Assembly (NCBI RefSeq): GCF_007713685.1
Contig: NZ_VMRJ01000007.1
Location: 124,001 to 188,000 of the forward strand
Origin: Hymenobacter setariae
GTDB taxonomy: Bacteria > Bacteroidota > Bacteroidia > Cytophagales > Hymenobacteraceae
Length of the DNA: 64,000 bases
Direction of reading: 5' to 3'
Positions 1-64,000 of the stretch are shown piece by piece. A program made the position numbers and the translations under genes. The notes below the pieces were generated by a model, which was given only the letters and a program-made list of their open reading frames with translations, did not search any database and was not told the DNA's origin. Position 1 is the stretch's first letter, and every line of letters begins with the position of its first letter.

Positions 1-1043
1 TCATACTTGCGGGGCGGGTACTGGTAGCCGGTGGTGCCCACCAGCTGCCCGTTGATGTACGTCGAATCGGCATCGACCAGCGTACCCAGCTCCAGGCGCG
101 CGGGCTGGCCTACCATCGCGGCCGGCACGTCTACCTCCTTCTTAAACCATACTACGCCGTTTACCATACCTAGGGGCGTTTGGGTGGCCCAGTAGCCGGG
201 CACGGCCATAGTGGCCCAACCAGTGGCGTCGTAGGTAGCGGCGCTCCACTTGGGCTGGCCGGGCTGCTCGCCCTGGTCGGTTTGGTGCAGACGCTTGTAC
301 CAGTCGGCCACGGCCGCACCTTCGCGCTGCCGGGTACCGGCCACGAAGGCGCTGTCGCGGTAGGGCGCTACTTGCTGTTCGTACTTCGGAAACTGCTTCA
401 GGGCATCAGCGCTCAGCCAGGCCTCGGCCGGCGAGCCGCCCACCGCGTCCTTTATGATGCCCACCGGCACGTTGTACTTCGCTTGCAGCTCCTTAGCAAA
501 GAAGTAGCCCACGGCCGAAAACTTGAGCACGCTTTCGGGGGTAGTGCTTACCCATTTGCCGCCGGTGAGGTCAGTCTTGGGGCTGGTAAAGGCGTACGTT
601 AGCGGCACCTCAAACTGCCGGATGCGCGGGTTGTTGGCCTGCGCTACTTCCTGCGGGTACTTATCACGCACGCGGCTCATGGGCGTCTCCATGTTCGACT
701 GGCCCGAGCATAGCCACACGTCGCCTACCAGCACGTCTTTTACTACTAGGTGGTTGCTGGCGTCGATTTTCAGCTCGTAAGGGCCGCCGGCCTTTTGGGC
801 GGGTAGCTGCACCTGCCACTCGCCCTTGGGGCTGGTGGTGGCGCTGTACGTCTTGCCCTGAAAGCTCACGGCCACCTTTTCGCCCGGCGCGGCCCAGCCC
901 CACACGCGCAGGGGCATATCGCGCTGCAGCACCATGCCGTCGCTCACGAGGCGCGGCAGGCGCACGGTAGCCTGGGCGGTGGAGGTAACCAGTAAGCCAA
1001 GTGAGGCGCCAAAGAGGCCTAGTAATTTCCCGTTGAGAATCAT
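1..1043 (-). CDS. Sialate O-acetylesterase-type carbohydrate esterase, C-terminus cut by window edge
   Basis: Reading starts at the ATG at 1043 and stays open to base 1, so about 347 residues are present and the C-terminus is outside the window. The N-terminus is a signal peptide (MILNGKLLGLFGASLGLL...), so the enzyme is exported. At about residues 114-119 the reading contains GQSNME, the nucleophile-serine motif of the SASA (sialate O-acetylesterase) family. These esterases remove acetyl groups from sugars; in Bacteroidota polysaccharide loci the same family often acts on acetylated hemicellulose. Its place just behind a SusCD pair and downstream of an alpha-glucuronidase suggests acetyl removal from glucuronoxylan, which is inference. 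A strong hairpin separates it from susD, so it probably has its own promoter or partial read-through. Confidence 0.85.
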   Translation of the reverse strand, partial: MILNGKLLGLFGASLGLLVTSTAQATVRLPRLVSDGMVLQRDMPLRVWGWAAPGEKVAVSFQGKTYSATTSPKGEWQVQLPAQKAGGPYELKIDASNHLVVKDVLVGDVWLCSGQSNMETPMSRVRDKYPQEVAQANNPRIRQFEVPLTYAFTSPKTDLTGGKWVSTTPESVLKFSAVGYFFAKELQAKYNVPVGIIKDAVGGSPAEAWLSADALKQFPKYEQQVAPYRDSAFVAGTRQREGAAVADWYKRLHQTDQGEQPGQPKWSAATYDATGWATMAVPGYWATQTPLGMVNGVVWFKKEVDVPAAMVGQPARLELGTLVDADSTYINGQLVGTTGYQYPPRKY

Positions 1044-1085
1044 GTTTTTATAAACCAAAGCCACTCAATACAGTACCCCTTCATA

Positions 1086-1122
1086 AATAAGCCCCGATTT
1101 CGAGGCGAAATCGGGGCTTATT
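1086..1122 (-). terminator. Hairpin terminator after susD
   Basis: A perfect 15-bp inverted repeat (1086-1100 with 1108-1122, 7-base loop) built on AAGCCCCGATTT and flanked by A/T runs on both sides. It lies just after the susD stop and can work on both strands. Confidence 0.85.
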
Positions 1123-1168
1123 TTCTTATTCAGAGCCAGCCTTTTTGATAGCCAGTTCTTTCACCAGC

Positions 1169-3121
1169 TTATTGGTAATTAGGGTTCTGGTAAGCAGCTT
1201 TCACACTGGCATCTACGTCCAGGCGGTCGAGCTGGAACTGCGGGATAGGACGCAGGTAGTGATACGGCTGAATAGTGCGCGTAACAGTGGTCGGGGTATG
1301 GTCGCCATAGTTAGTGCCCCCGATGCGGTAGGTACCAGCCAGCTCATTCCATTTCTGCGTGCGTACTAAGTCAAACCAGCGGTAGCCTTCGCCAAAGTAC
1401 TCGCGCGAGCGCTCGGCCAGGATGTAGTTGATGTCAATAGTGGCCGGCGTAGCCGCTACCATTGCCGCGCTGTTATCCTGCGATTTAACTACGTTGCCAT
1501 TGTTGTCGAAACGCCACTTGCCGGCACGGGCCCGAATGACATTTATCAAATCCTTAGCAGTCTGCCCGGCTTTGGTAGTAGCGCCTTTCACAGCGGCTTC
1601 GGCTGCTACGAAGTACAGCTCCGAAAACTTGGCAATGTTGAAAGGGCGCGTGCTACCGGCATTCGGCTGGCCTAGGCCCGTGCCATTGTCGGTGCGGTAA
1701 GGGCCAAGCTTCCAAAGGCCCGGGTACACAATACGGCTGATGCCAAGCGGAGAAACGACGTAATCGGCCCGGTTGGGCAGCACACCCGCACCAATATTGC
1801 TAGCGCCGGGGCCGCTGGGATAGGTAATAGCGGTAGCAGGCTCTGAGCCTAGGAAGGTCAGAATTGCATCGCCGGGGGCAACCGGCAGGTTGTTGGCGTT
1901 GTACAGGGTCTGGGCCGTAACGCCGGCTTTGGGCCAGTTGCCACGATACGTCGTGGTAAAGGTGCCGTCGAAGCGAGAGTCGTTCGTCTTGTCGGCAAAA
2001 GTGTTCTGGATGGCACCAATGGTCGGGGCCATGCGCGTCCAGGGGCGGCCTAGCGGCTGCACGGCTTCCCGCTGCACCGACGATACCGGGCCCGAGCCGT
2101 TAGAACTGCTAGCGCTTCGGATGTTGGGATAGTTCCAGGTCAGCATCCAGCCGGCAAAGTTGTCGGGGGCACCGCCGCTACCAAAGGTGAGGCTGCCGCC
2201 ATTGTAGAGTTCGCTGGATTCGGTGTGGTCCGCAAATAGCAGTATCTCAGCATTGCGGTCGTTCGTACCGAGGTTCACATCGTAGTACGTGTTCTGCAGG
2301 CGGAACGGGCCGGGGCTGTCGATGCCAGCCGTGGCCACGTCGTAGGCCTGCTGGTAGTAGTACTGGGCGGTGCGGCCGGCCGGGTCAGTGCGCTGAGCCG
2401 CTGGGTAGGTTGGAATATTGTTCGGGTTTTCCAGCCACCAGGCGTAGGTCAGGTAGGCTTTGGCCAGGTAAAGGCGGGCCAGCGTTTTGGTGGCCCCTCC
2501 TATTACCCGCGGGTTCGCCGGCAAGTCGTTTATAGCTTGCAGCAAGTCGGGGAAAATAGCCTTGGTATACACCTCGGGCACCGTGTTGCGGGTAGAGGTC
2601 CGAACCGGATTGATGTTGAATTCCAGCTCGCCCGAGCCCAAATCCAGCGGGACCCCGCCAAACGTCTGCACCAGCATGAAGTAGTCGAAGGCGCGGAAAA
2701 ACCGTGCCTCGGCTACCAGAGCGGCCGAAATGGTGCCTACTGCACTGGCATTTTTAATAACGCCATTAGCCGTGTTGATATTCGGAAAAGCCGCGCCCCA
2801 CAGGGCATCCGCCCGGCTGTTATTGGCGGTGAGTTGCGCCCGGCCGGAGAGGTCCATGGCCAGGAAGTTTTCGTCGGCATCCCGGCCGTAGGTTACTTCA
2901 TCGGTGCCCGTCAGGGTAGAGTTGTAGTAGTAGGCTTGGCCGTAAATGTCGCGCAAGTGCGCGTACATCGCGGTCAATCCTCCTTGCACGCCTCTTTCCG
3001 TTTGGAAGAAGCCCGGCTCGTAAATACTCCTAGGCTGCTCATTCAGCAGGTCCTTGCACCCGGCCGCAGACAGGGAGAGGGCGGCGGTGCTAATTAAGAA
3101 TTGTAATTTAAAACGTTTCAT
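1169..3121 (-). CDS. SusD/RagB-family outer-membrane glycan-binding lipoprotein
   Basis: 650 residues. The start MKRFKLQFLISTAALSLSAAGC gives a lipoprotein signal with the Cys at about residue 22. The body has the SusD pattern: TPR-like helices in the N-terminal half (for example the region with RLYLAKAYLTYAWW) and the C-terminal block ILAERSREYFGEGYRWFDLVR, typical of RagB/SusD. It should sit on the cell surface as the lid of the SusC transporter and bind oligosaccharides. It follows susC by 12 bases, in the usual susC-susD order. The linked alpha-glucuronidase and mannonate dehydratase suggest aldouronic acids or glucuronoxylan fragments as the ligand; this is inferred from context. Confidence 0.95.
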   Translation of the reverse strand: MKRFKLQFLISTAALSLSAAGCKDLLNEQPRSIYEPGFFQTERGVQGGLTAMYAHLRDIYGQAYYYNSTLTGTDEVTYGRDADENFLAMDLSGRAQLTANNSRADALWGAAFPNINTANGVIKNASAVGTISAALVAEARFFRAFDYFMLVQTFGGVPLDLGSGELEFNINPVRTSTRNTVPEVYTKAIFPDLLQAINDLPANPRVIGGATKTLARLYLAKAYLTYAWWLENPNNIPTYPAAQRTDPAGRTAQYYYQQAYDVATAGIDSPGPFRLQNTYYDVNLGTNDRNAEILLFADHTESSELYNGGSLTFGSGGAPDNFAGWMLTWNYPNIRSASSSNGSGPVSSVQREAVQPLGRPWTRMAPTIGAIQNTFADKTNDSRFDGTFTTTYRGNWPKAGVTAQTLYNANNLPVAPGDAILTFLGSEPATAITYPSGPGASNIGAGVLPNRADYVVSPLGISRIVYPGLWKLGPYRTDNGTGLGQPNAGSTRPFNIAKFSELYFVAAEAAVKGATTKAGQTAKDLINVIRARAGKWRFDNNGNVVKSQDNSAAMVAATPATIDINYILAERSREYFGEGYRWFDLVRTQKWNELAGTYRIGGTNYGDHTPTTVTRTIQPYHYLRPIPQFQLDRLDVDASVKAAYQNPNYQ

Positions 3122-3133
3122 TTTTAGCGCTGC

Positions 3134-6100
3134 TTAGAAAGTGAGGTCCAGACCGCCGAGGAAGGTGCGGGTGGCTGGGGCGTTGGTGCCCAGCGTCAGG
3201 ATGCGGCGGAGGTTGAAGTCAAGAGGCACGGCCGCGTTTTCGTTGCCATTCGAGTTGGTTTCCGGGTCCATACCCGACTCCTTTTTGTAAGGCGAGAAAA
3301 ACACAAAAGGGTTCTGCGCCGTCACGTACAGGCGTAGGCGGCTGATGCCGGCCTTCTGCATCCACGCGCTGCTCTGGAAGTTATAACCCAGCGAAATGGT
3401 GCGCACCTTGAGGTAAGAAGCATCGAAGTAGCCTAGCGTAGAGGCATACTTGGGGTTGTCGCCACTCGTCAGCCCGCCGGGCTTGGGGTATTTAGCTCCG
3501 GTATTGTCCGGCGTCCAGTAATCAACTTTTACGTTGCCACGGCGGCCGCTTAGCATGTTGAGGTAGCCACCCGAGCCATAGATAGTGCTGTTGAGGAGGC
3601 CGCCGTTTTGGAAGACGCCCACGACGGACAGGTCGAAGCCTTTGTACGCCAACCGAGTGTTGAAACCACCTAGGAAGTTGGGGTTCACATCTAGAATCTG
3701 ACGGTCGGCGGAACCAATGGCGCGGGTGGGGCTACCATCTGCGTTGTACGTGCCGGTGTATTTCACCTTAATCATGCCGGGGTTTCCGCCGGGCTCCAGA
3801 ATGTTCAGGTACTGGTCGCCTTGCTGCCACAGGCCCGTTCTTTCGTAGTCAAATACTACGTTGATGGGTTGGCCCACAAACCACCAGTTTGCTTCGTCGC
3901 GCTGCTGGGCGCCTGCCAACGACGTAATCTTGTTGCGGTTGGCATATAGGTTGACGCCCGCTTCCCAAGTCCAGCCATTGACATTGTCCAAAATCACTCC
4001 ATTCAAAGAAAGCTCTATGCCTTTATTTTGAGTGGAGCCAATATTGGCCGTGTAGCTGCCCACACCCGAGGTAGAAGGCAGTCCTAACCCGAGCAGCAGG
4101 TCTCGGGTGTTGGTAACGTAGTACTCTACGGTACCGGAGAGACGGTTTTTCAGAAGCGAGAAGTCTACCGCGTAGTTCCACGTTCTGGAGTATTCCCAAC
4201 CTAGGGCAGGGTTAGGCAACTGGGTCACATACAGGCCCGTCTGGTAGTCGGTAGGGCCGAAGTTGTAGGGCCGGGTGCTCAGAAGACCCAGGGTAGAATA
4301 AGGGTTAACGGATTGGTTAGACGTTATGCCGTAGCCAGCCCGCAGCTTTAGCATGTTTATGGCCTCAACTCCCTGCATGAACCCTTCTTTGGCTACGTTC
4401 CAGCCAGCTGATACGGCCGGGTACGCATTCCATTTGTGGCCTTCGGCAAGGCGAGACGAGCCGTCCGTACGAACCGTAGCGGACAGCAAGTACCGGTCGT
4501 CGTAAGAGTACATCACCCGCCCCATGTAGGACAGCAGGCCGAATTTAGAATACTGCTGGTCGCCGGGGTTTACCGTGATTTGACCAGCGGCCAACCCTAT
4601 GTTATAGAATTGGAAGGCATCGGAAGGAATATCCCGGCCATTGACCTGCGAGCGATTGAATATATTGCTGGAGGCAGAATACAAGGCTAGCGCATTAATA
4701 TTATGCTTCCCGCCAAAGGTGCGGTCGTAGGACAGAATGTTTTCGACGGTGTAGTCCGTCGTGACCGAATTGCTGACGGAAGCCGTGGAAGGAGTAGTTG
4801 GGGTGACCGCGTTGATACCCTGCCCCGTATAGCTGCCGCCCTGGCTCTGCCGGTAGTTTACACCTAGGTTGATGCGGTATTTCAGTCCTTCTACGCCCGG
4901 TATCTTCAACTCACCGAAGATGGCATTGTAGGTAGCCAAGCTTCTAGTTTGGCTTAGCCATGTGTCCCGGTTGGCCTCCACCACGCCGCGGGTAGTAACC
5001 CAGTTTTCATCCAACGGCATTTTGATGGTTCTTTTCAGCGAACCGTCGGCGTTGTACGGGTTGGCGATTGGTGAAGAACTCAAGGGACCGTATATCCCTA
5101 TGTTGCTGCCTTCCGACAAGCTATAGGTATTATTGGTCGTGAAGCCTAACCGGACGTATTTGCCAACACTCTGGTCCAACGTGCCGCGGATGGAAAAACG
5201 GGTGTACTGCTGGGTCGGGATTACGCCTTGCTCCTTATAGTAGCCAGCGTTGAAGTTGTAACGTCCAGTTTCTGTACCGCCGCTCAGGCCTACGTTTTGG
5301 TTGTTTTGAATACCGGTCCGGTACAGCAAATCCTGCCAATCGACATCTACATCATTGGCCTCATCTACGCCATTGGTATAGATACCCGCTGCTTTGCGAA
5401 GCGCCACGAACTCGGGCCCGTTCATCATGGGGTATTTGGCAAACAAGGTTTTCACGCCTACAAAGCCGCTGTACGTCACTTGCGGCTTCTGCCCTTTGCT
5501 TCCCCCTTTAGTGGTTACCAGCACCACGCCGTTGGCCCCGCGCGAGCCGTAGATGGCCGTGGCCGAGGCATCCTTCAGGATATCAATCGAAGCAATGTCA
5601 TTGGGGTTGATGTCCCCAATGGAGCCCGGGAAGGGAATACCGTCCAGCACTACCAGGGGGTCGTTGCTAGCCGTCAGCGAGCGCGTTCCGCGGATGCGGA
5701 TTTGCGGGCTGGCTCCGGGCTGGGAAGAGCTCTGAGAAATCTGCACGCCTGGCAGGCGGCCCTGCAGGGCCTGCCCAATATTGGCCACCGGCACTTCGCG
5801 CAAGGCATCTCCTTTGATGGAAGCCACTGAGCCCGTTACCGCCTCGGCCCGCTGCGTGCCGTAGCCGATTACCTTCACTTCTTCCAGAGCTTGGTTTTCG
5901 GCCTCTAGGCTCTGGGTTATGCTGGTGCGGTTGCCCACCGGCACTTCCTGCTTCGCGTAGCCGACAGAGCTAAGCACGAGCACGCTATTGTCGCTGGGTA
6001 CGCTGATGGTGTATTTGCCATCTACATCGGTGGTGGTGCCGGTCGTGGTGCCTTTCACCACTATCGTTACCCCTGGGATGCCTTCGCCGTTGGCAGAGGT

Positions 6101-6253
6101 GATTTTACCGCTTACCGTGTGGGCACCCGCCACTTGGGCGTAGGCCACTTGGGGCAGCAGCGGGGTAAGGCTGCCACCTAGTAAGATTAGCGGCACCAGC
6201 CGCGACCATTTCGCACTATTAAGCCGCCGAAACGAAGGTATGGGTGTATGCAT
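3134..6253 (-). CDS. SusC/RagA-family TonB-dependent oligosaccharide transporter
   Basis: 1039 residues from the ATG at 6253. A longer reading back to 6439 exists, but it would overlap the end of the SDR gene, and the 6253 start is followed at once by a clear signal peptide ending near LLPQVAYAQ. Order of domains: signal peptide, carboxypeptidase-regulatory-like beta domain (VSGKITSANGEGIPGVTIVVKG), plug domain with the SusC signature (LDGIPFPGSIGDINPNDIAS then ILKDASATAIYGSRGANGVV), and a long 22-strand barrel ending in aromatic LDLTF. It imports oligosaccharides across the outer membrane with SusD, driven by TonB. It lies 72 bases after the SDR gene and is probably in one operon with uxuA and the glucuronidase. 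Confidence 0.95.
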   Translation of the reverse strand: MHTPIPSFRRLNSAKWSRLVPLILLGGSLTPLLPQVAYAQVAGAHTVSGKITSANGEGIPGVTIVVKGTTTGTTTDVDGKYTISVPSDNSVLVLSSVGYAKQEVPVGNRTSITQSLEAENQALEEVKVIGYGTQRAEAVTGSVASIKGDALREVPVANIGQALQGRLPGVQISQSSSQPGASPQIRIRGTRSLTASNDPLVVLDGIPFPGSIGDINPNDIASIDILKDASATAIYGSRGANGVVLVTTKGGSKGQKPQVTYSGFVGVKTLFAKYPMMNGPEFVALRKAAGIYTNGVDEANDVDVDWQDLLYRTGIQNNQNVGLSGGTETGRYNFNAGYYKEQGVIPTQQYTRFSIRGTLDQSVGKYVRLGFTTNNTYSLSEGSNIGIYGPLSSSPIANPYNADGSLKRTIKMPLDENWVTTRGVVEANRDTWLSQTRSLATYNAIFGELKIPGVEGLKYRINLGVNYRQSQGGSYTGQGINAVTPTTPSTASVSNSVTTDYTVENILSYDRTFGGKHNINALALYSASSNIFNRSQVNGRDIPSDAFQFYNIGLAAGQITVNPGDQQYSKFGLLSYMGRVMYSYDDRYLLSATVRTDGSSRLAEGHKWNAYPAVSAGWNVAKEGFMQGVEAINMLKLRAGYGITSNQSVNPYSTLGLLSTRPYNFGPTDYQTGLYVTQLPNPALGWEYSRTWNYAVDFSLLKNRLSGTVEYYVTNTRDLLLGLGLPSTSGVGSYTANIGSTQNKGIELSLNGVILDNVNGWTWEAGVNLYANRNKITSLAGAQQRDEANWWFVGQPINVVFDYERTGLWQQGDQYLNILEPGGNPGMIKVKYTGTYNADGSPTRAIGSADRQILDVNPNFLGGFNTRLAYKGFDLSVVGVFQNGGLLNSTIYGSGGYLNMLSGRRGNVKVDYWTPDNTGAKYPKPGGLTSGDNPKYASTLGYFDASYLKVRTISLGYNFQSSAWMQKAGISRLRLYVTAQNPFVFFSPYKKESGMDPETNSNGNENAAVPLDFNLRRILTLGTNAPATRTFLGGLDLTF

Positions 6254-6326
6254 GGGTGGGAAGTTTGAAAAATAAAAAGTGAGAACTGAAGCAGAGTAGC
6301 CCTGATGAGGGCGGTAGCGAAAGGCG

Positions 6327-7169
6327 TTAGAAGCCAATAGAATTACCGCCATCAACCGGCAGTGAGGCGCCGGTGATATAGCGGGCGGCATCGGAGGCCA
6401 AGAACACGGCCGCGTGGCCGATGTCGGCGGGCTTGCCAAACTTGCCCATGGGTGTGCGGCGCATGGCGCGGTCGCGGCGGTCGGGGTCCGAGTTCATGGC
6501 CGTACGGCTCATCTCGGTTTCGATAAAGCCGGGGGCGATGGCGTTCACGCGCACGCCGTGCTTGGAGAATTCCGAGGCCAGCACCTTTACCATACCCTCC
6601 ACTGCCGACTTGGATGCTGCGTAGGCCACCACGCGGTCGATGCCGTAGTAGGCAGCCATCGACGAAATCATGATAATTGTGCCGCTGCCGCGAGGCACCA
6701 TGCGCCGGGCCGCGGCACGCGTGAGCGCAAATACGGCGTTGAGATTAGTGTGAATGATGCGGCTGAAATCTTCGTCGGTTACTTCTAGTGCCGGCTTTTT
6801 CATGTTGATGCCAGCATTGTTGACTAGGATATCGAGCGGGCCATATTCGGCTTCAATCTGCTCAATCAGCGTATCGGTGCCGCCTAGGTCGCTCACGTCA
6901 TTCACCACGAAATGCGCACCTTCCCCCAGCTCGGCGACTGACTCTTGCAGCACCGCTTCGCGGCGGCCCGTAATAATGACCGTGGCCCCGGCCGCCACCA
7001 TGCAGCGGGCTATTTCGAAGCCAATGCCTGTGCCGCCCCCTGTGATGAGCGCCACCTGCCCGGCCAGCGAAAAGACTTGGAGCCCCGGCTGCGAGGCGGG
7101 GTCGGCAATGGCCAGTGTGGTCCCGTTGGTAGCCGAATGACCGTTGGAGGTAAGGATAGAAGTAGCCAT
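6327..7169 (-). CDS. Short-chain dehydrogenase, probable D-mannonate/fructuronate oxidoreductase
   Basis: 280 residues, classical SDR fold. The cofactor-binding TGGGTGIG is near residue 43, NNAG near 116, a Ser in MISSMAAY and the YAASK catalytic pair near 183-187, and the sequence ends in PVDGGNSIGF. It is one operon with uxuA and the GH67 glucuronidase. Glucuronate catabolism needs a fructuronate/mannonate oxidoreductase just before mannonate dehydratase, and SDR-type versions of that enzyme are known (Bacillus YjmF/UxuB type). That role is therefore the best guess; gluconate 5-dehydrogenase-like activity is the main alternative. The first 35 residues before the Rossmann fold are longer than usual for an SDR. 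Confidence 0.8.
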   Translation of the reverse strand: MATSILTSNGHSATNGTTLAIADPASQPGLQVFSLAGQVALITGGGTGIGFEIARCMVAAGATVIITGRREAVLQESVAELGEGAHFVVNDVSDLGGTDTLIEQIEAEYGPLDILVNNAGINMKKPALEVTDEDFSRIIHTNLNAVFALTRAAARRMVPRGSGTIIMISSMAAYYGIDRVVAYAASKSAVEGMVKVLASEFSKHGVRVNAIAPGFIETEMSRTAMNSDPDRRDRAMRRTPMGKFGKPADIGHAAVFLASDAARYITGASLPVDGGNSIGF

Positions 7170-7202
7170 GATTGAATTGGCAGTAGACTGTTAAATAATA
7201 GA

Positions 7203-9323
7203 TTACCTGAGCTGGTAGAGATTAACAAGGTCTTTGACCTCGGCTAGGGTGCGGGTGGGAGGAGCCAAAGGCGCGGGCAGCGGCTGCCGCGCATAGGTTT
7301 GGAAATAGAGCACGCAGGCATCGCGCCACCACAGGGCTTCTTTGCGCTGGGTTTGGAGGCGAGCCGTCACATCGGCGTGCAGGGCGGGGTCGAGTTGGGG
7401 GCGCACCTGGGCCCACTGCTTTTGCAGCCACAGCACCGAGTCAGCCCCGGTGTAGTAGCGGGTGGCTAGCTCGTTCCAGAGCGTGCGGCCGGTGCTGAGG
7501 CGCTGGTTCCAGCCCACGTGGTGAAACCAAAGCAGGTAGTCGAGCGGGCAGGTTTGCGGGTTGCCCCACTGCTTTTGCACCTCGGGCTTGTACAGCGCCA
7601 GCGCATTGCTGCCCGTGGCAGTGCGGTCGAACCCTAGGCCGATAGAATCAGCTTTGTGGTAGTACACGGCCGTCCAGTCGGGCCGGCCCGCCTTGGCCAG
7701 CCAGGGCTGCGGACCGAAGTGAATACTTTCGCCCATGATGTGGTGCAAGCCCAGCGGCGTAGTATAGCGCACGTAGATGTTGCGCGACTTCACCAGCATG
7801 TCGGTGAGGGTACGCACAGCGGCTGGCTCGGTGGTCAGCGTCATCTTGGTCCACTCCTGGGCAATGGCTGCGGAACTCAGCGTATGGTCCCAGGCTAGGC
7901 GACCAAAGGCGTACCAGTTGGCCTGGCCCACTGGGTGGCCGGTCCAGTTGCGGTCGCTGCCGATATTGGCCACACCTGCGATGGCGCTTAGTGCATGCTG
8001 GTCCACGGTGCCATCTACCACCTTAGCCACCGTCGAGCCAGCGCCCTTAGCGTAGGTGTCGGCTTCTAATACTTCTTTGATGAGCGGCCCTAGGTACACC
8101 AAATGCGTGGCAAAGCCCAAGTACTCCTGCGTGAGCTGTACTTCCAGCACCAGTGGTGTTTTGGGCATGGCCCCAAACAGCGGGCTAAATGGCTCGCGGG
8201 CCTGAAAGTCAATCGGACCATTCTTGACCTGCACCAACACCTTAGGGTCAAACTTGCCATCGAGGGGCTGAAACTCCTCGTAAGCCTGCTTGAAGCGGTC
8301 GCCGCTGCCGGCCTTGTACACGAAGGCGCGCCACATCACTACGCCGTCGTGACGACCTAGGCTCTGGGCCAGCATGTTGGCGCCATCGGCGTGGTTGCGG
8401 TTGTAGTCTTGCGGGCCGGGCTCGCCCTCCGAGTTAGCTTTTACCAGAAAGCCGCCGAAGTCGGGAATGGCTTTGTACAGCTCCTCACTCTTGGCGGCCC
8501 ACCACTGTTTTACCTGCGGGTCGAGCGGGTCGGCGGTGGGCAGGCCACCTAGGACTTTGGGTGCTGCCCAAAACACCGACAGATACACCCGCTGCCCATA
8601 GGGCCGCAGCACGCCCGCCAGGGCGGCCACCTTGCCGATGTACTCGGCCGTGAGGTAACGCGCGCTGGCATTTACATTGTTGATAACAACACCGTTGATG
8701 CCAATCGAAGCATTGGCGCGAGCGTAATCGGTATAACGCGGAGCGAGGCCCTCGGGCAATTGATACCACTGCCAGATGCTGGAGCCTGCGTAGCCGCGCT
8801 CGATGGTGCCGTTCTGGTTATCCCAGTGGTTGAGCAAACGGTAATCAATGCGCGGGTTGCTGCTGAAATTTACGCCAGCCAGCGACTGGCGCGTCTGCAC
8901 CTGCCGCAGCAGCGCAAAGGCGCCATAGAGTACGGCAACCTCCGTACGACCCGTGATTACGAGGTTGTTCTTTTCCGAAAAGAGACGATAGCCTTCCGAT
9001 TTGAGCGGCTGGCCGTTGGCGCTGGCCTGCTTATCGACACGCAGCACAACGCCGCCCGTGCGGCTACCTGCCGTGCCCACCACTGGCACAGCTTGACCTA
9101 GGAGTCCGCTCAAACCGCGCTGTAGCTCGCCGCTGGCGGCTTGCAGCGTGGGGCTGGTGCCCGCGCTAGCTATAAACTGCGCGCTACGCGCGTACTGCTG
9201 CCGCGCCGCAGCGTCGGCGATGCGGTCATACTTCAGCCACAGCCGGTAGCCGTCGTCGGCCCGAGCAGGGGCAACAGCAGCCACAGTCAAAAGAAGAAGT
9301 AAGAACACGTTGCGTAGCAACAT
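7203..9323 (-). CDS. aguA: GH67 alpha-glucuronidase, exported
   Basis: 706 residues with a signal peptide (MLLRNVFLLLLLTVAAVAPARA), so probably periplasmic. It removes (4-O-methyl)glucuronic acid from the non-reducing end of xylo-oligosaccharides. GH67 landmarks are visible: NSEGEPGP (the Glu is the expected general acid), DFQAREPFSPLFG (Asp of the base pair) and LEVQLTQEYLG (second carboxylate), in the family order. The length matches family members. It ends 33 bases before the SDR gene and follows uxuA by 78 bases, so the three should be co-transcribed. No GH10/GH11 xylanase is in the window, so longer xylan must be cut by enzymes coded elsewhere. Confidence 0.93.
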   Translation of the reverse strand: MLLRNVFLLLLLTVAAVAPARADDGYRLWLKYDRIADAAARQQYARSAQFIASAGTSPTLQAASGELQRGLSGLLGQAVPVVGTAGSRTGGVVLRVDKQASANGQPLKSEGYRLFSEKNNLVITGRTEVAVLYGAFALLRQVQTRQSLAGVNFSSNPRIDYRLLNHWDNQNGTIERGYAGSSIWQWYQLPEGLAPRYTDYARANASIGINGVVINNVNASARYLTAEYIGKVAALAGVLRPYGQRVYLSVFWAAPKVLGGLPTADPLDPQVKQWWAAKSEELYKAIPDFGGFLVKANSEGEPGPQDYNRNHADGANMLAQSLGRHDGVVMWRAFVYKAGSGDRFKQAYEEFQPLDGKFDPKVLVQVKNGPIDFQAREPFSPLFGAMPKTPLVLEVQLTQEYLGFATHLVYLGPLIKEVLEADTYAKGAGSTVAKVVDGTVDQHALSAIAGVANIGSDRNWTGHPVGQANWYAFGRLAWDHTLSSAAIAQEWTKMTLTTEPAAVRTLTDMLVKSRNIYVRYTTPLGLHHIMGESIHFGPQPWLAKAGRPDWTAVYYHKADSIGLGFDRTATGSNALALYKPEVQKQWGNPQTCPLDYLLWFHHVGWNQRLSTGRTLWNELATRYYTGADSVLWLQKQWAQVRPQLDPALHADVTARLQTQRKEALWWRDACVLYFQTYARQPLPAPLAPPTRTLAEVKDLVNLYQLR

Positions 9324-9401
9324 GGCGGAATGGGTGGGAAAGAGAGCGAGATAACGCTGAACGACAGCAAGTAACTGCCAATCAGTAACTAAATAGGGTT
9401 A

Positions 9402-10640
9402 TTAGCCAGCAGCTACTAGCTGCTGGCTAATGGTAGTATTGGCTTCGGCTAGCGCGCGGCGCACGCCGTATTCGAGGCCGCGCAGCTCAGCCAGGCCCTT
9501 GAGGCGGCCGATGGCTGAGTAGCCCGGGTAAGTCTTTTTGTGGAGGTCGTCGAGCATCTGGTGGCCGTGGTCGGGGCGCATGGGCAGGGCCACCATTTCT
9601 TCGCCGGCTGCCTCTCGGCGGAGCTCCTCGGTTACCAGCGCTTGCACCACGGCATACATATCCACATCGCCGGCTAGGTGAGCCGCTTCGTGGAAGTTGC
9701 GTGGATTTTCCTCGCGCTTGGTGGTGCGCAGGTGCACAAAGTGAATGCGCGAGCCAAAGCGCGCTATCATGCCGGGCAGGTCGTTGTCGGGCCGCACGCC
9801 TAGCGAGCCAGTGCAGAAGGTGATGCCGTTGGCGCGCACGTCGCAGGCGGCGAGCAGGCTCTCTAGGTCTGCTTCCGTGCTCACTACGCGGGGCAAGCCC
9901 AGCAGCGGGAAGGGCGGGTCGTCGGGGTGAATGCAGAGCCCAATACCTACTTCCTCAGCCACCGGCGCTATTTGCTGGATGAAGTAGTGCAGGTTGGCCG
10001 TGAGCGTGGCAGCATCAATGGCTTTATACTCGTCTAGGTAGGCCTGAAAGCTGGTCAACTCAAATGCCTCTTCTGAACCGGGTAGGCCCAGCAGCGTCGT
10101 GTTGGTAAGTTCGGCCACTGCCTTGGCGCTCATGCCGGCAAATTGTGCCCGAGCGGCTTCAGCTACGGCGGGCTCGTAATCGGCCTCCGCGCCGGGGCGC
10201 TTCAAGATGCAAAGGTCGAACACGGCAAAGTCCTGCCACACGAAGCGCAGCGCACGGCTGCCATCGGGCATTTCGTAGTGCAGGTTGGTGCGCGACCAGT
10301 CGAGCACCGGCATGAAATTGTAGCACACCGTGCGAATGCCACAGGCTGCTAGGTTGCGCAGGCTTTGCTGATAATTGGCGATGTACTGGTCGCGGCTAGG
10401 ACGCCCTTTTTTAATGTCTTCGTGCACGGGTAGGCTCTCCACCACAGCCCAATGCAGAGGCGCATGCGTGGCATTGTCGGCTTCAATGAGTTGCTGACGC
10501 GCCCGAATAGCAGCCACCGGCCACTCGACACCCACGGGCAACTGGTGTAGCGCCGATACCACACCCGCACAGCCTGCCTGGCGAATGTCGAAAAGCGAAA
10601 CCGGGTCATTTGGCCCGAACCAGCGCATGGTGTGCAACAT
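9402..10640 (-). CDS. uxuA: Mannonate dehydratase
   Basis: 412 residues; converts D-mannonate to 2-keto-3-deoxygluconate in the cytoplasm. The start [16 protein letters not shown] and later blocks [10 protein letters not shown]-like ([18 protein letters not shown]), [24 protein letters not shown] and [12 protein letters not shown] are the standard UxuA motifs, including His and Asp metal ligands. It is the first gene of the minus-strand locus and faces a LacI-type operator and regulator. Together with the GH67 enzyme it marks the locus as one for glucuronate released from glucuronoxylan. Confidence 0.95.
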
Positions 10641-10950
10641 AAGAAGCCTTCTTTATATAATTCTATTTATTCAACCATCCTAGCAAGCCTATTTTCCAGG
10701 TGAGTGAATACTCACTATAGATAGCATTACCGTAACATAGCTCAAATGTACAGGCTGTGCGAGTTCACTAGTGTAGCTAAAAAGCTCTGCTACAAGCAAA
10801 TTTTAAATAAAAACTATCGGTATCGTTTTCGCAAACGTTTTCGATAGGCAGATAGCTTGAAAATATTTTTTCGCGCAGTACATTCGCTTGTGCTTGTTTA
10901 GATACGATACCACTCTTTAGATTATCCAGCTCTTTTTCCCACCCTGCCCA
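10641..10950. promoter_or_regulatory. Divergent promoter region between uxuA and the LacI-type regulator
   Basis: AT-rich 310-base region with no gene. On the minus strand a TACATTTG box (10743-10750) matches the Bacteroidota -7 consensus TAnnTTTG and would serve uxuA; no clear -33 box was found. The operator described separately lies about 65 bases upstream of it. Confidence 0.55.
10814..10847. promoter_or_regulatory. Probable LacI-family operator
   Basis: The stretch contains two copies of CGTTTTCG around a central palindrome AAACGTTT (10833-10840), framed by CTATCG and CGATAG. LacI-family operators are palindromes with a central CG and flanking A/T, which fits. It sits between uxuA and the divergent LacI-type gene, so control of both is likely. 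Confidence 0.6.
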
Positions 10951-12132
10951 ATGATTAACTGTGTTAAATGCAGCCGGCCCGATGCCGTGCTCAAAGCGGG
11001 CTTTGTGCGCGGGCGCCAGCGCTTTTACTGCAAAAGCTGTGAGTACCATTTCACGGAAGAAAAGCCGGCTGCACCCGAACGGCGACGCCGCCAAGCCACC
11101 ATTGCCGACGTAGCCAAGCAGGTAGGTGTAGCCCTTTCTACCGTGTCGCGGGCGCTGAACGGACATAGTGATATCAGCCCCACCACACGCCAGGCTATCT
11201 TAGAAGCTGCCCGCCAGCTCGATTACCAGCCTAACCTATTGGCCCAGAGCCTTAAGAGCCGCGCCACTTCTACCATTGGGGTCGTTATTCCTGACATAGA
11301 GCGGCCGTTCTTTGCCACCGCCGTCAGCGGTATTCAGCAAATAGCTACGGAGGCCGGCTACCGGGTCATGATTTGCCAGTCGAAGGAGTCCTATCAGGCC
11401 GAGGTCAGCAACGTGCAAGCCCTCATAGCTAGCCGTGTTGATGGGCTCCTGATTTGCCACTCGCGCGAAACCGAAAACTTTGACCATGTCAAGGACCCCG
11501 CTCGCCGGGGCATTCCGGTGGTTCATTTTGATAGGGTGTGCAACGAGGTGAATAGCGCTAAGGTGATTCTTGACGACCGCCTAGGTGCCTATAACGTGAC
11601 CGAGCACCTGATTGAGCAGGGGTGCAAGCGCATTGCCATTTTGGCGGGGCCGGCGTCGCTGCTTATTAGCCGGCAGCGGCAGGCGGGCTACCTCAGTGCG
11701 TTGCGCAAGCATGGCCTACCCGTGGAGGATGCGTTGCAGGTGCACATCGACTTTCGACCGTCCTCGGCCGAGGCGTGCTTAGCAACGTGGCTGGCAATGC
11801 CCGAGCCCCCCGACGGCATCTTTGCCATCAACTATACCAATGCCTTCGATTTGATACTGGCCCTGAAGCAGCGCGGCTTGCGGGTGCCGGAGGACATGGC
11901 TATCGCTGGCTTTGGCGACGAGTTTCTAGCCAACCTCATCGAGCCGGGCCTGACGACCGTTGACCTGCACCCCTACCGTATTGGGCAGCAGGCCGCCAGT
12001 CTTTTCCTAGAGCAAATGGCCCAGAAAGAGCAGTTTGTGCCCCGCACCTGCGTCATTGCCGGCGACCTGATGATTCGGCAATCATCGTTAAAAAACCAGA
12101 GCAAGGCTAGCCACGCACCCAAGGCGGCCTAG
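10951..12132 (+). CDS. LacI-family regulator with an N-terminal transposase-like zinc ribbon
   Basis: 393 residues. From about residue 50 it is an ordinary LacI-type repressor: helix-turn-helix ATIADVAKQVGVALSTVSRALNG, hinge helix near NLLAQSLKS, then a periplasmic-binding-like sugar-sensing domain (TIGVVIPDIERPFF to the end). In front are about 45 residues with Cys4, Cys7, Cys27 and Cys30 in a C-x2-C ... GRQRFYCKSCEYHF pattern that resembles the zinc ribbon at the N-terminus of IS1-type (InsA) transposases. The start ATG at 10951 is chosen because the ribbon is in frame and its codon use is like the rest. It is divergent from the uxuA operon and probably represses it until an inducer from glucuronoxylan appears. 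Confidence 0.88.
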   Translation: MINCVKCSRPDAVLKAGFVRGRQRFYCKSCEYHFTEEKPAAPERRRRQATIADVAKQVGVALSTVSRALNGHSDISPTTRQAILEAARQLDYQPNLLAQSLKSRATSTIGVVIPDIERPFFATAVSGIQQIATEAGYRVMICQSKESYQAEVSNVQALIASRVDGLLICHSRETENFDHVKDPARRGIPVVHFDRVCNEVNSAKVILDDRLGAYNVTEHLIEQGCKRIAILAGPASLLISRQRQAGYLSALRKHGLPVEDALQVHIDFRPSSAEACLATWLAMPEPPDGIFAINYTNAFDLILALKQRGLRVPEDMAIAGFGDEFLANLIEPGLTTVDLHPYRIGQQAASLFLEQMAQKEQFVPRTCVIAGDLMIRQSSLKNQSKASHAPKAA

Positions 12133-12215
12133 AGTCACTGCGAAGTATCCAGGCGGGTTTCTAGCCGACGCGTAGCGCCGGCCTAGCTTCTGCTGCCTAT
12201 TCTTTTTTATTGTTC

Positions 12216-13214
12216 ATGCTACACAAGCTACTCCTTGCTTGCTGCACCCTGCTCCTATTTGGCCGCGGGGCTGTGGCCCAATCTATCTACTCGGCTACTG
12301 ACCCGCTGGCCCACACGTTCAGCATCGTGGCTCGCGACCCTAAAACCGGCGAAATGGCCGTAGCTGTACAAAGCCACTGGTTTTCGGTAGGCACCAGCGT
12401 GAGTTGGGGTGAAGCAGGCGTGGGCGTAGTCGCTACGCAATCATTCACTAATAAGTCGTTTGGTTTGCGTGGGCTGGCGCTGCTAAAGAGCGGCAAGTCG
12501 GCCCAGCAGGCGCTCGACGAGCTACTAGCCGCCGATGACGCCCGCGAGGTGCGCCAAGTCGCTATCCTAGACAACCAGGGCCGCGTGGCCACTCACACTG
12601 GTAAGAAATGCGTGGACATGGCCGGTCATCAGCAAGGAACGCAGTTTTCGGTGCAAGCTAATATGATGCTCAATGCTACTGTGTGGGGCGCCATGGCCAA
12701 GGCCTACGAAGCCAGTGCTCCCCTACCCCTCGCCGAGCGCGTGCTGGCGGCCCTCGACGCGGCCCAGGCGGCGGGCGGCGACATTCGGGGGCGCCAGTCG
12801 GCAGCGCTGCTCGTGGTGCGCGGCACCACCACCGAAGGCCCCTGGGCCGACCGCCTCGTGGACTTGCGCGTGGATGATGCTGACAAACCGCTGGTAGAGC
12901 TGCGCCGCTTGCTTAAGCTGCATCGCGCCTATGACCATATGAACGCTGGCGACCTAGCTGTGGAGAAAAACGACATGCCCACCGCCATCAAAGAGTATCA
13001 GGCGGCCGAGAAGATGTTCCCTGGCAATCTGGAAATGAAGTATTGGCACGCCATCACGCTGGCCAACAAGCAGCAGGTGCCCGCCGCACTGGCACTGCTT
13101 AAACCTATTTTTCAGCAAGAGCCTAACTGGCGTACGCTCACCGAGCGCTTGCCCAAGGTAGGCTTACTCACGGTGTCACCGGCCGAGCTAAAGCAGATTC
13201 TGACCTTGAAGTAA
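12216..13214 (+). CDS. DUF1028 family exported protein with TPR-like tail
   Basis: 332 residues from the ATG at 12216 (a TTG two codons earlier is possible but less likely). A signal peptide (MLHKLLLACCTLLLF...VAQ) is followed by the DUF1028 domain, with HTFSIVARDPKTGEMAVAVQSHWFSVG and GVGVVATQSFTN. This family has an Ntn-hydrolase-like fold and no settled substrate. The last 90 residues look like two TPR-type helix pairs (YDHMNAGDLAVEKNDMPTAIKEY...). It starts 83 bases after the LacI-type gene on the same strand, but nothing links it to glucuronate use. Confidence 0.85.
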   Translation: MLHKLLLACCTLLLFGRGAVAQSIYSATDPLAHTFSIVARDPKTGEMAVAVQSHWFSVGTSVSWGEAGVGVVATQSFTNKSFGLRGLALLKSGKSAQQALDELLAADDAREVRQVAILDNQGRVATHTGKKCVDMAGHQQGTQFSVQANMMLNATVWGAMAKAYEASAPLPLAERVLAALDAAQAAGGDIRGRQSAALLVVRGTTTEGPWADRLVDLRVDDADKPLVELRRLLKLHRAYDHMNAGDLAVEKNDMPTAIKEYQAAEKMFPGNLEMKYWHAITLANKQQVPAALALLKPIFQQEPNWRTLTERLPKVGLLTVSPAELKQILTLK

Positions 13215-13326
13215 GGAACGCTTGTAGGGGAAGGACTTACCAAAAGGTAAGCGAAATAGCGCTAACAATAACTGGCCTAGGGTAGTTATCGGCCTGACTT
13301 ATCTTAAAAAACTCAACACTAATCAC

Positions 13327-13360
13327 ATAAGATATAAAAATATATCTTTTTATATCTTAT
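13327..13360. promoter_or_regulatory. Perfect AT-rich palindrome upstream of azoR
   Basis: Two 14-base arms (ATAAGATATAAAAA at 13327-13340 and its exact complement at 13347-13360) separated by six bases, ending 31 bases before the azoR start. It looks like an operator for a dimeric winged-helix regulator. It lacks the G/C stem and T tail expected of a good terminator. Confidence 0.5.
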
Positions 13361-13391
13361 TGCTTGCCGCACCAGCGGCTTTTACCAACCT

Positions 13392-13988
13392 ATGAACATC
13401 CTGCATATCATCTCGAGCCCGCGCAAGGGCGAGTCATACAGCATCAAACTCGGCAACGGCCTAGTAGAGAAGCTACAAGCTACTAACCCTGGCAGTACCG
13501 TGAAGGTCCACGACCTAACCAACAAGCCTTTCCCTCACGTAGAGGAAGCTCACCTGCAATCCTTCTTTACGCCCGCCGAAAGCCGCACGCCTGAGCAACA
13601 AGAGGCCGTACGCCACTCCGACGAGGCCATTGCCGAGATTATGGCTGCCGACACTATCGTGATTGGGGCACCACTCTACAACTTCGGCATTCCCTCGACG
13701 CTCAAGGCGTGGGTTGACCACATTGCGCGCGCCGGCGTTACGTTCCGCTACACTGCCGACGGCCCCGAAGGCCTAGTAAAAGGCAAGAAAGTATACGTAG
13801 CCATGTCGAGTGGAGGCATCTACTCGGAAGGCCCTACGGCTGGCTACGACTTCGTGGCTCCTTACCTGAAAGCCGTTCTTGGCTTCCTGGGTATGACTGA
13901 CGTAACTGTAGTCCGCGTAGAAGGCACTGCTTTTCCCGATTTGCAGCCTACAGCCCTCGAAAAAGGCCTGGCTAGCGCTAACATCTAG
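13392..13988 (+). CDS. azoR: FMN-dependent NADH-azoreductase
   Basis: 198 residues, flavodoxin-like fold, full family length. The start MNILHIISSPRKGESYSIKLG carries the phosphate-binding loop for FMN; APLYNFGIPSTLKAWVDHI and SSGGIYSEGP are the typical AzoR blocks. These cytoplasmic dimers reduce quinones and azo compounds with NADH. The gene stands alone between a palindromic operator-like site and a long terminator hairpin, which suggests a single-gene unit controlled by a dedicated (redox or quinone-sensing) regulator coded elsewhere. Confidence 0.9.
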   Translation: MNILHIISSPRKGESYSIKLGNGLVEKLQATNPGSTVKVHDLTNKPFPHVEEAHLQSFFTPAESRTPEQQEAVRHSDEAIAEIMAADTIVIGAPLYNFGIPSTLKAWVDHIARAGVTFRYTADGPEGLVKGKKVYVAMSSGGIYSEGPTAGYDFVAPYLKAVLGFLGMTDVTVVRVEGTAFPDLQPTALEKGLASANI

Positions 13989-14014
13989 CGCCTAGGTACC
14001 GCCAACCAGGCGGC

Positions 14015-14091
14015 AAAACGTAAAAGGCGGTCAGCAGCGGCTCTGGGTAAGTACATCTACCTAGAGCCGCTGTTGCCCGCCTTTTACGTTT
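14015..14091 (+). terminator. Long hairpin terminator after azoR
   Basis: Arms of about 29 bases (AAACGTAAAAGGCGG then AGCAGCGGCTCT, and the complement) surround a loop of about 18 bases; the descending arm runs into ATCTTTT. It ends about 24 bases before the next gene. Confidence 0.8.
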
Positions 14092-14114
14092 ATCTTTTCT
14101 CATAATAGCTTGCT

Positions 14115-15209
14115 ATGCGCCAGTTTTTTACGCTACTGTTCCTGCTGCTTGTGGGCGCCGCCCAAGCCCAGCCTAAGGCCGCCCAGGTGCTGCACCACTT
14201 CTTCACGCTTACCAACTTCAAAACTGAGGGCGGCGCGGTGCTGCCGCAGGCACGGGTGGGCTACGGCACCTACGGCCACCTCAATGCCAAGCGCGATAAC
14301 GCGGTGCTGCTGCCCTCGCACTACATGGCTGGTCACCGCGGCTACGAGTGGCTCATTGGCCCCGGCAAATGCCTCGATACGACCAAACTATTCCTGGTCA
14401 CCACTGAGCTGTTTGGCAACGGCAAGTCGTCATCGCCCAGCAATACGCCAGAGCCGTTTCACGGGCCGCGCTTCCCGGTCATGACCATTCGCGATAACGT
14501 GCAGGCGGTGCACGAGTTGCTGACTAAGGAATTAAAAATAACGCACCTGCGGGCGCTAATTGGTTTTTCGATGGGTGCGCAGCAGGCGTTTCAGTGGGCC
14601 GTGAGCTACCCCACGTTTGCCGACCGCATCGTGGCTACGTCGGGCACGGCCAAAAACTACCCGCACGGCGTAGTGCGCCTTGAAGGTCAGATTGCGGCCC
14701 TCACCGCCGATGCCGCTTTCAACAATGGTGACTACACCGCGCCGCCTACCAAAGGCCTCGAAGCCTTCGCCACCGTCTGGACCGGCTGGCTGTTCTCGCA
14801 AGAGTGGTGGCGCAAAGAGCTGTGGCGCAGTGACGAAAAGCCTAACGCCACCTTTGAGCAAGTGCTGAATAACTACCGCACGCACTTCATCCCCGGGGCC
14901 GATGCCAACGACCTCATTGCCCAAATGCGCACCTGGGAGCACCACGACGTGGGCACCACGCCCGGCATGGGCGGCGACCTGAAGAAGGCCCTAGGTAGCA
15001 TCAAAGTACCCATCTTGTACATGCCTTCCGAAACCGATTTGTACTTCCCAGTAGGCGATGCGCGCTACGAAGCCGCCTTCATTCCGGGCGTGCAGTTGCT
15101 GCCCATTCCGTCGTTGTGGGGCCACACCGCCGGCGCCGCCAGCAACCCCGCCGATGCGAAGTTCTTGAATGATAATATCGGCAAATTTTTGGCGGGCAAT
15201 TCAAAATAA
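14115..15209 (+). CDS. Exported alpha/beta hydrolase of the homoserine O-acetyltransferase (MetX) superfamily
   Basis: 364 residues with a signal peptide (MRQFFTLLFLLLVGAAQAQ). The body follows the MetX layout: NAVLLPSHYMAGH, then the nucleophile elbow GFSMGAQQAFQWA, and late Asp and His residues (SETDLYFPVGDARY; LWGHTAG). Cytoplasmic MetX makes O-acetylhomoserine; this exported relative lacks any linked methionine gene and more likely hydrolyses an ester. Substrate unknown. It is convergent with the next gene, and a hairpin repeat fills the gap between them. Confidence 0.8.
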   Translation: MRQFFTLLFLLLVGAAQAQPKAAQVLHHFFTLTNFKTEGGAVLPQARVGYGTYGHLNAKRDNAVLLPSHYMAGHRGYEWLIGPGKCLDTTKLFLVTTELFGNGKSSSPSNTPEPFHGPRFPVMTIRDNVQAVHELLTKELKITHLRALIGFSMGAQQAFQWAVSYPTFADRIVATSGTAKNYPHGVVRLEGQIAALTADAAFNNGDYTAPPTKGLEAFATVWTGWLFSQEWWRKELWRSDEKPNATFEQVLNNYRTHFIPGADANDLIAQMRTWEHHDVGTTPGMGGDLKKALGSIKVPILYMPSETDLYFPVGDARYEAAFIPGVQLLPIPSLWGHTAGAASNPADAKFLNDNIGKFLAGNSK

Positions 15210-15318
15210 CTACGCTTGTCATGCAGAGCGCAGCGAAGCATCTCGCGTGATGTAGTAATCTCTGCGCAAACAGCGGTGCGAGCGAGATGCTTCGTTGCGC
15301 GCTGCAGGACAAGCGTAA
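15210..15318. repeat. Palindromic intergenic repeat, copy A
   Basis: A hairpin-forming unit exactly between the stops of two convergent genes. Left arm: TACGCTTGTC from 15211, then CATGCAGAGC and GCGAAGCATCTCGC; the right arm is the near complement (GCGAGATGCTTCG, ending GACAAGCGTA at 15317). It shares these words with three other copies in the window (18531, 23806, 53975). As a hairpin it may also end transcription of both genes. Confidence 0.8.
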
Positions 15319-16362
15319 CTACTTCGCTTTTTGCTTCTTAAAAATGCCTTTCGGCAGCAGCATATGAGCGCCGCGAGTACCATCTACCACCTGCGTCAGG
15401 TTGAGGTCGCCGGCTACGCTGCACAGCATGTAGGCGTCGTCTTTGCTGAGGCCTTTGTTTTTCATCAGGAAGTCTATCATTTCGCGCAGCGCCTGCTTGG
15501 AAGCGAGGGTGATGTCTTCATTGAGACCCATGCTGATGTACTGGGTCGGCGTTTCGGCGCGAGGCATCTCCAAGTGCATGTCTTTGTGCACAATAAATTC
15601 TAGATTGCCCACCAGCGAGGTTTCCAGTGCCGTGATATCTACCTCGCCATTACCCTGCCCAGCGTGCCCATCGCCCACAAAAAAGAGCGCACCTGGCGCG
15701 TGCACCGGCAGGTAAAGCGTGGTGCCCACCACGAGGTCCTTGTTATCGAGGTTGCCGCCAAAGATGCCGGGCGGCGCGCTGTTGACGCGGCCCATCGTGG
15801 TGGGCGGTGCTACGCCCATGCTCCCAAAAAACGGCCGTAGCGGCACCTCAATATTGGGCGCAAAGTTGGCCACCATACGCTTGGCATCGAGCGGAATGAT
15901 GCGCATTTTGGCGTAGCCAAAGTCCTCGGGAATGAAGCCACTCTTGGGGCCGAAGGCGTTGTAAGCGTAGGGAATCGCTAGCTCGATGGCTTTGATGCGC
16001 ACCTCTAGCACATCGCCTGGCTCGGCGCCTTCCACATATATGGGTCCCGTCAAGATGTGCCCGCCCGGCCCTTTGTTGGTCACTTTATTAGTAATGTCAC
16101 GCAGCGACTGCTCGACCTGCGCCGCAGGCACGCCCGCGCCTTCCAGCCGCGAAGGGCTCGATGTGATGAGCGTGTGCACCTGCACCGTTTCGCCTGACTT
16201 GATGCGCAGCACGGCCGGCGCGGCCGCGTCGTAATAACCCCAGGCCACGGTAGCAGGCGTAGCTAGCAACTCATGCTGAGCTTTAGGCAAGTGCTGGGCA
16301 TGGGCACTTCCAATCACTAAAAAAGCCGCGAGTGCAGCGGCAAACCTGGTAGTTATTTTCAT
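15319..16362 (-). CDS. Exported acetamidase/formamidase family protein
   Basis: 347 residues from the ATG at 16362. A start further upstream would run through the terminator hairpin at 16411-16458, so it is rejected. The N-terminus is a signal peptide (MKITTRFAAALAAFLVIGSAHA). The FmdA/AmdA domain is clear: HILTGPIYVEGAEPGDVLEVRI, GDGHAGQGNGEVDITALETS and the C-terminal AYMLCSVAGDLNLTQVVDGTRGAHMLLPK. Characterised relatives hydrolyse formamide or acetamide; the exported Bacteroidota form has no assigned substrate. It appears to be a single-gene unit. Confidence 0.88.
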   Translation of the reverse strand: MKITTRFAAALAAFLVIGSAHAQHLPKAQHELLATPATVAWGYYDAAAPAVLRIKSGETVQVHTLITSSPSRLEGAGVPAAQVEQSLRDITNKVTNKGPGGHILTGPIYVEGAEPGDVLEVRIKAIELAIPYAYNAFGPKSGFIPEDFGYAKMRIIPLDAKRMVANFAPNIEVPLRPFFGSMGVAPPTTMGRVNSAPPGIFGGNLDNKDLVVGTTLYLPVHAPGALFFVGDGHAGQGNGEVDITALETSLVGNLEFIVHKDMHLEMPRAETPTQYISMGLNEDITLASKQALREMIDFLMKNKGLSKDDAYMLCSVAGDLNLTQVVDGTRGAHMLLPKGIFKKQKAK

Positions 16363-16410
16363 CCTGAAAAATACAGTCGAGAGTGCTATTAGAGGACGAA
16401 TTGATAAAAA

Positions 16411-16458
16411 AGGGGGGGCTAGGTAGTGAAAAAACAGTTTCACTACCTAGCCCCCCTT
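16411..16458 (-). terminator. Terminator of the Phe/Tyr operon
   Basis: Stem of about 20 bp (GGGGGGCTAGGTAGTGAAA with its complement, arms 16412-16431 and 16438-16457, loop AAAACAG) bordered by A and T runs. It lies just beyond the stop of the DAHP synthase gene on the minus strand. Confidence 0.85.
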
Positions 16459-16479
16459 ACTTTCAAAAGAGATGAATTT

Positions 16480-17550
16480 CTAGCTATTCATCACTTTCTC
16501 TTGGCGCAGCACCGACTCTAGGTGAACTGCTTCCATGTAGCGCTCCACGAATTCTTCGGTCAGGCCCACTTGTGCGCCTTGGCGCTTGCTGCGCTCTAAA
16601 ATCTCGTTGAGGCGGGCGGTTTGCAGGATGGTAATGTCGTTGTCCTTCTTGTATTGGCCGATTTTTTCGGCTACGGCCATACGGCGGCCCAACAGCTGCA
16701 TTACCTCGGCGTCGAGGTTGTTGATTTGCTCGCGCAGGCCGGCTAGGGCGTTCACAAACTCGGCCTTATCGGTGGTTTCGTGGCGCCACACGAGGTCGGT
16801 GATGAGCTGCTTCAGCACCTCGGGCGTGATTTGCTGCTTGGCATCGCTCCACGCGTTATCGGGGTCGATGTGGCTCTCAATCATGGTACCGTCGAAGTCG
16901 AGGTCCAGCGCCTGCTGGGCCACGGCGAACAGCGTATCGCGGCGACCGCAGATGTGGCTCGGGTCGTTGAGGATGGGCATGTCGGGCATGCGGCGCTTCA
17001 TCTCAATGGGCAGGTGCCACATGGGGGCATTGCGGTAGTCGGTGTTGCCATAGCTCGAAAAGCCGCGGTGCACCATGCCAACCTGCTTCAGACCAACCTT
17101 TTGCAGACGCTCGATAGCACCCACCCACAGCTCTAGCTCGGGGTGAATAGGGTTCTTCACCAGCACCGGAATATCCACACCGCGCAGCGCGTTGGCGATT
17201 TCCTGCACCGAAAACGGGTTGCCGGTGGTGCGGGCGCCCACCCACACGAGGTCCACACCGAAGGCGAGGCAGTCCTCTACGTGCTTGGCGGTAGCCACTT
17301 CCACGGCCACGGGCAGGCCGGTGAGTTCGCTGGCTTTCTTGAGCCAGGGTAGGCCCTTGGCCCCTACCCCTTCAAATCCGCCGGGCTTGGTGCGGGGCTT
17401 CCAGATGCCAGCGCGCAGGGCTTGCACTTTGCCGGTGGCGGCGAGGCGCTGGCAGGTTTCGAGTACTTGCTCTTCGGTTTCGGCCGAGCAGGGGCCCGAA
17501 ATGAGGAAGGGCTTGTCTTCGGGCTTGCGATTGAAAAGGTCGTTGAACAT
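16480..17550 (-). CDS. Bifunctional DAHP synthase / chorismate mutase (type II)
   Basis: 356 residues in two parts. Residues about 10-255 are a class I DAHP synthase of the AroA-beta/KdsA-like subfamily (FLISGPCSAE, AGIWKPRTKPGGFEG, DPSHICGRRD, and DGTMIESHIDPDNAWSD), which joins PEP and erythrose 4-phosphate. Residues about 265-350 are an AroQ-type chorismate mutase (LREQINNLDAEVMQLLGRRMAVAEKIGQYK), which makes prephenate. The fusion is common in Bacteroidota. It is the last gene of the minus-strand operon and is followed by a strong terminator. Fusion of the first and the branch-point enzymes fits end-product control of the Phe/Tyr branch. Confidence 0.95.
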   Translation of the reverse strand: MFNDLFNRKPEDKPFLISGPCSAETEEQVLETCQRLAATGKVQALRAGIWKPRTKPGGFEGVGAKGLPWLKKASELTGLPVAVEVATAKHVEDCLAFGVDLVWVGARTTGNPFSVQEIANALRGVDIPVLVKNPIHPELELWVGAIERLQKVGLKQVGMVHRGFSSYGNTDYRNAPMWHLPIEMKRRMPDMPILNDPSHICGRRDTLFAVAQQALDLDFDGTMIESHIDPDNAWSDAKQQITPEVLKQLITDLVWRHETTDKAEFVNALAGLREQINNLDAEVMQLLGRRMAVAEKIGQYKKDNDITILQTARLNEILERSKRQGAQVGLTEEFVERYMEAVHLESVLRQEKVMNS

Positions 17551-17658
17551 GGGGTGTTGGGTTGATTAAGTAGTTTAAAAGTGTTGGCTTAGTAGATAAA
17601 GAAGCATTTACCCTAGGTGGCGTATCACGCTAAAGCAGCTAGGCAGCTTTCTCTTCTT

Positions 17659-18507
17659 TCAGGGAATAATCTTGCGAATGGCGTTGGCGTGCTCTAGCTC
17701 GGTGGTCAGCGCGGCGTAATCTTCCTGTACTAGTAATTCGCGCAGCTTCTGCAACTGGTGCAAATGCTCGTCGAGCACGTCGAGCACGTTTTCACGGTTT
17801 TGGCGGAAGATGGGTACCCAAGTGGCCGGCGCGCTCTTGGCTAGCCGCACCGTGGAGGCAAAGCCCCCACCAGCTAGGTCAAAAATGCGCTGCTCGCCGC
17901 GCTGCTCTTTCTCCAATACCGTGAGTGCCAAGGCAAACGACGTGAGGTGCGAAATGTGCGACACGTAGGCCGTATGCAAGTCGTGGTCGGCGGCGCCTAG
18001 GTGCAGCACCCGCATGGGCAAGGCCTGAAACAGCGCTTCGACCATAGCCACAGCGGCGGGGTTGCTGGCTTCGGCATCGCATACTACCAGCGTCTTGCCT
18101 TCGAACAAGCCGCGCACGGCCGCATCGGGACCTGAGTACTCGGTGCCGGCCATGGGGTGCACCGCCACAAAGCGGCTCCGGCGCGAGTGGTCTGCCACGG
18201 CCGCCAGTAGGTTGCCTTTGGTCGAGCCCACGTCGATAACGGTTTGCTGGTCGGTCACGAGGTCGAGCACCTGGGGCAGCACCGCGAGCATGGCATCCAT
18301 GGGCACGGCCACGATGATGAGGCTAGCCGGCGCCACGGCCGTCCCTAGGTCGGTCTCAATTTCATCGACCAAGCCTAGCTCTAGAGCCCGGCGGGCGTAG
18401 GGAGCATGGTTTTCTACCCCAATAAGCCGGTCGGCCAGGCCGTGCTGCCGCAGGCTAAGCGCCAGCGAGCCGCCGATAAGACCTAGGCCGATGATGGTGA
18501 TAGTCAT
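17659..18507 (-). CDS. tyrA: Prephenate dehydrogenase
   Basis: 282 residues. The NAD-binding start MTITIIGLGLIGGSLALSLR, the DVGSTKG block and HPMAGTEYSGPDAA are hallmarks of TyrA, which oxidises and decarboxylates prephenate to 4-hydroxyphenylpyruvate. No ACT or chorismate mutase domain is attached. It is followed after 151 bases by the DAHP synthase-mutase and preceded by the aminotransferase, so prephenate supply, its oxidation and the final transamination are coded together. Confidence 0.93.
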   Translation of the reverse strand: MTITIIGLGLIGGSLALSLRQHGLADRLIGVENHAPYARRALELGLVDEIETDLGTAVAPASLIIVAVPMDAMLAVLPQVLDLVTDQQTVIDVGSTKGNLLAAVADHSRRSRFVAVHPMAGTEYSGPDAAVRGLFEGKTLVVCDAEASNPAAVAMVEALFQALPMRVLHLGAADHDLHTAYVSHISHLTSFALALTVLEKEQRGEQRIFDLAGGGFASTVRLAKSAPATWVPIFRQNRENVLDVLDEHLHQLQKLRELLVQEDYAALTTELEHANAIRKIIP

Positions 18508-18530
18508 TGTTGAGGATATTTCAAGTAGTC

Positions 18531-18628
18531 TGTCATACAGCGCGCAGCAAAACAGCTTGTGTGCTGACGTTCAGAGGCATTTTTAATTACTACGCCACGC
18601 GAGATGCTTCGCTACGTGCTGCATGATT
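18531..18628. repeat. Palindromic intergenic repeat, copy B, overlapping a gene end
   Basis: The right arm ACGCGAGATGCTTCGCTACGTGCTGCATGA (18597-18626) is nearly the same as that of copy A. The left arm (TGTCATACAGCGCGCAGC from 18531) is more diverged. The right arm lies inside the aminotransferase gene and supplies its last codons and stop. Confidence 0.7.
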
Positions 18629-19798
18629 AGTGGATTGCATATCAGCTTTCACCCGCTCCAGCGCCTCGCGCAGCACGCTCTCGGGCTGGCAAAGACTGGC
18701 CCGGATGTAGCCCGCACCATTGCTGCCGAAGATGCCGCCGGGCGTGAGAAACACACGCGCCTCGGCCAGCACGGCGTCGCTGAGAGCGTAGCCATCGGCA
18801 TAACCCGGTGGCACGGCCGCCCAAATGAATAGGCCTACCTGGCCAGGCGCTGGCGCGCAACCTAGGGCCTGCAACAGTTCCACTACCAGTTCACGGCGGG
18901 CGCGGTAGGTAGCGTTTAACTCCGCAAACCACTCGTCGCCGAGACCCAGAGCCGCCACGGCCGCTTGCTGAATAGCTAGGAACATGCCCGAATCCATGTT
19001 GCTTTTGAAGCGCAATACCTCAGTCAGCCAGTCGGCGCGTCCTACCAGCATGCCCACGCGCCAGCCGGCCAGGTTATGGCTTTTGCTGAGTGAGTTCAGC
19101 TCTAGAGCTACCTCCTTAGCGCCTGGTATGCTGAGCAGGCTCGTGGGCGGCGTTTCATTCAGCACGAAGCCGTACGGGTTATCGTGCACCAGCATGATGC
19201 TATGCGCGGCCGCAAACTCAACCAGCTGTTGCAGAAACTCGGGGCTGGCCGCCGTGCCGGTGGGCATGTGCGGATAGTTGACCAGCATCATCTTCACGCG
19301 GCTTAGGTCGCTCTTAGCCAGCGCGTCTAGGTCGGGCAGCCAACCAGTATCGGCCGTTAGGTCGTACTCGCGCACCTCGGCCCCGCAGATTTCGGCCACC
19401 GCCCGGTAGGTCGGGTAGCCGGGGTTAGGAATAAGCACTGCGTCGCCGGCTTCTAGAAAGGCCATACCAATGTGCATCAGGCCTTCTTTGGAGCCAGCCA
19501 GGGGCAGCACTTCGGTAGCGGGGTCGAGGGCCACGCCATAGCTTTTTTGGTAGAACGCGGCCATGGCTTGGCGCAGGGCCGGCGTGCCTTGGTAGCTCTG
19601 GTAGCCGTGGGCATTGGGCTGGGCCGCGGTGGCACCTAGGGCCGCCACCACACCGGGGTGCGGCGGCAAATCGGGGCTGCCGATACCTAGGCTGATGATA
19701 TTGACGCCGGCGGCATTAAGGGCGGCTATCTCGCGCAGCTTACGCGAGAAATAGTATTCGCCGGTATTAGCCAAGCGGCTAGCGGTGGTGACTTGCAT
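18590..19798 (-). CDS. Class I/II PLP aminotransferase (aromatic amino acid type by context)
   Basis: 402 residues, fold type I. Landmarks are SLGIGSPDLPPHPGVV, HGYQSYQGTPALRQA, NPGYPTYRAVAEICGAEV, the Asp in HDNPYG, and the PLP lysine in SLSKSHNLAGWRVGM. It lies between pheA and tyrA, so it most likely converts phenylpyruvate and 4-hydroxyphenylpyruvate to Phe and Tyr; an aspartate or LL-DAP-like role is the alternative. The final residues NHAARSEASRVA are coded by a palindromic repeat (copy B) that has invaded the 3' end, so this tail is probably not part of the ancestral protein. Confidence 0.88.
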   Translation of the reverse strand: MQVTTASRLANTGEYYFSRKLREIAALNAAGVNIISLGIGSPDLPPHPGVVAALGATAAQPNAHGYQSYQGTPALRQAMAAFYQKSYGVALDPATEVLPLAGSKEGLMHIGMAFLEAGDAVLIPNPGYPTYRAVAEICGAEVREYDLTADTGWLPDLDALAKSDLSRVKMMLVNYPHMPTGTAASPEFLQQLVEFAAAHSIMLVHDNPYGFVLNETPPTSLLSIPGAKEVALELNSLSKSHNLAGWRVGMLVGRADWLTEVLRFKSNMDSGMFLAIQQAAVAALGLGDEWFAELNATYRARRELVVELLQALGCAPAPGQVGLFIWAAVPPGYADGYALSDAVLAEARVFLTPGGIFGSNGAGYIRASLCQPESVLREALERVKADMQSTNHAARSEASRVA

Positions 19799-19870
19799 TA
19801 GGGTAACTAACTAAATTATAGCGCGATGCTGAGCAAGAACTGCGTTGTTAGACTTAAAATGGGTGACTGC

Positions 19871-20371
19871 TTAACCATGCAAAAGTGATTCTACAATTTT
19901 CTGCACTTGCATCAGGGTGACACCATTGCGCTGGTCGAGTGTTAGAGGATGGTTTTCCTCGAAAACCTCTACTTGTGGTATAGTGCCTACTGGCTGGGTG
20001 TGCACCCAAGTCTTACAATTGACAGTGTTCTCATAGCTAGGAATTTCAGTTTGTAACCAGCCAAAATATGGCTTCTCCTGCACGCGTAGAGGGTCATTCC
20101 ACAATTCCTGAGACCGCATAAAACTCTCTTCACTAAGCGAGGTCCACACGTTCCAGACAAAATTCTCAGGGTAGTCGATTATTGGAATCTCAATTCTCCC
20201 GCGGATAAAGAAGTGCTCTTCGTCGACTACGCACCAGTCCGTTGACATTTCAACACGCGCTTCTCGTTCTTCCGCAGGAACACTGTAGTAATACAGAGGA
20301 ACTTCGGCGCCGAAGCACAACGGCAATTCTTCATGATATTGACCGCAGGTTGCACACGTAAAACCAGGCAT
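19871..20371 (-). CDS. DUF2199 domain protein inside the Phe/Tyr operon
   Basis: 166 residues from the ATG at 20371, four bases after the pheA stop; a longer reading would overlap pheA in another frame and is rejected. The start MPGFTCATCGQYHEELPLCFG has a CxxC pair, and the run STDWCVVDEEHFFIRGRIEIPI is typical of DUF2199. The family has no known function. The four-base gap says it is translated with pheA, but whether it matters for aromatic synthesis is unknown. Its base composition is more AT-rich than its neighbours, so it may be a later insertion. Confidence 0.85.
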   Translation of the reverse strand: MPGFTCATCGQYHEELPLCFGAEVPLYYYSVPAEEREARVEMSTDWCVVDEEHFFIRGRIEIPIIDYPENFVWNVWTSLSEESFMRSQELWNDPLRVQEKPYFGWLQTEIPSYENTVNCKTWVHTQPVGTIPQVEVFEENHPLTLDQRNGVTLMQVQKIVESLLHG

Positions 20372-20375
20372 CGTC

Positions 20376-21278
20376 TTATACTGCGAGTGATAATGAATTA
20401 TTCTCTTCGGTTTTGATGACCTGACTTTCTGGCTCCACTTCCTGCCCAAACTCCATGCTGCCACGCTGGTAGGCGCCTAGCACACGCAGCTCTTCTGTCA
20501 CGGTGGGTAGCTCAGCCAACAGTGCTTCTAGCTGGGCGGCAGTGGAGAACTCTACATCGGCGTGGAAGCCATAGTGCCAGGGCTGGCTGGGGCGCGGGCA
20601 CGACTGCAACTTACTCAGGTTCAAACCGTGGCTCGCTACCAGCGTGAGCACCTTGGCCAACATGCCCGGCGCGTGCGAGGTGTAGAAATAAAGCGATGCT
20701 TTGTCGGGCTGCGCCACGGGCGTGGCCTCGGCAGCGCGCTCTAGCACCAAGAAGCGGGTGTAGTTATTAGGGTCGTCGTTGATGGCGGGCGCCAGGATTT
20801 CCAGCCCGAAAGCTTCGGCAGCTTGGCCGCCAGCTATCACGGCTAGGCCGGGCGTGCGGCTTTCGGCCAGGCGTTGGGCGCTGAGGCCGGTATCCTCGGT
20901 TTCGACAAGTTGCCACGCGGGGTATTGCCCTAGGTAGTCGCCACACTGGCGCAAAGCCATGGGGTGCGAGTGCACGGCCTGCACGTCGGCGAGCGTGGTG
21001 CCAGGCAGCACCAAAAGGTGCTGATGGATGGGCAGATATACCTCGCCTGTAATGGTGAGGTCGGCCCGTTCTAGTAGCAGATAATTAGCTAAGATGCTGC
21101 CAGCCACCGAGTTTTCCATGGCCATCACGGCGGCATCGGCGCGGCCATCGGCCACTTGGGCTACTACCTCACCGAAGGTGGCGCAGAAGTTCAGGGCGGG
21201 CGCCGCGCCGAAATACTGGCGGGCGGCTACTTCGTGGAAACTCCCTTTGAACCCCTGAATGGCAACGTGCTGTGGCAT
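20376..21278 (-). CDS. pheA: Prephenate dehydratase with ACT domain
   Basis: 300 residues; converts prephenate to phenylpyruvate. The catalytic part (about 1-180) starts AIQGFKGSFHEVAARQYF and has AVMAMENSVAGSI and the NYTRFLVLER block with the conserved Thr-Arg-Phe. The ACT part (about 195-275) holds GMLAKVLTLVASHGLNLSKLQSCP, where the ESRP motif of better-known PheA proteins is replaced by QSCP; Bacteroidota versions commonly differ there. It is the first structural gene behind the Phe-rich leader and attenuator, so enzyme activity (ACT) and expression (attenuation) would both answer to Phe. Confidence 0.95.
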   Translation of the reverse strand: MPQHVAIQGFKGSFHEVAARQYFGAAPALNFCATFGEVVAQVADGRADAAVMAMENSVAGSILANYLLLERADLTITGEVYLPIHQHLLVLPGTTLADVQAVHSHPMALRQCGDYLGQYPAWQLVETEDTGLSAQRLAESRTPGLAVIAGGQAAEAFGLEILAPAINDDPNNYTRFLVLERAAEATPVAQPDKASLYFYTSHAPGMLAKVLTLVASHGLNLSKLQSCPRPSQPWHYGFHADVEFSTAAQLEALLAELPTVTEELRVLGAYQRGSMEFGQEVEPESQVIKTEENNSLSLAV

Positions 21279-21331
21279 GGTAGTAGAGAAAGTAAAAGCG
21301 ATGGCTGAAAACCTATTCGCTGAAAAAACAT

Positions 21332-21364
21332 AAAAAAAGCGCCACCCGAAGAACGAGTGGCGCT
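21332..21364 (-). terminator. Attenuator terminator of the Phe/Tyr operon
   Basis: On the minus strand an 8-bp stem AGCGCCAC/GTGGCGCT (21357-21364 with 21338-21345), extendable by two pairs, is followed at once by a run of U (21332-21338). It lies between the leader peptide and pheA, 54 bases before the pheA start. Confidence 0.88.
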
Positions 21365-21403
21365 GCTAATTTTTTGTGGCTTAGCTACATGGCGACTCGT
21401 TCT
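21350..21403 (-). promoter_or_regulatory. Mutually exclusive antiterminator pairing in the phe leader
   Basis: Minus-strand segment AGAACGAGT (21395-21403, overlapping the leader stop codon) is the exact complement of ACTCGTTCT (21350-21358). Three more pairs (CGC 21392-21394 with GCG 21361-21363) follow after a two-base bulge. This pairing uses the terminator's 5' arm and cannot coexist with it. A ribosome resting at the leader stop would cover the first segment, while one stalled on the Phe codons would leave it free. Confidence 0.8.
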
Positions 21404-21455
21404 ACGCGGGCGGCGTAAAATAAAAGAAGCCAAAAAAATAGCGGTTGCTGAACAT
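21402..21455 (-). CDS. Phe/Tyr-rich leader peptide of the pheA operon
   Basis: The reading is MFSNRYFFGFFYFTPPA followed by TAG: 17 residues with six Phe (positions 2, 7, 8, 10, 11, 13) and two Tyr. Seven of the eight residues from 6 to 13 are aromatic. It begins about 15 bases after the expected transcript start, and its stop lies at the start of an antiterminator segment. Such a peptide in front of prephenate dehydratase is the classical arrangement for Phe attenuation in enteric bacteria, where the ribosome stalls when charged Phe-tRNA is scarce. No Shine-Dalgarno site is seen, as usual in Bacteroidota. The peptide itself probably has no further role. Confidence 0.85.
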   Translation of the reverse strand: MFSNRYFFGFFYFTPPA

Positions 21456-21475
21456 GATATCGGTCGAATTGGGCG

Positions 21476-21506
21476 GCAAGGTAGGCAAGAATTTTAAACT
21501 GACAAA
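21476..21506 (-). promoter_or_regulatory. Promoter of the Phe/Tyr operon
   Basis: Minus strand: TTTG at 21503-21506, 19 bases, then TACCTTGC at 21476-21483. This fits the Bacteroidota -33/-7 pattern (TTTG, 19-21 bases, TAnnTTTG) with one mismatch in the -7 box. The transcript would start near 21469, giving a leader of about 190 bases. Confidence 0.65.
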
Positions 21507-21533
21507 TTTCGCCACCTCTTTTTTCACAAGGTT

Positions 21534-22385
21534 TTAGCCGTTCCAACGGCCAAATTTTCCCTGCTGATAGTCAGCGTAGGCCTGTTCGATTTCGGCCTCG
21601 GTGTTCATCACAAAAGGCCCACCCGACACTACGGGCTCGCCAAAGGGTTCGGCATGACCTAGGAGCAATACGCTGTCTGTCAACGCTTCTAAGGCCAACT
21701 CGTCGCCATCGTGGTTGAATTCGACCAGTTCCCGGGCGAAGGCCTCAGTACCGTTGACGCGCACGCTGCCGCGCACCACGTAGAAAAAAATGCTGTGGCT
21801 GGCTGCAATTGGCAGCGTAGCAGTGGCACCTTCGGCCATATCAAGCCAAGCCAGGGCCACATCGGCCAGCGGCTGCACGGCGCCAGCGGTGCCGCCCCAG
21901 GTACCCGACACGGCGTGCGCCGTGACGCCGTCGGCGAGCGCAACTGTCGGTATCTCGTTCTCCTGTAGGCCTAGGTAGCGTGGCTCAGTCATTTTGTACT
22001 TGGCCGGCAGGTTGACCCAAAGCTGCAAAATTTCGAGCGGGCCGCCCGTTCTCTTGAATTCATTGGACGATACTTCGGCGTGGATGAGGCCTGAACCAGC
22101 CGTCATCCACTGAATACCAGCGGCTTTGATGACGCTTTCGTGGCCGCTGCTGTCCTTATGCAGAATGTCGCCCTCCAGGATAAACGTAACCGTTTCGAAG
22201 CCGCGGTGCGGGTGCGGGCCAAAGGGCAGGCCGCGGTTGTTGGCCCGGTACACCTGCGGCCCGTGGTGGTTCAGGAACAGAAACGGGTCGATATACTCAA
22301 CGGACTGCGTGGGGATGGCCCGGTAGGTCGTGAGGTCGGCGATGGGCGCATTTACGGCCCGGTGCTTTTGAATGACAGTGCGCAT
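21534..22385 (-). CDS. Pirin family protein
   Basis: 283 residues, two-domain cupin. The N-terminal metal site is visible as PHPHRGFETVTFILEGDILHKDSSGHE with HAE further on (LIHAEVS), the His/Glu set of pirins. Some pirins are quercetin dioxygenases and others affect transcription or redox metabolism; nothing here decides. It stands upstream of the phe promoter on the same strand and downstream of the GH2-like gene by 32 bases, with which it may be co-transcribed. Confidence 0.92.
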   Translation of the reverse strand: MRTVIQKHRAVNAPIADLTTYRAIPTQSVEYIDPFLFLNHHGPQVYRANNRGLPFGPHPHRGFETVTFILEGDILHKDSSGHESVIKAAGIQWMTAGSGLIHAEVSSNEFKRTGGPLEILQLWVNLPAKYKMTEPRYLGLQENEIPTVALADGVTAHAVSGTWGGTAGAVQPLADVALAWLDMAEGATATLPIAASHSIFFYVVRGSVRVNGTEAFARELVEFNHDGDELALEALTDSVLLLGHAEPFGEPVVSGGPFVMNTEAEIEQAYADYQQGKFGRWNG

Positions 22386-22417
22386 AGTCTAGTAATAACC
22401 GCGAAATGGCACCCTAG

Positions 22418-23713
22418 TTACGGCTGCACCAAGAAGGGTACGTTGCCCGTAGCCACGTTGCCGTGCCCATCGTGGGCATACACGAAGAGGCGATAGGCAC
22501 CCGGCTGGGTAGGTGTCGTGAGGGTAGTTTGGCCCTTCGCGCCTATGGGCAAGCTGCCGGCCATGGGCACTGGGCGGCTTTCGCGGTCGCCGCCCTGCTT
22601 GAGGTCGGTGCTCTCGGGTAGCAGTTCCCACTGGTAGGTGAGCGGGTCGCGGTTGGGGTCGGTGACAACGGCTGCGGCGGAATAAGGCTGACCAGGCTTT
22701 AAGGTCACGCCGTCGGTAGCGGCTTTACCATTAACCAATAGCGAGTTGATATGCGGGGCGCGGTTCTGAGGCCAGTGGCCACTCCACTCGTATTGCAGCA
22801 CATCCATCACTTCGGTTTCCTCGCCTTTCTCGGTAAATAGGCCATACCAAGTAGGCGTGCGCTCTTGTTTCTGGCCCCACAAGAAAACGTAGGAACCTAG
22901 GCAGTGCGCCCGGTCCTTGAGCACCGAGGCCTCGTAGCGACTTTGGTACACGGCGGCTTTCTGGCTGCTGGTTTCCTCCACCGAAGCCTTCCAAGGTGTC
23001 TGGGGGCCTTCCCAGTGGCCGGTGGGTCCCCACTCAGCCACGATATATGGGCCTTGCCAACCAGCTTCGCGTACCTGCTTAGGCAGCGTAGCCAAGCCTG
23101 CGTAAGTGTTGATGCTTAGAATGTCCACGGCTGGGCAACGGGCCATGATGTACGCCACCTCGCGCTTGCTCACGCCCGCCAGCACCGTGGAGGTCGGGTG
23201 GTTGGGGTCGAGCTTATGAATCATCTTAGCGATGTTGTTCACCGCGTCCCACACCTTGGGATTGGTATAGTCTAGATTCAGCTCATTGCCGATGCCCCAC
23301 ACCAACACAGCGGGGTCGTCCTTGTACTTCAGCACTTCAGCCTTAATCTTTTCGAGCTGGTCGGCTACCGAAGAGGCATCGTTGTAGTCGAAGCCGTGGC
23401 GCTCACGAGCCACATCGAGGCCCAGCATCACGGTCAGGTTGTGCTTGTTGGCGGCAGCCAGCACCTTAGGAGCTTCGGCGGTGCCCCAGGTGCGAATGGA
23501 GTTGCCGCCGTAAGCCGCAATCCGCTCGGGGTATTGGCTACCGCCCGCTCCTTTTATGAAGTAGGACTTGCCATCGCGTAGCAGCTCATAGCCGCTGGCG
23601 GTCCGGCTCACCGTTACTTTGATGGGGCCAGTGGGTGGGTTTGCTACGGCCAGCGACGTGGCCAAAGTCAGCGCGGCCAAAGCCAAGCCAGCGCGTAGAA
23701 AGGTGAAGTGCAT
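22418..23713 (-). CDS. Exported GH2-like TIM-barrel glycosidase with C-terminal Ig-like domain
   Basis: 431 residues from the ATG at 23713 with a signal peptide (MHFTFLRAGLALAALTLATSLAVA). The barrel has the acid/base Glu in VWGIGNELNLDY and a probable nucleophile Glu in YIVAEWGPTGHW, the pattern of glycoside hydrolase clan A. The last 110 residues (PHINSLLVNGK ... GAYRLFVYAHDGHGNVATGN) look like an Ig/cadherin-like domain. The substrate cannot be read. A longer reading back to 23800 would start close to repeat copy C and is not supported by a signal peptide. Confidence 0.82.
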   Translation of the reverse strand: MHFTFLRAGLALAALTLATSLAVANPPTGPIKVTVSRTASGYELLRDGKSYFIKGAGGSQYPERIAAYGGNSIRTWGTAEAPKVLAAANKHNLTVMLGLDVARERHGFDYNDASSVADQLEKIKAEVLKYKDDPAVLVWGIGNELNLDYTNPKVWDAVNNIAKMIHKLDPNHPTSTVLAGVSKREVAYIMARCPAVDILSINTYAGLATLPKQVREAGWQGPYIVAEWGPTGHWEGPQTPWKASVEETSSQKAAVYQSRYEASVLKDRAHCLGSYVFLWGQKQERTPTWYGLFTEKGEETEVMDVLQYEWSGHWPQNRAPHINSLLVNGKAATDGVTLKPGQPYSAAAVVTDPNRDPLTYQWELLPESTDLKQGGDRESRPVPMAGSLPIGAKGQTTLTTPTQPGAYRLFVYAHDGHGNVATGNVPFLVQP

Positions 23714-23805
23714 GAATGAAAAGAATGGGCGGCAAAAGTAGCCGGTCAGCCTATTTGTGGCCGATTTGAGAGTTGAACTAGTATCAAGAACGCTTGTCAT
23801 GAAAA

Positions 23806-23899
23806 ACGCTTGTCATGCCGAGCTTGCGAAGCATCTTATCACGTCAGAATGATAATCTAGACGTGATAAGATGCTTCGCAAGCTCAGCATGACAAGCGT
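23806..23899. repeat. Palindromic intergenic repeat, copy C
   Basis: The best-preserved copy: two 40-base arms (23806-23845 and 23860-23899) complementary with a single mismatch, around a 14-base loop. Key words are ACGCTTGTCATGC, GCTTGCGAAGCATCTTATCACGTC. The outer word CGCTTGTCAT is repeated once more just before it (23791-23800), as if a second element end remained there. Confidence 0.9.
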
Positions 23900-23925
23900 G
23901 CTTTTACTTACCCTAGGTGGCTTTA

Positions 23926-25290
23926 TTAAGCCTGCTCTTCTGTGGGCGGCGTGCCACGGAAAGCATCTGTCTTGCCTACACCAGTAGTCAGTTTCACGGG
24001 TTTGTTTTCCTTAGCCGATTGGTAAATGGCCTCCATGATGCGCTGGTCTTGCAAGCCTTCTTCGCCGGGCGTGTAGGGCTTTTTATTGTCGCGTACGCAC
24101 TCGGCCATGTGGTCCATTTCAAGGGCAAACTGCTGCTTGTCGGGGTTGCTAGGTTGCTCTATCATTTGCTTGCCGTTGGGGGCGTGCACCAGCTCCTGCT
24201 TGAGGCCTTTGTAGGGAAAAGCAGGGTCCATTTTGATGGTGCCCGTCTCGGCGTGCACGGCGTAGCTCTTGTTATTAAACGAGCCGTAGCCCGTCATGCA
24301 CTGCGCTATTACGCCGCTCGGGAAACGCAGCGTAAAGCTCACGTTCTCCTCGATTTCCTTAAAACGGTCGTCGCCGGGTGTGCTGTAGATTTGGGCGCTC
24401 ACCTCGGTGGGCTCCTCCCCTAGCAGGAAGCGCGTGGTGTTGAGGCAATACAGGCCTACGTCGGGCAACGAGCCGCCACCGGCCAGCGCCTTTTTGTGGC
24501 GCCACTGCTGGTCGTGGGCTTGGTTTTGGCAGTTCATCATTTGGATGAGCTTGGTTTTACCATAGGTCTTGTCGCGCACCATTTTTTGGGCGGCGCGGTT
24601 CAGCGGCTCATACTGAATGCGGTAGGCAATCATGAGCTTTTTACCGGCTTTTTCGCAAGCAGCTATCATTTCTTCGCACTCTTTCACCGAGTTGGCCATC
24701 GGCTTTTCGCAAAGAATATGCTTGCCCGCTTTCGCGCCCCGGATGGTGTACTCGTGGTGCATGGAGTTGGGCAGCACGATATAAATCACTTGCACCTCGG
24801 GGTTGTCCTTCAGCTTATCGTAGTTCTGGTACGAGTAGCAGCTGCTCGGCTTAATACCATACTGCTTAGCGGCTTTAGCCATTTTATCCGCGTCGCCGCT
24901 TACTAGGGCCACCGGCTTGCAGTGCTTGGCCTGGCCAAAGGCAGGCAGAATTTCGGCGAGCGTGAGGTGACCTAGGCCCACGATGGCAAAACCTACGCGC
25001 TGGTCGGGTGCATCGGGGTTGGGGAAGGGGCCAGCTTTGGGGTCGGTGGGCGCTTCGAGGGGGGGCAGCTTGATGTCGAGCGGGCCGGTAGGCGGCGCGG
25101 GCGCTGCACCATTGCCTAGGTCGGCAGCTTCGGCCGCGGCCAGTGGCAGGGCCGTGGCAATGCCGGCAGCCAGCAGGCCGCGCCCGGCATTATTGATAAA
25201 CTGGCGGCGCGAGGTGTCGCAGGCCGTGGGCTCGCTTAGGGTTAGGGCTACTTGGTCGAGAGTAGTGGCCGCGGAAGTTTCTTGGAACAT
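23926..25290 (-). CDS. Tat-exported Gfo/Idh/MocA family oxidoreductase
   Basis: 454 residues. A twin-arginine signal is seen at TSRRQFINNAGRGLLAAGIA (about 27-46), followed by a Pro-rich linker and the NAD(P)-binding start VGFAIVGLGHLTLAEILPAF. The family's EKP motif is present as HILCEKPMANS. It resembles periplasmic glucose-fructose oxidoreductases that keep NADP tightly bound. The sugar substrate cannot be told. It is a single gene on the minus strand, separated from its downstream neighbour by repeat copy C. Confidence 0.88.
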   Translation of the reverse strand: MFQETSAATTLDQVALTLSEPTACDTSRRQFINNAGRGLLAAGIATALPLAAAEAADLGNGAAPAPPTGPLDIKLPPLEAPTDPKAGPFPNPDAPDQRVGFAIVGLGHLTLAEILPAFGQAKHCKPVALVSGDADKMAKAAKQYGIKPSSCYSYQNYDKLKDNPEVQVIYIVLPNSMHHEYTIRGAKAGKHILCEKPMANSVKECEEMIAACEKAGKKLMIAYRIQYEPLNRAAQKMVRDKTYGKTKLIQMMNCQNQAHDQQWRHKKALAGGGSLPDVGLYCLNTTRFLLGEEPTEVSAQIYSTPGDDRFKEIEENVSFTLRFPSGVIAQCMTGYGSFNNKSYAVHAETGTIKMDPAFPYKGLKQELVHAPNGKQMIEQPSNPDKQQFALEMDHMAECVRDNKKPYTPGEEGLQDQRIMEAIYQSAKENKPVKLTTGVGKTDAFRGTPPTEEQA

Positions 25291-25436
25291 AGCTAGCTAA
25301 AATGGGAGGAAAGAGCTGTTGCAGCCTACCTGTACGTGCCAACGCCAATTAAGTACTACTGTCCAGCAGGCCAAACTCAGCCATGACAACCCTAGGTTAT
25401 CGTTCGCTGTTAAGAGCTATTCACGCAGAAAAAATC

Positions 25437-25468
25437 TGGTTAGTGCTAGCATCTATCAGCACTAACCA
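25437..25468. promoter_or_regulatory. Inverted repeat just before the Old Yellow Enzyme gene
   Basis: Perfect 11-base arms TGGTTAGTGCT (25437-25447) and AGCACTAACCA (25458-25468) with a 10-base loop, 18 bases before the start codon. It could be an operator or a 5'-UTR hairpin. Confidence 0.4.
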
Positions 25469-25483
25469 TTCGCTAGCCACTAG

Positions 25484-26563
<1,080 letters not shown>

Positions 26564-26873
26564 GTAGTGCAATAGGGCTTTTGCACTTTCAAACCTAATC
26601 GAGCATCTCCCATGCTCGTTTCAGGCTTAATCGAAAAAGGTTGCGTTAAGAAACTGACAACAGCTTCTTAACGCAACCTTTTTTTATTGCGTATTTTTCT
26701 TTAAAATACTACTATTTAATTAATTGATAGTTAGTATACATACATATGCTTCCCCTACCCTAGTGCTACGCTATTAAATTACCACACTTGTAAAGTAACT
26801 AGATGAAAGTGGAGAAAATAATGTGCATAATTGCGTACCTTTTACCAAACTTTTCCCACTCAACTCATTACAT
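26564..26873. other. Intergenic region with terminator and AT-rich promoter zone
   Basis: After the terminator at 26636-26686 comes about 185 bases of AT-rich DNA without a gene. A TACCTTTT box at 26836-26843 is the best -7 candidate for the next gene; no good -33 box is seen. Confidence 0.5.
26636..26686 (+). terminator. Terminator after the Old Yellow Enzyme gene
   Basis: Stem AAGGTTGCGTTAAGAA with its complement TTCTTAACGCAACCTT, loop of about 11 bases, followed by a run of seven T. Confidence 0.9.
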
Positions 26874-28325
26874 ATGAGCCAACTTCCCGAAACTCCGTCT
26901 CGGCGGACTTTCCTCAAACAAGGTGCGGCTGCGACGGCCGGCATTATCATCGTGCCGCGCTTTGTGCTCGGCGGCAAGGGGTACACTGCACCTAGCGACC
27001 AGCTTTTAATCGCTGGCGTTGGCGTTGGCGGCAAGGGCGAAAGCGACATTGCCATGTTTGCCAAGAGCGGTAAAGCCCGTATTGCTTACCTCTGCGACGT
27101 AGACGACCGCCGGGCGGCCAATTCGCGCAAGGCGTTTCCGCAAGCCAAGTACTATAAGGACTGGCGGAAAATGTTCGAAAAAGAGCACAAGCATTTTGAT
27201 GCCGTGTCAGTTTCGACGCCCGACCACAACCACGCCATGCCTACTATGGCGGCCATGCAGCTTGGTAAGCACGTCTACGTGCAAAAACCTTTAACCCACG
27301 ATATTTTTGAAGCGCGCGCCCTTACCGACGCAGCCAAGCGCTATCCCAAAGTAGTGACCCAGATGGGCAACCAGGGCTCTTCCAACGATGGCGTGCGGCA
27401 GCTAATGGAGTGGTACGATGCTGGCACTATCGGCGACGTGCACACCATCTATTGCTGGACCGACCGCCCCGTATGGCCCCAGGGCATTGCTTGGCCTAAG
27501 ACCAAGGCTACCGTACCTGCCGAACTCGATTGGGACCTGTGGCTGGGCAGCGCGCCGCAGCGCGACTACGTCGACCACCTCATCCCCTTCAACTGGCGCG
27601 GCTGGTGGGACTACGGCACTGGCGCCCTCGGCGACATGGGCTGCCACCTGCTCGAAGCTCCTTTCCGAGTTCTCGACCTAAAGTATGCTAACTCGGTGCA
27701 AGCCAGCGTAGGTAGCGTATACGTTGATGAGTTCAAGCGCGGCTATTTCCCCGAGAGCTGCCCTCCGTCGAGCCACGTTACGCTCACCTTCCCAAAGACC
27801 GACAAAACCAAGGGCGACATTACCGTACACTGGATGGACGGCGGCATTCAGCCCGAGCGCCCCGACGAGCTAGGCCCGAACGAGTTGTTTGGCGATGGTG
27901 GCAATGGCACCTTGTTTATCGGCACTAAGGGCAAAATGATGGCCAGCACCTACGCTGAAAACCCGCGCCTGCTGCCCCTCTCTCGCAACCAAGAAGTGAA
28001 CGTGCCTAAGACCCTGGCCCGCGTACCTGGCCAAGCCAACGGCCACTACGCCCAATGGGTAGAAGCTAGCATCGCCGGTGCTGGCAAAATGAAGCTGAGC
28101 TCGCCCTTCGAACTCGCTGGCCCACTCACCGAGGCGCTTCTCATGGCTAACCTCGCCATCCGTGGCTACGACCTGCAGAAGCCTAAGGCGTCGGGCAACG
28201 GCTTTGACTACCCAGGCCGCGGCCGTAAGCTGCTGTGGGACAACAATCAAATGCGCATCACAAACCTCGACGAGGTAAACCAATTCATAAAGCGCGACTA
28301 CCGCCAGGGCTGGAAACTAGCCTAG
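26874..28325 (+). CDS. Tat-exported Gfo/Idh/MocA family oxidoreductase (second)
   Basis: 483 residues from the ATG at 26874, chosen because MSQLPETPSRRTFLKQGAAATAGIIIVP is a twin-arginine signal; a reading from 26823 adds 17 residues that do not fit. The Rossmann part begins LLIAGVGVGGKGESDIAMF and has VYVQKPLTHDI in place of the usual EKP (Glu replaced by Gln). The rest (NWRGWWDYGTGALGDMGCHLLEAPF) is of the large periplasmic type common in Bacteroidota. Substrate unknown. It is only distantly similar to the gene at 23926 and is not adjacent to it. Confidence 0.88.
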   Translation: MSQLPETPSRRTFLKQGAAATAGIIIVPRFVLGGKGYTAPSDQLLIAGVGVGGKGESDIAMFAKSGKARIAYLCDVDDRRAANSRKAFPQAKYYKDWRKMFEKEHKHFDAVSVSTPDHNHAMPTMAAMQLGKHVYVQKPLTHDIFEARALTDAAKRYPKVVTQMGNQGSSNDGVRQLMEWYDAGTIGDVHTIYCWTDRPVWPQGIAWPKTKATVPAELDWDLWLGSAPQRDYVDHLIPFNWRGWWDYGTGALGDMGCHLLEAPFRVLDLKYANSVQASVGSVYVDEFKRGYFPESCPPSSHVTLTFPKTDKTKGDITVHWMDGGIQPERPDELGPNELFGDGGNGTLFIGTKGKMMASTYAENPRLLPLSRNQEVNVPKTLARVPGQANGHYAQWVEASIAGAGKMKLSSPFELAGPLTEALLMANLAIRGYDLQKPKASGNGFDYPGRGRKLLWDNNQMRITNLDEVNQFIKRDYRQGWKLA

Positions 28326-28357
28326 GTTAGTTTTTGCTGCTTTGCGCATAAACTAGG

Positions 28358-28415
28358 AAAAGAGTCCGGAAGTGCTAAAACCTTTAAATAGGCTTTAGTA
28401 CCTCCGGGCTCTTTT
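28358..28415. terminator. Bidirectional hairpin between convergent genes
   Basis: Arms of 25 bases (28358-28382 and 28391-28415) pair with three or four wobbles or mismatches (AAAAGAGTCCGGA ... TCCGGGCTCTTTT), with A/T ends on both sides. Confidence 0.75.
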
Positions 28416-28463
28416 GCTTAGTTGCTTGGCGATTGAGTAAAAGCTTTGTTGGCTTTACCTGTC

Positions 28464-29486
28464 TTATTTTAACAAGTACCCGCTTTGCACCACTTTGCGC
28501 TGATCGGCGGCATTGCAAAGCGCATAGCTAAAACCGTTTTGCAAGGCAAAAGCCCCTGTTACACCTTGGTTATTGACGGCGATAAAACAGACTTGAATAT
28601 CTTTAGCCTTGGCGCCTTTGATGCGGTTTACCCGCTCGACAGCAGCCCGGCACGCCGCTTCAGGCGACATACCTTGGCGCATAAATTCGACTACGGTGTG
28701 CGCCCCCGCCATGCGAATCACGTCTTCACCCTGGCCGGTAGCCGCGGCGGCACCCACTTCATTATCAACATACAAGCCCGAGCCAATAAGCGGCGAGTCG
28801 CCCACGCGGCCGCGCATCTTAAAGCCCATGCCGCTGGTGGTGCAGCTGCCGCTGAGGTTGCCTTGCGCATCCAGCGCCAACATGGCAATGGTGTCGTGGT
28901 TTTGGGGACCACCTACGGGGCCGGTTTTTTGATTACCCGTGTTCTCGATGTTTACGATAGGCTTATACTCGCTGGTTTTCAGCCACTCGCGGTAAGCCTT
29001 CTCAGCGTCGGGGCTAAGCTTCTGGGGTTGCAGCGGGAAGCCTTGGGCCACGGCAAACTGCTGGGCGCCCTCCCCCACGAGCATCACGTGGGGGGTTTTT
29101 TCCATGATGCGCCGCGCCACGCTGATGGGGTGCAAGATGCGCTCGAGGGCAGCCACACTACCACAATTGAACTGATGGTCCATGATGCAGGCGTCGAGCG
29201 TCACGATACCGTCGCGGTCAGGATTGCCACCTAGGCCCACGCAGCAGTTTTGCGAAGCCTCGGTCACCATCACGCCGGCCTCTACGGCATCGAGGGCGCG
29301 GCCACCTTTTTTCAAGATTTCCCAGGCGCCTTGGTTGGCAGCCACGCCGTCGTTCCAGGTAGAGATGGCCAGCGCCTTGCCGCGCACATTGGGGGGCAGC
29401 AGCCGGGGGGCAGCGGCACCAGGCTGGGTAGTGAGCAGTGCCAAGCTGGCAGCTGAGGAGGTCAGGAATTTCCGGCGAGTGGCCAT
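28464..29486 (-). CDS. N4-(beta-N-acetylglucosaminyl)-L-asparaginase (glycosylasparaginase) family
   Basis: 340 residues from the ATG at 29486, where MATRRKFLTSSAASLALLTTQPG gives a signal of Tat character; a reading from 29531 has no signal at its start. The Ntn-hydrolase self-cleavage site is seen as GGPQNHDTIAMLALD (cleavage expected before the Thr), followed by GSCTTSGMGFKMRGRVGDSPLIGSGLYVDNEVGAAAATG. The enzyme cuts the GlcNAc-Asn bond of glycoproteins after protein chains are degraded. It is exported, which suits breakdown of external glycopeptides. Confidence 0.92.
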   Translation of the reverse strand: MATRRKFLTSSAASLALLTTQPGAAAPRLLPPNVRGKALAISTWNDGVAANQGAWEILKKGGRALDAVEAGVMVTEASQNCCVGLGGNPDRDGIVTLDACIMDHQFNCGSVAALERILHPISVARRIMEKTPHVMLVGEGAQQFAVAQGFPLQPQKLSPDAEKAYREWLKTSEYKPIVNIENTGNQKTGPVGGPQNHDTIAMLALDAQGNLSGSCTTSGMGFKMRGRVGDSPLIGSGLYVDNEVGAAAATGQGEDVIRMAGAHTVVEFMRQGMSPEAACRAAVERVNRIKGAKAKDIQVCFIAVNNQGVTGAFALQNGFSYALCNAADQRKVVQSGYLLK

Positions 29487-29572
29487 ACAAAGTCGGGGGT
29501 TGAAAGCAGATGCGCAGGCCAAAGAAAACACCCGCGCGCCAGCTTACCGCATTTGCCAGCCAAAGCGACGAC

Positions 29573-30094
29573 CTAGGCGGCTGGCGTCCAGCGTGGCACC
29601 TGAGGGTTGGGGAGGTGCACGCCGGCAGGGTACGTCAGCAGCTCGATGAGGGCGCCCCAAGGCGTGTGCCCGTATACAAACTCATTGCCGGGGCCCGCTT
29701 CTACTCCTTTTAGTGGGTGAGGGGCTGATAGCAGTCGCCCACCTGCCGCCTCAAAGCGCTGGGTGGCCGCGGCCATGTCCTCGACATATAGCCCTATATG
29801 CGTAAAGCTAAGGTCTACAATAGTGGCCGGCGACTGCTGCTGCGCACGGGCCACCTCAAACAGTTCGAGAGAAGCCCCGTTGGCCAAACGTAACAGCCGA
29901 ATCTGGATAACCTGGCCACCGGGCGGCAGCCCTAGTTGCTGCTCGACGCCGGCCCCGGCCTGGGGTGGGCTGCTTTTGAGGTGCGAGTCGTAGATGACCT
30001 GCGCCCCAAAGGCTCGCTCCAGAAACTGGGTGGCAGCCTCTAGGTCGGGTACCGTCCAACCGACGTGGTCGATTCCTTGGAAAGTGTTTTTCAT
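29573..30094 (-). CDS. VOC-family (glyoxalase-like) protein, methylmalonyl-CoA epimerase type
   Basis: 173 residues with two beta-alpha-beta-beta-beta units: GIDHVGWTVPDLEAATQFLERAFG and FTHIGLYVEDMAAATQRFEAAGG, each offering a metal-binding His, with Glu in LELFEV and LIELLTYP. This layout fits a vicinal oxygen chelate enzyme such as an epimerase, lyase or dioxygenase. No neighbour points to propionate or methylglyoxal metabolism, so the reaction stays open. Confidence 0.8.
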   Translation of the reverse strand: MKNTFQGIDHVGWTVPDLEAATQFLERAFGAQVIYDSHLKSSPPQAGAGVEQQLGLPPGGQVIQIRLLRLANGASLELFEVARAQQQSPATIVDLSFTHIGLYVEDMAAATQRFEAAGGRLLSAPHPLKGVEAGPGNEFVYGHTPWGALIELLTYPAGVHLPNPQVPRWTPAA

Positions 30095-30180
30095 AAAGTA
30101 GGTGGGAAGAGTGGTACAGCCTAATACGTAGCAGGCGGCAAGTAGTACTAAGCTTGAGGACGGATGCGCTTATAGCCCTT

Positions 30181-30702
30181 TTAAATGGCCGCGCTGGCTA
30201 CTAGCCGGGCCGTGACTAGCAGTTGGCCCACGTGGCGAGTGGTGTGCTCGGCGGCGTGCACCAGCAGCCCTATCACGGTGCTTGGCAGCTGGGCGCGGCC
30301 TACCCCGCGCCACTCAGGCAGTATAGCCTCGGGCGTGGCGCGCAGCTGCGCCAGCGCCGTATCGACCTGCTGTGCAAAAGCCTGCACTAGCTCTTGCACG
30401 GCCCCTAGGTGGGTAGGTGGCTGCCCTTCGGCAGCTAGGTAGGCCAGCTGCCCCTCGCTGAGGGCCTCGCCGCGGGCATAAGTAAAAGTGCGGTCGAGCA
30501 CGCCTACTAGGTGGCGCAAGTGAAAACCTACCGAAGCCAGCCCTAGGGGCCGCTCAGCCAATCGCTCAGCTGGGAAGTCGGCCAGTAGTTCGGTTATTTC
30601 TTCGCGGGCTTGCAGCAGGGCGTGGGCTACTGGCTGTAGCAGGGGTGGCACCGCAGGTAATGGGCCACGCAGCCACACTTCGGGCATACTAGGAGTAGGC
30701 AT
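30181..30702 (-). CDS. DinB-family four-helix protein
   Basis: 173 residues from the ATG at 30702. The metal-binding His set of DinB/YfiT proteins is visible: FHLRHLVGVLDRTF (first His) and VHAAEHTTRHVGQLLVTARL (second and third). Members are thiol transferases or nickel-binding proteins of varied, mostly unknown role. It lies 86 bases ahead of the VOC gene on the same strand and may share a transcript. Confidence 0.85.
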   Translation of the reverse strand: MPTPSMPEVWLRGPLPAVPPLLQPVAHALLQAREEITELLADFPAERLAERPLGLASVGFHLRHLVGVLDRTFTYARGEALSEGQLAYLAAEGQPPTHLGAVQELVQAFAQQVDTALAQLRATPEAILPEWRGVGRAQLPSTVIGLLVHAAEHTTRHVGQLLVTARLVASAAI

Positions 30703-31177
30703 AAAAAGAAGCAGAAAAATTCTATCTACAGTGCAGTATTTGGCAAGGTAAGGGCCCCTAGGCGCGGCGTTATTTCGGCTCGCCAAGATAGTCGTTTCGA
30801 CCACAGATACACCGTCTTTCGCAGCGGAAGGCTATGGCACAAAGCCCCCTAAACTCATTTTGAATAACCTCTACGGTAAAATGGCTAGTAGTAGCCTGCT
30901 TACCACTAACGACCCGACTCACTAGTCATCTTGGGTTCCTTATATAATGGGCTGGTAGGCAGTAATACTATTCATGTATTTAATAGTCTTAACGCTTTAT
31001 ATCACGGTATCCGCGACCTAGCTTTACTGCGCTATTACTACGCATACAGGGTTCGTTTTAGAGCGAACCTTCTTAGCCTTTATTACTACGCGGGGTGCTA
31101 CCAACGACCAGCCAAGGCCTAGTCGCGCGTAGCCCAAGCGCACTACCGGCCCGTCTCCCGTCCCTTACCGCTTACAT
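30703..31177. other. Long intergenic region without a convincing gene
   Basis: 475 bases between divergent genes. I see no good reading frame. Two small inverted repeats occur (ACTATT/AATAGT at 30967-30987, GGTTCG/CGAACC at 31050-31069). It must hold the promoter of the large secreted protein, but no clear -33/-7 pair was found. Confidence 0.5.
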
Positions 31178-34100
31178 ATGATTGCAACACTACTCCGCCG
31201 CATTACGCTATTACCGTGGCTGGTGCTTTTACTGCTGCTGGGCACAACTCAGGCGGCGCTGGCCAGCCACTTGCTGGGCGGCGAAATGACCTACAAGTAC
31301 CTCGGGGCTACTGGCCCGGCAGCTGCGCCGCATCGCTACGAGATTACGACCTCGGTATACGTGGCCTGCAATCGGTCGGTCACAACATCGTTTCTTGACT
31401 TGTACATCTATAACAAGGCCACTGGGGCTCGCGTTATCCCAACTGCGGCTAACATAGGTTCTAGCAACGCCATGGTGGCTGGCTTAGGCGTAGAGTTCGT
31501 ACAGCCTACTATCAGTGGCTGCACCACTATTGCGGTGCCAGCGGGCTGCACTATCACGGGCGCTTCGCAACCCTACCAGCTACAAAAGTTTGTGGGCATC
31601 ATTTGCCTACCGGCTTCAAGCGCGGGCTTTTATGTAGTGACTGCCCCAGGCGGTGGCCGCAATGCAGACATCAACAACCTGGCGGGTGGCGGCAACGCCA
31701 GCAGCGGCTACCAGCTAGGGCTTTATTCAACGCTGGCTCCTCCCAACCTGCCTAATAGCTCACCGATATTTACTGGCAATGCCGTAGGTCTGATTTGCGC
31801 AAGCGACACCACGGTGGTGCTAAACAATGCGGTGGACGCCGACGGCGACCGCCTAGAGTACGCATTTGGCCAGCCCTATAACTACCTGTCTAGCAATGCT
31901 ACCTTTACGCCACCCGGGGAGTATGTTCCTTACACCACCTCGGGCGGTTACTCGGCCAACACCCCGCTGGGTACTGGCGCCGGGTACTACGCCAAAATCA
32001 ACGAGAATACTGGTGTTACCAAGTATGTGGGCGGCCCCCTGGTAGGCAACCGCTACGGCATTGCGGTGGATGTGACAGAGTACCGAACCATCAACGGGGT
32101 GGAGGTATCGCTGGGCACTACTCGGCGCGACATTCAAATACTCGTAGGCCTGTGCCCGGCCGTTGACCCGCCCGTGCTGCCGGCGGCAGCGGTTATGCCC
32201 CGCAGCTACACCGTAGAGGCCGGCAGCACCCTAAGCATCCCAATAACGGGCACCCAGCCGGCCGCCCACCCCCTAACGCTCACGGCTACCAGTACCCTGC
32301 TCGATGGCAGCGGCGGCTATAATGCCACCTTTGCCAACAATGCCGGCGCCCTCACCTATGCGGGCAGCCCCGTAGGCGCCTATACGGCCACGGGCACCAC
32401 CGGCGGCACGGTAGCGGGCACGTTTGTGTTTTCTCCTACCTGCGACCAGGCCCGCGCCACACCCTACGACGTCACGCTTGTGCTACAAGACGTGGGCTGC
32501 GCAGGCAAAATAGCGAGCGATGTGCTGCGCATAACGGTAGTGAAGCCCACTGGGCCAACCACCATTGCAGGTAACCTAGCCGTGTGTGGCCTGAACACTA
32601 CCCAGACTTATACCGCCAGCGGTGGCACCGCTTCCACTATCAACTGGACCGTGACGGGCGGTACCATCGTGGGCAGCGCCACCGCCAACCCCGTAACGGT
32701 GCGCTGGCCCACAGCTGGCGCGGGCACCATTACGGCGCAGGGCATGTCGCAAGCTGGCTGCCCTCTAGGTCTAGTGACTAGCAACGTGGTGGTGAGCCCC
32801 GCCCCGGCGCTGACACTTACTGGCACCCAAGACATTTGCCTAGGTGGTAGCACTACGCTCACGGTGAGCGGGGGTACGGCCCCTTACACCATCACCGGCG
32901 GGCCCACGGCCGTGAGCGGAGCGGGGCCATTCGTGCTCAGTCCTGCGCAAACCACAACTTACACGATTGCGGGCACAGCTACATCGGGCGGCTGCCCCGC
33001 CGTGGGGCAGCTAACTATCACTGTGAACCCGCTGCCGGTGGCTGTAGCGGGCGCGGCGGTCACCTTTTGCCCCGGCGGCAGCGCGCAGCTCGGGGCAGCG
33101 CCCGTGGCGGGCCTCACCTACAGCTGGAGCCCGGCCACGGGCCTAAGCAGTAGTACCGTGGCTAATCCCACCGTGACCCTACCCAACACCACCGCCGCGG
33201 CTATCTCTCAGACTTATACTCTGACCGTCACCAGCACCAGCGGTTGCCAAGCCAGTAGTACAGTAGTAGTGACAGTAGTTCCGCCGCCAATAGCAGTGGC
33301 GGGCGCGGCGACTACCCTTTGCCCTGGCGGCAGCGCGCAGCTCGGGGCAGCGCCCGTGGCGGGCCTCACCTACAGCTGGAGCCCGGCCACGGGCTTAAGC
33401 AGTAGTACCGTGGCTAATCCCACCGTGACCCTACCCAATACCACCGCCGCGGCCATCTCTCAGACCTATACCCTGACCGTCACCAACGCCGGAGGCTGCG
33501 CTGCTAGCGGCACAGTGGCGGTAGTAGTGTTGCCTGCCGTGGCCCCGGGCACCATTGGGGCCGACCAAACGGTGTGCGCGGGTGCGGTACCAGCCCCGCT
33601 CACAAACACCGCCGCCGCCACGGGCGGACCGGGCACCTACACGTATCAGTGGGAATCATCGGCCGATAACCTTACCTGGACGGCGCTAGCCAACGCGGCT
33701 GGCCCCACCTACGCGCCCGGCCCAGTGGCCGCTACTACGTACTTCCGGCGGCGCGCCACTGCAGGCGCCTGCGGTACAGCTTACTCTAACGTATTAACGG
33801 TGACCACCCAGCCGCTGCTAGTGACTGCCGTAGCCTTGCCAGCGCTGCCGGCCCAGTGCCCAGGCACCGCCATGACCTTTACCCCCACACCTACTAACGC
33901 CGGCTCCGCTCCCACTTACCAGTGGTTTGTGAATGGTACGGCCGTGGCCACCGGCCCCACCTATACCAGCAGCACACTGGCCAATGGTGACCTAGTGCGG
34001 GTAGAACTGACCCCAACGCCTGGCCTGTGCACTACTGGTGGGGCGGCGGCTACAGCGCAGGTAAGCCTGACGCCCGTGCCGGCCCCAACCGTCACCATGC

Positions 34101-34858
34101 TGCTGCAAAGCGCGCTGCCCGTGTGCATAGGCTCCCCCCTCACCTTTAGCCTCGGCCAGGCCACTAATGCTGGCCCTAGCTCACAGTACCAATGGCAGGT
34201 CGATGGCGTAAGCGTGGCCGGTGCTACCGACCCCAGCTTTACCACTACTACCCTGCGCGATGGCCAGGCCGTGACGTTGGTGCTGCGCACTACCAATGCC
34301 TGCGGCCAGCCTGCCACCGCCACTTCGGCGGCCGTGCGCGTAGTTGTCACGGCGCCTGTGCAAGTGAATGCTGGGCCCGATAAAACCATTATGGAGGGCG
34401 AAACGGTGGTACTCGAAGGAACAGCCGACGGCACCTACCCCGTCAGTTGGTCACCTTCAGCAAGCCTGGCATTCGCGGCCAACAACCAGTTGCGGCCTGT
34501 GGCCGCGCCGCTGGTTACCACTACCTATACCCTTGCGGCCGGCGCGGGCTACTGCGGCAACAGCAGCACCGTGACGGTGACAGTGCTGCCTCGCGTGCGC
34601 ATTCCAAACGCCTTTTCGCCCAACGGCGATAACAACGATGACACTTGGCAAATCGACAACATCAGCCAGTACGCTAACAACCGCGTCATCGTGTATAATC
34701 GCTGGGGAGCCAAGATTTTCGAAGCCGCAAACTATAGTCGTGGCAACGAGTGGAATGGCACTATCAACGGCCAGCCTACCCCCGTTGGCACCTATTATTA
34801 CCTCATCACGCTCGGCAACGGCAAATCCTTTACTGGGCCAATCACGGTTGTCTATTAG
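31178..34858 (+). CDS. Large secreted repeat protein with T9SS type B (gliding-motility-associated) C-terminal domain
   Basis: 1226 residues. A signal peptide (MIATLLRRITLLPWLVLLLLLG...ALA) is followed by a domain of about 330 residues starting SHLLGGEMTYKYLG, which is common at the N-terminus of such Bacteroidota adhesins. Then come many Ig/PKD-like units rich in Thr, Ala and Gly. The end, RIPNAFSPNGDNNDDTW ... VIVYNRWGAKIFE ... NGTYYYLI-like VGTYYYLITLGNGKSFTGPI, is the CHU_C/type B sorting domain recognised by the type IX secretion system. Two adjacent 84-residue units (about residues 625-790) are almost identical in DNA. It is probably a surface or released adhesin. Confidence 0.93.
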   Translation: MIATLLRRITLLPWLVLLLLLGTTQAALASHLLGGEMTYKYLGATGPAAAPHRYEITTSVYVACNRSVTTSFLDLYIYNKATGARVIPTAANIGSSNAMVAGLGVEFVQPTISGCTTIAVPAGCTITGASQPYQLQKFVGIICLPASSAGFYVVTAPGGGRNADINNLAGGGNASSGYQLGLYSTLAPPNLPNSSPIFTGNAVGLICASDTTVVLNNAVDADGDRLEYAFGQPYNYLSSNATFTPPGEYVPYTTSGGYSANTPLGTGAGYYAKINENTGVTKYVGGPLVGNRYGIAVDVTEYRTINGVEVSLGTTRRDIQILVGLCPAVDPPVLPAAAVMPRSYTVEAGSTLSIPITGTQPAAHPLTLTATSTLLDGSGGYNATFANNAGALTYAGSPVGAYTATGTTGGTVAGTFVFSPTCDQARATPYDVTLVLQDVGCAGKIASDVLRITVVKPTGPTTIAGNLAVCGLNTTQTYTASGGTASTINWTVTGGTIVGSATANPVTVRWPTAGAGTITAQGMSQAGCPLGLVTSNVVVSPAPALTLTGTQDICLGGSTTLTVSGGTAPYTITGGPTAVSGAGPFVLSPAQTTTYTIAGTATSGGCPAVGQLTITVNPLPVAVAGAAVTFCPGGSAQLGAAPVAGLTYSWSPATGLSSSTVANPTVTLPNTTAAAISQTYTLTVTSTSGCQASSTVVVTVVPPPIAVAGAATTLCPGGSAQLGAAPVAGLTYSWSPATGLSSSTVANPTVTLPNTTAAAISQTYTLTVTNAGGCAASGTVAVVVLPAVAPGTIGADQTVCAGAVPAPLTNTAAATGGPGTYTYQWESSADNLTWTALANAAGPTYAPGPVAATTYFRRRATAGACGTAYSNVLTVTTQPLLVTAVALPALPAQCPGTAMTFTPTPTNAGSAPTYQWFVNGTAVATGPTYTSSTLANGDLVRVELTPTPGLCTTGGAAATAQVSLTPVPAPTVTMLLQSALPVCIGSPLTFSLGQATNAGPSSQYQWQVDGVSVAGATDPSFTTTTLRDGQAVTLVLRTTNACGQPATATSAAVRVVVTAPVQVNAGPDKTIMEGETVVLEGTADGTYPVSWSPSASLAFAANNQLRPVAAPLVTTTYTLAAGAGYCGNSSTVTVTVLPRVRIPNAFSPNGDNNDDTWQIDNISQYANNRVIVYNRWGAKIFEAANYSRGNEWNGTINGQPTPVGTYYYLITLGNGKSFTGPITVVY
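33040..33543 (+). repeat. Two tandem 252-bp coding repeats in the secreted protein
   Basis: The same word (GGCGGCAGCGCGCAGCTCGG) begins at 33074 and again at 33326, 252 bases apart, and the following ~160 bases are almost identical with only a few silent changes. The outer boundaries are approximate. Confidence 0.85.
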
Positions 34859-35023
34859 AAATAAAAGCCAGGTCACAACTACCACCTATGCCCCCGGCCG
34901 CGTTGCACCAGCGCGGGCCGGGGGCAAGCTTTTGGGGCAAGCCTAGTTCGCACCTAGTGGGGCGAGTTTCGGGGCGTTGTACCTTTGAGAGCGCGGCCCG
35001 GCCGCCTTTTTCGTTCGCGTTTC

Positions 35024-36229
35024 ATGTCTGCATCTTCTGCTTCTGCCCTGCTGGCCGCCGCCGCGCAGTTTGGCACCCCGCTCTACGTGTACCAGGCCGA
35101 TACCATTCGGGCGCAGTACCACAAGCTCACGACCGCTTTTAGCGGCCACCCCACGCGGTTTTTCTACGCCTGCAAAGCCCTCACCAATGTAGCCGTGCTG
35201 AAGGTGCTGTTGGCCGAGGGCTCTGGCCTCGACTGCGTGAGTATCAACGAGGTAAAGCTAGGTTTGCACGTGGGCTTCCAGCCTGAAAACATTCTCTTTA
35301 CCCCCAATAGCGTTGCCTTTAGCGAGCTAGTGGAGGCTAAGGAGCTAGGCGTAAACCTCAACATCGATAACCTGTCGCTGCTCGAGCGCTTCGGCACCAC
35401 GTTTGGCGGTTCTTACCCCGTGTGCGTGCGCCTAAACCCGCACATTGAGGCGGGCGGCAACTACAAGATTTCGACCGGCCACATCGACAGCAAGTTCGGC
35501 GTCAGTATTCACCAGATGCGCCACCTCGAGCGCGTCGTGAAAGGCACTGGCTTGCACGTGCGCGGCCTGCACATGCACACGGGCTCCGAAATCAAAGACG
35601 TACAAGTATTTCTGCGGGCGCTGGATATTTTGTTCGACGCCGCGCGTCGCTTCCCACAGCTCGAATTTTTGGACCTAGGCTCGGGCTTCAAAGTGCCTTA
35701 CAAGCCTGGCGACCCCGAGACCGATGTAGCGGGCCTGGGCCACCAGGTAGCCGCAGCCTTCCAAGAGTTTGAGAAAGAATACGGCCGGCCGCTCGAAGCT
35801 TGGTTTGAGCCCGGTAAGTACCTGGTAAGCGAAGCCGGTTACCTGCTGGTCGAGGTATCGACCGTGAAGCACACTACGGCTACCGTGTTTGCGGGCGTCA
35901 ATTCGGGCTTCAACCACCTTATCCGGCCCATGATGTATGATGCTTATCACTACATCTCTAACCTTTCGCACCCCGACGGCCCCGAACGCTTGTACACGGT
36001 AGTAGGCAACATCTGCGAAACCGACACCTTTGCCTGGGACCGCCTGCTGCCCGAGGTGCGCGAGGGCGATATCCTAGCCTTCCACAACGCTGGCGCTTAT
36101 GGCTTCGAAATGAGCAGTTCATTCAACTCGCGCCTGCGCCCCGCCGAGGTGCTGCTCGATGGGGAGGAAGCTCCGCGCCTCATCCGCCGCCGCCAAACTT
36201 TTGAGGATTTGCTAGCTGGCCAGGTGTAG
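35024..36229 (+). CDS. lysA: Diaminopimelate decarboxylase
   Basis: 401 residues from the ATG at 35024; an ATG-less longer reading from 34985 is not needed. It is a fold III PLP enzyme: the PLP lysine is in FFYACKALTN, HMHTGSEI and LDLGSGFKVPY follow, the phosphate-binding EPGKYLVSEAG and the cross-dimer NICETDTFAWDR (Cys of the active site) are present, as is FHNAGAYGFEMSS. It makes L-lysine from meso-diaminopimelate, the same compound that the murE product here adds to the cell wall. A TACCTTTG box at 34980-34987 is a good -7 element for this gene. Confidence 0.95.
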   Translation: MSASSASALLAAAAQFGTPLYVYQADTIRAQYHKLTTAFSGHPTRFFYACKALTNVAVLKVLLAEGSGLDCVSINEVKLGLHVGFQPENILFTPNSVAFSELVEAKELGVNLNIDNLSLLERFGTTFGGSYPVCVRLNPHIEAGGNYKISTGHIDSKFGVSIHQMRHLERVVKGTGLHVRGLHMHTGSEIKDVQVFLRALDILFDAARRFPQLEFLDLGSGFKVPYKPGDPETDVAGLGHQVAAAFQEFEKEYGRPLEAWFEPGKYLVSEAGYLLVEVSTVKHTTATVFAGVNSGFNHLIRPMMYDAYHYISNLSHPDGPERLYTVVGNICETDTFAWDRLLPEVREGDILAFHNAGAYGFEMSSSFNSRLRPAEVLLDGEEAPRLIRRRQTFEDLLAGQV

Positions 36230-36240
36230 TTGGTAGTGAT

Positions 36241-36316
36241 TAATTGGTAGTGGGTAGTGGTTAATGTCTTTTAGCTTGGCATTAATAATTGACAATTAAC
36301 CACTAATCACTACCCA
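36241..36316. terminator. AT-rich hairpin between lysA and a convergent gene
   Basis: The left side repeats GGTAGTG words and TGGTTAAT, and the right side carries ATTAACCACTAATCACTACCCA, their complement with one gap. It spans the gap between two convergent stops, so it probably ends both transcripts. Confidence 0.55.
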
Positions 36317-36730
36317 TTATACCTGCGCCAGCAGCCAGGCGACAGCTTCGGACTCCTGCTCGAAGTTGCGGTACTGATGGCCAAGCTTACGGCTGGTCAT
36401 GACGATGCCCGTCATGGCGAGGCGTGCAAATACGTTGTGGGCCACCACCACGGCGCCGTAGCGGTAGCCAGCTTCGCGCACGGCGCGGGGCAGCCACTCG
36501 TCTATCATCCAGGTTTCTTCTGTGGGTGTGAAGGCGCTCATAGCCTGCTGGTTGACAAGCATCTTGCTCCAGCCGTGGCGCTTCATGGCTTGCTGGGCGT
36601 GCGTGAGCAGCGCCTGAAACTGCGTTTCGCTGCGCACGCCTGCATAATATTCCAGGCGGATGTATGCCTCTGGCTCCTCCCAGAGGCAGCCAGCGTTATT
36701 TTTAAAGTAGATAGTGCGCGCCGAAGCCAT
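36317..36730 (-). CDS. Small cytoplasmic protein, possibly STAS/SpoIIAA-like
   Basis: 137 residues from the ATG at 36730 (MASARTIYFKNNAGCLWE). No signal or membrane segment. The beta-alpha order (a strand, then EAYIRLEYYAG, helix TQFQALLTHAQQAMKRHG, strand KMLVNQQ, helix TWMIDEWLPRAVREAG, strand RYGAVVVAHN) resembles the STAS/SpoIIAA-like fold found in many Hymenobacteraceae proteins of unknown role. This is fold-level guesswork. Confidence 0.65.
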   Translation of the reverse strand: MASARTIYFKNNAGCLWEEPEAYIRLEYYAGVRSETQFQALLTHAQQAMKRHGWSKMLVNQQAMSAFTPTEETWMIDEWLPRAVREAGYRYGAVVVAHNVFARLAMTGIVMTSRKLGHQYRNFEQESEAVAWLLAQV

Positions 36731-36855
36731 AGTATAGCAGTAGTAACTAGATAACCGCCACTGCAAGGTACTAGTGCCAGGGCCATCCGCCCATTTACTA
36801 CACCTAGAGGAGGCTGCTTCAGGGTAGTTTTACGCTTTCTCTCACGCTTTAGCCT

Positions 36856-37461
36856 ATGAAACCGCGCCGCAAGCCCACTGCTCTCCGCAAGCCCGATTCT
36901 TTTCCGGCCGACCAAGTGCTTACGGGCCTCGATGCACGGCGCCTGCTTGCCCTAGGTCGCGAGTTCGAGCAGTTCCATTTCATAAGCTGCGAGCTAGCCG
37001 AAGCCGACCTAGGTGGGCTGCGCTTCGAGGATTGCCTATTTGAGCGCTGCAACCTGACCACGGCCAAGCTCGGCAGCACAGCGCTGCAAAACGTAGCCTT
37101 TGCTGACTGCAAGCTGCTAGGTGTAAACTTTGGTGCGTGCCAGGACATGCTATTCGGCGTGCACTTCGATGGCTGCCAGCTGCGTTATGCCTCTTTCGGG
37201 GGCAAGCGCATGGCGGGTACCCGCTTCGCGCAGTGCACCCTCGATGAGGCCGATTTTACCAATACTGACCTCAGCAGCGCTTCCTTCGCGGGCTGCGACC
37301 TCACGCGGGCGGGCTTTCATAATACTCTGCTGGCGAGGGCCGATTTTACGACGGCTACCAACTACGCCCTCGACCCCGAAGCCAACATCCTCACCGGGGC
37401 GCGCTTTGCGCTGGCCGGGCTGCCGGGCCTGCTAGCTAAGTACGACCTCGTAGTAGAGTAA
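36856..37461 (+). CDS. Pentapeptide-repeat protein
   Basis: 201 residues. From about residue 40 the sequence runs in five-residue steps with A/C-[D/N]-L/F at the centre (EADLGGLRFEDCLFERCNLTTAKL ... DEADFTNTDLSSASFAGCDLTRAGFHNTLLARADF), which folds as a right-handed square beta-helix. It ends with LTGARFALAGLPGLLAKYDLVVE, a common C-terminal block in this group. Relatives of the Qnr/McbG type protect gyrase, but that needs features I cannot confirm, so no function is claimed. Confidence 0.92.
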   Translation: MKPRRKPTALRKPDSFPADQVLTGLDARRLLALGREFEQFHFISCELAEADLGGLRFEDCLFERCNLTTAKLGSTALQNVAFADCKLLGVNFGACQDMLFGVHFDGCQLRYASFGGKRMAGTRFAQCTLDEADFTNTDLSSASFAGCDLTRAGFHNTLLARADFTTATNYALDPEANILTGARFALAGLPGLLAKYDLVVE

Positions 37462-37932
37462 GCGCATCCTAGGCTGGCAAATCTGGGCAGCACTACTGCC
37501 TAGGCCCTTAATTTTTAGCTATTTTCATTGCATTGTTGGCATATGAAAAAGTACTTAAACGTGGTTTTCTACAGCATTTTTCCATCCTGCTTTCTGCTGT
37601 AAATCAGCTTGCTGTATAGCAGCAAAGACATTTTGGTAGCTCCATCCATTACGGCTGCTTACCTGACGCAAACGCCTATGGCGGCGCTGAGCTAGTTGCT
37701 ACCGCCTCATTACCAGCAAGCAACGCCTCTAGGCAGAAGACTGAGCAAGCCAAAATCTCCAATATGCCAGAAAGGGTTACGCCTATTAATCCGATAGGAT
37801 AATATCCAGATAACGGAATTAAAAACCGTACTTAGCTAGCAGGCATTTACCAGAGCCATTACTTATATATAATTCAAATTATGAATAACTTGCGTCGCTT
37901 ATTGCAACCTCAATTTTATCATTACTTAAATT
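37462..37932. other. Intergenic region with only a decayed small reading
   Basis: 471 bases. Apart from the broken reading at 37543-37695 I see no gene. The last 100 bases are AT-rich and should contain the promoter of the next gene. Confidence 0.5.
37543..37695 (+). pseudogene. Possible remnant of a small membrane or secreted protein, interrupted by a stop
   Basis: The ATG at 37543 opens MKKYLNVVFYSIFPSCFLL, stops at TAA (37600-37602), and the same frame then continues for 30 codons (ISLLYSSKDILVAPSITAAY...) to TAG at 37695. The hydrophobic start with two lysines looks like a signal or membrane anchor. It may be a decayed gene or chance. Confidence 0.3.
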
Positions 37933-39141
37933 ATGCGTTTACCGTTTACCCTATTGGGCGCGGCCTCCTTGCTAACTGTCACTGCTTATGGCCAGAGCAT
38001 TGATGCCCAAAAAGTCACCTTCGACTATGTGCGCCTGCCCATGATACCGGTTCCGGCCGGCAGCCACTCGTACCAGGCCGAAGTAGTGCTACGCTACGAA
38101 GAAGCCGTGAAGCAGCAGAAAGCCGACCATTTGTCGGCCGTAGCAGAAGCTAAAATTAAAGCTGAGAAAGACAAGCAAGAATATAAAGCGCTATCACTTA
38201 AGGATAAAGCTCTCAACCGCTTGCTGCTGGATGAGCGCAAGCCTGGAGCGGCCGTGATTCCGACTGCCGACTATACAGCACAGGTATACGATGCTAAAAC
38301 CCTGGCTGCTACCTACGTCAATGTAAGCGGCTTTCAGCGGGCAGCTGGCCCTACTGCCGACCTGCGCATTACGGTAACGACGGATGGGTTTACCCTAGGC
38401 CCCATTGCGCCAGCCGAGGTGAAAAGCAACACCCAAGTAAAGCTCGCTGGCGTTAGCACGGGCGATGGCGTAAAACACTTGTACGAAGTATCGTACAAAT
38501 CGCCTATCTCAGTGAAGGTGAGCACCAAGGATGGTGCGGTGCTGCTCGATGAGCTCATCGAAGCAACCAACACTTACACGGTGGGCAAAACAGAAGCTTT
38601 TGGTAACCCTGACGGCCTAGCAAAGTTCTGGGCTGCAAATCAAAACGCTTTTCTACGCCAGCTCGACGAGAACTCGATGAAAGCTAACATGAAGCTGGTG
38701 GCAGACTACCTAGACAGCAAGCTAGGGCAGCGCGTTATCACGCGCAACACGTCCATCATCGTCGTGTCAGATAAGAAAGTGAATTATGACGAGTACCCCC
38801 AGGCTTACGAGAAGGCTTTGATGGGCTACAAAGGCCTAGGCGACCCTGCCCGCATAGCCGACGCCCAAAAGCAAATTAACGAAGCTATTGCACTTTGGAA
38901 CAAGGCTTTATCGGAATCGAACCCTAAAGACAAAAAGGCCCGCATCGACGAAAAAGTTACCGCCGCAACTCTATACAATGACGCCGAAGCCAACCTATGG
39001 CTGAACAACTTTGACGAAGCCGACCGCCTGTTGGCCCGCCTCAAGTTGCTGGACATTTCGCGCTATAACACGATGGCCAACGAACTCGGTGCCGTAGTGC
39101 AGGACCAGCGCGTCCGCTTCAACGCCAACAAGAAGAGCTAG
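37933..39141 (+). CDS. Exported protein of unknown function with Lys/Glu-rich coil and TPR-like tail
   Basis: 402 residues with a signal peptide (MRLPFTLLGAASLLTVTAYG). I do not recognise the family. After a short strand-rich start (VTFDYVRLPMIPVPAG) comes a charged, probably coiled-coil stretch (EEAVKQQKADHLSAVAEAKIKAEKDKQEYK), then a beta-rich middle with regular hydroxylated residues. The last 130 residues are helical with KALSESNPKDKKARIDEKVTAATLYNDAEANLWLNNFDEADRLLARL, like two TPR units. It is probably periplasmic. It is followed by a terminator and so is likely a single-gene unit. Confidence 0.8.
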   Translation: MRLPFTLLGAASLLTVTAYGQSIDAQKVTFDYVRLPMIPVPAGSHSYQAEVVLRYEEAVKQQKADHLSAVAEAKIKAEKDKQEYKALSLKDKALNRLLLDERKPGAAVIPTADYTAQVYDAKTLAATYVNVSGFQRAAGPTADLRITVTTDGFTLGPIAPAEVKSNTQVKLAGVSTGDGVKHLYEVSYKSPISVKVSTKDGAVLLDELIEATNTYTVGKTEAFGNPDGLAKFWAANQNAFLRQLDENSMKANMKLVADYLDSKLGQRVITRNTSIIVVSDKKVNYDEYPQAYEKALMGYKGLGDPARIADAQKQINEAIALWNKALSESNPKDKKARIDEKVTAATLYNDAEANLWLNNFDEADRLLARLKLLDISRYNTMANELGAVVQDQRVRFNANKKS

Positions 39142-39191
39142 TTAGCAGACTCAGCAGATTTCACTTGCTCTTCTCATCTCTTTTCTGCTTT

Positions 39192-39220
39192 TAAAAGCCC
39201 CTCCTTGAGGGGCTTTTATT
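39192..39220 (+). terminator. Terminator after the unknown exported protein
   Basis: Stem TAAAAGCCCCTC with its complement GAGGGGCTTTTA, three-base loop CTT, then ATTATTT. Confidence 0.9.
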
Positions 39221-39334
39221 ATTTGGCACTGTTTAGTTTGGGCTCACCCTCCTAGGGTAGCCTAAAGAACATGGGCACTTTCAACCTGCGCTGCGCGGCC
39301 CGCGTAAGCGCTAGCCCAACCAAGCCAGAAAACG

Positions 39335-39895
39335 ATGTTGCTTTGTTTGCTACTGCCGCTGAGTTTATTGCCACTTGCAGCCCCGCCCACGCCGGCCCAG
39401 CTCGTGGTGCCGGGCCAGAGCTTGGGCAGTCTCCAGCTGGGGGCCGATGCGGCCACGCTGGCCAACCTAGGGCCCGCCGCCTACAGCGACGCCGCCATGC
39501 AGAAGGGCTGGGCTACTTGGTTTGGCACGGGCCACCCACCCGCCCAGCTCGACGTGTACACCACGATGGTGCCGGGCCAAGACACTCACAAATCGGTGCA
39601 GGTGGTGCGGGCCACGTCCGCCTACTTCCGCTTGGCCAACGGGCTGCGCAATGGCTCGACCCTGCGCCAGATTGAGGAGTGCTATGGCAAGCTGCCGCTG
39701 GCCACCAGCTACCAGCTCAAGGCCGGCCCGCGCTACCTCTACGACAATGTGAAGCTAGGCATCGCCTTTGAGTTAGATGGCAAAACGAGCACCAGCCACT
39801 GCCGGGCGCTGGTGGTGCATCAGCCGGGGCAGCCCGCAGCCAAGATTTATTTGCCAATGCCGCTTTATCTCAAAGAAGTGCCGGTACGTAAGTGA
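39335..39895 (+). CDS. Small exported protein of unknown function
   Basis: 186 residues with a strongly hydrophobic start (MLLCLLLPLSLLPLAAPPTPA) that reads as a signal peptide. The middle, VVPGQSLGSLQLGADAATLANLGPAAYSDAAMQKGWATWFG, resembles the repeated units of Bacteroidota periplasmic proteins in which a G-x-x-(I/L)G-x-(L/S) turn precedes a helix, but no named family is recognised. It is followed by the MFS gene after 69 bases on the same strand. Confidence 0.7.
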   Translation: MLLCLLLPLSLLPLAAPPTPAQLVVPGQSLGSLQLGADAATLANLGPAAYSDAAMQKGWATWFGTGHPPAQLDVYTTMVPGQDTHKSVQVVRATSAYFRLANGLRNGSTLRQIEECYGKLPLATSYQLKAGPRYLYDNVKLGIAFELDGKTSTSHCRALVVHQPGQPAAKIYLPMPLYLKEVPVRK

Positions 39896-39964
39896 GCTAC
39901 CTCTTTGTCTTTGCAAGCACAGCGCAGCGAGGACATTGCCATCATCTGCTAGTACCACTTACCC

Positions 39965-41626
39965 ATGTCCCCGGCTCCCGCTGCTGCCAAGCCCTCCTTT
40001 CTCACGCCTTTTACTTACGCCCTGTTTCGGGCTATTTGGATAGCCTCGGTAGTATCGAACGTGGGCACCTGGATGCAGAATGTGGCCGGCGTGTGGCTCG
40101 TGACTACGCTCACCACCTCGGCGCTGCTGGTGGCCCTTATGCAAACGGCCACTAGCCTGCCCGCCTTTTTGCTGAGCATGCCGGCCGGCGCCATCGGCGA
40201 CCTCATCGACCGGCGCAAGCTACTGCTGGCCACGCAGGGCTTTATGGCGGTGGTGGCGTTTAGCCTAGGGGCCTTCACGTTTACGGGGCACATTACGGCA
40301 CTGGAGGTGCTGGGCTTCACATTTCTCCTAGGTATGGGCGCGGCGCTAAATGGGCCGGTATGGCAGGCCGTGGCTACCGAGCTGGTGCCGCGCCCGGTAC
40401 TGCCGTTTGCCATCACGCTCAATGGCGTCAGCAACAACATTGCCCGCGCCATTGGGCCGGCCCTAGGTGGGCTCATCATTGCCTACTACTCGCCAGGCTA
40501 CGTGTTCATGCTCAATGGCATCTCCTTCATCGGCACGTGGCTGGTGGTATACCGCTGGCAGCGTGAGGCCGAACCTAGCAGTGGCCCGGCCGAAAACTTC
40601 ACGGGTGCGTTGCGGGCGGGGTTGCGCTATGTGCAGTATTCGCCGGCTATTTATGGGGTGTTGGTGCGCACGTTTGCGTTTTCATTCGGGGCCAGCGCTA
40701 TGTGGGCGCTGCTGAGCGTGGTGGTGGCACGGCAGCTGCACCTCAGCTCGGGCACCTACGGCGTCATGCTGTCGTGGCTGGGCGCGGGCGCCATCACGGG
40801 GGCTTTCCTCATGGGACGCGCTGGCCAGCAGCTTACCATGAACCAGCGGGTGCTGCTGGGTTCCATCGGCTTTGTGGGCACCAACTTGGCTTTGGCGCTG
40901 GTACCGAGCGAGTACTGGCTGTTCCCGGTCATGTTCATTTCGGGCACCTGCTGGCTGATTGTGATGACCAGCTTCAATACCACCGTGCAGCTGCATGTGC
41001 CCAAGTGGGTGCAGGCGCGGGTAGTGAGTATTTATATGCTGACGTTTCAGGCGGGCATGAGCTTAGGCAGCGTGGCCTGGGGCGAGTTGGCCGACCGCAT
41101 CAGCCTGCAAACGGCTCTGCTGGTAGCAGCCGGCTGGATGCTGGCTAGTCTGTTGCTGGCCATTCCGTTCTCTATTCACCAGCCTGAGGGCCTCGACCTA
41201 GCGCCGGCCGATAGCTGGACCGACCCCGCCCCGGGCGCTCCCGAAGGCGAAGGCGTAGACCCCGAAGATGGCCCCGTGGTAGTAATGATAGCTTATAACG
41301 TGGCCCCCGCCGACTGGCCCGCTTTCCGCGAGGCAGCCCAGCAGCTGCGCCGCCTACGCCTGCGCGATGGGGCGCTGCGAGCCGGCGTCTTTGCTGACGT
41401 GGCCGACCCCACGCGCCTCACCGAGTTCTTTTACGTGGCTACCTGGGGCGAGCACCTGCGCCAGCACCGCCGCTTCACGCGCGACGACCAGGCCGTGGAA
41501 GCCGAGGTGCGGCGGTTCCATCGCGGGCCAGAGCCGCCGCACGTTTCGCACTTCCTGGCTTTCCCGCGCACGGCCAATGTAGAGGTACCTAGCCCGCCAC
41601 TGCAAGTAGCTGAGAGCGTGCAATAG
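39965..41626 (+). CDS. MFS exporter of the EntS/MFS_3 type with a cytoplasmic C-terminal domain
   Basis: 553 residues. About twelve membrane segments fill residues 15-410; the A-like motif GDLIDRRKLLLATQG after the second segment is that of drug and siderophore exporters. Residues about 440-540 form a soluble domain (VVVMIAYNVAPADWPAFREAAQQLRRLRLRDGA ... LTEFFYVATWGEHLRQHRRFT) that reads like a ferredoxin-like antibiotic-biosynthesis-monooxygenase (ABM) dimer unit. This layout is known for the MFS_3 family. The substrate is unknown. No siderophore genes are adjacent, though a TonB receptor lies 4 kb away. Confidence 0.88.
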   Translation: MSPAPAAAKPSFLTPFTYALFRAIWIASVVSNVGTWMQNVAGVWLVTTLTTSALLVALMQTATSLPAFLLSMPAGAIGDLIDRRKLLLATQGFMAVVAFSLGAFTFTGHITALEVLGFTFLLGMGAALNGPVWQAVATELVPRPVLPFAITLNGVSNNIARAIGPALGGLIIAYYSPGYVFMLNGISFIGTWLVVYRWQREAEPSSGPAENFTGALRAGLRYVQYSPAIYGVLVRTFAFSFGASAMWALLSVVVARQLHLSSGTYGVMLSWLGAGAITGAFLMGRAGQQLTMNQRVLLGSIGFVGTNLALALVPSEYWLFPVMFISGTCWLIVMTSFNTTVQLHVPKWVQARVVSIYMLTFQAGMSLGSVAWGELADRISLQTALLVAAGWMLASLLLAIPFSIHQPEGLDLAPADSWTDPAPGAPEGEGVDPEDGPVVVMIAYNVAPADWPAFREAAQQLRRLRLRDGALRAGVFADVADPTRLTEFFYVATWGEHLRQHRRFTRDDQAVEAEVRRFHRGPEPPHVSHFLAFPRTANVEVPSPPLQVAESVQ

Positions 41627-41720
41627 GCTGCATCGTGCTCACACAGAGCTCGGGAGCCAGCAAACTTTTTGCTCCGGTGGGAGTTCCGTAGGCTTTGAAT
41701 CTTACAAGCAGCCTGCTGCC

Positions 41721-42665
41721 ATGACGACTACCACGCTAAATACCCTTTACCAGGAGCTAGCTCCCTGCACCAGCCTCGACCTGAGCAAGCTGCTGCCCGG
41801 CGGTATTCAGCGCGAGGTCGGCCACTTCAACGTATTTGATTTAGCCGACTTCTGGGAGACTAGCCAACTGCGGCCGGGCATGTCCTATCCTTGCCGCTCT
41901 TTCTACAAAATCAGCTTGTTGCGTAGTCGGAGCCGCGCCGAGTATGCCAACCAAACCATTGACATCGAGCCCGACACCTTGGTATTTTCGACGCCAAAGG
42001 TATCCTTCCAGTGGTCGCCCGCAGAGGTGCAGCAGGGGCACTTCTGCCTGTATAGCGCCGAGTTTTTGCTGCCGGTGCTCGGCGGCCTTACCCCTGACGA
42101 GCTTCCCCTGTTTCGGGCCGACGGCTACCTCGTGTTTCAGCTAACACCGACCGAAGCAGCGCGAACGGCATTCATTTTCAGTCAGATGCAGGAGGAGCTA
42201 GCCTCCGACTACGCCCACAAGTACGACCTGCTGCGAGCCTACGTGCTGGAACTGCTGCACCTAGGGCAGAAGCGGCAGACCACCACTGCGTTGCACCCGG
42301 CCCACTCGGCGGCGGCCCGGCTCACATCGCGCTTTGCGGAGTTGCTAGAGCGGCAGTTTCCACTCACTACTCCCCAGCAACGCGTGCCGCTGCGCACTGC
42401 CAAGGACTTTGCCGACCACCTAGCCGTGCACGTCAACCACCTCAACAAGGTACTCAAGGACAGCACCGGCCGCACCACCACCGACCTCATCGGCGGGCGG
42501 CTGGCGCAGGAGGCCAAGGCCCTGCTGCGCCAAACGGACTGGACGCTCTGGGAAATTGCCGACAGCCTAGGATTTGTCGATGTGGCGCACTTCTCGCACT
42601 TCTTCCGCCGCTACGCTGCCGTGAGCCCCGGCGCATTTCGCACACTGGAAGCCGTGCTGGTTTGA
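41721..42665 (+). CDS. AraC-family transcriptional regulator
   Basis: 314 residues. The N-terminal ~170 residues form a cupin-like sensor (FYKISLLRSRSRAEYANQTIDIEPDTLVFSTPKVSFQWSP), and the last 100 form the double helix-turn-helix: FADHLAVHVNHLNKVLKDSTGRTTTDLI, then LLRQTDWTLWEIADSLGFVDVAHFSHFFRRYAAVSPGAFR. It lies 93 bases ahead of an SDR gene on the same strand. AraC regulators of this type often activate the adjacent oxidoreductase, which is the simplest reading here. Confidence 0.93.
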   Translation: MTTTTLNTLYQELAPCTSLDLSKLLPGGIQREVGHFNVFDLADFWETSQLRPGMSYPCRSFYKISLLRSRSRAEYANQTIDIEPDTLVFSTPKVSFQWSPAEVQQGHFCLYSAEFLLPVLGGLTPDELPLFRADGYLVFQLTPTEAARTAFIFSQMQEELASDYAHKYDLLRAYVLELLHLGQKRQTTTALHPAHSAAARLTSRFAELLERQFPLTTPQQRVPLRTAKDFADHLAVHVNHLNKVLKDSTGRTTTDLIGGRLAQEAKALLRQTDWTLWEIADSLGFVDVAHFSHFFRRYAAVSPGAFRTLEAVLV

Positions 42666-42758
42666 TTTCTACAAAAAGCCGATTGGCGGCTACAACACCA
42701 CCGCAAGCGGCCTAGGGGACTTTTGTCGTGTTCATTTAACACTGCAAACGCACTCCGT

Positions 42759-43511
42759 ATGAGTACTTCCAAAATCGCCCTCGTGACTGGCGGCAGCCGC
42801 GGCCTGGGCAAGGATATGGCCCTGAAACTCGCTCAGCAGGGCATCGACGTCATTCTCACCTACCATAGCCAGCAGGCCGAAGCCGCCACCGTGGTAGCCG
42901 CCATTGAAGCCCTAGGTCGCCGCGCCGTGGCTCTCCGCCTCAATGCCGCTGACCTGAGCACCTTCGGGACCTTTTTCGCGCAGGTCACCACCGCCCTGGC
43001 CGATACCTTCGGCACCGACCGGTTCGACTTTCTCATCAACAATGCGGGCACCAGCTTGAGCGCGCCCATCGCCGAAACGACGGAGGCGCAGTTTGATGAG
43101 ATGCTCAACGTTCACCTCAAGGGCGTGTACTTTCTCACGCAGAAAGCTTTACCCCTGCTGAACGACGGCGGCCGCATCATCAATATCTCCTCGGTGTCCG
43201 CGCGCAGTTCTTATTCGGGCTTCTCCGTCTACGGCAGTGTGAAAGGGGCAGTAGAAGTCTTCACCCGCTACCTCGCCGTAGAGCTGGGCCCCCGGGGCAT
43301 TGCGGCCAACGTGGTTGCGCCCGGCGCGGTGTTTGGCGGCGGAGCCATGCCAGATTCGCCCGAAATGCGCGCCTGGGTAGCCCAGATAACGGCCCTGGGC
43401 CGCACGGCCGAGCCCGACGACATCGGCGGAATCGTGGCTTTCCTTTGCACCGATGCCGCCCGGTGGCTCAACGGCCAGCGCATCGAGGCAACAGGCGGGG
43501 TAATGCTGTAG
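42759..43511 (+). CDS. Short-chain dehydrogenase/reductase
   Basis: 250 residues from the ATG at 42759; an upstream TTG is possible but adds residues unlike the family. Motifs: TGGSRGLGK at residues 10-18, NNAG near 95, Ser in NISSVSAR near 140, the catalytic YGSVKG near 157-161, and a C-terminal IEATGGVML. An NADPH-dependent SDR of the 3-oxoacyl reductase-like group; substrate unknown. It is probably controlled by the AraC-type gene just upstream. Confidence 0.9.
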   Translation: MSTSKIALVTGGSRGLGKDMALKLAQQGIDVILTYHSQQAEAATVVAAIEALGRRAVALRLNAADLSTFGTFFAQVTTALADTFGTDRFDFLINNAGTSLSAPIAETTEAQFDEMLNVHLKGVYFLTQKALPLLNDGGRIINISSVSARSSYSGFSVYGSVKGAVEVFTRYLAVELGPRGIAANVVAPGAVFGGGAMPDSPEMRAWVAQITALGRTAEPDDIGGIVAFLCTDAARWLNGQRIEATGGVML

Positions 43512-43557
43512 GAGCCGCGAGTGCTCGGGCAGCGCCCCGACCATTGGTTTTGCGTAC

Positions 43558-43598
43558 AAGCAGGTTCTTACTGGAATAGCCAGTAGGAACCTGCTTTT
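43558..43598 (+). terminator. Terminator after the SDR gene
   Basis: Stem AGCAGGTTCTTACTGG with CCAGTAGGAACCTGCT (one wobble), loop AATAG, then TTTT. Confidence 0.85.
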
Positions 43599-43784
43599 GT
43601 GTTAAAAGCGATAGCCAAGTAGCATTTATAAGCCGACCTAGGCCCCAAAACACGGATGCCTACCGTCTGGGCTGGCTGCCAAGCTTTTTTAATTTTAGAA
43701 ACGGGGCTGTTAGCTTCATTTTTCAAAAACAAAACCCGCCGGCTACTGGCTAGTAGCTAATTGCTTCCTTATTCCTATTGTCCC

Positions 43785-44312
43785 TTGCTTACTCTCCTCG
43801 TCGGCACTAGCCGCCCCGAATCGCGCACCCGGCGCGTAGCCGAATTTTACGCCACGCTGCTCGATGAGCTCGGCGCACCTTATCAGTACCTAGACCTCAT
43901 GGACCTGCCGGCCGACCTGCTCACCGAGGCACTTTACCACAATGCCGGGCGGCACGACGAGTTCAACCGCCTCATCGCGCCGCTCGACCAGTCGGACAAG
44001 CTCGTCATCTTCGCGCCCGAGTATAATTGCTCTATCCCCGGCGCGCTCAAGACCTTTATCGATGCCCTCCCCTACCCCGGCGGCATACGAGGCAAGAAGG
44101 CGGCGCTGGTGGCTCTCAGCAGCGGCAGCCAAGGTGGCCTACTAGCCTTGAGCCACCTTACCGATATCCTTTTCTATCTAGGTACCAGCGTGTTGCCGCA
44201 GCGTGTGCGCCTGCCCAACATCAGTAAAGCTATGTCAAAGGAAGGTGAGATTACCGACCCGCTGCTGCGCCAGGTGCTGCGCGAGCAGGCCGAGGCACTG
44301 CTCGCGCTTTAG
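43785..44312 (+). CDS. NADPH-dependent FMN reductase family protein with a non-ATG start
   Basis: 175 residues when started at the TTG at 43785, which places LTLLVGTSRPESRTRRVAEFY exactly at the family's usual N-terminus (FMN phosphate loop GTSRPESRT). A TTG at 43761 adds eight residues; no ATG or GTG fits. Further motifs are VIFAPEYNCSIPGALKTFIDAL and ALVALSSGSQGG, typical of the YieF/ChrR and WrbA-related flavodoxin-like reductases. It reduces FMN, quinones or chromate-like acceptors. It ends three bases before the stop of the convergent PepSY gene. Confidence 0.85.
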   Translation: MLTLLVGTSRPESRTRRVAEFYATLLDELGAPYQYLDLMDLPADLLTEALYHNAGRHDEFNRLIAPLDQSDKLVIFAPEYNCSIPGALKTFIDALPYPGGIRGKKAALVALSSGSQGGLLALSHLTDILFYLGTSVLPQRVRLPNISKAMSKEGEITDPLLRQVLREQAEALLAL

Positions 44313-44315
44313 CCT

Positions 44316-45956
44316 CTAGCGCTGGGTGCGGATGAGCAGCACCAGCCCGTAGAGCGTGACTACCAGCACGCCTAGAGCCGAGAAAATGGCCACGAAGTCG
44401 CGCACGTTTTTGCCGGCCCAGTCCATTAGGAAGAACTTATGCAGCACCGCAAACGACAGGCCTTCGCGCCGGTCGCCGTCGGTGACGAGTGCCGACAGCT
44501 TGCCCGACGCCGGCTCCACGTACAGCGCCGGGTGGCCCGGCCCGTCGAAGGCTAGCTTCACCACCGGCAGGCGCTTGTTTACAAAGCCATACTCGCCGGC
44601 AAACTTGGTTATCAACTCGGGGCTGAGCAGCGCGGCCGTAGCCGGCGCTTGGCCAGCCGCGGGCAACCCTAGGGCTGTTTTGGTGGCCGTAGCAGTGGCC
44701 GGCTCAGGCGGTGCGCAGCAGTCAGCCATAGCCGAGCCACTTTCAGCGCTGGCGGCGGCCGCATTCATGGGCTGGCTCAATTTGGCGTTGAACTCTTGAG
44801 CTAGCTCGCTGGCGTAGCGAAACTCGCCGTCGGGCAATAGCTGGCCGTCGCGGGTGCTGCGGTACTGCGCTTGCAACTGGCCGTCAGCCTTTTTGCTCAC
44901 CAGCCGGTAGTAAGGCTGGCCACTCACACGCGCCAGCGACAGCTGCGTAACCGGCTCGGGGCCACCTAGGGCCTGGGTGAGCGGCCACGCCAGCTCGGCC
45001 GCGCCAAATGTGGTGCGCCGGGCTACGTCATTGCGGCGGTCAGGCGTGAGCTTTTGCCAGAGGTGGTATGAAGCACTAAGAGCAAACGTGAACGTGACGA
45101 ACGCCACCCACAGCCCCAGCGTGCGGTGCCGCCGACGCAGCCAGCCTACCTTATCCTGGGCCGAGCGCGGCTGCCGCAGCTTGCGGCGTACAAAGCCATA
45201 AATAACCAACCCGCTCAGCGCCGACAGCCAGATGATGGTCGTGAACACCAACATAATACCTAGGTGTAGCGGCCGGGGCAACACCTCTAGGAAGTCCCAG
45301 TTGTGCATCATGCCAAACACCCACAAAAAGGTAGCGCGGGCATGGTTGTTGAACGTGCCCATCCGGCTCTGCCCGGTTTCGACGAACACAGTCATGCCAT
45401 CGGGCCGGGCCAGCGTTATTTTCCAAACCGGCAGCAGGCGGTTGATAAACTTATAGTCGCCAGTGAAGTGGGTCAGGAGCTCAGCGCTGGCCACGGCACT
45501 GGTCGAGTCGGCTAGTAGGTAGCGGGCCACGTCCTCGGCGTAGGCTCGGTCGCCGCCCGGCAGTTCGAGGCTCGTGGCCGCCGAGAAATAGCGCAGTTTG
45601 CCCGAGGCTGTCGTGACCTGGTAGTAAGGCTGACGCCGGTACTGCACCACGCGTAGGTTTTGCACGGCGGGCAGGTGGTGGTCGGCCAGCACTTGCGTGG
45701 CGGGCACCGTCAGCGCTGCCGCTTTCAGCGACGGCGCGGGCACGGTTTCGTGGGCGATGGGTGGGCGCAACCAATTGGACATCAACGGGTGCGAAATACC
45801 GCTGAGCGCCCACAGCACCACGGGTACCACCGTGATGAGTCCGAGTATGCGGTGCCAGCGGTACATGTGGCGGCCCACAAAGCGCCGCACCGGCGAGACA
45901 GTTCGCGCGGGGGCCACTACAGCTGGCGGCGCGGGCGAAAGTTGATTACTAGACAT
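44316..45956 (-). CDS. PepSY-domain membrane protein
   Basis: 546 residues. It has the PepSY_TM layout: a first helix after RHMYRWHRILGLITVVPVVLWALSGI, a periplasmic PepSY region, a helix pair near LHLGIMLVFTTIIWLSALSGLVIYGFVRRK and RRRHRTLGLWVAFVTFTFALSASYHLWQ, another periplasmic region and a last helix LGVLVVTLYGLVLLIRTQR. His residues in RWHR and RRHR could bind heme, as in bacterial ferric or cupric reductases of this family. A Cys pair (ADCCAPP) lies in the second periplasmic loop. It follows the TonB receptor by 76 bases and is probably co-transcribed, so metal reduction or uptake across the inner membrane is the likely job. Confidence 0.88.
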   Translation of the reverse strand: MSSNQLSPAPPAVVAPARTVSPVRRFVGRHMYRWHRILGLITVVPVVLWALSGISHPLMSNWLRPPIAHETVPAPSLKAAALTVPATQVLADHHLPAVQNLRVVQYRRQPYYQVTTASGKLRYFSAATSLELPGGDRAYAEDVARYLLADSTSAVASAELLTHFTGDYKFINRLLPVWKITLARPDGMTVFVETGQSRMGTFNNHARATFLWVFGMMHNWDFLEVLPRPLHLGIMLVFTTIIWLSALSGLVIYGFVRRKLRQPRSAQDKVGWLRRRHRTLGLWVAFVTFTFALSASYHLWQKLTPDRRNDVARRTTFGAAELAWPLTQALGGPEPVTQLSLARVSGQPYYRLVSKKADGQLQAQYRSTRDGQLLPDGEFRYASELAQEFNAKLSQPMNAAAASAESGSAMADCCAPPEPATATATKTALGLPAAGQAPATAALLSPELITKFAGEYGFVNKRLPVVKLAFDGPGHPALYVEPASGKLSALVTDGDRREGLSFAVLHKFFLMDWAGKNVRDFVAIFSALGVLVVTLYGLVLLIRTQR

Positions 45957-46032
45957 TAATAGAGGAAGTAAAACGGAGTGAAACTCGGTTTTCAGATTGA
46001 CCTAGGCACGGCGTAGCTCGCCGCACTACTGG

Positions 46033-48372
46033 TTATTCTTTGGCCCGGCCAGCGAAGGTGTAGCCCACGCCTAGGGTGTAGGTGCGCGGCGCGGCGGCCT
46101 GGTAAGTGGTGCCGTACTGGTTGGTAGTCACCGTAGTAGCGTACAGCGCGTTACCGATGTCCACCACGTTGGCCCACACTTCGAGGCCACGCAGCGTGGT
46201 TTGCGGCAGGCGGTACCCTAGGCGCAGGTTAAGCAGGTTGTAGCCGGCGTAGGTCTTAGTATTGGCCGTGTTGGTATAGTACTGGCCGATGCGCTGGTAT
46301 TCGACCCCTAGGCGGGCACCGGGCACGAAGCGCGGCTTGTAAAACACCTCCGCGTTGGCAATCCAGTTGGGGGCATTCAGCATGCGGTTGCCCGAGTAGT
46401 CGCGGTTGCGGCCCTGCACTACCTCGCTGTACTCCACGTAGGTATGGCGAGCATTGGTGCCGCTGAGGCGGAAATTCACCTCCGACACGGGCGCGTAGGT
46501 CAGCGTGTATTCTACGCCACGGTGGCGGGTGGCGCCCACGTTTTCGCTCTGCGTCGAGTTGTCAGCTTGCAGGATGCTCACAATCTCGTTGCGCCCCTCC
46601 ATGTCATACACACTGAGGTCGAGGTAGAGCTTGCGGTCGAGCAGCGCCACCCAGCCACCAGCCTCGTAGTTGGTGAAGTTGGCTTGCTTGAGCTCGATGA
46701 GTTGGCGCGAGCTGTACAAGCTGCCCGTTTCGGGCGGCTGAAAGCCGGTGCTGAAGTTGGCGTACACGCCCCGGCTGGCACCTAGGGCGTAGGTCAGGCC
46801 CAGCTTGGGCGCGACTAGGTTGTAAATATTCCGCTGGGCGGCCTTCTTCGAAGTCGCGCTGCCGCTTAGGTTGTTGTTGAAATTATATTGCACGCGGTCG
46901 TAGCGCAGGCCGCCCACGATGCGCAGGTTTTCAGTGGCTTGCACCTCATACTGGGCGAAGGCGGCCGTGTTATAAAGGTCGATTTTGTAATCGTCGAGCA
47001 GTCGGCCGGTGTCGGTGTAGCCAGTGTAGAAATTGTTGGCGACGTCCTTCTGAATCGTGAGGTAGCGCGCCCAATAAGTGCTCGGGCTGTAGTCGAAATA
47101 CCCGCCCACGATAAGCCGCGAATTTAGAAACCCTAGGTCGATGCGGTGTTGCGCCAGCGCCCCGTAGCTATTGAATGACTGATTATTAACCTGCCCATTC
47201 GAGCTTTGGTACACGCCATTCACCCGCACGTCGCTGATAAAGTAACTCGGCAGCTGGCCAGTCGAGTTGTAGCGGTAGAAGCCCGTGAGGGCCGTTTGCT
47301 GCGCCTCATTCCAGGTGTGCTCCAGGCGCAGGCTGCTGCGCACGGCCGTTACCACGCGGTTAGTGAAGCGGTTATTGCTCTGGTAGCGGCGGCTGTAGAA
47401 GCGGGTGCTGTCGAGTGTGCCGGGCGTTTGGGTGTTGAGGTAGTTGTAGGTGCCCATGCCGATGAGCCGCGTACGCGGGCTAAAGGCGTAGTCGGCCCGC
47501 AGCGTCCACGACTGCTTGTCAAAATCGGTATAGTCTTGCCAACCATTGCGTTGGCGGGCCGCGTAGCCGCCCGCGTATAGGCCAAGCTTGCCCACCGTGC
47601 CGCTGGCGCTGGCATCGACGCGGCGGTAGCCGAAGTTATCGCCCTGCATCGACACGCCCGCCGTGGGTACCGGCGTAGGCCGCTGACTCAGGAAGTTGAT
47701 GGCCCCGCCAATGGCATTGGAGCCGTAGAGCGACGAGGCCGGCCCCTTCACTACCTCAATGCTGCGCACGCCCGCTTGGTTGATTTCGTAGAGCGCGTTG
47801 TGGTTGAAGATGCCGATGGGCCGAATTGGCAGTCCGTCCTCTAGGTATAGGTAAACCGCGTTGGTGCTAATAGGCTGGCGAATGGCCATCATGTGCTGCT
47901 CGTTGCCGAGGTTCACCATGTACACGCCCGCCACTTTATTGAGCAACTGATACGGCGCCGTGGCCTTGGTATCGGCAATGAGCTGCGGCGACACCTGACT
48001 GATGGCCACCGGCGCTTCGGTGCGCTTTTCCTGCTCGCGGCTGGCCGACACCACCACGCCTTGCAGGTTTACGGGCGCTGCTTCGAGCCGCACCGTGAGC
48101 ACGTTGTCCGCGCCCGACACGCGCACCTTCTGCGCGTTATAGCCCATCAACGAGATAGTTAGCTCGCGGGTACCACTAGGCACGGCCAGCGCAAAACGCC
48201 CGTTGGCGTCGGTGGTGGTACCCGTGCTGGTGCCAGCCACTACGACGGTGGCACCCGGCAGCGACTGCTGCGTTTGGGCATCGAGAATGGTGCCACGCAG
48301 CGGGGCTTGCTGCGCGTAGGCGCTACCTAGGCAGCCCACAGCCAGCCCGGCAGTAATAAAATAAGACTTCAT
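46033..48372 (-). CDS. TonB-dependent outer-membrane receptor
   Basis: 779 residues. Signal peptide MKSYFITAGLAVGCLGSAYAQ, then the carboxypeptidase-regulatory-like domain (PLRGTILDAQTQQSLPGATVVVAG), the plug (RSIEVVKGPASSLYGSNAIGGAINFLSQRP), and a 22-strand barrel ending YTLGVGYTFAGRAKE. No SusC-type signature and no SusD partner, so this is a metal-complex or siderophore-type receptor rather than a glycan one. It lies between a small Cys-rich protein and a PepSY protein on the same strand and faces the MbnP/MbnH genes, which suggests copper or iron as the cargo. Confidence 0.93.
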   Translation of the reverse strand: MKSYFITAGLAVGCLGSAYAQQAPLRGTILDAQTQQSLPGATVVVAGTSTGTTTDANGRFALAVPSGTRELTISLMGYNAQKVRVSGADNVLTVRLEAAPVNLQGVVVSASREQEKRTEAPVAISQVSPQLIADTKATAPYQLLNKVAGVYMVNLGNEQHMMAIRQPISTNAVYLYLEDGLPIRPIGIFNHNALYEINQAGVRSIEVVKGPASSLYGSNAIGGAINFLSQRPTPVPTAGVSMQGDNFGYRRVDASASGTVGKLGLYAGGYAARQRNGWQDYTDFDKQSWTLRADYAFSPRTRLIGMGTYNYLNTQTPGTLDSTRFYSRRYQSNNRFTNRVVTAVRSSLRLEHTWNEAQQTALTGFYRYNSTGQLPSYFISDVRVNGVYQSSNGQVNNQSFNSYGALAQHRIDLGFLNSRLIVGGYFDYSPSTYWARYLTIQKDVANNFYTGYTDTGRLLDDYKIDLYNTAAFAQYEVQATENLRIVGGLRYDRVQYNFNNNLSGSATSKKAAQRNIYNLVAPKLGLTYALGASRGVYANFSTGFQPPETGSLYSSRQLIELKQANFTNYEAGGWVALLDRKLYLDLSVYDMEGRNEIVSILQADNSTQSENVGATRHRGVEYTLTYAPVSEVNFRLSGTNARHTYVEYSEVVQGRNRDYSGNRMLNAPNWIANAEVFYKPRFVPGARLGVEYQRIGQYYTNTANTKTYAGYNLLNLRLGYRLPQTTLRGLEVWANVVDIGNALYATTVTTNQYGTTYQAAAPRTYTLGVGYTFAGRAKE

Positions 48373-48484
48373 CCCTTGCTAATCAGGCACTAAACGAACC
48401 TAGGGGCAAAGCGCGGCAGCCTAACCTGCGCGCATGGCGTCAGGCGGGCCGAGCCGGCCGGCAACTCCCTACTTGCTGGTTGGT

Positions 48485-48859
48485 TTAGGCGCCGAGCGGC
48501 GGGCGAAAAAGGGCGCCGAGCGGGGCCGCATACGTGCCCACCGCCACGCGGCCATAGCGCGGGGCAACTCGCACGGCCACGCGGACCGGCTGCGGCTGCC
48601 AGGGGTTGAAAGCGGCCGGCAGCATTTCAAGCCGCTCTTTTAGCGGGCCCGCCGACTTGCTTTCGCGTTCCTCCTGTTTTTTGAGCTGCTTAGCAAAGTA
48701 GCATTTGCCATCGCAGTGCAGCTGTGGCCGGGCTTTATTGACGCAGAAGCGCGCCGTGATGGTGGCTTGGTTCAACGTGAAGTCCACCACCAACAGCTCG
48801 CGGCTGAAGGTTTGCAGCAGCACCAAGGCTGAGAGCAAATAGGCGAAAACAGACTTCAC
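48485..48859 (-). CDS. Small Cys-rich exported protein next to a TonB receptor
   Basis: About 124 residues from a GTG at 48859 (a GTG at 48913 is the longer option; no ATG is available). The N-terminus KSVFAYLLSALVLLQTFS is a signal or anchor. The core FCVNKARPQLHCDGKCYFAKQLKKQEE has three Cys in a C-x9-C-x3-C pattern followed by a Lys/Glu-rich stretch. Small proteins with this CVNK...C.GKC motif are often found beside TonB receptors in Bacteroidota; I know of no assigned function. The Cys and His residues suggest metal binding. It precedes the TonB gene by 112 bases. Confidence 0.72.
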   Translation of the reverse strand: MKSVFAYLLSALVLLQTFSRELLVVDFTLNQATITARFCVNKARPQLHCDGKCYFAKQLKKQEERESKSAGPLKERLEMLPAAFNPWQPQPVRVAVRVAPRYGRVAVGTYAAPLGALFRPPLGA

Positions 48860-49283
48860 AGGTTGTAAGTAGCTAACTAGCGGCAAAAGTACGGCCCGCT
48901 GCCGTAGCGCCACAGACTACGGCCCACAAAAATTCGTTAGAAATACTTCAATGTTAGTAAAGCCCTACCGCATATTCTAATTTGAATATTTATCGCAATT
49001 ATTTGATAGCCAATCAGCCAAATAGCTCGCGTGACGCAGCAATATTTTTTTTCAACGGCAGTGTAGTGAGCAAGATGCTCTACTAGATAGACGCTAGCAA
49101 AGCATAACCAGCACCGTCTGATTTAGAGAAACACGACTGCTGGCTAAAACTCAACAGCCGCAACTTCACTGCTTTCTCAGCTGTTGCCCCTAGCTTAGCA
49201 AGTGGTTGTCACGAACTTTTCGCCGCTAGTGCGTGTGCCCTAGGTAGCTTAGTGAGCGGTGCTTTACGCTTCATTTTTACGAT
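48860..49283. other. Divergent intergenic region of the metal locus
   Basis: 424 bases, AT-rich in the first 180. No gene seen. It must hold promoters for both directions. A small inverted repeat ATATTC/GAATAT (48972-48989) is the only possible operator noticed. Confidence 0.45.
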
Positions 49284-50063
49284 ATGAACAATCGTTTCCC
49301 TACCCTACTTGGATTACTGGTGTTGCCGCTAGCGCTGTTCAGCAGTTGCAAGAAGGACAGCGACACGTTGGACTCCACCGGCTCGGTCAATTTTACGGTG
49401 CGCAACGTGGCGGGCGCGCAAGACCTGGCGCTGAATACCACCGCAGCCACCACGGCTGCGGGTGAGAAGTTCACCGTTAGCACGTTCGAGTACTACCTAT
49501 CCAACATAAAATTCACCAAAGCGGACGGCACCACCTATGCGGCGCCTGACACCTATTTTCTGGTAAACCAGGAGAAGCCTGCCAGCCTGAGCTTTACTGT
49601 GCCCGGCGTGCCGGCCGGCGACTACACCGGCGTGAGCTTTCTGGTGGGCGTGGATGCGCAAAAAACCGGCCTCACCGACCCGGTCACCTTTACCGGCGAC
49701 CTCAACCAGGCCAATAATATGTACTGGACCTGGAACAGCGGCCACATTTTTCTCAAGCTCGAAGGCACCATCACCTCCACCACTCCGAGCAAGCCGCTTA
49801 CCTGCCACATCGGTGGCTACACCGACCCTAACAATGCTATCGTAACAGCCGCGCCCGCCTTCAACGGCGCCAAGCTTACGGTGCAGGCGGGCCACACGCC
49901 GCAGCTGGCCCTGAAGGCCGACGTAACGAAGGTTTTTGACGGTCCTAATCCGGTTGCGCTCAGCACTTTCACCGGCGCCCATATGCCCAGCGCGCAGTCG
50001 GTGCAGCTGGCCCGAAACTATGCGGCTGGCATGTTCAGCGTCGAGAAAATCACCACCGAATAA
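49284..50063 (+). CDS. mbnP: MbnP-like copper-binding lipoprotein
   Basis: 259 residues. Lipoprotein signal LPLALFSSCKKD (Cys near residue 22). The MbnP family pattern is seen: VNFTVRNVAG near the start, FTVSTFEYYLSNIKFT, the VPAGDYTGVSFLVGVD block, and the signature NMYWTWNSGHIFLKLEG. In the methanotroph MbnP a Trp is oxidised to kynurenine by the partner MbnH and the product binds Cu(I); the WTW pair here is in the conserved region, but which residue would be modified cannot be read. The diheme gene follows after 11 bases. Confidence 0.88.
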   Translation: MNNRFPTLLGLLVLPLALFSSCKKDSDTLDSTGSVNFTVRNVAGAQDLALNTTAATTAAGEKFTVSTFEYYLSNIKFTKADGTTYAAPDTYFLVNQEKPASLSFTVPGVPAGDYTGVSFLVGVDAQKTGLTDPVTFTGDLNQANNMYWTWNSGHIFLKLEGTITSTTPSKPLTCHIGGYTDPNNAIVTAAPAFNGAKLTVQAGHTPQLALKADVTKVFDGPNPVALSTFTGAHMPSAQSVQLARNYAAGMFSVEKITTE

Positions 50064-50074
50064 CTCTTGCTGCC

Positions 50075-51181
50075 GTGGCCGCACGCAGGCGCACTTGGTG
50101 GGTAGGCCAGCGCATCAGCTGGTTGCTGCTGGCTACCCTAGGGATAGCCGGCAGCGCAGCCGTGGCCCATCTACGGCGCCCAGCCGCCGCGCTCGCAGTG
50201 CCCGCCAACTTCCCGGCGCTGGTGTATGAAGTAGCCAAGAACCAACCCAACGAAGCCACCTTCGAGCTTGGCCGGCAACTGTTTTACGACCCTCGGCTGT
50301 CGAGCGACGGCACCATCTCGTGCGGCTCGTGCCACCAGCAGAGCCGGGCCTTCACCGATGGCCAAGCGCTGGCCCTAGGGGTGGCTGGCCGCCGCAGCGC
50401 CCGCAACACGCCCGCACTACAAAACCTGGGTTGGCACCGCAGCTTCATGGCCGATGGCGGCGTGCGCGGCTTGGAATTGCAAGCTCTCGCCCCGCTCACC
50501 AGCCCGCAGGAAATGAACGAGCCGCTGGCCGACGCCCTAGCCAAGCTCAATGCCGACCCCGAGTATCGCCGCCGCTTCGCCGCTATCTATGGACCAGGCA
50601 AGATTGATACGCCACAGTTTTTGAAAGCACTAGCACAGTTCACGTCGGCGCTCATCAGCGCTGACTCGCGCTACGACAAGTACGTGCGACACGAGCCAGG
50701 CGGCACCCTCACGGCGCCCGAGCAACGCGGTCTAGCGCTATTTCAGCAAAAGTGCAGTGGTTGCCACGCCACCGACCTGTTCACCGACGAGTCGTTCCGC
50801 AATAACGGCCTCGACCGCACGTTTCCAGTGGACTCCGGCCGGGCGCATATCTCGCAGCTGCCCGCCGATGCAGGCCGGTTCCGGGTGCCGAGTTTGCGCA
50901 ACGTGGCCCGCACGGCGCCCTACATGCACGACGGCCGCTTTGCCACGCTGCCCGAGGTGCTGGCCCACTACGCCCACGGCGTGCGCCCCTCGCGCACCCT
51001 CGACCCACTCTTGCGCCAGCCCGATGGCCGCTTAGGTCTGCCAATGAGTGCTCAGGAACAGCAAGCGCTGCTCGCCTTTTTGAATACCTTGACCGACAAC
51101 AGCTTGCTGACCAATCCGCGCTTTGCCCCACCTTCAGTCGCCGCCCGACACCAACCAACACTAGCTGGTGTTGGGCGCTGA
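50075..51181 (+). CDS. mbnH: MbnH/MauG-like diheme enzyme
   Basis: 368 residues with a GTG start 11 bases after mbnP; the start AARRRTWWVGQRISWLLLATLG is a signal or anchor helix. Two heme c sites are clear: CGSCH (about residue 88) and CSGCH (about 225). NTPALQNLGWHRSFMADGG and APYMHDGRFATLPEVLAHY are the usual cytochrome c peroxidase/MauG blocks; the last holds a likely axial Met or the residue that replaces it. Pairing with MbnP suggests that it oxidises a Trp of that protein rather than acting on peroxide alone. Confidence 0.87.
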   Translation: MAARRRTWWVGQRISWLLLATLGIAGSAAVAHLRRPAAALAVPANFPALVYEVAKNQPNEATFELGRQLFYDPRLSSDGTISCGSCHQQSRAFTDGQALALGVAGRRSARNTPALQNLGWHRSFMADGGVRGLELQALAPLTSPQEMNEPLADALAKLNADPEYRRRFAAIYGPGKIDTPQFLKALAQFTSALISADSRYDKYVRHEPGGTLTAPEQRGLALFQQKCSGCHATDLFTDESFRNNGLDRTFPVDSGRAHISQLPADAGRFRVPSLRNVARTAPYMHDGRFATLPEVLAHYAHGVRPSRTLDPLLRQPDGRLGLPMSAQEQQALLAFLNTLTDNSLLTNPRFAPPSVAARHQPTLAGVGR

Positions 51182-51222
51182 CCACACCGTATCTTGAGCT
51201 TTTCTTGCCTTCTTTAGTTAGT

Positions 51223-52338
51223 ATGCCGCTACACCTTACGCGTTTTCTAACCGGCTTCTCGCTGCTCTTAGGTGCCTTGAGCCTGAGTAGCTGCCGCGAT
51301 TCGGGCGGCATCGACCCCGAGCCCACCGGGCCCACGCCCTATACCCTCACGGTGCCGGCGGGTTTTCCCACTCCCGTTATTCCAGCCGATAACCCGCTGA
51401 CTAATGAAGGCGTGGCCCTAGGTCGCATGCTCTTCTACGAGAAGCAGTTATCGAGCACTGGCACCATGTCATGCGGCTCGTGTCACCAGCAAGATAAAGC
51501 TTTTACTGACGGCTTGGCCAAAGCCGTAGGTGTGGATGGCGTGGCAAACCCACGCGGCACCATGTCGCTCGCCAATGTATTGTGGAGCAGCACGCTTACC
51601 TGGGATGGTGCCTTTTCAACGCTCGAAACGCAAGCCCTTAAGCCGCTCGAAAACCCCATCGAATTGCACCAGCCTCTCACGGTAAGCGTGAGCAAGCTGC
51701 AAAATACCACTACCTACCCCCCGCTTTTCCTAGCCGCCTTTGGCACGCGCACCATCACCAATGACTTGGTGCTGAAGGCGCTGACGCAATTTGAGCGCAC
51801 GATGATATCCGGTAATTCACGCTTTGACAAGTATTTGGCCAACAACCGCCAAGGCTTTACCGCCGACGAAAGAGCTGGGCTGGTGCTTTATACCACGCAC
51901 ATCAGCCCCGGCAGCGTGCGCGGCGCCGAGTGCTTTCATTGCCACACGCAGCCGCTAATGTCTTCCAACTACGAGGGCAAGTTCTTCAACAACGGCCTCG
52001 ACCTCACCTTTAGCGACCCTGGACGGGGCGGCATCACGAAGCTGGCGGTCGATAATGGCAAGTTTATTGCGCCTACGCTACGCAACATCACCCTTACGGC
52101 GCCCTACATGCACGATGGCCGCTTTAAGACCCTAGAAGAGGTGCTCGACCACTACTCCGACCACGTGCAAATGGCCAGCCCTGGGCTCGACAACATGCTG
52201 CTCACGGGTATCAACAGCCTACCTTTTGGCACGCACATGGACCTCACTGCCACTGAAAAACGCCAGGTTATTGCCTTCTTGAAAACGCTGACCGACTCGA
52301 CGTTTGTCACTGATAAGCGGTTCTCCAACCCTTTCTAA
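51223..52338 (+). CDS. Second diheme cytochrome c peroxidase/MauG-like lipoprotein
   Basis: 371 residues from the ATG at 51223, which begins a lipoprotein signal (LLGALSLSSCRDSGG); a TTG at 51205 is less likely. Heme sites are CGSCH (about residue 86) and CFHCH (about 240). The blocks RGTMSLANVLWSSTLTWDGAFSTLETQALKPLENP and TAPYMHDGRFKTLEEVLDHY match the preceding gene, so the two are paralogues. It lies 41 bases after mbnH and is followed by a strong terminator, so the three genes form one operon. Confidence 0.9.
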   Translation: MPLHLTRFLTGFSLLLGALSLSSCRDSGGIDPEPTGPTPYTLTVPAGFPTPVIPADNPLTNEGVALGRMLFYEKQLSSTGTMSCGSCHQQDKAFTDGLAKAVGVDGVANPRGTMSLANVLWSSTLTWDGAFSTLETQALKPLENPIELHQPLTVSVSKLQNTTTYPPLFLAAFGTRTITNDLVLKALTQFERTMISGNSRFDKYLANNRQGFTADERAGLVLYTTHISPGSVRGAECFHCHTQPLMSSNYEGKFFNNGLDLTFSDPGRGGITKLAVDNGKFIAPTLRNITLTAPYMHDGRFKTLEEVLDHYSDHVQMASPGLDNMLLTGINSLPFGTHMDLTATEKRQVIAFLKTLTDSTFVTDKRFSNPF

Positions 52339-52356
52339 TACTTACTCGGAGCTACT

Positions 52357-52408
52357 AAGAAAGGCGCCCCTTCTCTCCAGTACTTCGGAGAGAAGGGGCG
52401 CCTTTCTT
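52357..52408. terminator. Strong terminator between the mbn-type operon and ftsZ
   Basis: Perfect 22-bp arms (52357-52378 and 52387-52408), core GAAAGGCGCCCCTTCTCTCC, loop of eight bases. It can serve both convergent transcripts. Confidence 0.9.
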
Positions 52409-52451
52409 ACGCGTTAGCCTCAGCGGCAGCAAAACTGCCACATAGGGCTGG

Positions 52452-53963
52452 CTAATCTACATTATCGTGCAGGAAGCGATTATCGCCAAGCAGCTCGTTA
52501 TCATCCGATAGGTTGAAGCGCGAGATATTCTGCGTATTGCTCGGGGCCAGGGGCTCCAACTTCTGCCCGCGGCGCAGGTAGGCCGGTGTATCGAGGTGAG
52601 CCGTAGCCTCGGGCGACAGCGACTGGCTCGAAGACTGCATCAACCGATTGCGACGCTCAATGGCCTGCGCTTCTAGCGCCGCGGCCCGTGGGCGCTGGGG
52701 CGCGGGCTGAGTGTTGCCCGTCACTAGCACCGGCTCGCCGGGTGCTGTAATGGGAGCACCCGTGAGCGGGGCGTGGGTAGAGGGCGCTGCGGGACCGTTT
52801 AGGTCAAAAGTGACGCGAGCGGGCTCGGGCGCAACGGGTGCAGTGAAGCTGGGCACCATCGGCGCGGCAGGGGCCGCCGGAGCAGGCGCGCTAGGGCGCT
52901 CTTTCTCTACAGCCATTGGCTGCGGCTCAGGAGCTACTGCCGGCTCGGGTGCCGTGTTTGCATTGTTAGGCCGCCCGTTGGCGTTGATGGTGTGCGCCTC
53001 GCGGGCAAAACCCGTGGCAATCACCGTGACGCGAATACTTTGACCTAGGGTTTCGTCGATGCCGTGGCCGAAAATCATTTCAGCGTCTTCGCCCGCTTTG
53101 CCTTGGATGTACTCGGTGATTTCCGAGAGCTCATCCATTTCCAGCTCAGCCTGGTCGCCCGACATAATGCTGAGCAGAATCTTCTGCGCGCCCTGAATGT
53201 CGGTGTTATTGAGCAGCGGCGAGTTCAGCGCCTCTTCGGCAGCGCGGCGGGCGCGGTTTTCGCCCTCCGTAATGCTGCTGCCCATCACGGCCGCTCCCGA
53301 GTCCTTCATGACGGTTTTAACGTCTTCAAAGTCCACGTTCACGTCGCTGGTTACCGTAATGATTTCAGCAATCGACTTAGCCGCTGTTGTCAACACCGTG
53401 TCGGCCTTGGCAAAGGCCAAACCCATCGTCAGGTTACCGTAAAGCTGGCGCAGCTTATCGTTCAGAATCACGAGCACTGTATCGCAGTTCTCGCTCAGTT
53501 CTTTGATTCCCTGCTCGGCTTGCTCGCGCTTCTTTTTGCCTTCAAACAAGAAGGGCGCCGTCACGATGCCAACGGTCAGAATATTGAGCTCTTGCGCCAC
53601 TTGGGCAATAACGGGCGCGGCACCAGTGCCGGTGCCACCGCCCATGCCCGCCGTGATGAACAGCATTTTGGTGCCGTTGCTGAGTAGCTCTCGAATTTGC
53701 TCGCGCGATTCGAGGGCTGCTTGGCGGCCGCGCTCGGGCTTGGCACCCGCGCCGAGGCCTTCGGTCAGGTCAACCCCAATTTGCAGCTTGTTTGGCACCG
53801 TCGAGCTTTCAAGGGCTTGCCGGTCAGTATTACAAATTATAAACTCCACATCCTTGATGCCCTGCTTGTGCATGTGCTTCACGGCGTTGGAGCCCCCACC
53901 TCCTACTCCAATTACCTTGATAATCGAGCGGCTCTGGGATGGTATATCGAAAGTAAAATTCAT
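52452..53963 (-). CDS. ftsZ: Cell division GTPase FtsZ
   Basis: 503 residues from the ATG at 53963 (MNFTFDIPSQSRSIIKVIGVGGGGSNAV). GTP-binding MGGGTGTGAAPVIA near 108-121, the synergy region NVDFEDVKTVM, and the C-terminal GTPase core ending near 320 (IRVTVIATGF). Beyond it lies a long Pro/Ala-rich linker (about 320-440) and a basic tail (ERRNRLMQSSSQ) with a short acidic end. It forms the division ring. It is the last gene of the division cluster and is separated from ftsA by repeat copy D. Confidence 0.97.
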   Translation of the reverse strand: MNFTFDIPSQSRSIIKVIGVGGGGSNAVKHMHKQGIKDVEFIICNTDRQALESSTVPNKLQIGVDLTEGLGAGAKPERGRQAALESREQIRELLSNGTKMLFITAGMGGGTGTGAAPVIAQVAQELNILTVGIVTAPFLFEGKKKREQAEQGIKELSENCDTVLVILNDKLRQLYGNLTMGLAFAKADTVLTTAAKSIAEIITVTSDVNVDFEDVKTVMKDSGAAVMGSSITEGENRARRAAEEALNSPLLNNTDIQGAQKILLSIMSGDQAELEMDELSEITEYIQGKAGEDAEMIFGHGIDETLGQSIRVTVIATGFAREAHTINANGRPNNANTAPEPAVAPEPQPMAVEKERPSAPAPAAPAAPMVPSFTAPVAPEPARVTFDLNGPAAPSTHAPLTGAPITAPGEPVLVTGNTQPAPQRPRAAALEAQAIERRNRLMQSSSQSLSPEATAHLDTPAYLRRGQKLEPLAPSNTQNISRFNLSDDNELLGDNRFLHDNVD

Positions 53964-53974
53964 AGTAACGGTCG

Positions 53975-54079
53975 TTTGTCCTGCTGAACTGGCGAAGCAT
54001 CTTCCCACCGTAGCGGCACCTAGCCACTAATTTCTGACGAAAAGGCGCGAGAAGATGCTTTCTGCGTCAGTAGGACAAG
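53975..54079. repeat. Palindromic intergenic repeat, copy D, between ftsA and ftsZ
   Basis: Left arm TTTGTCCTGCTGAACTGGCGAAGCATCTTC (from 53975) and right arm GAAGATGCTTTCTGCGTCAGTAGGACAA (to 54079) share the GCGAAGCATCT core of the family, with several mismatches. Its hairpin could affect read-through from ftsA into ftsZ. Confidence 0.75.
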
Positions 54080-54082
54080 ATA

Positions 54083-55507
54083 TTAATATTGTTTATCGTC
54101 AAAGTCATCAATCAGGATGCCCTTCAGCTTCCGGGTGATGTCACCTAGGTAAGAGCCAAACTTGCTCGGGGCTTTGGGCTCCTTGGGCGGCTCTGGTGCT
54201 TTAGGAGCGGGCGCGGGTGCCGGCGCCGGAGCAGCCGTAAAGCTGGGTACCACGGGTGCCGGCGCGGGTGCCGGAGCCGGAGGCGCAGCCTGGTAGCTGT
54301 AGCTGCTCGCAATCTCTTCCTCGCCGTAGCCGGGGCGGGCGCTGTTGCGCTCGTCCTGAGCTTGGTAGCCAGCCAGCACGAGGCCTACGCCCGTGGCGTG
54401 CATCGGCGACTTTACAGTCTCGATTTTGCTTTTGCCTAGGTGCTGATTGGGGTAGCCAATGCGGGTGTCGAGGCCGGTGAGGTATTCGGTCAGCTGCTCT
54501 AGGTTTTGCAGCTGCGAGCCGCCGCCGGTCAGCACGATACCTGCCGAAAGGTGCTCGTGCAAGCCCATGCGGTAGATTTCGGCGTACACTAGCTCGATAA
54601 TCTCCGACATACGGGCCTCAATGATGTAGGCCAGGTTCTTGAGCGACACTTCTTTGGGCGGGCGGTTGGGCAGCCCCGGGATGCTCACGATTTCGTAGTC
54701 CGACGCCTCTTCGGCGATGGCTTTACCAAACTTCACTTTCAGCTGCTCGGCCTGGTTGGGCGTCACGTTGCAGCCTTGCTTGATGTCCTGGGTAATGATG
54801 TTACCCCCAAATGGCAGCACCGCCGCGTGGCGGATAATGCCATCTTTGAACACGGCTAGGTCGGTAGTACCGCCGCCGATATCAATCAGCGCTACGCCAG
54901 CTTCCTTCTCTTCGTCGCTCAGCACCGATACGCTCGAGGCCAGCGGCTCCAGAATCAGGTTTTCAATGGCGAGGCCCGCCCGGGTCACGCACTTATTGAT
55001 GTTGTTGATAGCGGCGCTCTGGGCAGTAATAATATGGAAGTTGCCTTCTAGGCGCACGCCAGCCATACCCACCGGGTCGGTTACGCCACCTTCAAAATCC
55101 ACTTTGTAGTCTTGGGGCATCACGTGGATAATCTGCGAGCCGGGCGGAGTTACCAGCCGGTACATATCAGCCGTGAGGCGATTCACGTCATCCTGCGTAA
55201 TCTCGTTGTCGCCGCTGGGCCGCGTAATCGAGCCATTGTGCTGCAGCGACTTGATGTGCTGCCCCGCAATGCCTACGTTCACTACGCCAATATCAATGCC
55301 CGACTGCTCTTCGGCTTGGCGAATAGCACGCTTGATGGCCTCTACCGTCTTGTCGATGTTGAGCACAATGCCACGTTGCACGCCGTCTGATACTGCCGTG
55401 CCCATGCCCATCATTTCGAGCTTGCCATACTCGTTTTTACGTCCCACCAAGGCGCATATTTTAGTGGTGCCAATGTCGAGACCGACGACGATTTTGTCTT
55501 GTTGCAT
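54083..55507 (-). CDS. ftsA: Cell division protein FtsA
   Basis: 474 residues, actin-like ATPase that ties FtsZ to the membrane. Start VVGLDIGTTKICALVG (phosphate 1), LIDIGGGTTDLAVF (phosphate 2) and VLTGGGSQLQNLEQLTEYLT (adenosine) are the standard motifs. After about residue 395 comes a Pro/Ala-rich stretch (PAPAPAPVVPSFTAAPAPAPAP) and then a C-terminal helix FGSYLGDITRKLKGILIDDF that should be the membrane-binding helix. The Pro-rich spacer is longer than in enteric FtsA. Confidence 0.97.
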   Translation of the reverse strand: MQQDKIVVGLDIGTTKICALVGRKNEYGKLEMMGMGTAVSDGVQRGIVLNIDKTVEAIKRAIRQAEEQSGIDIGVVNVGIAGQHIKSLQHNGSITRPSGDNEITQDDVNRLTADMYRLVTPPGSQIIHVMPQDYKVDFEGGVTDPVGMAGVRLEGNFHIITAQSAAINNINKCVTRAGLAIENLILEPLASSVSVLSDEEKEAGVALIDIGGGTTDLAVFKDGIIRHAAVLPFGGNIITQDIKQGCNVTPNQAEQLKVKFGKAIAEEASDYEIVSIPGLPNRPPKEVSLKNLAYIIEARMSEIIELVYAEIYRMGLHEHLSAGIVLTGGGSQLQNLEQLTEYLTGLDTRIGYPNQHLGKSKIETVKSPMHATGVGLVLAGYQAQDERNSARPGYGEEEIASSYSYQAAPPAPAPAPAPVVPSFTAAPAPAPAPAPKAPEPPKEPKAPSKFGSYLGDITRKLKGILIDDFDDKQY

Positions 55508-55591
55508 GGGTGTAGGGCGAGCGTGAAAGAGCGGAGGCTAAGCTAGTTAGCTTAATTATAAAAAATTAGAAATCTAGTTTTCAATCATTTG

Positions 55592-56350
55592 TCATTCACA
55601 AATGATTTGATTTTGGTATTCCACGTTGACGCGGTGGTAAGTATCCCACCCTAAAACGGAAGGAATTTGTCGGTAAAATACCATCAATTTGGCGAATTTT
55701 TCTGAAATATTTTCGGGTGGACCGAACTCTATGCGCTGGTCACCTACCTGCTGCGTGAAGCTCAGCTTCCCCCCTGGCTCGACGAATACTTCGGCCACCT
55801 GAGCGTGCCAGAAAGGATGCTCGTCTACGTAACGCAGAAAATCGAGATACCCCCGTGACGTACTATCTTGAAAAAAGGTTGTGGGCAACCCACCGCCACC
55901 CGCCCGGCTCACCGTGGCTACGCGGGCTGTGTAAAGCGGCGACAGGGGCAAGCGCTTGCCTTCAGCGTCGACATAGCTGTCGAGGCGGTCGTCAGGGTGC
56001 ACCAGCCGCGCAATGGGATGGTTTTGGTGAATGTCAGCATGCAGATTACCAGCCAAATCGCGGTACACTTGGGCATCGCGCACGAAGGGGTGCGCCTTAA
56101 GGCGCGCCTCTAGCACGCGCAGCCGCGGGCCCTCGGGCATAGTACCTAGCACGGGCTCTTTGCCGCCGTTAGTAAGCAGAGCCGTAACGCCCCGCTCGCT
56201 GATAAAATAATTATTTGACTCGTTGGCGATATTGACCACAATATCGCTCACAGGCCGGTGTGCCTGCCGAAACGCCGCAAACGCAGCAGCGGCTACCAAG
56301 CCCAGCAGGCAGGCAAACGCGACGAGTAAATTGCGAACGTTCTTTTCCAT
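55592..56350 (-). CDS. ftsQ: Cell division protein FtsQ-like
   Basis: 252 residues from the ATG at 56350 (a TTG nine bases earlier is less likely). One membrane helix (NLLVAFACLLGLVAAAAFAAF) is followed by a periplasmic POTRA-like domain (VLEARLKAHPFVRDAQVYRDLAGNLHADIHQNHPIARL) and an FtsQ-type beta domain with YLDFLRYVDEHPFW. The place between murC and ftsA supports the call. It should join the divisome in the periplasm. Confidence 0.88.
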   Translation of the reverse strand: MEKNVRNLLVAFACLLGLVAAAAFAAFRQAHRPVSDIVVNIANESNNYFISERGVTALLTNGGKEPVLGTMPEGPRLRVLEARLKAHPFVRDAQVYRDLAGNLHADIHQNHPIARLVHPDDRLDSYVDAEGKRLPLSPLYTARVATVSRAGGGGLPTTFFQDSTSRGYLDFLRYVDEHPFWHAQVAEVFVEPGGKLSFTQQVGDQRIEFGPPENISEKFAKLMVFYRQIPSVLGWDTYHRVNVEYQNQIICE

Positions 56351-56425
56351 GGAAAGCAAGTGGGTACCTAGGCGCAGATTTCAGTAATTGATGCCGCACC
56401 AGCGGCTATTTATTTCAAGCCGTGG

Positions 56426-57814
56426 CTAGCGCATTAAGATGGTTTTTAACTCGGGCACCAGTGTATCTATATCACCGGCTCCTACCGTGGCCAGCACGTC
56501 AAAATCGGCTTGCTGCGCGGCGTTGGCCAGCACTTCGGCTTTGGTTTGAAGTGACTTTTGCGGCGCCGTTATTTGCGCCAACAGCATTTCGGACGTGACG
56601 CCCGGCAGCGGCAATTCGCGGGCCGGGTAAATAGCTAGCAGCACCACTTCGTCGGCCAGACTCAGGCTTTGGGAGAAGCCCTCGGCAAAATCGCGAGTGC
56701 GCGTAAACAAGTGTGGTTGAAAGATAACTCTTAGTTTTTTAGCAGGATACAAGGCTCGTAGCGAACGCAGGAAGGCCTCGATTTCGCGTGGGTGGTGGGC
56801 GTAATCATCCACGTACACCTTGTTGGGCCCAGGCACGATAAACTCAAACCGCCGCTTTACGCCACGGTAGGCCGCCACCGCCGCCCGCAGTGCATTTTCC
56901 TCCACACCATAGGCCTGCGCCACGGCCGCGGCCGCCAGCATGTTCTCCACGTTGTGGAAGCCCGGCACGGCGAGCTGCAGCCCCGCCACCACGCCCTGCG
57001 GGCCATGCAAATCAAAATTAAACCGGTGGCCCTCGGGCGTGATAGTACCCGCAAATAAATCGGCTCCCTGAGCAGCCGTCAGGCCATAGCGCAGCACGCG
57101 CGTACCGGCCGGCGCCGCAGCCGCCACGCGGGCATCGGCCGTGTGGTTGAGCAGCAGCATGCCGCCTGGCTTGAGCTGCGCCACGAATTGGCAAAACGAC
57201 TCTACCAAGGCCTCTTTGGTACCATAAATGTCCAGGTGGTCGGCATCGGTACTGGTTACGATAGCCACGTCAGGATGCAGCGTTAGGAAGCTGCGGTCGT
57301 ATTCGTCGGCTTCGACTACCACGGGTGCGTCTGGGCTCTTGGGCAGCAACAAATTACTGCCTAGGTTCACCGCGATGCCCCCCAGAAAGGCGCCTGCATC
57401 TACGCCCGCATGGTGCAGCAAATGCGCCACCATGCTGCTGGTCGTGGTTTTGCCGTGCGTGCCGGCTACTGCAATGGTCGTCCGCCCTTGCGTGAGCACG
57501 CCCAGCACCTGGCTGCGCTTGCGGATATCGTAACCCTGCGCACGCAGCCACGCCCACTCCTGGCTGTCGGCCGGAATGGCGGGCGTGAGCACCACGAGCG
57601 TTTGCGATTTATTAGCCTGCACTTCGGCTGGAATATTGGCGACATCATCAACGTAATGCACGGCAATTCCTTCGGCTTCCAGTGCCTGCGTCAGCGGCGT
57701 TTCGGTTTTGTCGTACCCGCTCACGCGGTGGCCGTTGGCTTTAAACCACCGCGCCAGCGCCGACATGCCAATGCCCCCGATACCTAGGAAAAAAATGTAA
57801 GGAAACTGCTGCAT
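56426..57814 (-). CDS. murC: UDP-N-acetylmuramate--L-alanine ligase
   Basis: 462 residues, cytoplasmic. Start YIFFLGIGGIGMSALARWFKANG (UDP-binding), ATP loop AVAGTHGKTTTSSMVAHLL near 115, and DDYAHHPREIEAFLRSLR in the C-terminal domain, the Mur ligase signature. It adds L-Ala to UDP-MurNAc, the first step of the peptide stem. It is 49 bases behind murG and 75 before ftsQ in the same direction. Confidence 0.97.
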   Translation of the reverse strand: MQQFPYIFFLGIGGIGMSALARWFKANGHRVSGYDKTETPLTQALEAEGIAVHYVDDVANIPAEVQANKSQTLVVLTPAIPADSQEWAWLRAQGYDIRKRSQVLGVLTQGRTTIAVAGTHGKTTTSSMVAHLLHHAGVDAGAFLGGIAVNLGSNLLLPKSPDAPVVVEADEYDRSFLTLHPDVAIVTSTDADHLDIYGTKEALVESFCQFVAQLKPGGMLLLNHTADARVAAAAPAGTRVLRYGLTAAQGADLFAGTITPEGHRFNFDLHGPQGVVAGLQLAVPGFHNVENMLAAAAVAQAYGVEENALRAAVAAYRGVKRRFEFIVPGPNKVYVDDYAHHPREIEAFLRSLRALYPAKKLRVIFQPHLFTRTRDFAEGFSQSLSLADEVVLLAIYPARELPLPGVTSEMLLAQITAPQKSLQTKAEVLANAAQQADFDVLATVGAGDIDTLVPELKTILMR

Positions 57815-57863
57815 ACGAATGGCCTGCCAGCATCAGTGGCAGGTGTTGCCGACCGGAGCCGGA

Positions 57864-58952
57864 TTACTTTTTCAATAAGCTAAATAATTCATCTACAATG
57901 GCCGTGGTAGCATCGGGGCGGGCCAATTCTTGCACACGGGCACCGAGTTGCTGCTGGCGCTCGGGGTCAGCGAGCAGGCGCAGCGTTTCGTCGTAGAGAC
58001 GCGTGGCGGCGTGCTCGTCAGTGATGAGCACCGCGGCGCCCTTGCTCACCAGGGCCAAGGCATTTTTGGTTTGGTGGTCTTCGGCCACGTTGGGCGAAGG
58101 CACCAGCACGGCCGCTTTCCCAGTCAGGCAAAGCTCTGACACCGAGAGCGCACCTGCCCGGCTGATTACTACATCGGCGGCGGCGTAAGCCAAGTCCATG
58201 CGCTGAATAAATTCTAACGCGTGTAGGTTGTCAGTGGCGTAAGAAGCGGCTTGCTCTTTGGCCTCGGGATAGTAGAGCTTGCCGGTTTGCCAGAGCAGCT
58301 GCACCCCTGCTTCGCGCAGGCGACCTAGGGCGGCTGCAGTGGCCAAATTGAGGGTGCGTGCCCCTAGGCTGCCGCCCACCACGAGCAATGTTTTCTTGGC
58401 CGGGTCGAGGCCAAAAAACTGCTGCGCCTCGGCGCGGTTGCCGCGGGCAATTTCAGTCCGCACTGGGTTACCAGTTAGTACCAATTTCTCGGCCGGAAAA
58501 AACTTCTCCATGTCGTCGTAGGCGACGCAGATTTTATTGACGCGGCGGGCCAGCAGTTTATTCACCAGCCCGGCGTAGGAGTTCTGTTCCTGAATCAGGC
58601 TCGGAATACCGCGCGAGGTAGCCGCCAGCAGCACTGGCGCTGAGGCGTAGCCGCCCACGCCCACTACTGCATCGGGCCGAAACTGCTCGAGCAGCTTGCC
58701 CGCCTTGCGCACCGACCGAAACACCCGCACCGGAAACAGCAAATTCTGCGGCGTGAGGCGGCGCTGCAAACCGCTAATATCCAAGCCAATTATTAGGTAG
58801 CCTGCCTCCGGCACACGCGTCATTTCCATCCGCCCATTCGCTCCTACAAAGAGGATATCGGCGGTAGGTTCACGACGACGAATTTCGTTGGCAATGGCTA
58901 CGGCTGGGAAAATATGCCCGCCAGTGCCGCCACCGGAGATAATGAATTTCAT
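57864..58952 (-). CDS. murG: UDP-GlcNAc:lipid I N-acetylglucosaminyltransferase MurG
   Basis: 362 residues, peripheral membrane GT-B glycosyltransferase that turns lipid I into lipid II. Start MKFIISGGGTGGHIFPAVAIANE carries the G loop 1; VVGGSLGARTLN and ISRAGALSVSELCLTGKAAVLVPSPNVAEDHQTKNA are the other donor-site motifs (the EDHQT run is diagnostic). Confidence 0.97.
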   Translation of the reverse strand: MKFIISGGGTGGHIFPAVAIANEIRRREPTADILFVGANGRMEMTRVPEAGYLIIGLDISGLQRRLTPQNLLFPVRVFRSVRKAGKLLEQFRPDAVVGVGGYASAPVLLAATSRGIPSLIQEQNSYAGLVNKLLARRVNKICVAYDDMEKFFPAEKLVLTGNPVRTEIARGNRAEAQQFFGLDPAKKTLLVVGGSLGARTLNLATAAALGRLREAGVQLLWQTGKLYYPEAKEQAASYATDNLHALEFIQRMDLAYAAADVVISRAGALSVSELCLTGKAAVLVPSPNVAEDHQTKNALALVSKGAAVLITDEHAATRLYDETLRLLADPERQQQLGARVQELARPDATTAIVDELFSLLKK

Positions 58953-59034
58953 AATTAAGCTGTTAGCTTTTAGCTAGTGGCTATTAGCTTTTGAATAATC
59001 CTGCTGTTAACATTTAGTAGCCAACAGCTTACTT
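58953..59034. repeat. Repetitive hairpin region between ftsW and murG
   Basis: AT-rich 82 bases with repeated TTAGCTTTTAGC and GCTATTAGC words; TAAGCTGTTAGC at the left is complementary to GCCAACAGCTTA at the right (one mismatch). It might form a weak hairpin inside the cluster. Confidence 0.5.
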
Positions 59035-60234
59035 CTACGCATACTGAGCCCGCTTGCTCGGAATACGTGCCGCGCCGGGGTCTTCACCAGTCATGGGCCG
59101 AATTTCGCGCTCACCGCGGCTCACAGCCAGGATAATGCCGATGCTCAATCCAGTGAAAATGAGCGAAGTGCCGCCCATGCTAAGCAACGGCAGCGGCAAG
59201 CCCGTTACGGGCCCTAGGCCCACAGCTACACCCATATTCACCATCGCCTGCAAGACCAGGCTAAAGCATAAGCCGGCCGACAAAAGGCCTCCGAAAGCGC
59301 CGTGACTATTCATCACGGTTTTCAACCCTCGGTATAGAAAGGCCAGGTAGAGAAACAGTACGAACAAGCCGCCAATCATGCCATATTCTTCAATGATGAT
59401 GGCATAGATAAAGTCGGAATACGGGTGCGGCATGATGTTGCGCTCGGTGCTCTTGCCGGGTCCCTTGCCGCTCACGCCACCCGTAGCAATGGCAATAAAC
59501 GAGTGTTCTAGCTGAAACTGCGGCTTCTTCTTAGCGTCGGTAAAGTTGGATACGCGCGAGATAACCGTACCTAGGCGCTGCCCCGCCCACAGCCCGGCCC
59601 CGCCCAGCGTAATGCCGATGGCCACCATCAACACCATGTGCTTCATCGGCACCCGGCCGATAAACATGAGCAATAGGCACGTCAGAAATAGTAGCACCGC
59701 CGTCGAAGCATTCGACAGAATAATCAGCCCGCAAATAACTCCCACCCACAGCATCACCGGAAAGAGCGTGCTCCAGAAATCGTTGATGTGCTGCTGGCGG
59801 CGGCTAAGCATGCTGGCCAGGTGTGTAATAAGCGCCAGCTTGGCCAAGTCGGATGGCTGAAAGGTTTGATTAATTACCGGAATTGTAAGCCAGCGCGAAG
59901 CGTCGTTGAACGTAGTACCGCCGAAGAAATACGTGTACAGCAGCAGCGGCACCGACAGCAGCAGCGCATACAATGACAGACGCGAATAATGGCGGTAATC
60001 AATACGGTGCGCCAGCCACATCAGCCCTAGGCCCACCAATATCAAGCTGGTGTGCTTCAAGGCAATACCTTCTACCGAGCCGCCACGGCCGTGTAGCTCT
60101 TGGCGATAGGCCAGCGTGCCCGTAGCCGAATACACTACCGCGATGCTGATGAGCGAAAACAGAATAACAATGGCCCACAAAATAGGGTCCCCTTTCAGAT
60201 TGCGCTGAAGCCAGGTAAGCCGGGTTGCTTGCAT
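59035..60234 (-). CDS. ftsW: Lipid II polymerase/division protein FtsW (SEDS family)
   Basis: 399 residues with about ten membrane helices. SEDS motifs: RWLTIPVINQTFQPSDLAKLALI, the loop before GKGPGKSTERNIMPHPYSDFIYAIIIEEYG, and GLPLPLLSMGGTSLI near the end. SEDS proteins polymerise glycan from lipid II with a class B PBP. The position between murD and murG is the usual one for ftsW. Confidence 0.96.
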   Translation of the reverse strand: MQATRLTWLQRNLKGDPILWAIVILFSLISIAVVYSATGTLAYRQELHGRGGSVEGIALKHTSLILVGLGLMWLAHRIDYRHYSRLSLYALLLSVPLLLYTYFFGGTTFNDASRWLTIPVINQTFQPSDLAKLALITHLASMLSRRQQHINDFWSTLFPVMLWVGVICGLIILSNASTAVLLFLTCLLLMFIGRVPMKHMVLMVAIGITLGGAGLWAGQRLGTVISRVSNFTDAKKKPQFQLEHSFIAIATGGVSGKGPGKSTERNIMPHPYSDFIYAIIIEEYGMIGGLFVLFLYLAFLYRGLKTVMNSHGAFGGLLSAGLCFSLVLQAMVNMGVAVGLGPVTGLPLPLLSMGGTSLIFTGLSIGIILAVSRGEREIRPMTGEDPGAARIPSKRAQYA

Positions 60235-60281
60235 AAGTAAGCGAGTGAGTGGGTTGAGAAATAAGTGACTGAAAAAGGGCC

Positions 60282-61655
60282 CTAGGTCGGTAATTCGCCC
60301 ACTGCGGCAGCAAACTGCCGGCCGCGGTCCTCGTAGTTTTTAAATAAGTCGAAGCTGGCGCAGCACGGCGAAAGCAGCACCACATCGCCGGGTTCGGCGA
60401 GGGCGGCAGCGCGCTGCACAGCTTCAGTCATGCGCTGGGTTTCTTCGAGGTGCGGCACGTAGTCGGCAAACGCGGCGCGCAGCTTGGCATTGTCTACGCC
60501 CAGGCATATCAGTGCCTTCACCTTTTGCTGAGCTAAAGGTTGCAGTGGCGCGTAGTCATTGCCTTTGTCGGTGCCGCCGGCTATCCACACAATGGGGCGC
60601 TTCACGCCATCGAGGGCATACCAAGCCGCCTCCACGTTGGTTGCTTTGCTGTCGTTGATATAGGCTACGCCATTCAGCTCCTTCACCAGCTGCAAGCGGT
60701 GGTCAGCGTTGTGGAAGGTACCTAGGGCCTGCTCAATCTGCGCAATACTGACGCCCGCTACGCGTGCAGCGAGCACGGCAGCCAGCACGTTCTGGCGGTT
60801 GTGCTCACCGATGAGCGGCGAGTTAGCGGTGCTAATATGTTCGGTTTCGCTGTAGTACCCCGGCTGCAAATCCACGCACAGGCAATCCTCTCTTTCGTAG
60901 TAGCCCGCCAGTTGGAAATCGGCTCGCTTATGCAGGCTAAAAGGCATCTGCTGCATAGGCCGCAGCGCCGCCTTAAAATTCCCGTGAATGTTTTCGTCGT
61001 CGGCGTTATAAATGAAATAGCTGCTGCTGTCCTGGTTGCGCACAATGCGCAGCTTGGCCTGCGCATACTCAGTCATCGAGTAGTTGTAGCGGTCCAAATG
61101 GTCGGGCGTGATGTTCAGCAATACCGCCACCCAAGGGTTGAAGTATTCTATATCATCGAGCTGGAAGCTGCTTAGCTCCAATACGTAGTAATCAAACTTA
61201 TTTTCAATCACTTGCTCAGCTAGCGAGTAGCCGATATTACCGGCCAATCCTACGTTGTATCCCGCTTCCTTCAGCAAGTGGTAAGTGAGCAGCGTAGTCG
61301 TGGTTTTGCCGTTGGTACCCGTGATGGCAATGTAGCGCGCCTGCGTGTAGCGGCTGGCAAATTCTATCTCCGAAATAATGGAAATACTGCGCTCGCGCAG
61401 CGCCTTGATAACTGGCGCCTTCTCCGGAATACCGGGGCTTTTTATAACCTCATCGGCTTGCAGAATGCGGTCGAGCGTGTGCTGATTTTCCTCGAATGCA
61501 ATGCTCGCCTGCGTCAATTTATCCTTGTAGTCTGGCTGAATAGGGCCGCGGTCCGATACGAACACGGCGTGCCCTTTGGCCTGGGCCAGCAGCGCCGCCC
61601 CCACCCCACTTTCGGCAGCACCTAGGACGACAATATTTTTCGAACCTTCCATCAT
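60282..61655 (-). CDS. murD: UDP-N-acetylmuramoyl-L-alanine--D-glutamate ligase
   Basis: 457 residues, cytoplasmic Mur ligase that adds D-Glu. Start NIVVLGAAESGVGAALLAQAKG, ATP loop AITGTNGKTTTTLLTYHLLKEAG near 115, DHLDRY, and YINDSKATNVEAAWYAL with IWIAGG-like VWIAGGTDKGNDY. The start could be either of two neighbouring ATG codons at 61655 and 61652. It follows mraY by 13 bases. Confidence 0.97.
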   Translation of the reverse strand: MMEGSKNIVVLGAAESGVGAALLAQAKGHAVFVSDRGPIQPDYKDKLTQASIAFEENQHTLDRILQADEVIKSPGIPEKAPVIKALRERSISIISEIEFASRYTQARYIAITGTNGKTTTTLLTYHLLKEAGYNVGLAGNIGYSLAEQVIENKFDYYVLELSSFQLDDIEYFNPWVAVLLNITPDHLDRYNYSMTEYAQAKLRIVRNQDSSSYFIYNADDENIHGNFKAALRPMQQMPFSLHKRADFQLAGYYEREDCLCVDLQPGYYSETEHISTANSPLIGEHNRQNVLAAVLAARVAGVSIAQIEQALGTFHNADHRLQLVKELNGVAYINDSKATNVEAAWYALDGVKRPIVWIAGGTDKGNDYAPLQPLAQQKVKALICLGVDNAKLRAAFADYVPHLEETQRMTEAVQRAAALAEPGDVVLLSPCCASFDLFKNYEDRGRQFAAAVGELPT

Positions 61656-61668
61656 ACCCTACTTTTCC

Positions 61669-62889
61669 TTAACGCAGTTTTAGCGTCACTAATGTAATGA
61701 CAGCCAGCATAATACCAATAATCCAGAAGCGAGCTACGATTTTAGACTCGTGGTAGCCGAGCTTCTGAAAATGGTGGTGCAGCGGCGACATGCGCAGCAA
61801 GCGTCGGCCCTCGCCATACTTGCGCTTGGTATACTTAAACCAGCTCACCTGCACCACTACCGACAGGTTTTCGATAATAAATACCCCGCACAGAATAGGA
61901 ATCAGCAGCTCTTTGCGCACGGCCAGCGCCAGCACCGTAATAATGCCACCTAGGGCCAGCGAGCCAGTATCGCCCATAAATACCTGCGCCGGGTACGAGT
62001 TGTACCACAAAAACCCGATGCAGGCCCCCACGAAAGCCGTGCAGAACACAACCAACTCGCCCGAATCCGGAATAAACATAACGTCCAGATAATCAGCCAG
62101 CAGGGCGTTGCCGCTCACAAACGCAAAAATGGCCAGCGTGACCCCAATAATGGCCGAAGTACCCGCCGCTAAGCCATCGAGGCCATCGGTGAGGTTGGCG
62201 CCGTTGCTAATGGCCGTTACCAGAAAAACGACGATGGGAATGTAGAACAAGCCATACAAGCCTTTGAACGCCGTGCCGGCCTGCGCAAACAAGTCGCCGT
62301 AGTTCAGCTCATTGTTTTTCATGAACGGCACCGTCGTAATAGCTAGGTGTACGTCTTTAAATATTTTGGACGCATCTACCGCCGAGTACTGCCCATTGGG
62401 CAGCAGATACTCGCGCACGGTAATCTCGTTGCTGTAGAACAATACCCAACCCACCGTGATACCTAAGCCAATCTGCCCCAGCACCTTAAACCGACCGCTT
62501 AAGCCTTCCTTATTCTTGCGAAAAATCTTGATGTAGTCATCTAGAAACCCAATCAACCCGAGCCAAACGGTGCTGAGCAGCATCAGAATAATGTAAATGT
62601 TGCGCAGACGTGCAAACAGCAGTACGGGCACCAGAATGGCCAGCAAGATGATAAGACCGCCCATGGTCGGCGTACCTTTCTTCTCGCTTTGCCCCTGCAA
62701 GCCTAGGTCACGGATAGTCTCGCCCAGCTGCTTACGCTGCAGCACACCAATGAGCTTACCGCCGAAAATTTGGGCGATGAGCAGCGACGTAACTACCGCC
62801 AGCGCCGCGCGAAAGGTGGTGTATTGAAACACCCCTATGCCCGGAATGTGGTAGTGCTCGTGGAGGTAGCGAAAGAGGTAATAAAGCAT
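61669..62889 (-). CDS. mraY: Phospho-N-acetylmuramoyl-pentapeptide transferase
   Basis: 406 residues with about ten membrane helices; makes lipid I from UDP-MurNAc-pentapeptide and undecaprenyl phosphate. Motifs: [20 protein letters not shown] (Asp-Asp of the active site), [24 protein letters not shown] and the C-terminal [15 protein letters not shown]. The stretch near [21 protein letters not shown] is longer than in E. coli, as is usual in Bacteroidota. Confidence 0.97.
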
Positions 62890-62958
62890 GGGCTTGAAGT
62901 AGGAACCAATTGGTAGTACAAGCAGCGCGATTGCGTCGCGGGCACTGATAAAGGTCCT

Positions 62959-64000
62959 TTAATTTTTAATTTCTGAGAGTGCTTTGCGCAGTTCCTCTCG
63001 GTCGTCGAAGGGTAGTTTGACACCCTTTATTTCCTGGTAGGTTTCGTGGCCTTTGCCAGCCACCAGCACGAGGTCGCCGGGCCGGGCCAGGCTCACGGCG
63101 TCCCGAATGGCTTGGCGGCGGTCGGGTATCAGTTGCACGTGCGCATCGGCGGGCGGCGTGAGGCCGGCCTGCATCTGGTGCAGGATGTCCAGCGGGTCCT
63201 CGTCGCGCGGGTTATCGGCGGTGAGGATGGCTTGGTCGGAAAGCTGCGCGGCTAGCCGCGCCATGATGGGGCGCTTAGCTGCGTCACGGTTGCCACCGCA
63301 GCCCACCACCGTGATGATGCGCTGCTCGGGCCGGCGCGTCTGGTGCAGGGTTTGCAGCACGTTTTCGAGCGCGTCGGGTGTGTGGGCGTAGTCCACGAGG
63401 CCAATGATGGCGCTGCCAGGCACGGCCACTGGCTCGAAGCGACCTGGCGCCGTGGTGAGGCCCGAGAGGATGGTAAGCGCCTCGGTGGGGTCTTCGCCCA
63501 GCAGCACGGCGGCACCGTACACCGCCAGCAGGTTGTAGGCATTGAAAATGCCAATCAGCCGAAACTGCACTTCGCGGCCCTCAATCTCCAGGTGCAGGCC
63601 GTGCAGCTCATTATCAACCAGCCTAGCGCGGAAGCTGGCGGCCGTGCGCAGCGAGTAGGTGGCGCGGCGGGCGGCCGTGTTTTGCAGCATCACCGGGCCG
63701 CGCTTGTCGTCGGCATTCGTGAGGGCAAAAGCCGACTTAGGCAACGCGTCGAAAAAGCCTTTTTTAGCCTTTAGGTAATTGTCAAACGTGCCATGGTAGT
63801 CGAGGTGGTCGTGGGTAAGGTTGGTAAACACGCCACCCGCAAAGCGCAGCCCGCCAATGCGGTGCTGGGCCACGGCATGGCTGCTCACCTCCATGCAGGC
63901 GTGAGTGCAGCCGGCCGCCACCATGCGCGCCAGCAGCTCGTTGAGCCGAATAGCGTCGGGTGTGGTGTGGGTGCTGGGCACCACCGTTTCGTCAATCTGG
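62959..64000 (-). CDS. murE: UDP-MurNAc-Ala-Glu--meso-diaminopimelate ligase, N-terminus cut by window end
   Basis: The frame is open to base 63999, so about 347 residues (C-terminal two thirds) are seen; the N-terminal UDP-binding domain and ATP loop lie beyond. Visible motifs are VPSTHTTPDAIRLNELLARMVAAGCTHACMEVSSHA, FTNLTHDHLDYHGT, VDYAHTPDALENVL and DNPRDEDP; the DNPR motif marks enzymes that add meso-diaminopimelate rather than lysine. This agrees with the lysA gene in the same window. It starts the minus-strand part of the wall cluster seen here and is followed by mraY after 69 bases. Confidence 0.95.
   Translation of the reverse strand, partial: QIDETVVPSTHTTPDAIRLNELLARMVAAGCTHACMEVSSHAVAQHRIGGLRFAGGVFTNLTHDHLDYHGTFDNYLKAKKGFFDALPKSAFALTNADDKRGPVMLQNTAARRATYSLRTAASFRARLVDNELHGLHLEIEGREVQFRLIGIFNAYNLLAVYGAAVLLGEDPTEALTILSGLTTAPGRFEPVAVPGSAIIGLVDYAHTPDALENVLQTLHQTRRPEQRIITVVGCGGNRDAAKRPIMARLAAQLSDQAILTADNPRDEDPLDILHQMQAGLTPPADAHVQLIPDRRQAIRDAVSLARPGDLVLVAGKGHETYQEIKGVKLPFDDREELRKALSEIKN

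Follow-up and report, generated by a model that had tools for sequence, protein, structure and literature searches.

Leader-peptide attenuation is a classical mechanism, and it requires a ribosome close behind RNA polymerase. Apart from ermC, Naville and Gautheret (2010) were aware of no leader peptide system that had been shown outside Proteobacteria and Actinobacteria earlier than their own. Vitreschak and others (2004) and Lopatovskaya and others (2010) reportedly predict leader peptide attenuation in several phyla, and the former are reported to mention some attenuators in Bacteroidetes/Chlorobi. The Rfam family RF01859 (Phe_leader) was built from enteric sequences. In Bacteroidetes, RF01692 (Bacteroid-trp) was catalogued in 2010 as a cis-regulatory motif (PMC2864571). 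This motif precedes trp genes. The mgtCBR leader of Salmonella carries two short ORFs and two attenuators, each with its own signal, ATP or proline (PMC3641672).

We analyzed a window of 64,000 nucleotides from the genome of Hymenobacter setariae (RefSeq assembly GCF_007713685.1, contig NZ_VMRJ01000007.1, positions 124,001 to 188,000). Upstream of its pheA gene lies an element that is very likely a ribosome-mediated transcription attenuator that responds to charged tRNA-Phe and tRNA-Tyr; its stalling and read-through steps rest on inference, with no RNA, ribosome or reporter data. The best Rfam match of the element is RF01859, which it resembles in having a Phe-codon leader peptide and a terminator before pheA. 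The match is on the right strand and runs end to end, but its 36.3 bits fall short of the cut-off of 55 and several pairs of the model are broken. Because of this low score and these broken pairs we claim likeness of function to Phe_leader and not membership. Among 20 related loci, six match RF01859 at E up to 0.1, the best of them (L107) at 44.8 bits. The original prediction had proposed that control of the enteric kind arose or is kept here; with a match that is end to end, below cut-off and broken in its pairs, this remains undecided. RF00513 (Trp_leader) follows the same logic for another amino acid, and one Hymenobacter trpE leader matches it at 31.1 bits, against a cut-off of 41. Neither RF00513 nor RF01692 matched the Phe/Tyr element up to E 10, and the trp loci gave no RF01692 match at E of 0.1 or below. 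In two relatives, sub-threshold matches to suhB/mmgR small RNAs lie over attenuator 1 (L065 738-819, L070 723-799), probably by way of the terminator.

The leaders of Hymenobacteraceae differ from the Escherichia coli pheA attenuator in several respects. They carry about equal numbers of Phe and Tyr codons and are often doubled, the operon adds tyrA, an aminotransferase and a DAHP synthase/chorismate mutase, and both the phylum and the promoter type are different. A search of the open-licence literature found neither a Phe/Tyr attenuator in Bacteroidota nor tandem leaders of one amino-acid operon, which is weak evidence of absence. Within the same literature we did not find dual Phe/Tyr sensing, serial duplication or codon retuning after gene loss in print, and overlap with the predictions of 2004 and 2010 is possible.

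The leader and its operon

The element is read on the minus strand, as are all features of the window given here. Its leader ORF, MFSNRYFFGFFYFTPPA then stop (21402..21455; ATG at 21455, TAG at 21404-21402), has 17 codons, six for Phe and two for Tyr. On its 5' side lie TTTG (21503..21506), the -33-like element of a putative Bacteroidota promoter, and, 19 bases from it, the -7-like element TACCTTGC (21476..21483), a pair which we take to be of the Bacteroidota promoter type. A sigma-70 scan found no promoter at the window leader. The motif TAnnTT[GT][CGT] lies 5' of 52 of 88 first leaders (shuffled mean 7.7, maximum 14) and is absent 5' of the remaining 36; a TTG at similar distance, counted only if the -7-like element was present, occurs in 46 of the 88.

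Segment 2, AGAACGAGT (21395..21403), begins inside the stop codon and forms the 5' half of the antiterminator, as supported by duplex energy and covariation. Its exact complement, segment 3 or ACTCGTTCT (21350..21358), is common to the antiterminator and the terminator. In the folded duplex, 9 pairs are followed, past a 2-base bulge, by 3 more (-16.1 kcal/mol), and the duplex is stronger than 40 of 40 shuffles. A possible apical hairpin within the antiterminator, identified by eye, has GCTAA (21381..21385) as its 5' arm and TTAGC (21365..21369) as its 3' arm, and this region differs among relatives. The intrinsic terminator, AGCGCCACTCG-TTCTT-CGGGTGGCGCT plus a T run (21332..21364), has a stem of 11 pairs, 8 of them G-C, with a loop of 5; it is kept in relatives and ends about 53 bases 5' of pheA. 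No remnant of a second attenuator was seen by eye between this terminator and pheA.

Most of what the original prediction had read at this site held. The leader with its six Phe and two Tyr codons, the segment starting on the stop codon, the exact complement in the 5' half of the terminator, the U run and, by duplex folding, an antiterminator of 9 bp plus 3 after a bulge were all confirmed. The mutual exclusion of antiterminator and terminator was also upheld, by the shared arm, covariation and folding. The promoter-like pair held as sequence, with its promoter type putative. The terminator stem, given as 8 bp, is corrected to 11 pairs.

The first gene of the operon is pheA, encoding prephenate dehydratase (20376..21278; PF00800 at 7.8e-54, ACT match sub-threshold). 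It is followed by a DUF2199 gene of uncertain start codon (19871..20404; PF09965 at 3.7e-51), a class I/II aminotransferase (18590..19798; PF00155 at 1.2e-60), the prephenate dehydrogenase gene tyrA (17659..18507; PF02153 and PF20463) and a DAHP synthase fused to chorismate mutase (16480..17550; PF00793 and PF01817). A 19-pair terminator-like hairpin lies 3' of this last gene (16413..16456). From its gene content, the pheA-aminotransferase-tyrA-DAHP synthase/chorismate mutase operon makes Phe and Tyr. The nearest named aminotransferase is that of Hymenobacter sp. BT559, at 96% identity.

The effect of ribosome position was modeled by blocking a 28-base ribosome footprint and folding the RNA, at full length unless stated. 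Without a ribosome, the window RNA had a terminator probability of 0.80 and an antiterminator probability of 0.14. With the ribosome on any codon from 6 to 13, the antiterminator reached 0.75-0.76 and the terminator fell to 0.00, and the terminator returned to 0.99 with the ribosome at the stop codon and to 0.65 with the ribosome at codon 2. Codons 6-13, Tyr Phe Phe Gly Phe Phe Tyr Phe (21417..21440), are taken as the control region because stalls there abolish the terminator in folding. In five other units (the first of L015, the second of L024, both of L103, and L107), the terminator is favored at equilibrium at most or all stalled positions, and the switch in those units would therefore have to be kinetic. 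When only the 5' arm was out, the antiterminator had a probability of 0.58-0.99 in stalled L015, L024 and L103, which dropped to 0.00-0.22 once the ribosome stood at the stop codon. For L107, from another genus, the antiterminator that we inferred is weak at this early stage too and does not exceed 0.59.

In the mechanism that we propose, RNA polymerase would initiate just 5' of the leader and a ribosome behind it would translate MFSNRYFFGFFYFTPPA. With charged tRNA-Phe and tRNA-Tyr in ample supply, the ribosome would reach the stop codon and cover AGAACGAGT, the terminator would fold, and transcription would stop before pheA. Should either tRNA be uncharged, the ribosome would halt within the control codons, AGAACGAGT would pair with ACTCGTTCT, no terminator would form, and the whole operon would be transcribed. 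Control by stalling on Phe codons, antitermination and read-through, as originally proposed, is supported by the sequence and the folding model. That the leader is translated, that the ribosome stalls and that transcription terminates or reads through are all inferences, with no expression data.

Conservation of the element and evolution of its stems

The comparison covered 113 loci, namely the window, 32 named loci and 80 further upstream regions from the family. A search with PheA gave 34 named loci, 32 of them with an upstream part; L028 and L033 were left out, with the 5' end of pheA missing. The 80 further regions came from 169 family genomes with PheA and were restricted to at most 66% identity, because closer ones overlap the named loci. 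Every one of the 113 regions 5' of pheA holds one or more Phe/Tyr-rich leaders with a terminator-like hairpin behind. As background, 374,560 strand-bases around the operon in the 32 named relatives held one ORF of the leader kind, located in L031. The scan upstream of pheA was slightly more lenient (hairpin score 7 vs 10 in the background), and only there were GTG/TTG starts allowed, where an ATG leader was absent.

When the own genome was searched with a model of the element, there was one strong match, at the window site (135.6 bits), and no strong second copy, the next-best match reaching 24.5 bits. A covariance model matched 108 of 120 Hymenobacter genomes at E <= 1e-4; these E-values are rough, and the position of the match relative to pheA was unchecked in individual genomes. 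Among the 12 unmatched genomes, three (G012, G027, G066) have PheA and a divergent leader (L172, L086, L180), and nine have no PF00800 match and a closest aminotransferase of only 28-31% identity to that of the operon. These nine operon-less genomes, two of which are merely 81% complete, gave model matches that were weak (best E 0.002) or absent. On the strength of the 108 plus three genomes against these nine, the element occurs with the operon and was not found without it. In other families of the order, a leader with terminator was found in just 5 of 20 stand-alone pheA upstreams, each as a single unit (L125, L126, L129, L132, L140; L135 is doubtful), and in 0 of 20 upstreams of fused chorismate mutase-dehydratase genes; these 40 upstreams were sampled from 147 genomes with a match.

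Pairs were counted in alignments A1 (33 sequences), A2 (20) and A3 (63 sequences, 60 distinct, being 63 of the 88 first units from three antiterminator groups), and were not counted in A4 (54 of the 70 second units). In A1, 97.3% of antiterminator cells are standard-paired, compared with 34-40% when slid. One antiterminator pair is C-G in 19 sequences and U-A in 13, and the covariation score was matched by 0 of 500 shuffles. Two antiterminator pairs are changed on both sides, which 45 of 500 shuffles equal. Outside the group of the window, segment 2 reads GTCGAG, GTCGGG, GCAGCGAGG or GAACCGAGG, with the terminator arm altered to match. When mean duplex energies were compared five by five, the own combination was best in every row and column. 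These five sequence solutions, one of them a group with a single member, accommodate 80 of the 88 first units; eight lie outside all five, and by eye six of the eight are of the GTCGAG type before a later stop codon.

The base common to both stems separates the two structures. Among 60 distinct rows, 20 pair it in a non-standard way within the terminator (17 of these, by eye, from the window's group), and its antiterminator pair is kept in 32 of the 33 A1 sequences. The shared base thus tracks the antiterminator, and the antiterminator helix is therefore not a by-product of the terminator. That the two structures are exclusive is shown by sequence comparison. The original prediction had set an alignment with relatives as the test that could refute it; the Phe/Tyr codons and both stems proved conserved, with compensatory changes, and the test was passed.

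Across all 189 units of both kinds, the own duplex was stronger than all 40 shuffles in 77 and stronger than the mean of 40 cross duplexes in 154; the count is depressed, since automatic segment choice truncated the likely pairing part in several second units (e.g. L112). Covariation in the second attenuator is weak, with one pair changed on both sides, and shuffles scored as high in 16-19 of 500 on three measures and in 332 and 500 on the other two. In both units the median spacing between the last Phe/Tyr codon and the antiterminator is 14 bases; since the pairing search started 12 bases past the first base of the codon, this value is in part a product of the method and is not used as evidence.

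An alternative is that the hairpin is the terminator of the upstream pirin gene (21534-22385) beside an incidental short ORF, with no regulation involved. In its favor, the hairpin stands 3' of the pirin gene on the same strand. Against it, leader and terminator accompany pheA in every locus though the upstream content of the named loci differs (by eye), they remain before the aminotransferase where pheA is gone, and the antiterminator co-evolves. This alternative is all but excluded. An upstream-gene terminator and chance were both rejected, on conservation and on the background scan.

Two further features were observed in the aligned leaders. The sequence GTAG 3' of segment 2 (window 21388-21384) is invariant in the 63 aligned first units and the C after it nearly so; only the last bases of this GTAG(C) motif overlap the possible apical hairpin. 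In seven loci (L068, L069, L071, L072, L073, L087 and L202), leader 1 overruns its usual stop through segment 2 and ends at a later conserved TGTAG, and one attenuator was found in each.

Codon swaps and loss of pheA

Phe and Tyr interchange at most control positions; of 37 leaders, for example, 20 have Tyr at codon 10 and 17 have Phe. Other residues are uncommon at these positions, with exceptions such as codon 14 in 17-residue leaders (Tyr 19, Thr 13, Cys 5). One position is Tyr in 42 of 42 leaders of 19 residues, and the mean Phe fraction of first leaders is 0.50 (n = 88). These codons and their evolution are shown by sequence comparison, and from the swaps it follows that the leader probably reads both amino acids.

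Genomes without pheA offer a natural codon-replacement experiment. PF00800 was found in none of 14 Hymenobacter genomes and was found in the own genome and in all 14 control genomes; two of the 14 (G124 and G106) have a weak PheA match (~2e-4). Phe auxotrophy could possibly be common in Hymenobacter. Nine of the 14 lack the operon, and the other five (G053, G067, G077, G031 and G124, loci L198-L202) retain attenuators before aminotransferase-tyrA, with a broken stretch of pheA persisting in L202. Core codons were counted with the first three leader residues excluded. In leader 1 of the five pheA-less loci, core Phe codons number 0, 0, 2, 3 and 4, against 2-5 in 88 pheA-bearing leaders. In leader 2 (n = 4) they number 2, 2, 1 and 0, against 3-9 in 70 pheA-bearing leaders, and core Tyr codons number 4, 5, 4 and 5. 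The two first leaders with no core Phe codon, L198 and L199, also show antiterminator mismatches by eye, and it is possible that their change is partly plain decay. In L200-L202, leader 1 does not depart from the normal range, with 3 and 4 core Phe codons in L201 and L202. In the aminotransferase tree, from which L023 was excluded as too short, L198-L200 lie close together with the pheA-bearing L018 and L030 among them, and L201 and L202 lie elsewhere; because of these positions we count two or three losses of pheA, not five. Loss of Phe codons with retention of Tyr codons in the absence of the Phe enzyme is what a sensor of two amino acids predicts and plain decay does not, a reading that we consider likely on two or three losses. 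The same data, together with the Phe/Tyr interchange, support pathway-linked selection on which codons the leader carries, again with only two or three independent losses. The original claim that control would cover both the Phe and the Tyr branch is thus supported by gene content, Phe/Tyr interchange and Tyr retention after pheA loss.

A narrower explanation is that Phe alone is sensed, as in enteric pheA, and that the Tyr codons are incidental. The window leader has six Phe and merely two Tyr codons, and TTY and TAY are one base apart, so that drift is easy. Against this, first leaders average half Phe and half Tyr, one position is invariably Tyr in the 19-residue leaders, Tyr codons stay and Phe codons are depleted after pheA loss, and tyrA is within the operon. 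We regard sensing of Phe alone as very unlikely.

An RNA that senses a protein or a small molecule (riboswitch, T-box or target of an RNA-binding protein) might instead drive the terminator, with the ORF secondary. Such systems share the anti-termination anatomy seen here. However, nowhere in the window did any Rfam family, T-box included, reach its cut-off, only a short and variable stretch separates the stems, and the conserved part is the codon content, which shifts with the gene content of the pathway; a sensor RNA of this kind is hard to reconcile with these data and is very improbable. The peptide or the short terminated RNA could also act in trans, with attenuation either absent or additional, and there is a precedent in the leader peptide peTrpL, reported to act in trans (PMC7298713). 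The peptide here is variable beyond its Phe/Tyr positions and shows exchanges of Phe for Tyr, and action in trans would leave the exclusive stems unexplained. As the main explanation it has very little to recommend it, and an extra role of this sort is not excluded.

Other amino-acid leaders and tandem attenuators

Attenuator-like leaders also precede other biosynthetic genes. In the own genome, the trpE upstream region (L205, minus strand) contains MSFYATVSQSWWHSTFPEG then stop, followed by a terminator. With 29 genomes matched, a Trp leader plus terminator was found before trpE in 28 of 28 Hymenobacter loci (L205, L238-L264), with adjacent Trp codons as WWW in 22 and WW in 6. Of 18 loci examined at the ilvD region, 14 have a leader rich in Ile, Val and Leu plus a terminator on its 5' side (L209, minus strand, in the own genome; L265-L281); in the own genome a 235-codon ORF separates this leader from ilvD. 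For both trpE and ilvD the evidence consists of leader and terminator only, and antiterminators were not assessed. Before hisG of the own genome (L203, about 1068-1169) lies an ORF whose last codons are five for His and one for Leu, with no T run within 150 bases. Neither L207 nor L208, the homoserine dehydrogenase loci, showed a leader with a T run; L207 stops short of the start of its long gene, so that its negative result carries no weight.

At the Phe/Tyr operon, 76 of the 113 family loci have two attenuators in series by a fold-based scan that allows bulges, and a strict hairpin scan finds two leader-plus-hairpin units in 62 of 113. In L084 only the second leader was detected and it was counted as one; the second ORF of L115 is noise and was not counted. 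Tandem arrangements had gone unseen in the original prediction. Hymenobacter and genus g6 have them, as does part of genus g5. An example of a second leader is MVPTQQVFFTYGYYFFYLKKPARCCQC then stop (L014), which has its own terminator. Between terminator 1 and the second ATG there are 5-30 bases (median 20); this short gap is inferred to leave no room for a promoter, and the second unit would therefore be reached only by read-through of the first. With two switches in series, both must then read through. The mgtCBR leader is similar in that a single leader RNA holds two short ORFs along with two attenuators. In contrast to it, the tandem leaders of this family share their two kinds of codon; each has a terminator of its own, and the operon that they precede is biosynthetic.

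A bolder reading, which we think likely, is that Hymenobacteraceae run a general regulon of ribosome-coupled attenuation for Phe/Tyr, Trp and branched-chain amino acids, in which pheA-tyrA is often doubly guarded, the range of control is multiplied and codons are retuned when a branch is lost. Each leader of a tandem would read through if Phe or Tyr were short, and the need for both to do so would multiply the range. If true, this would mean tight coupling of ribosome and RNA polymerase in the phylum of Hymenobacteraceae. Bacteroidota mostly initiate translation without Shine-Dalgarno pairing, and in Bacillus subtilis transcription and translation are largely uncoupled. Coupling outside Proteobacteria is debated, and a conserved, covarying attenuator in Bacteroidota makes it directly testable, just as the tandem pairs provide a ready test of what is gained from two serial attenuators.

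The window locus itself has one attenuator and no tandem. With its close single-unit kin it forms a well-supported group (12 rows, 100/100) beside tandem species in the aminotransferase tree, which suggests that the second unit was lost, although the tree is unrooted. In four other loci (L018, L020, L026 and L030), insertions resembling inverted repeats (GTTGTCAGTTG...CAACTGACAAC) were seen by eye between the second terminator and pheA.
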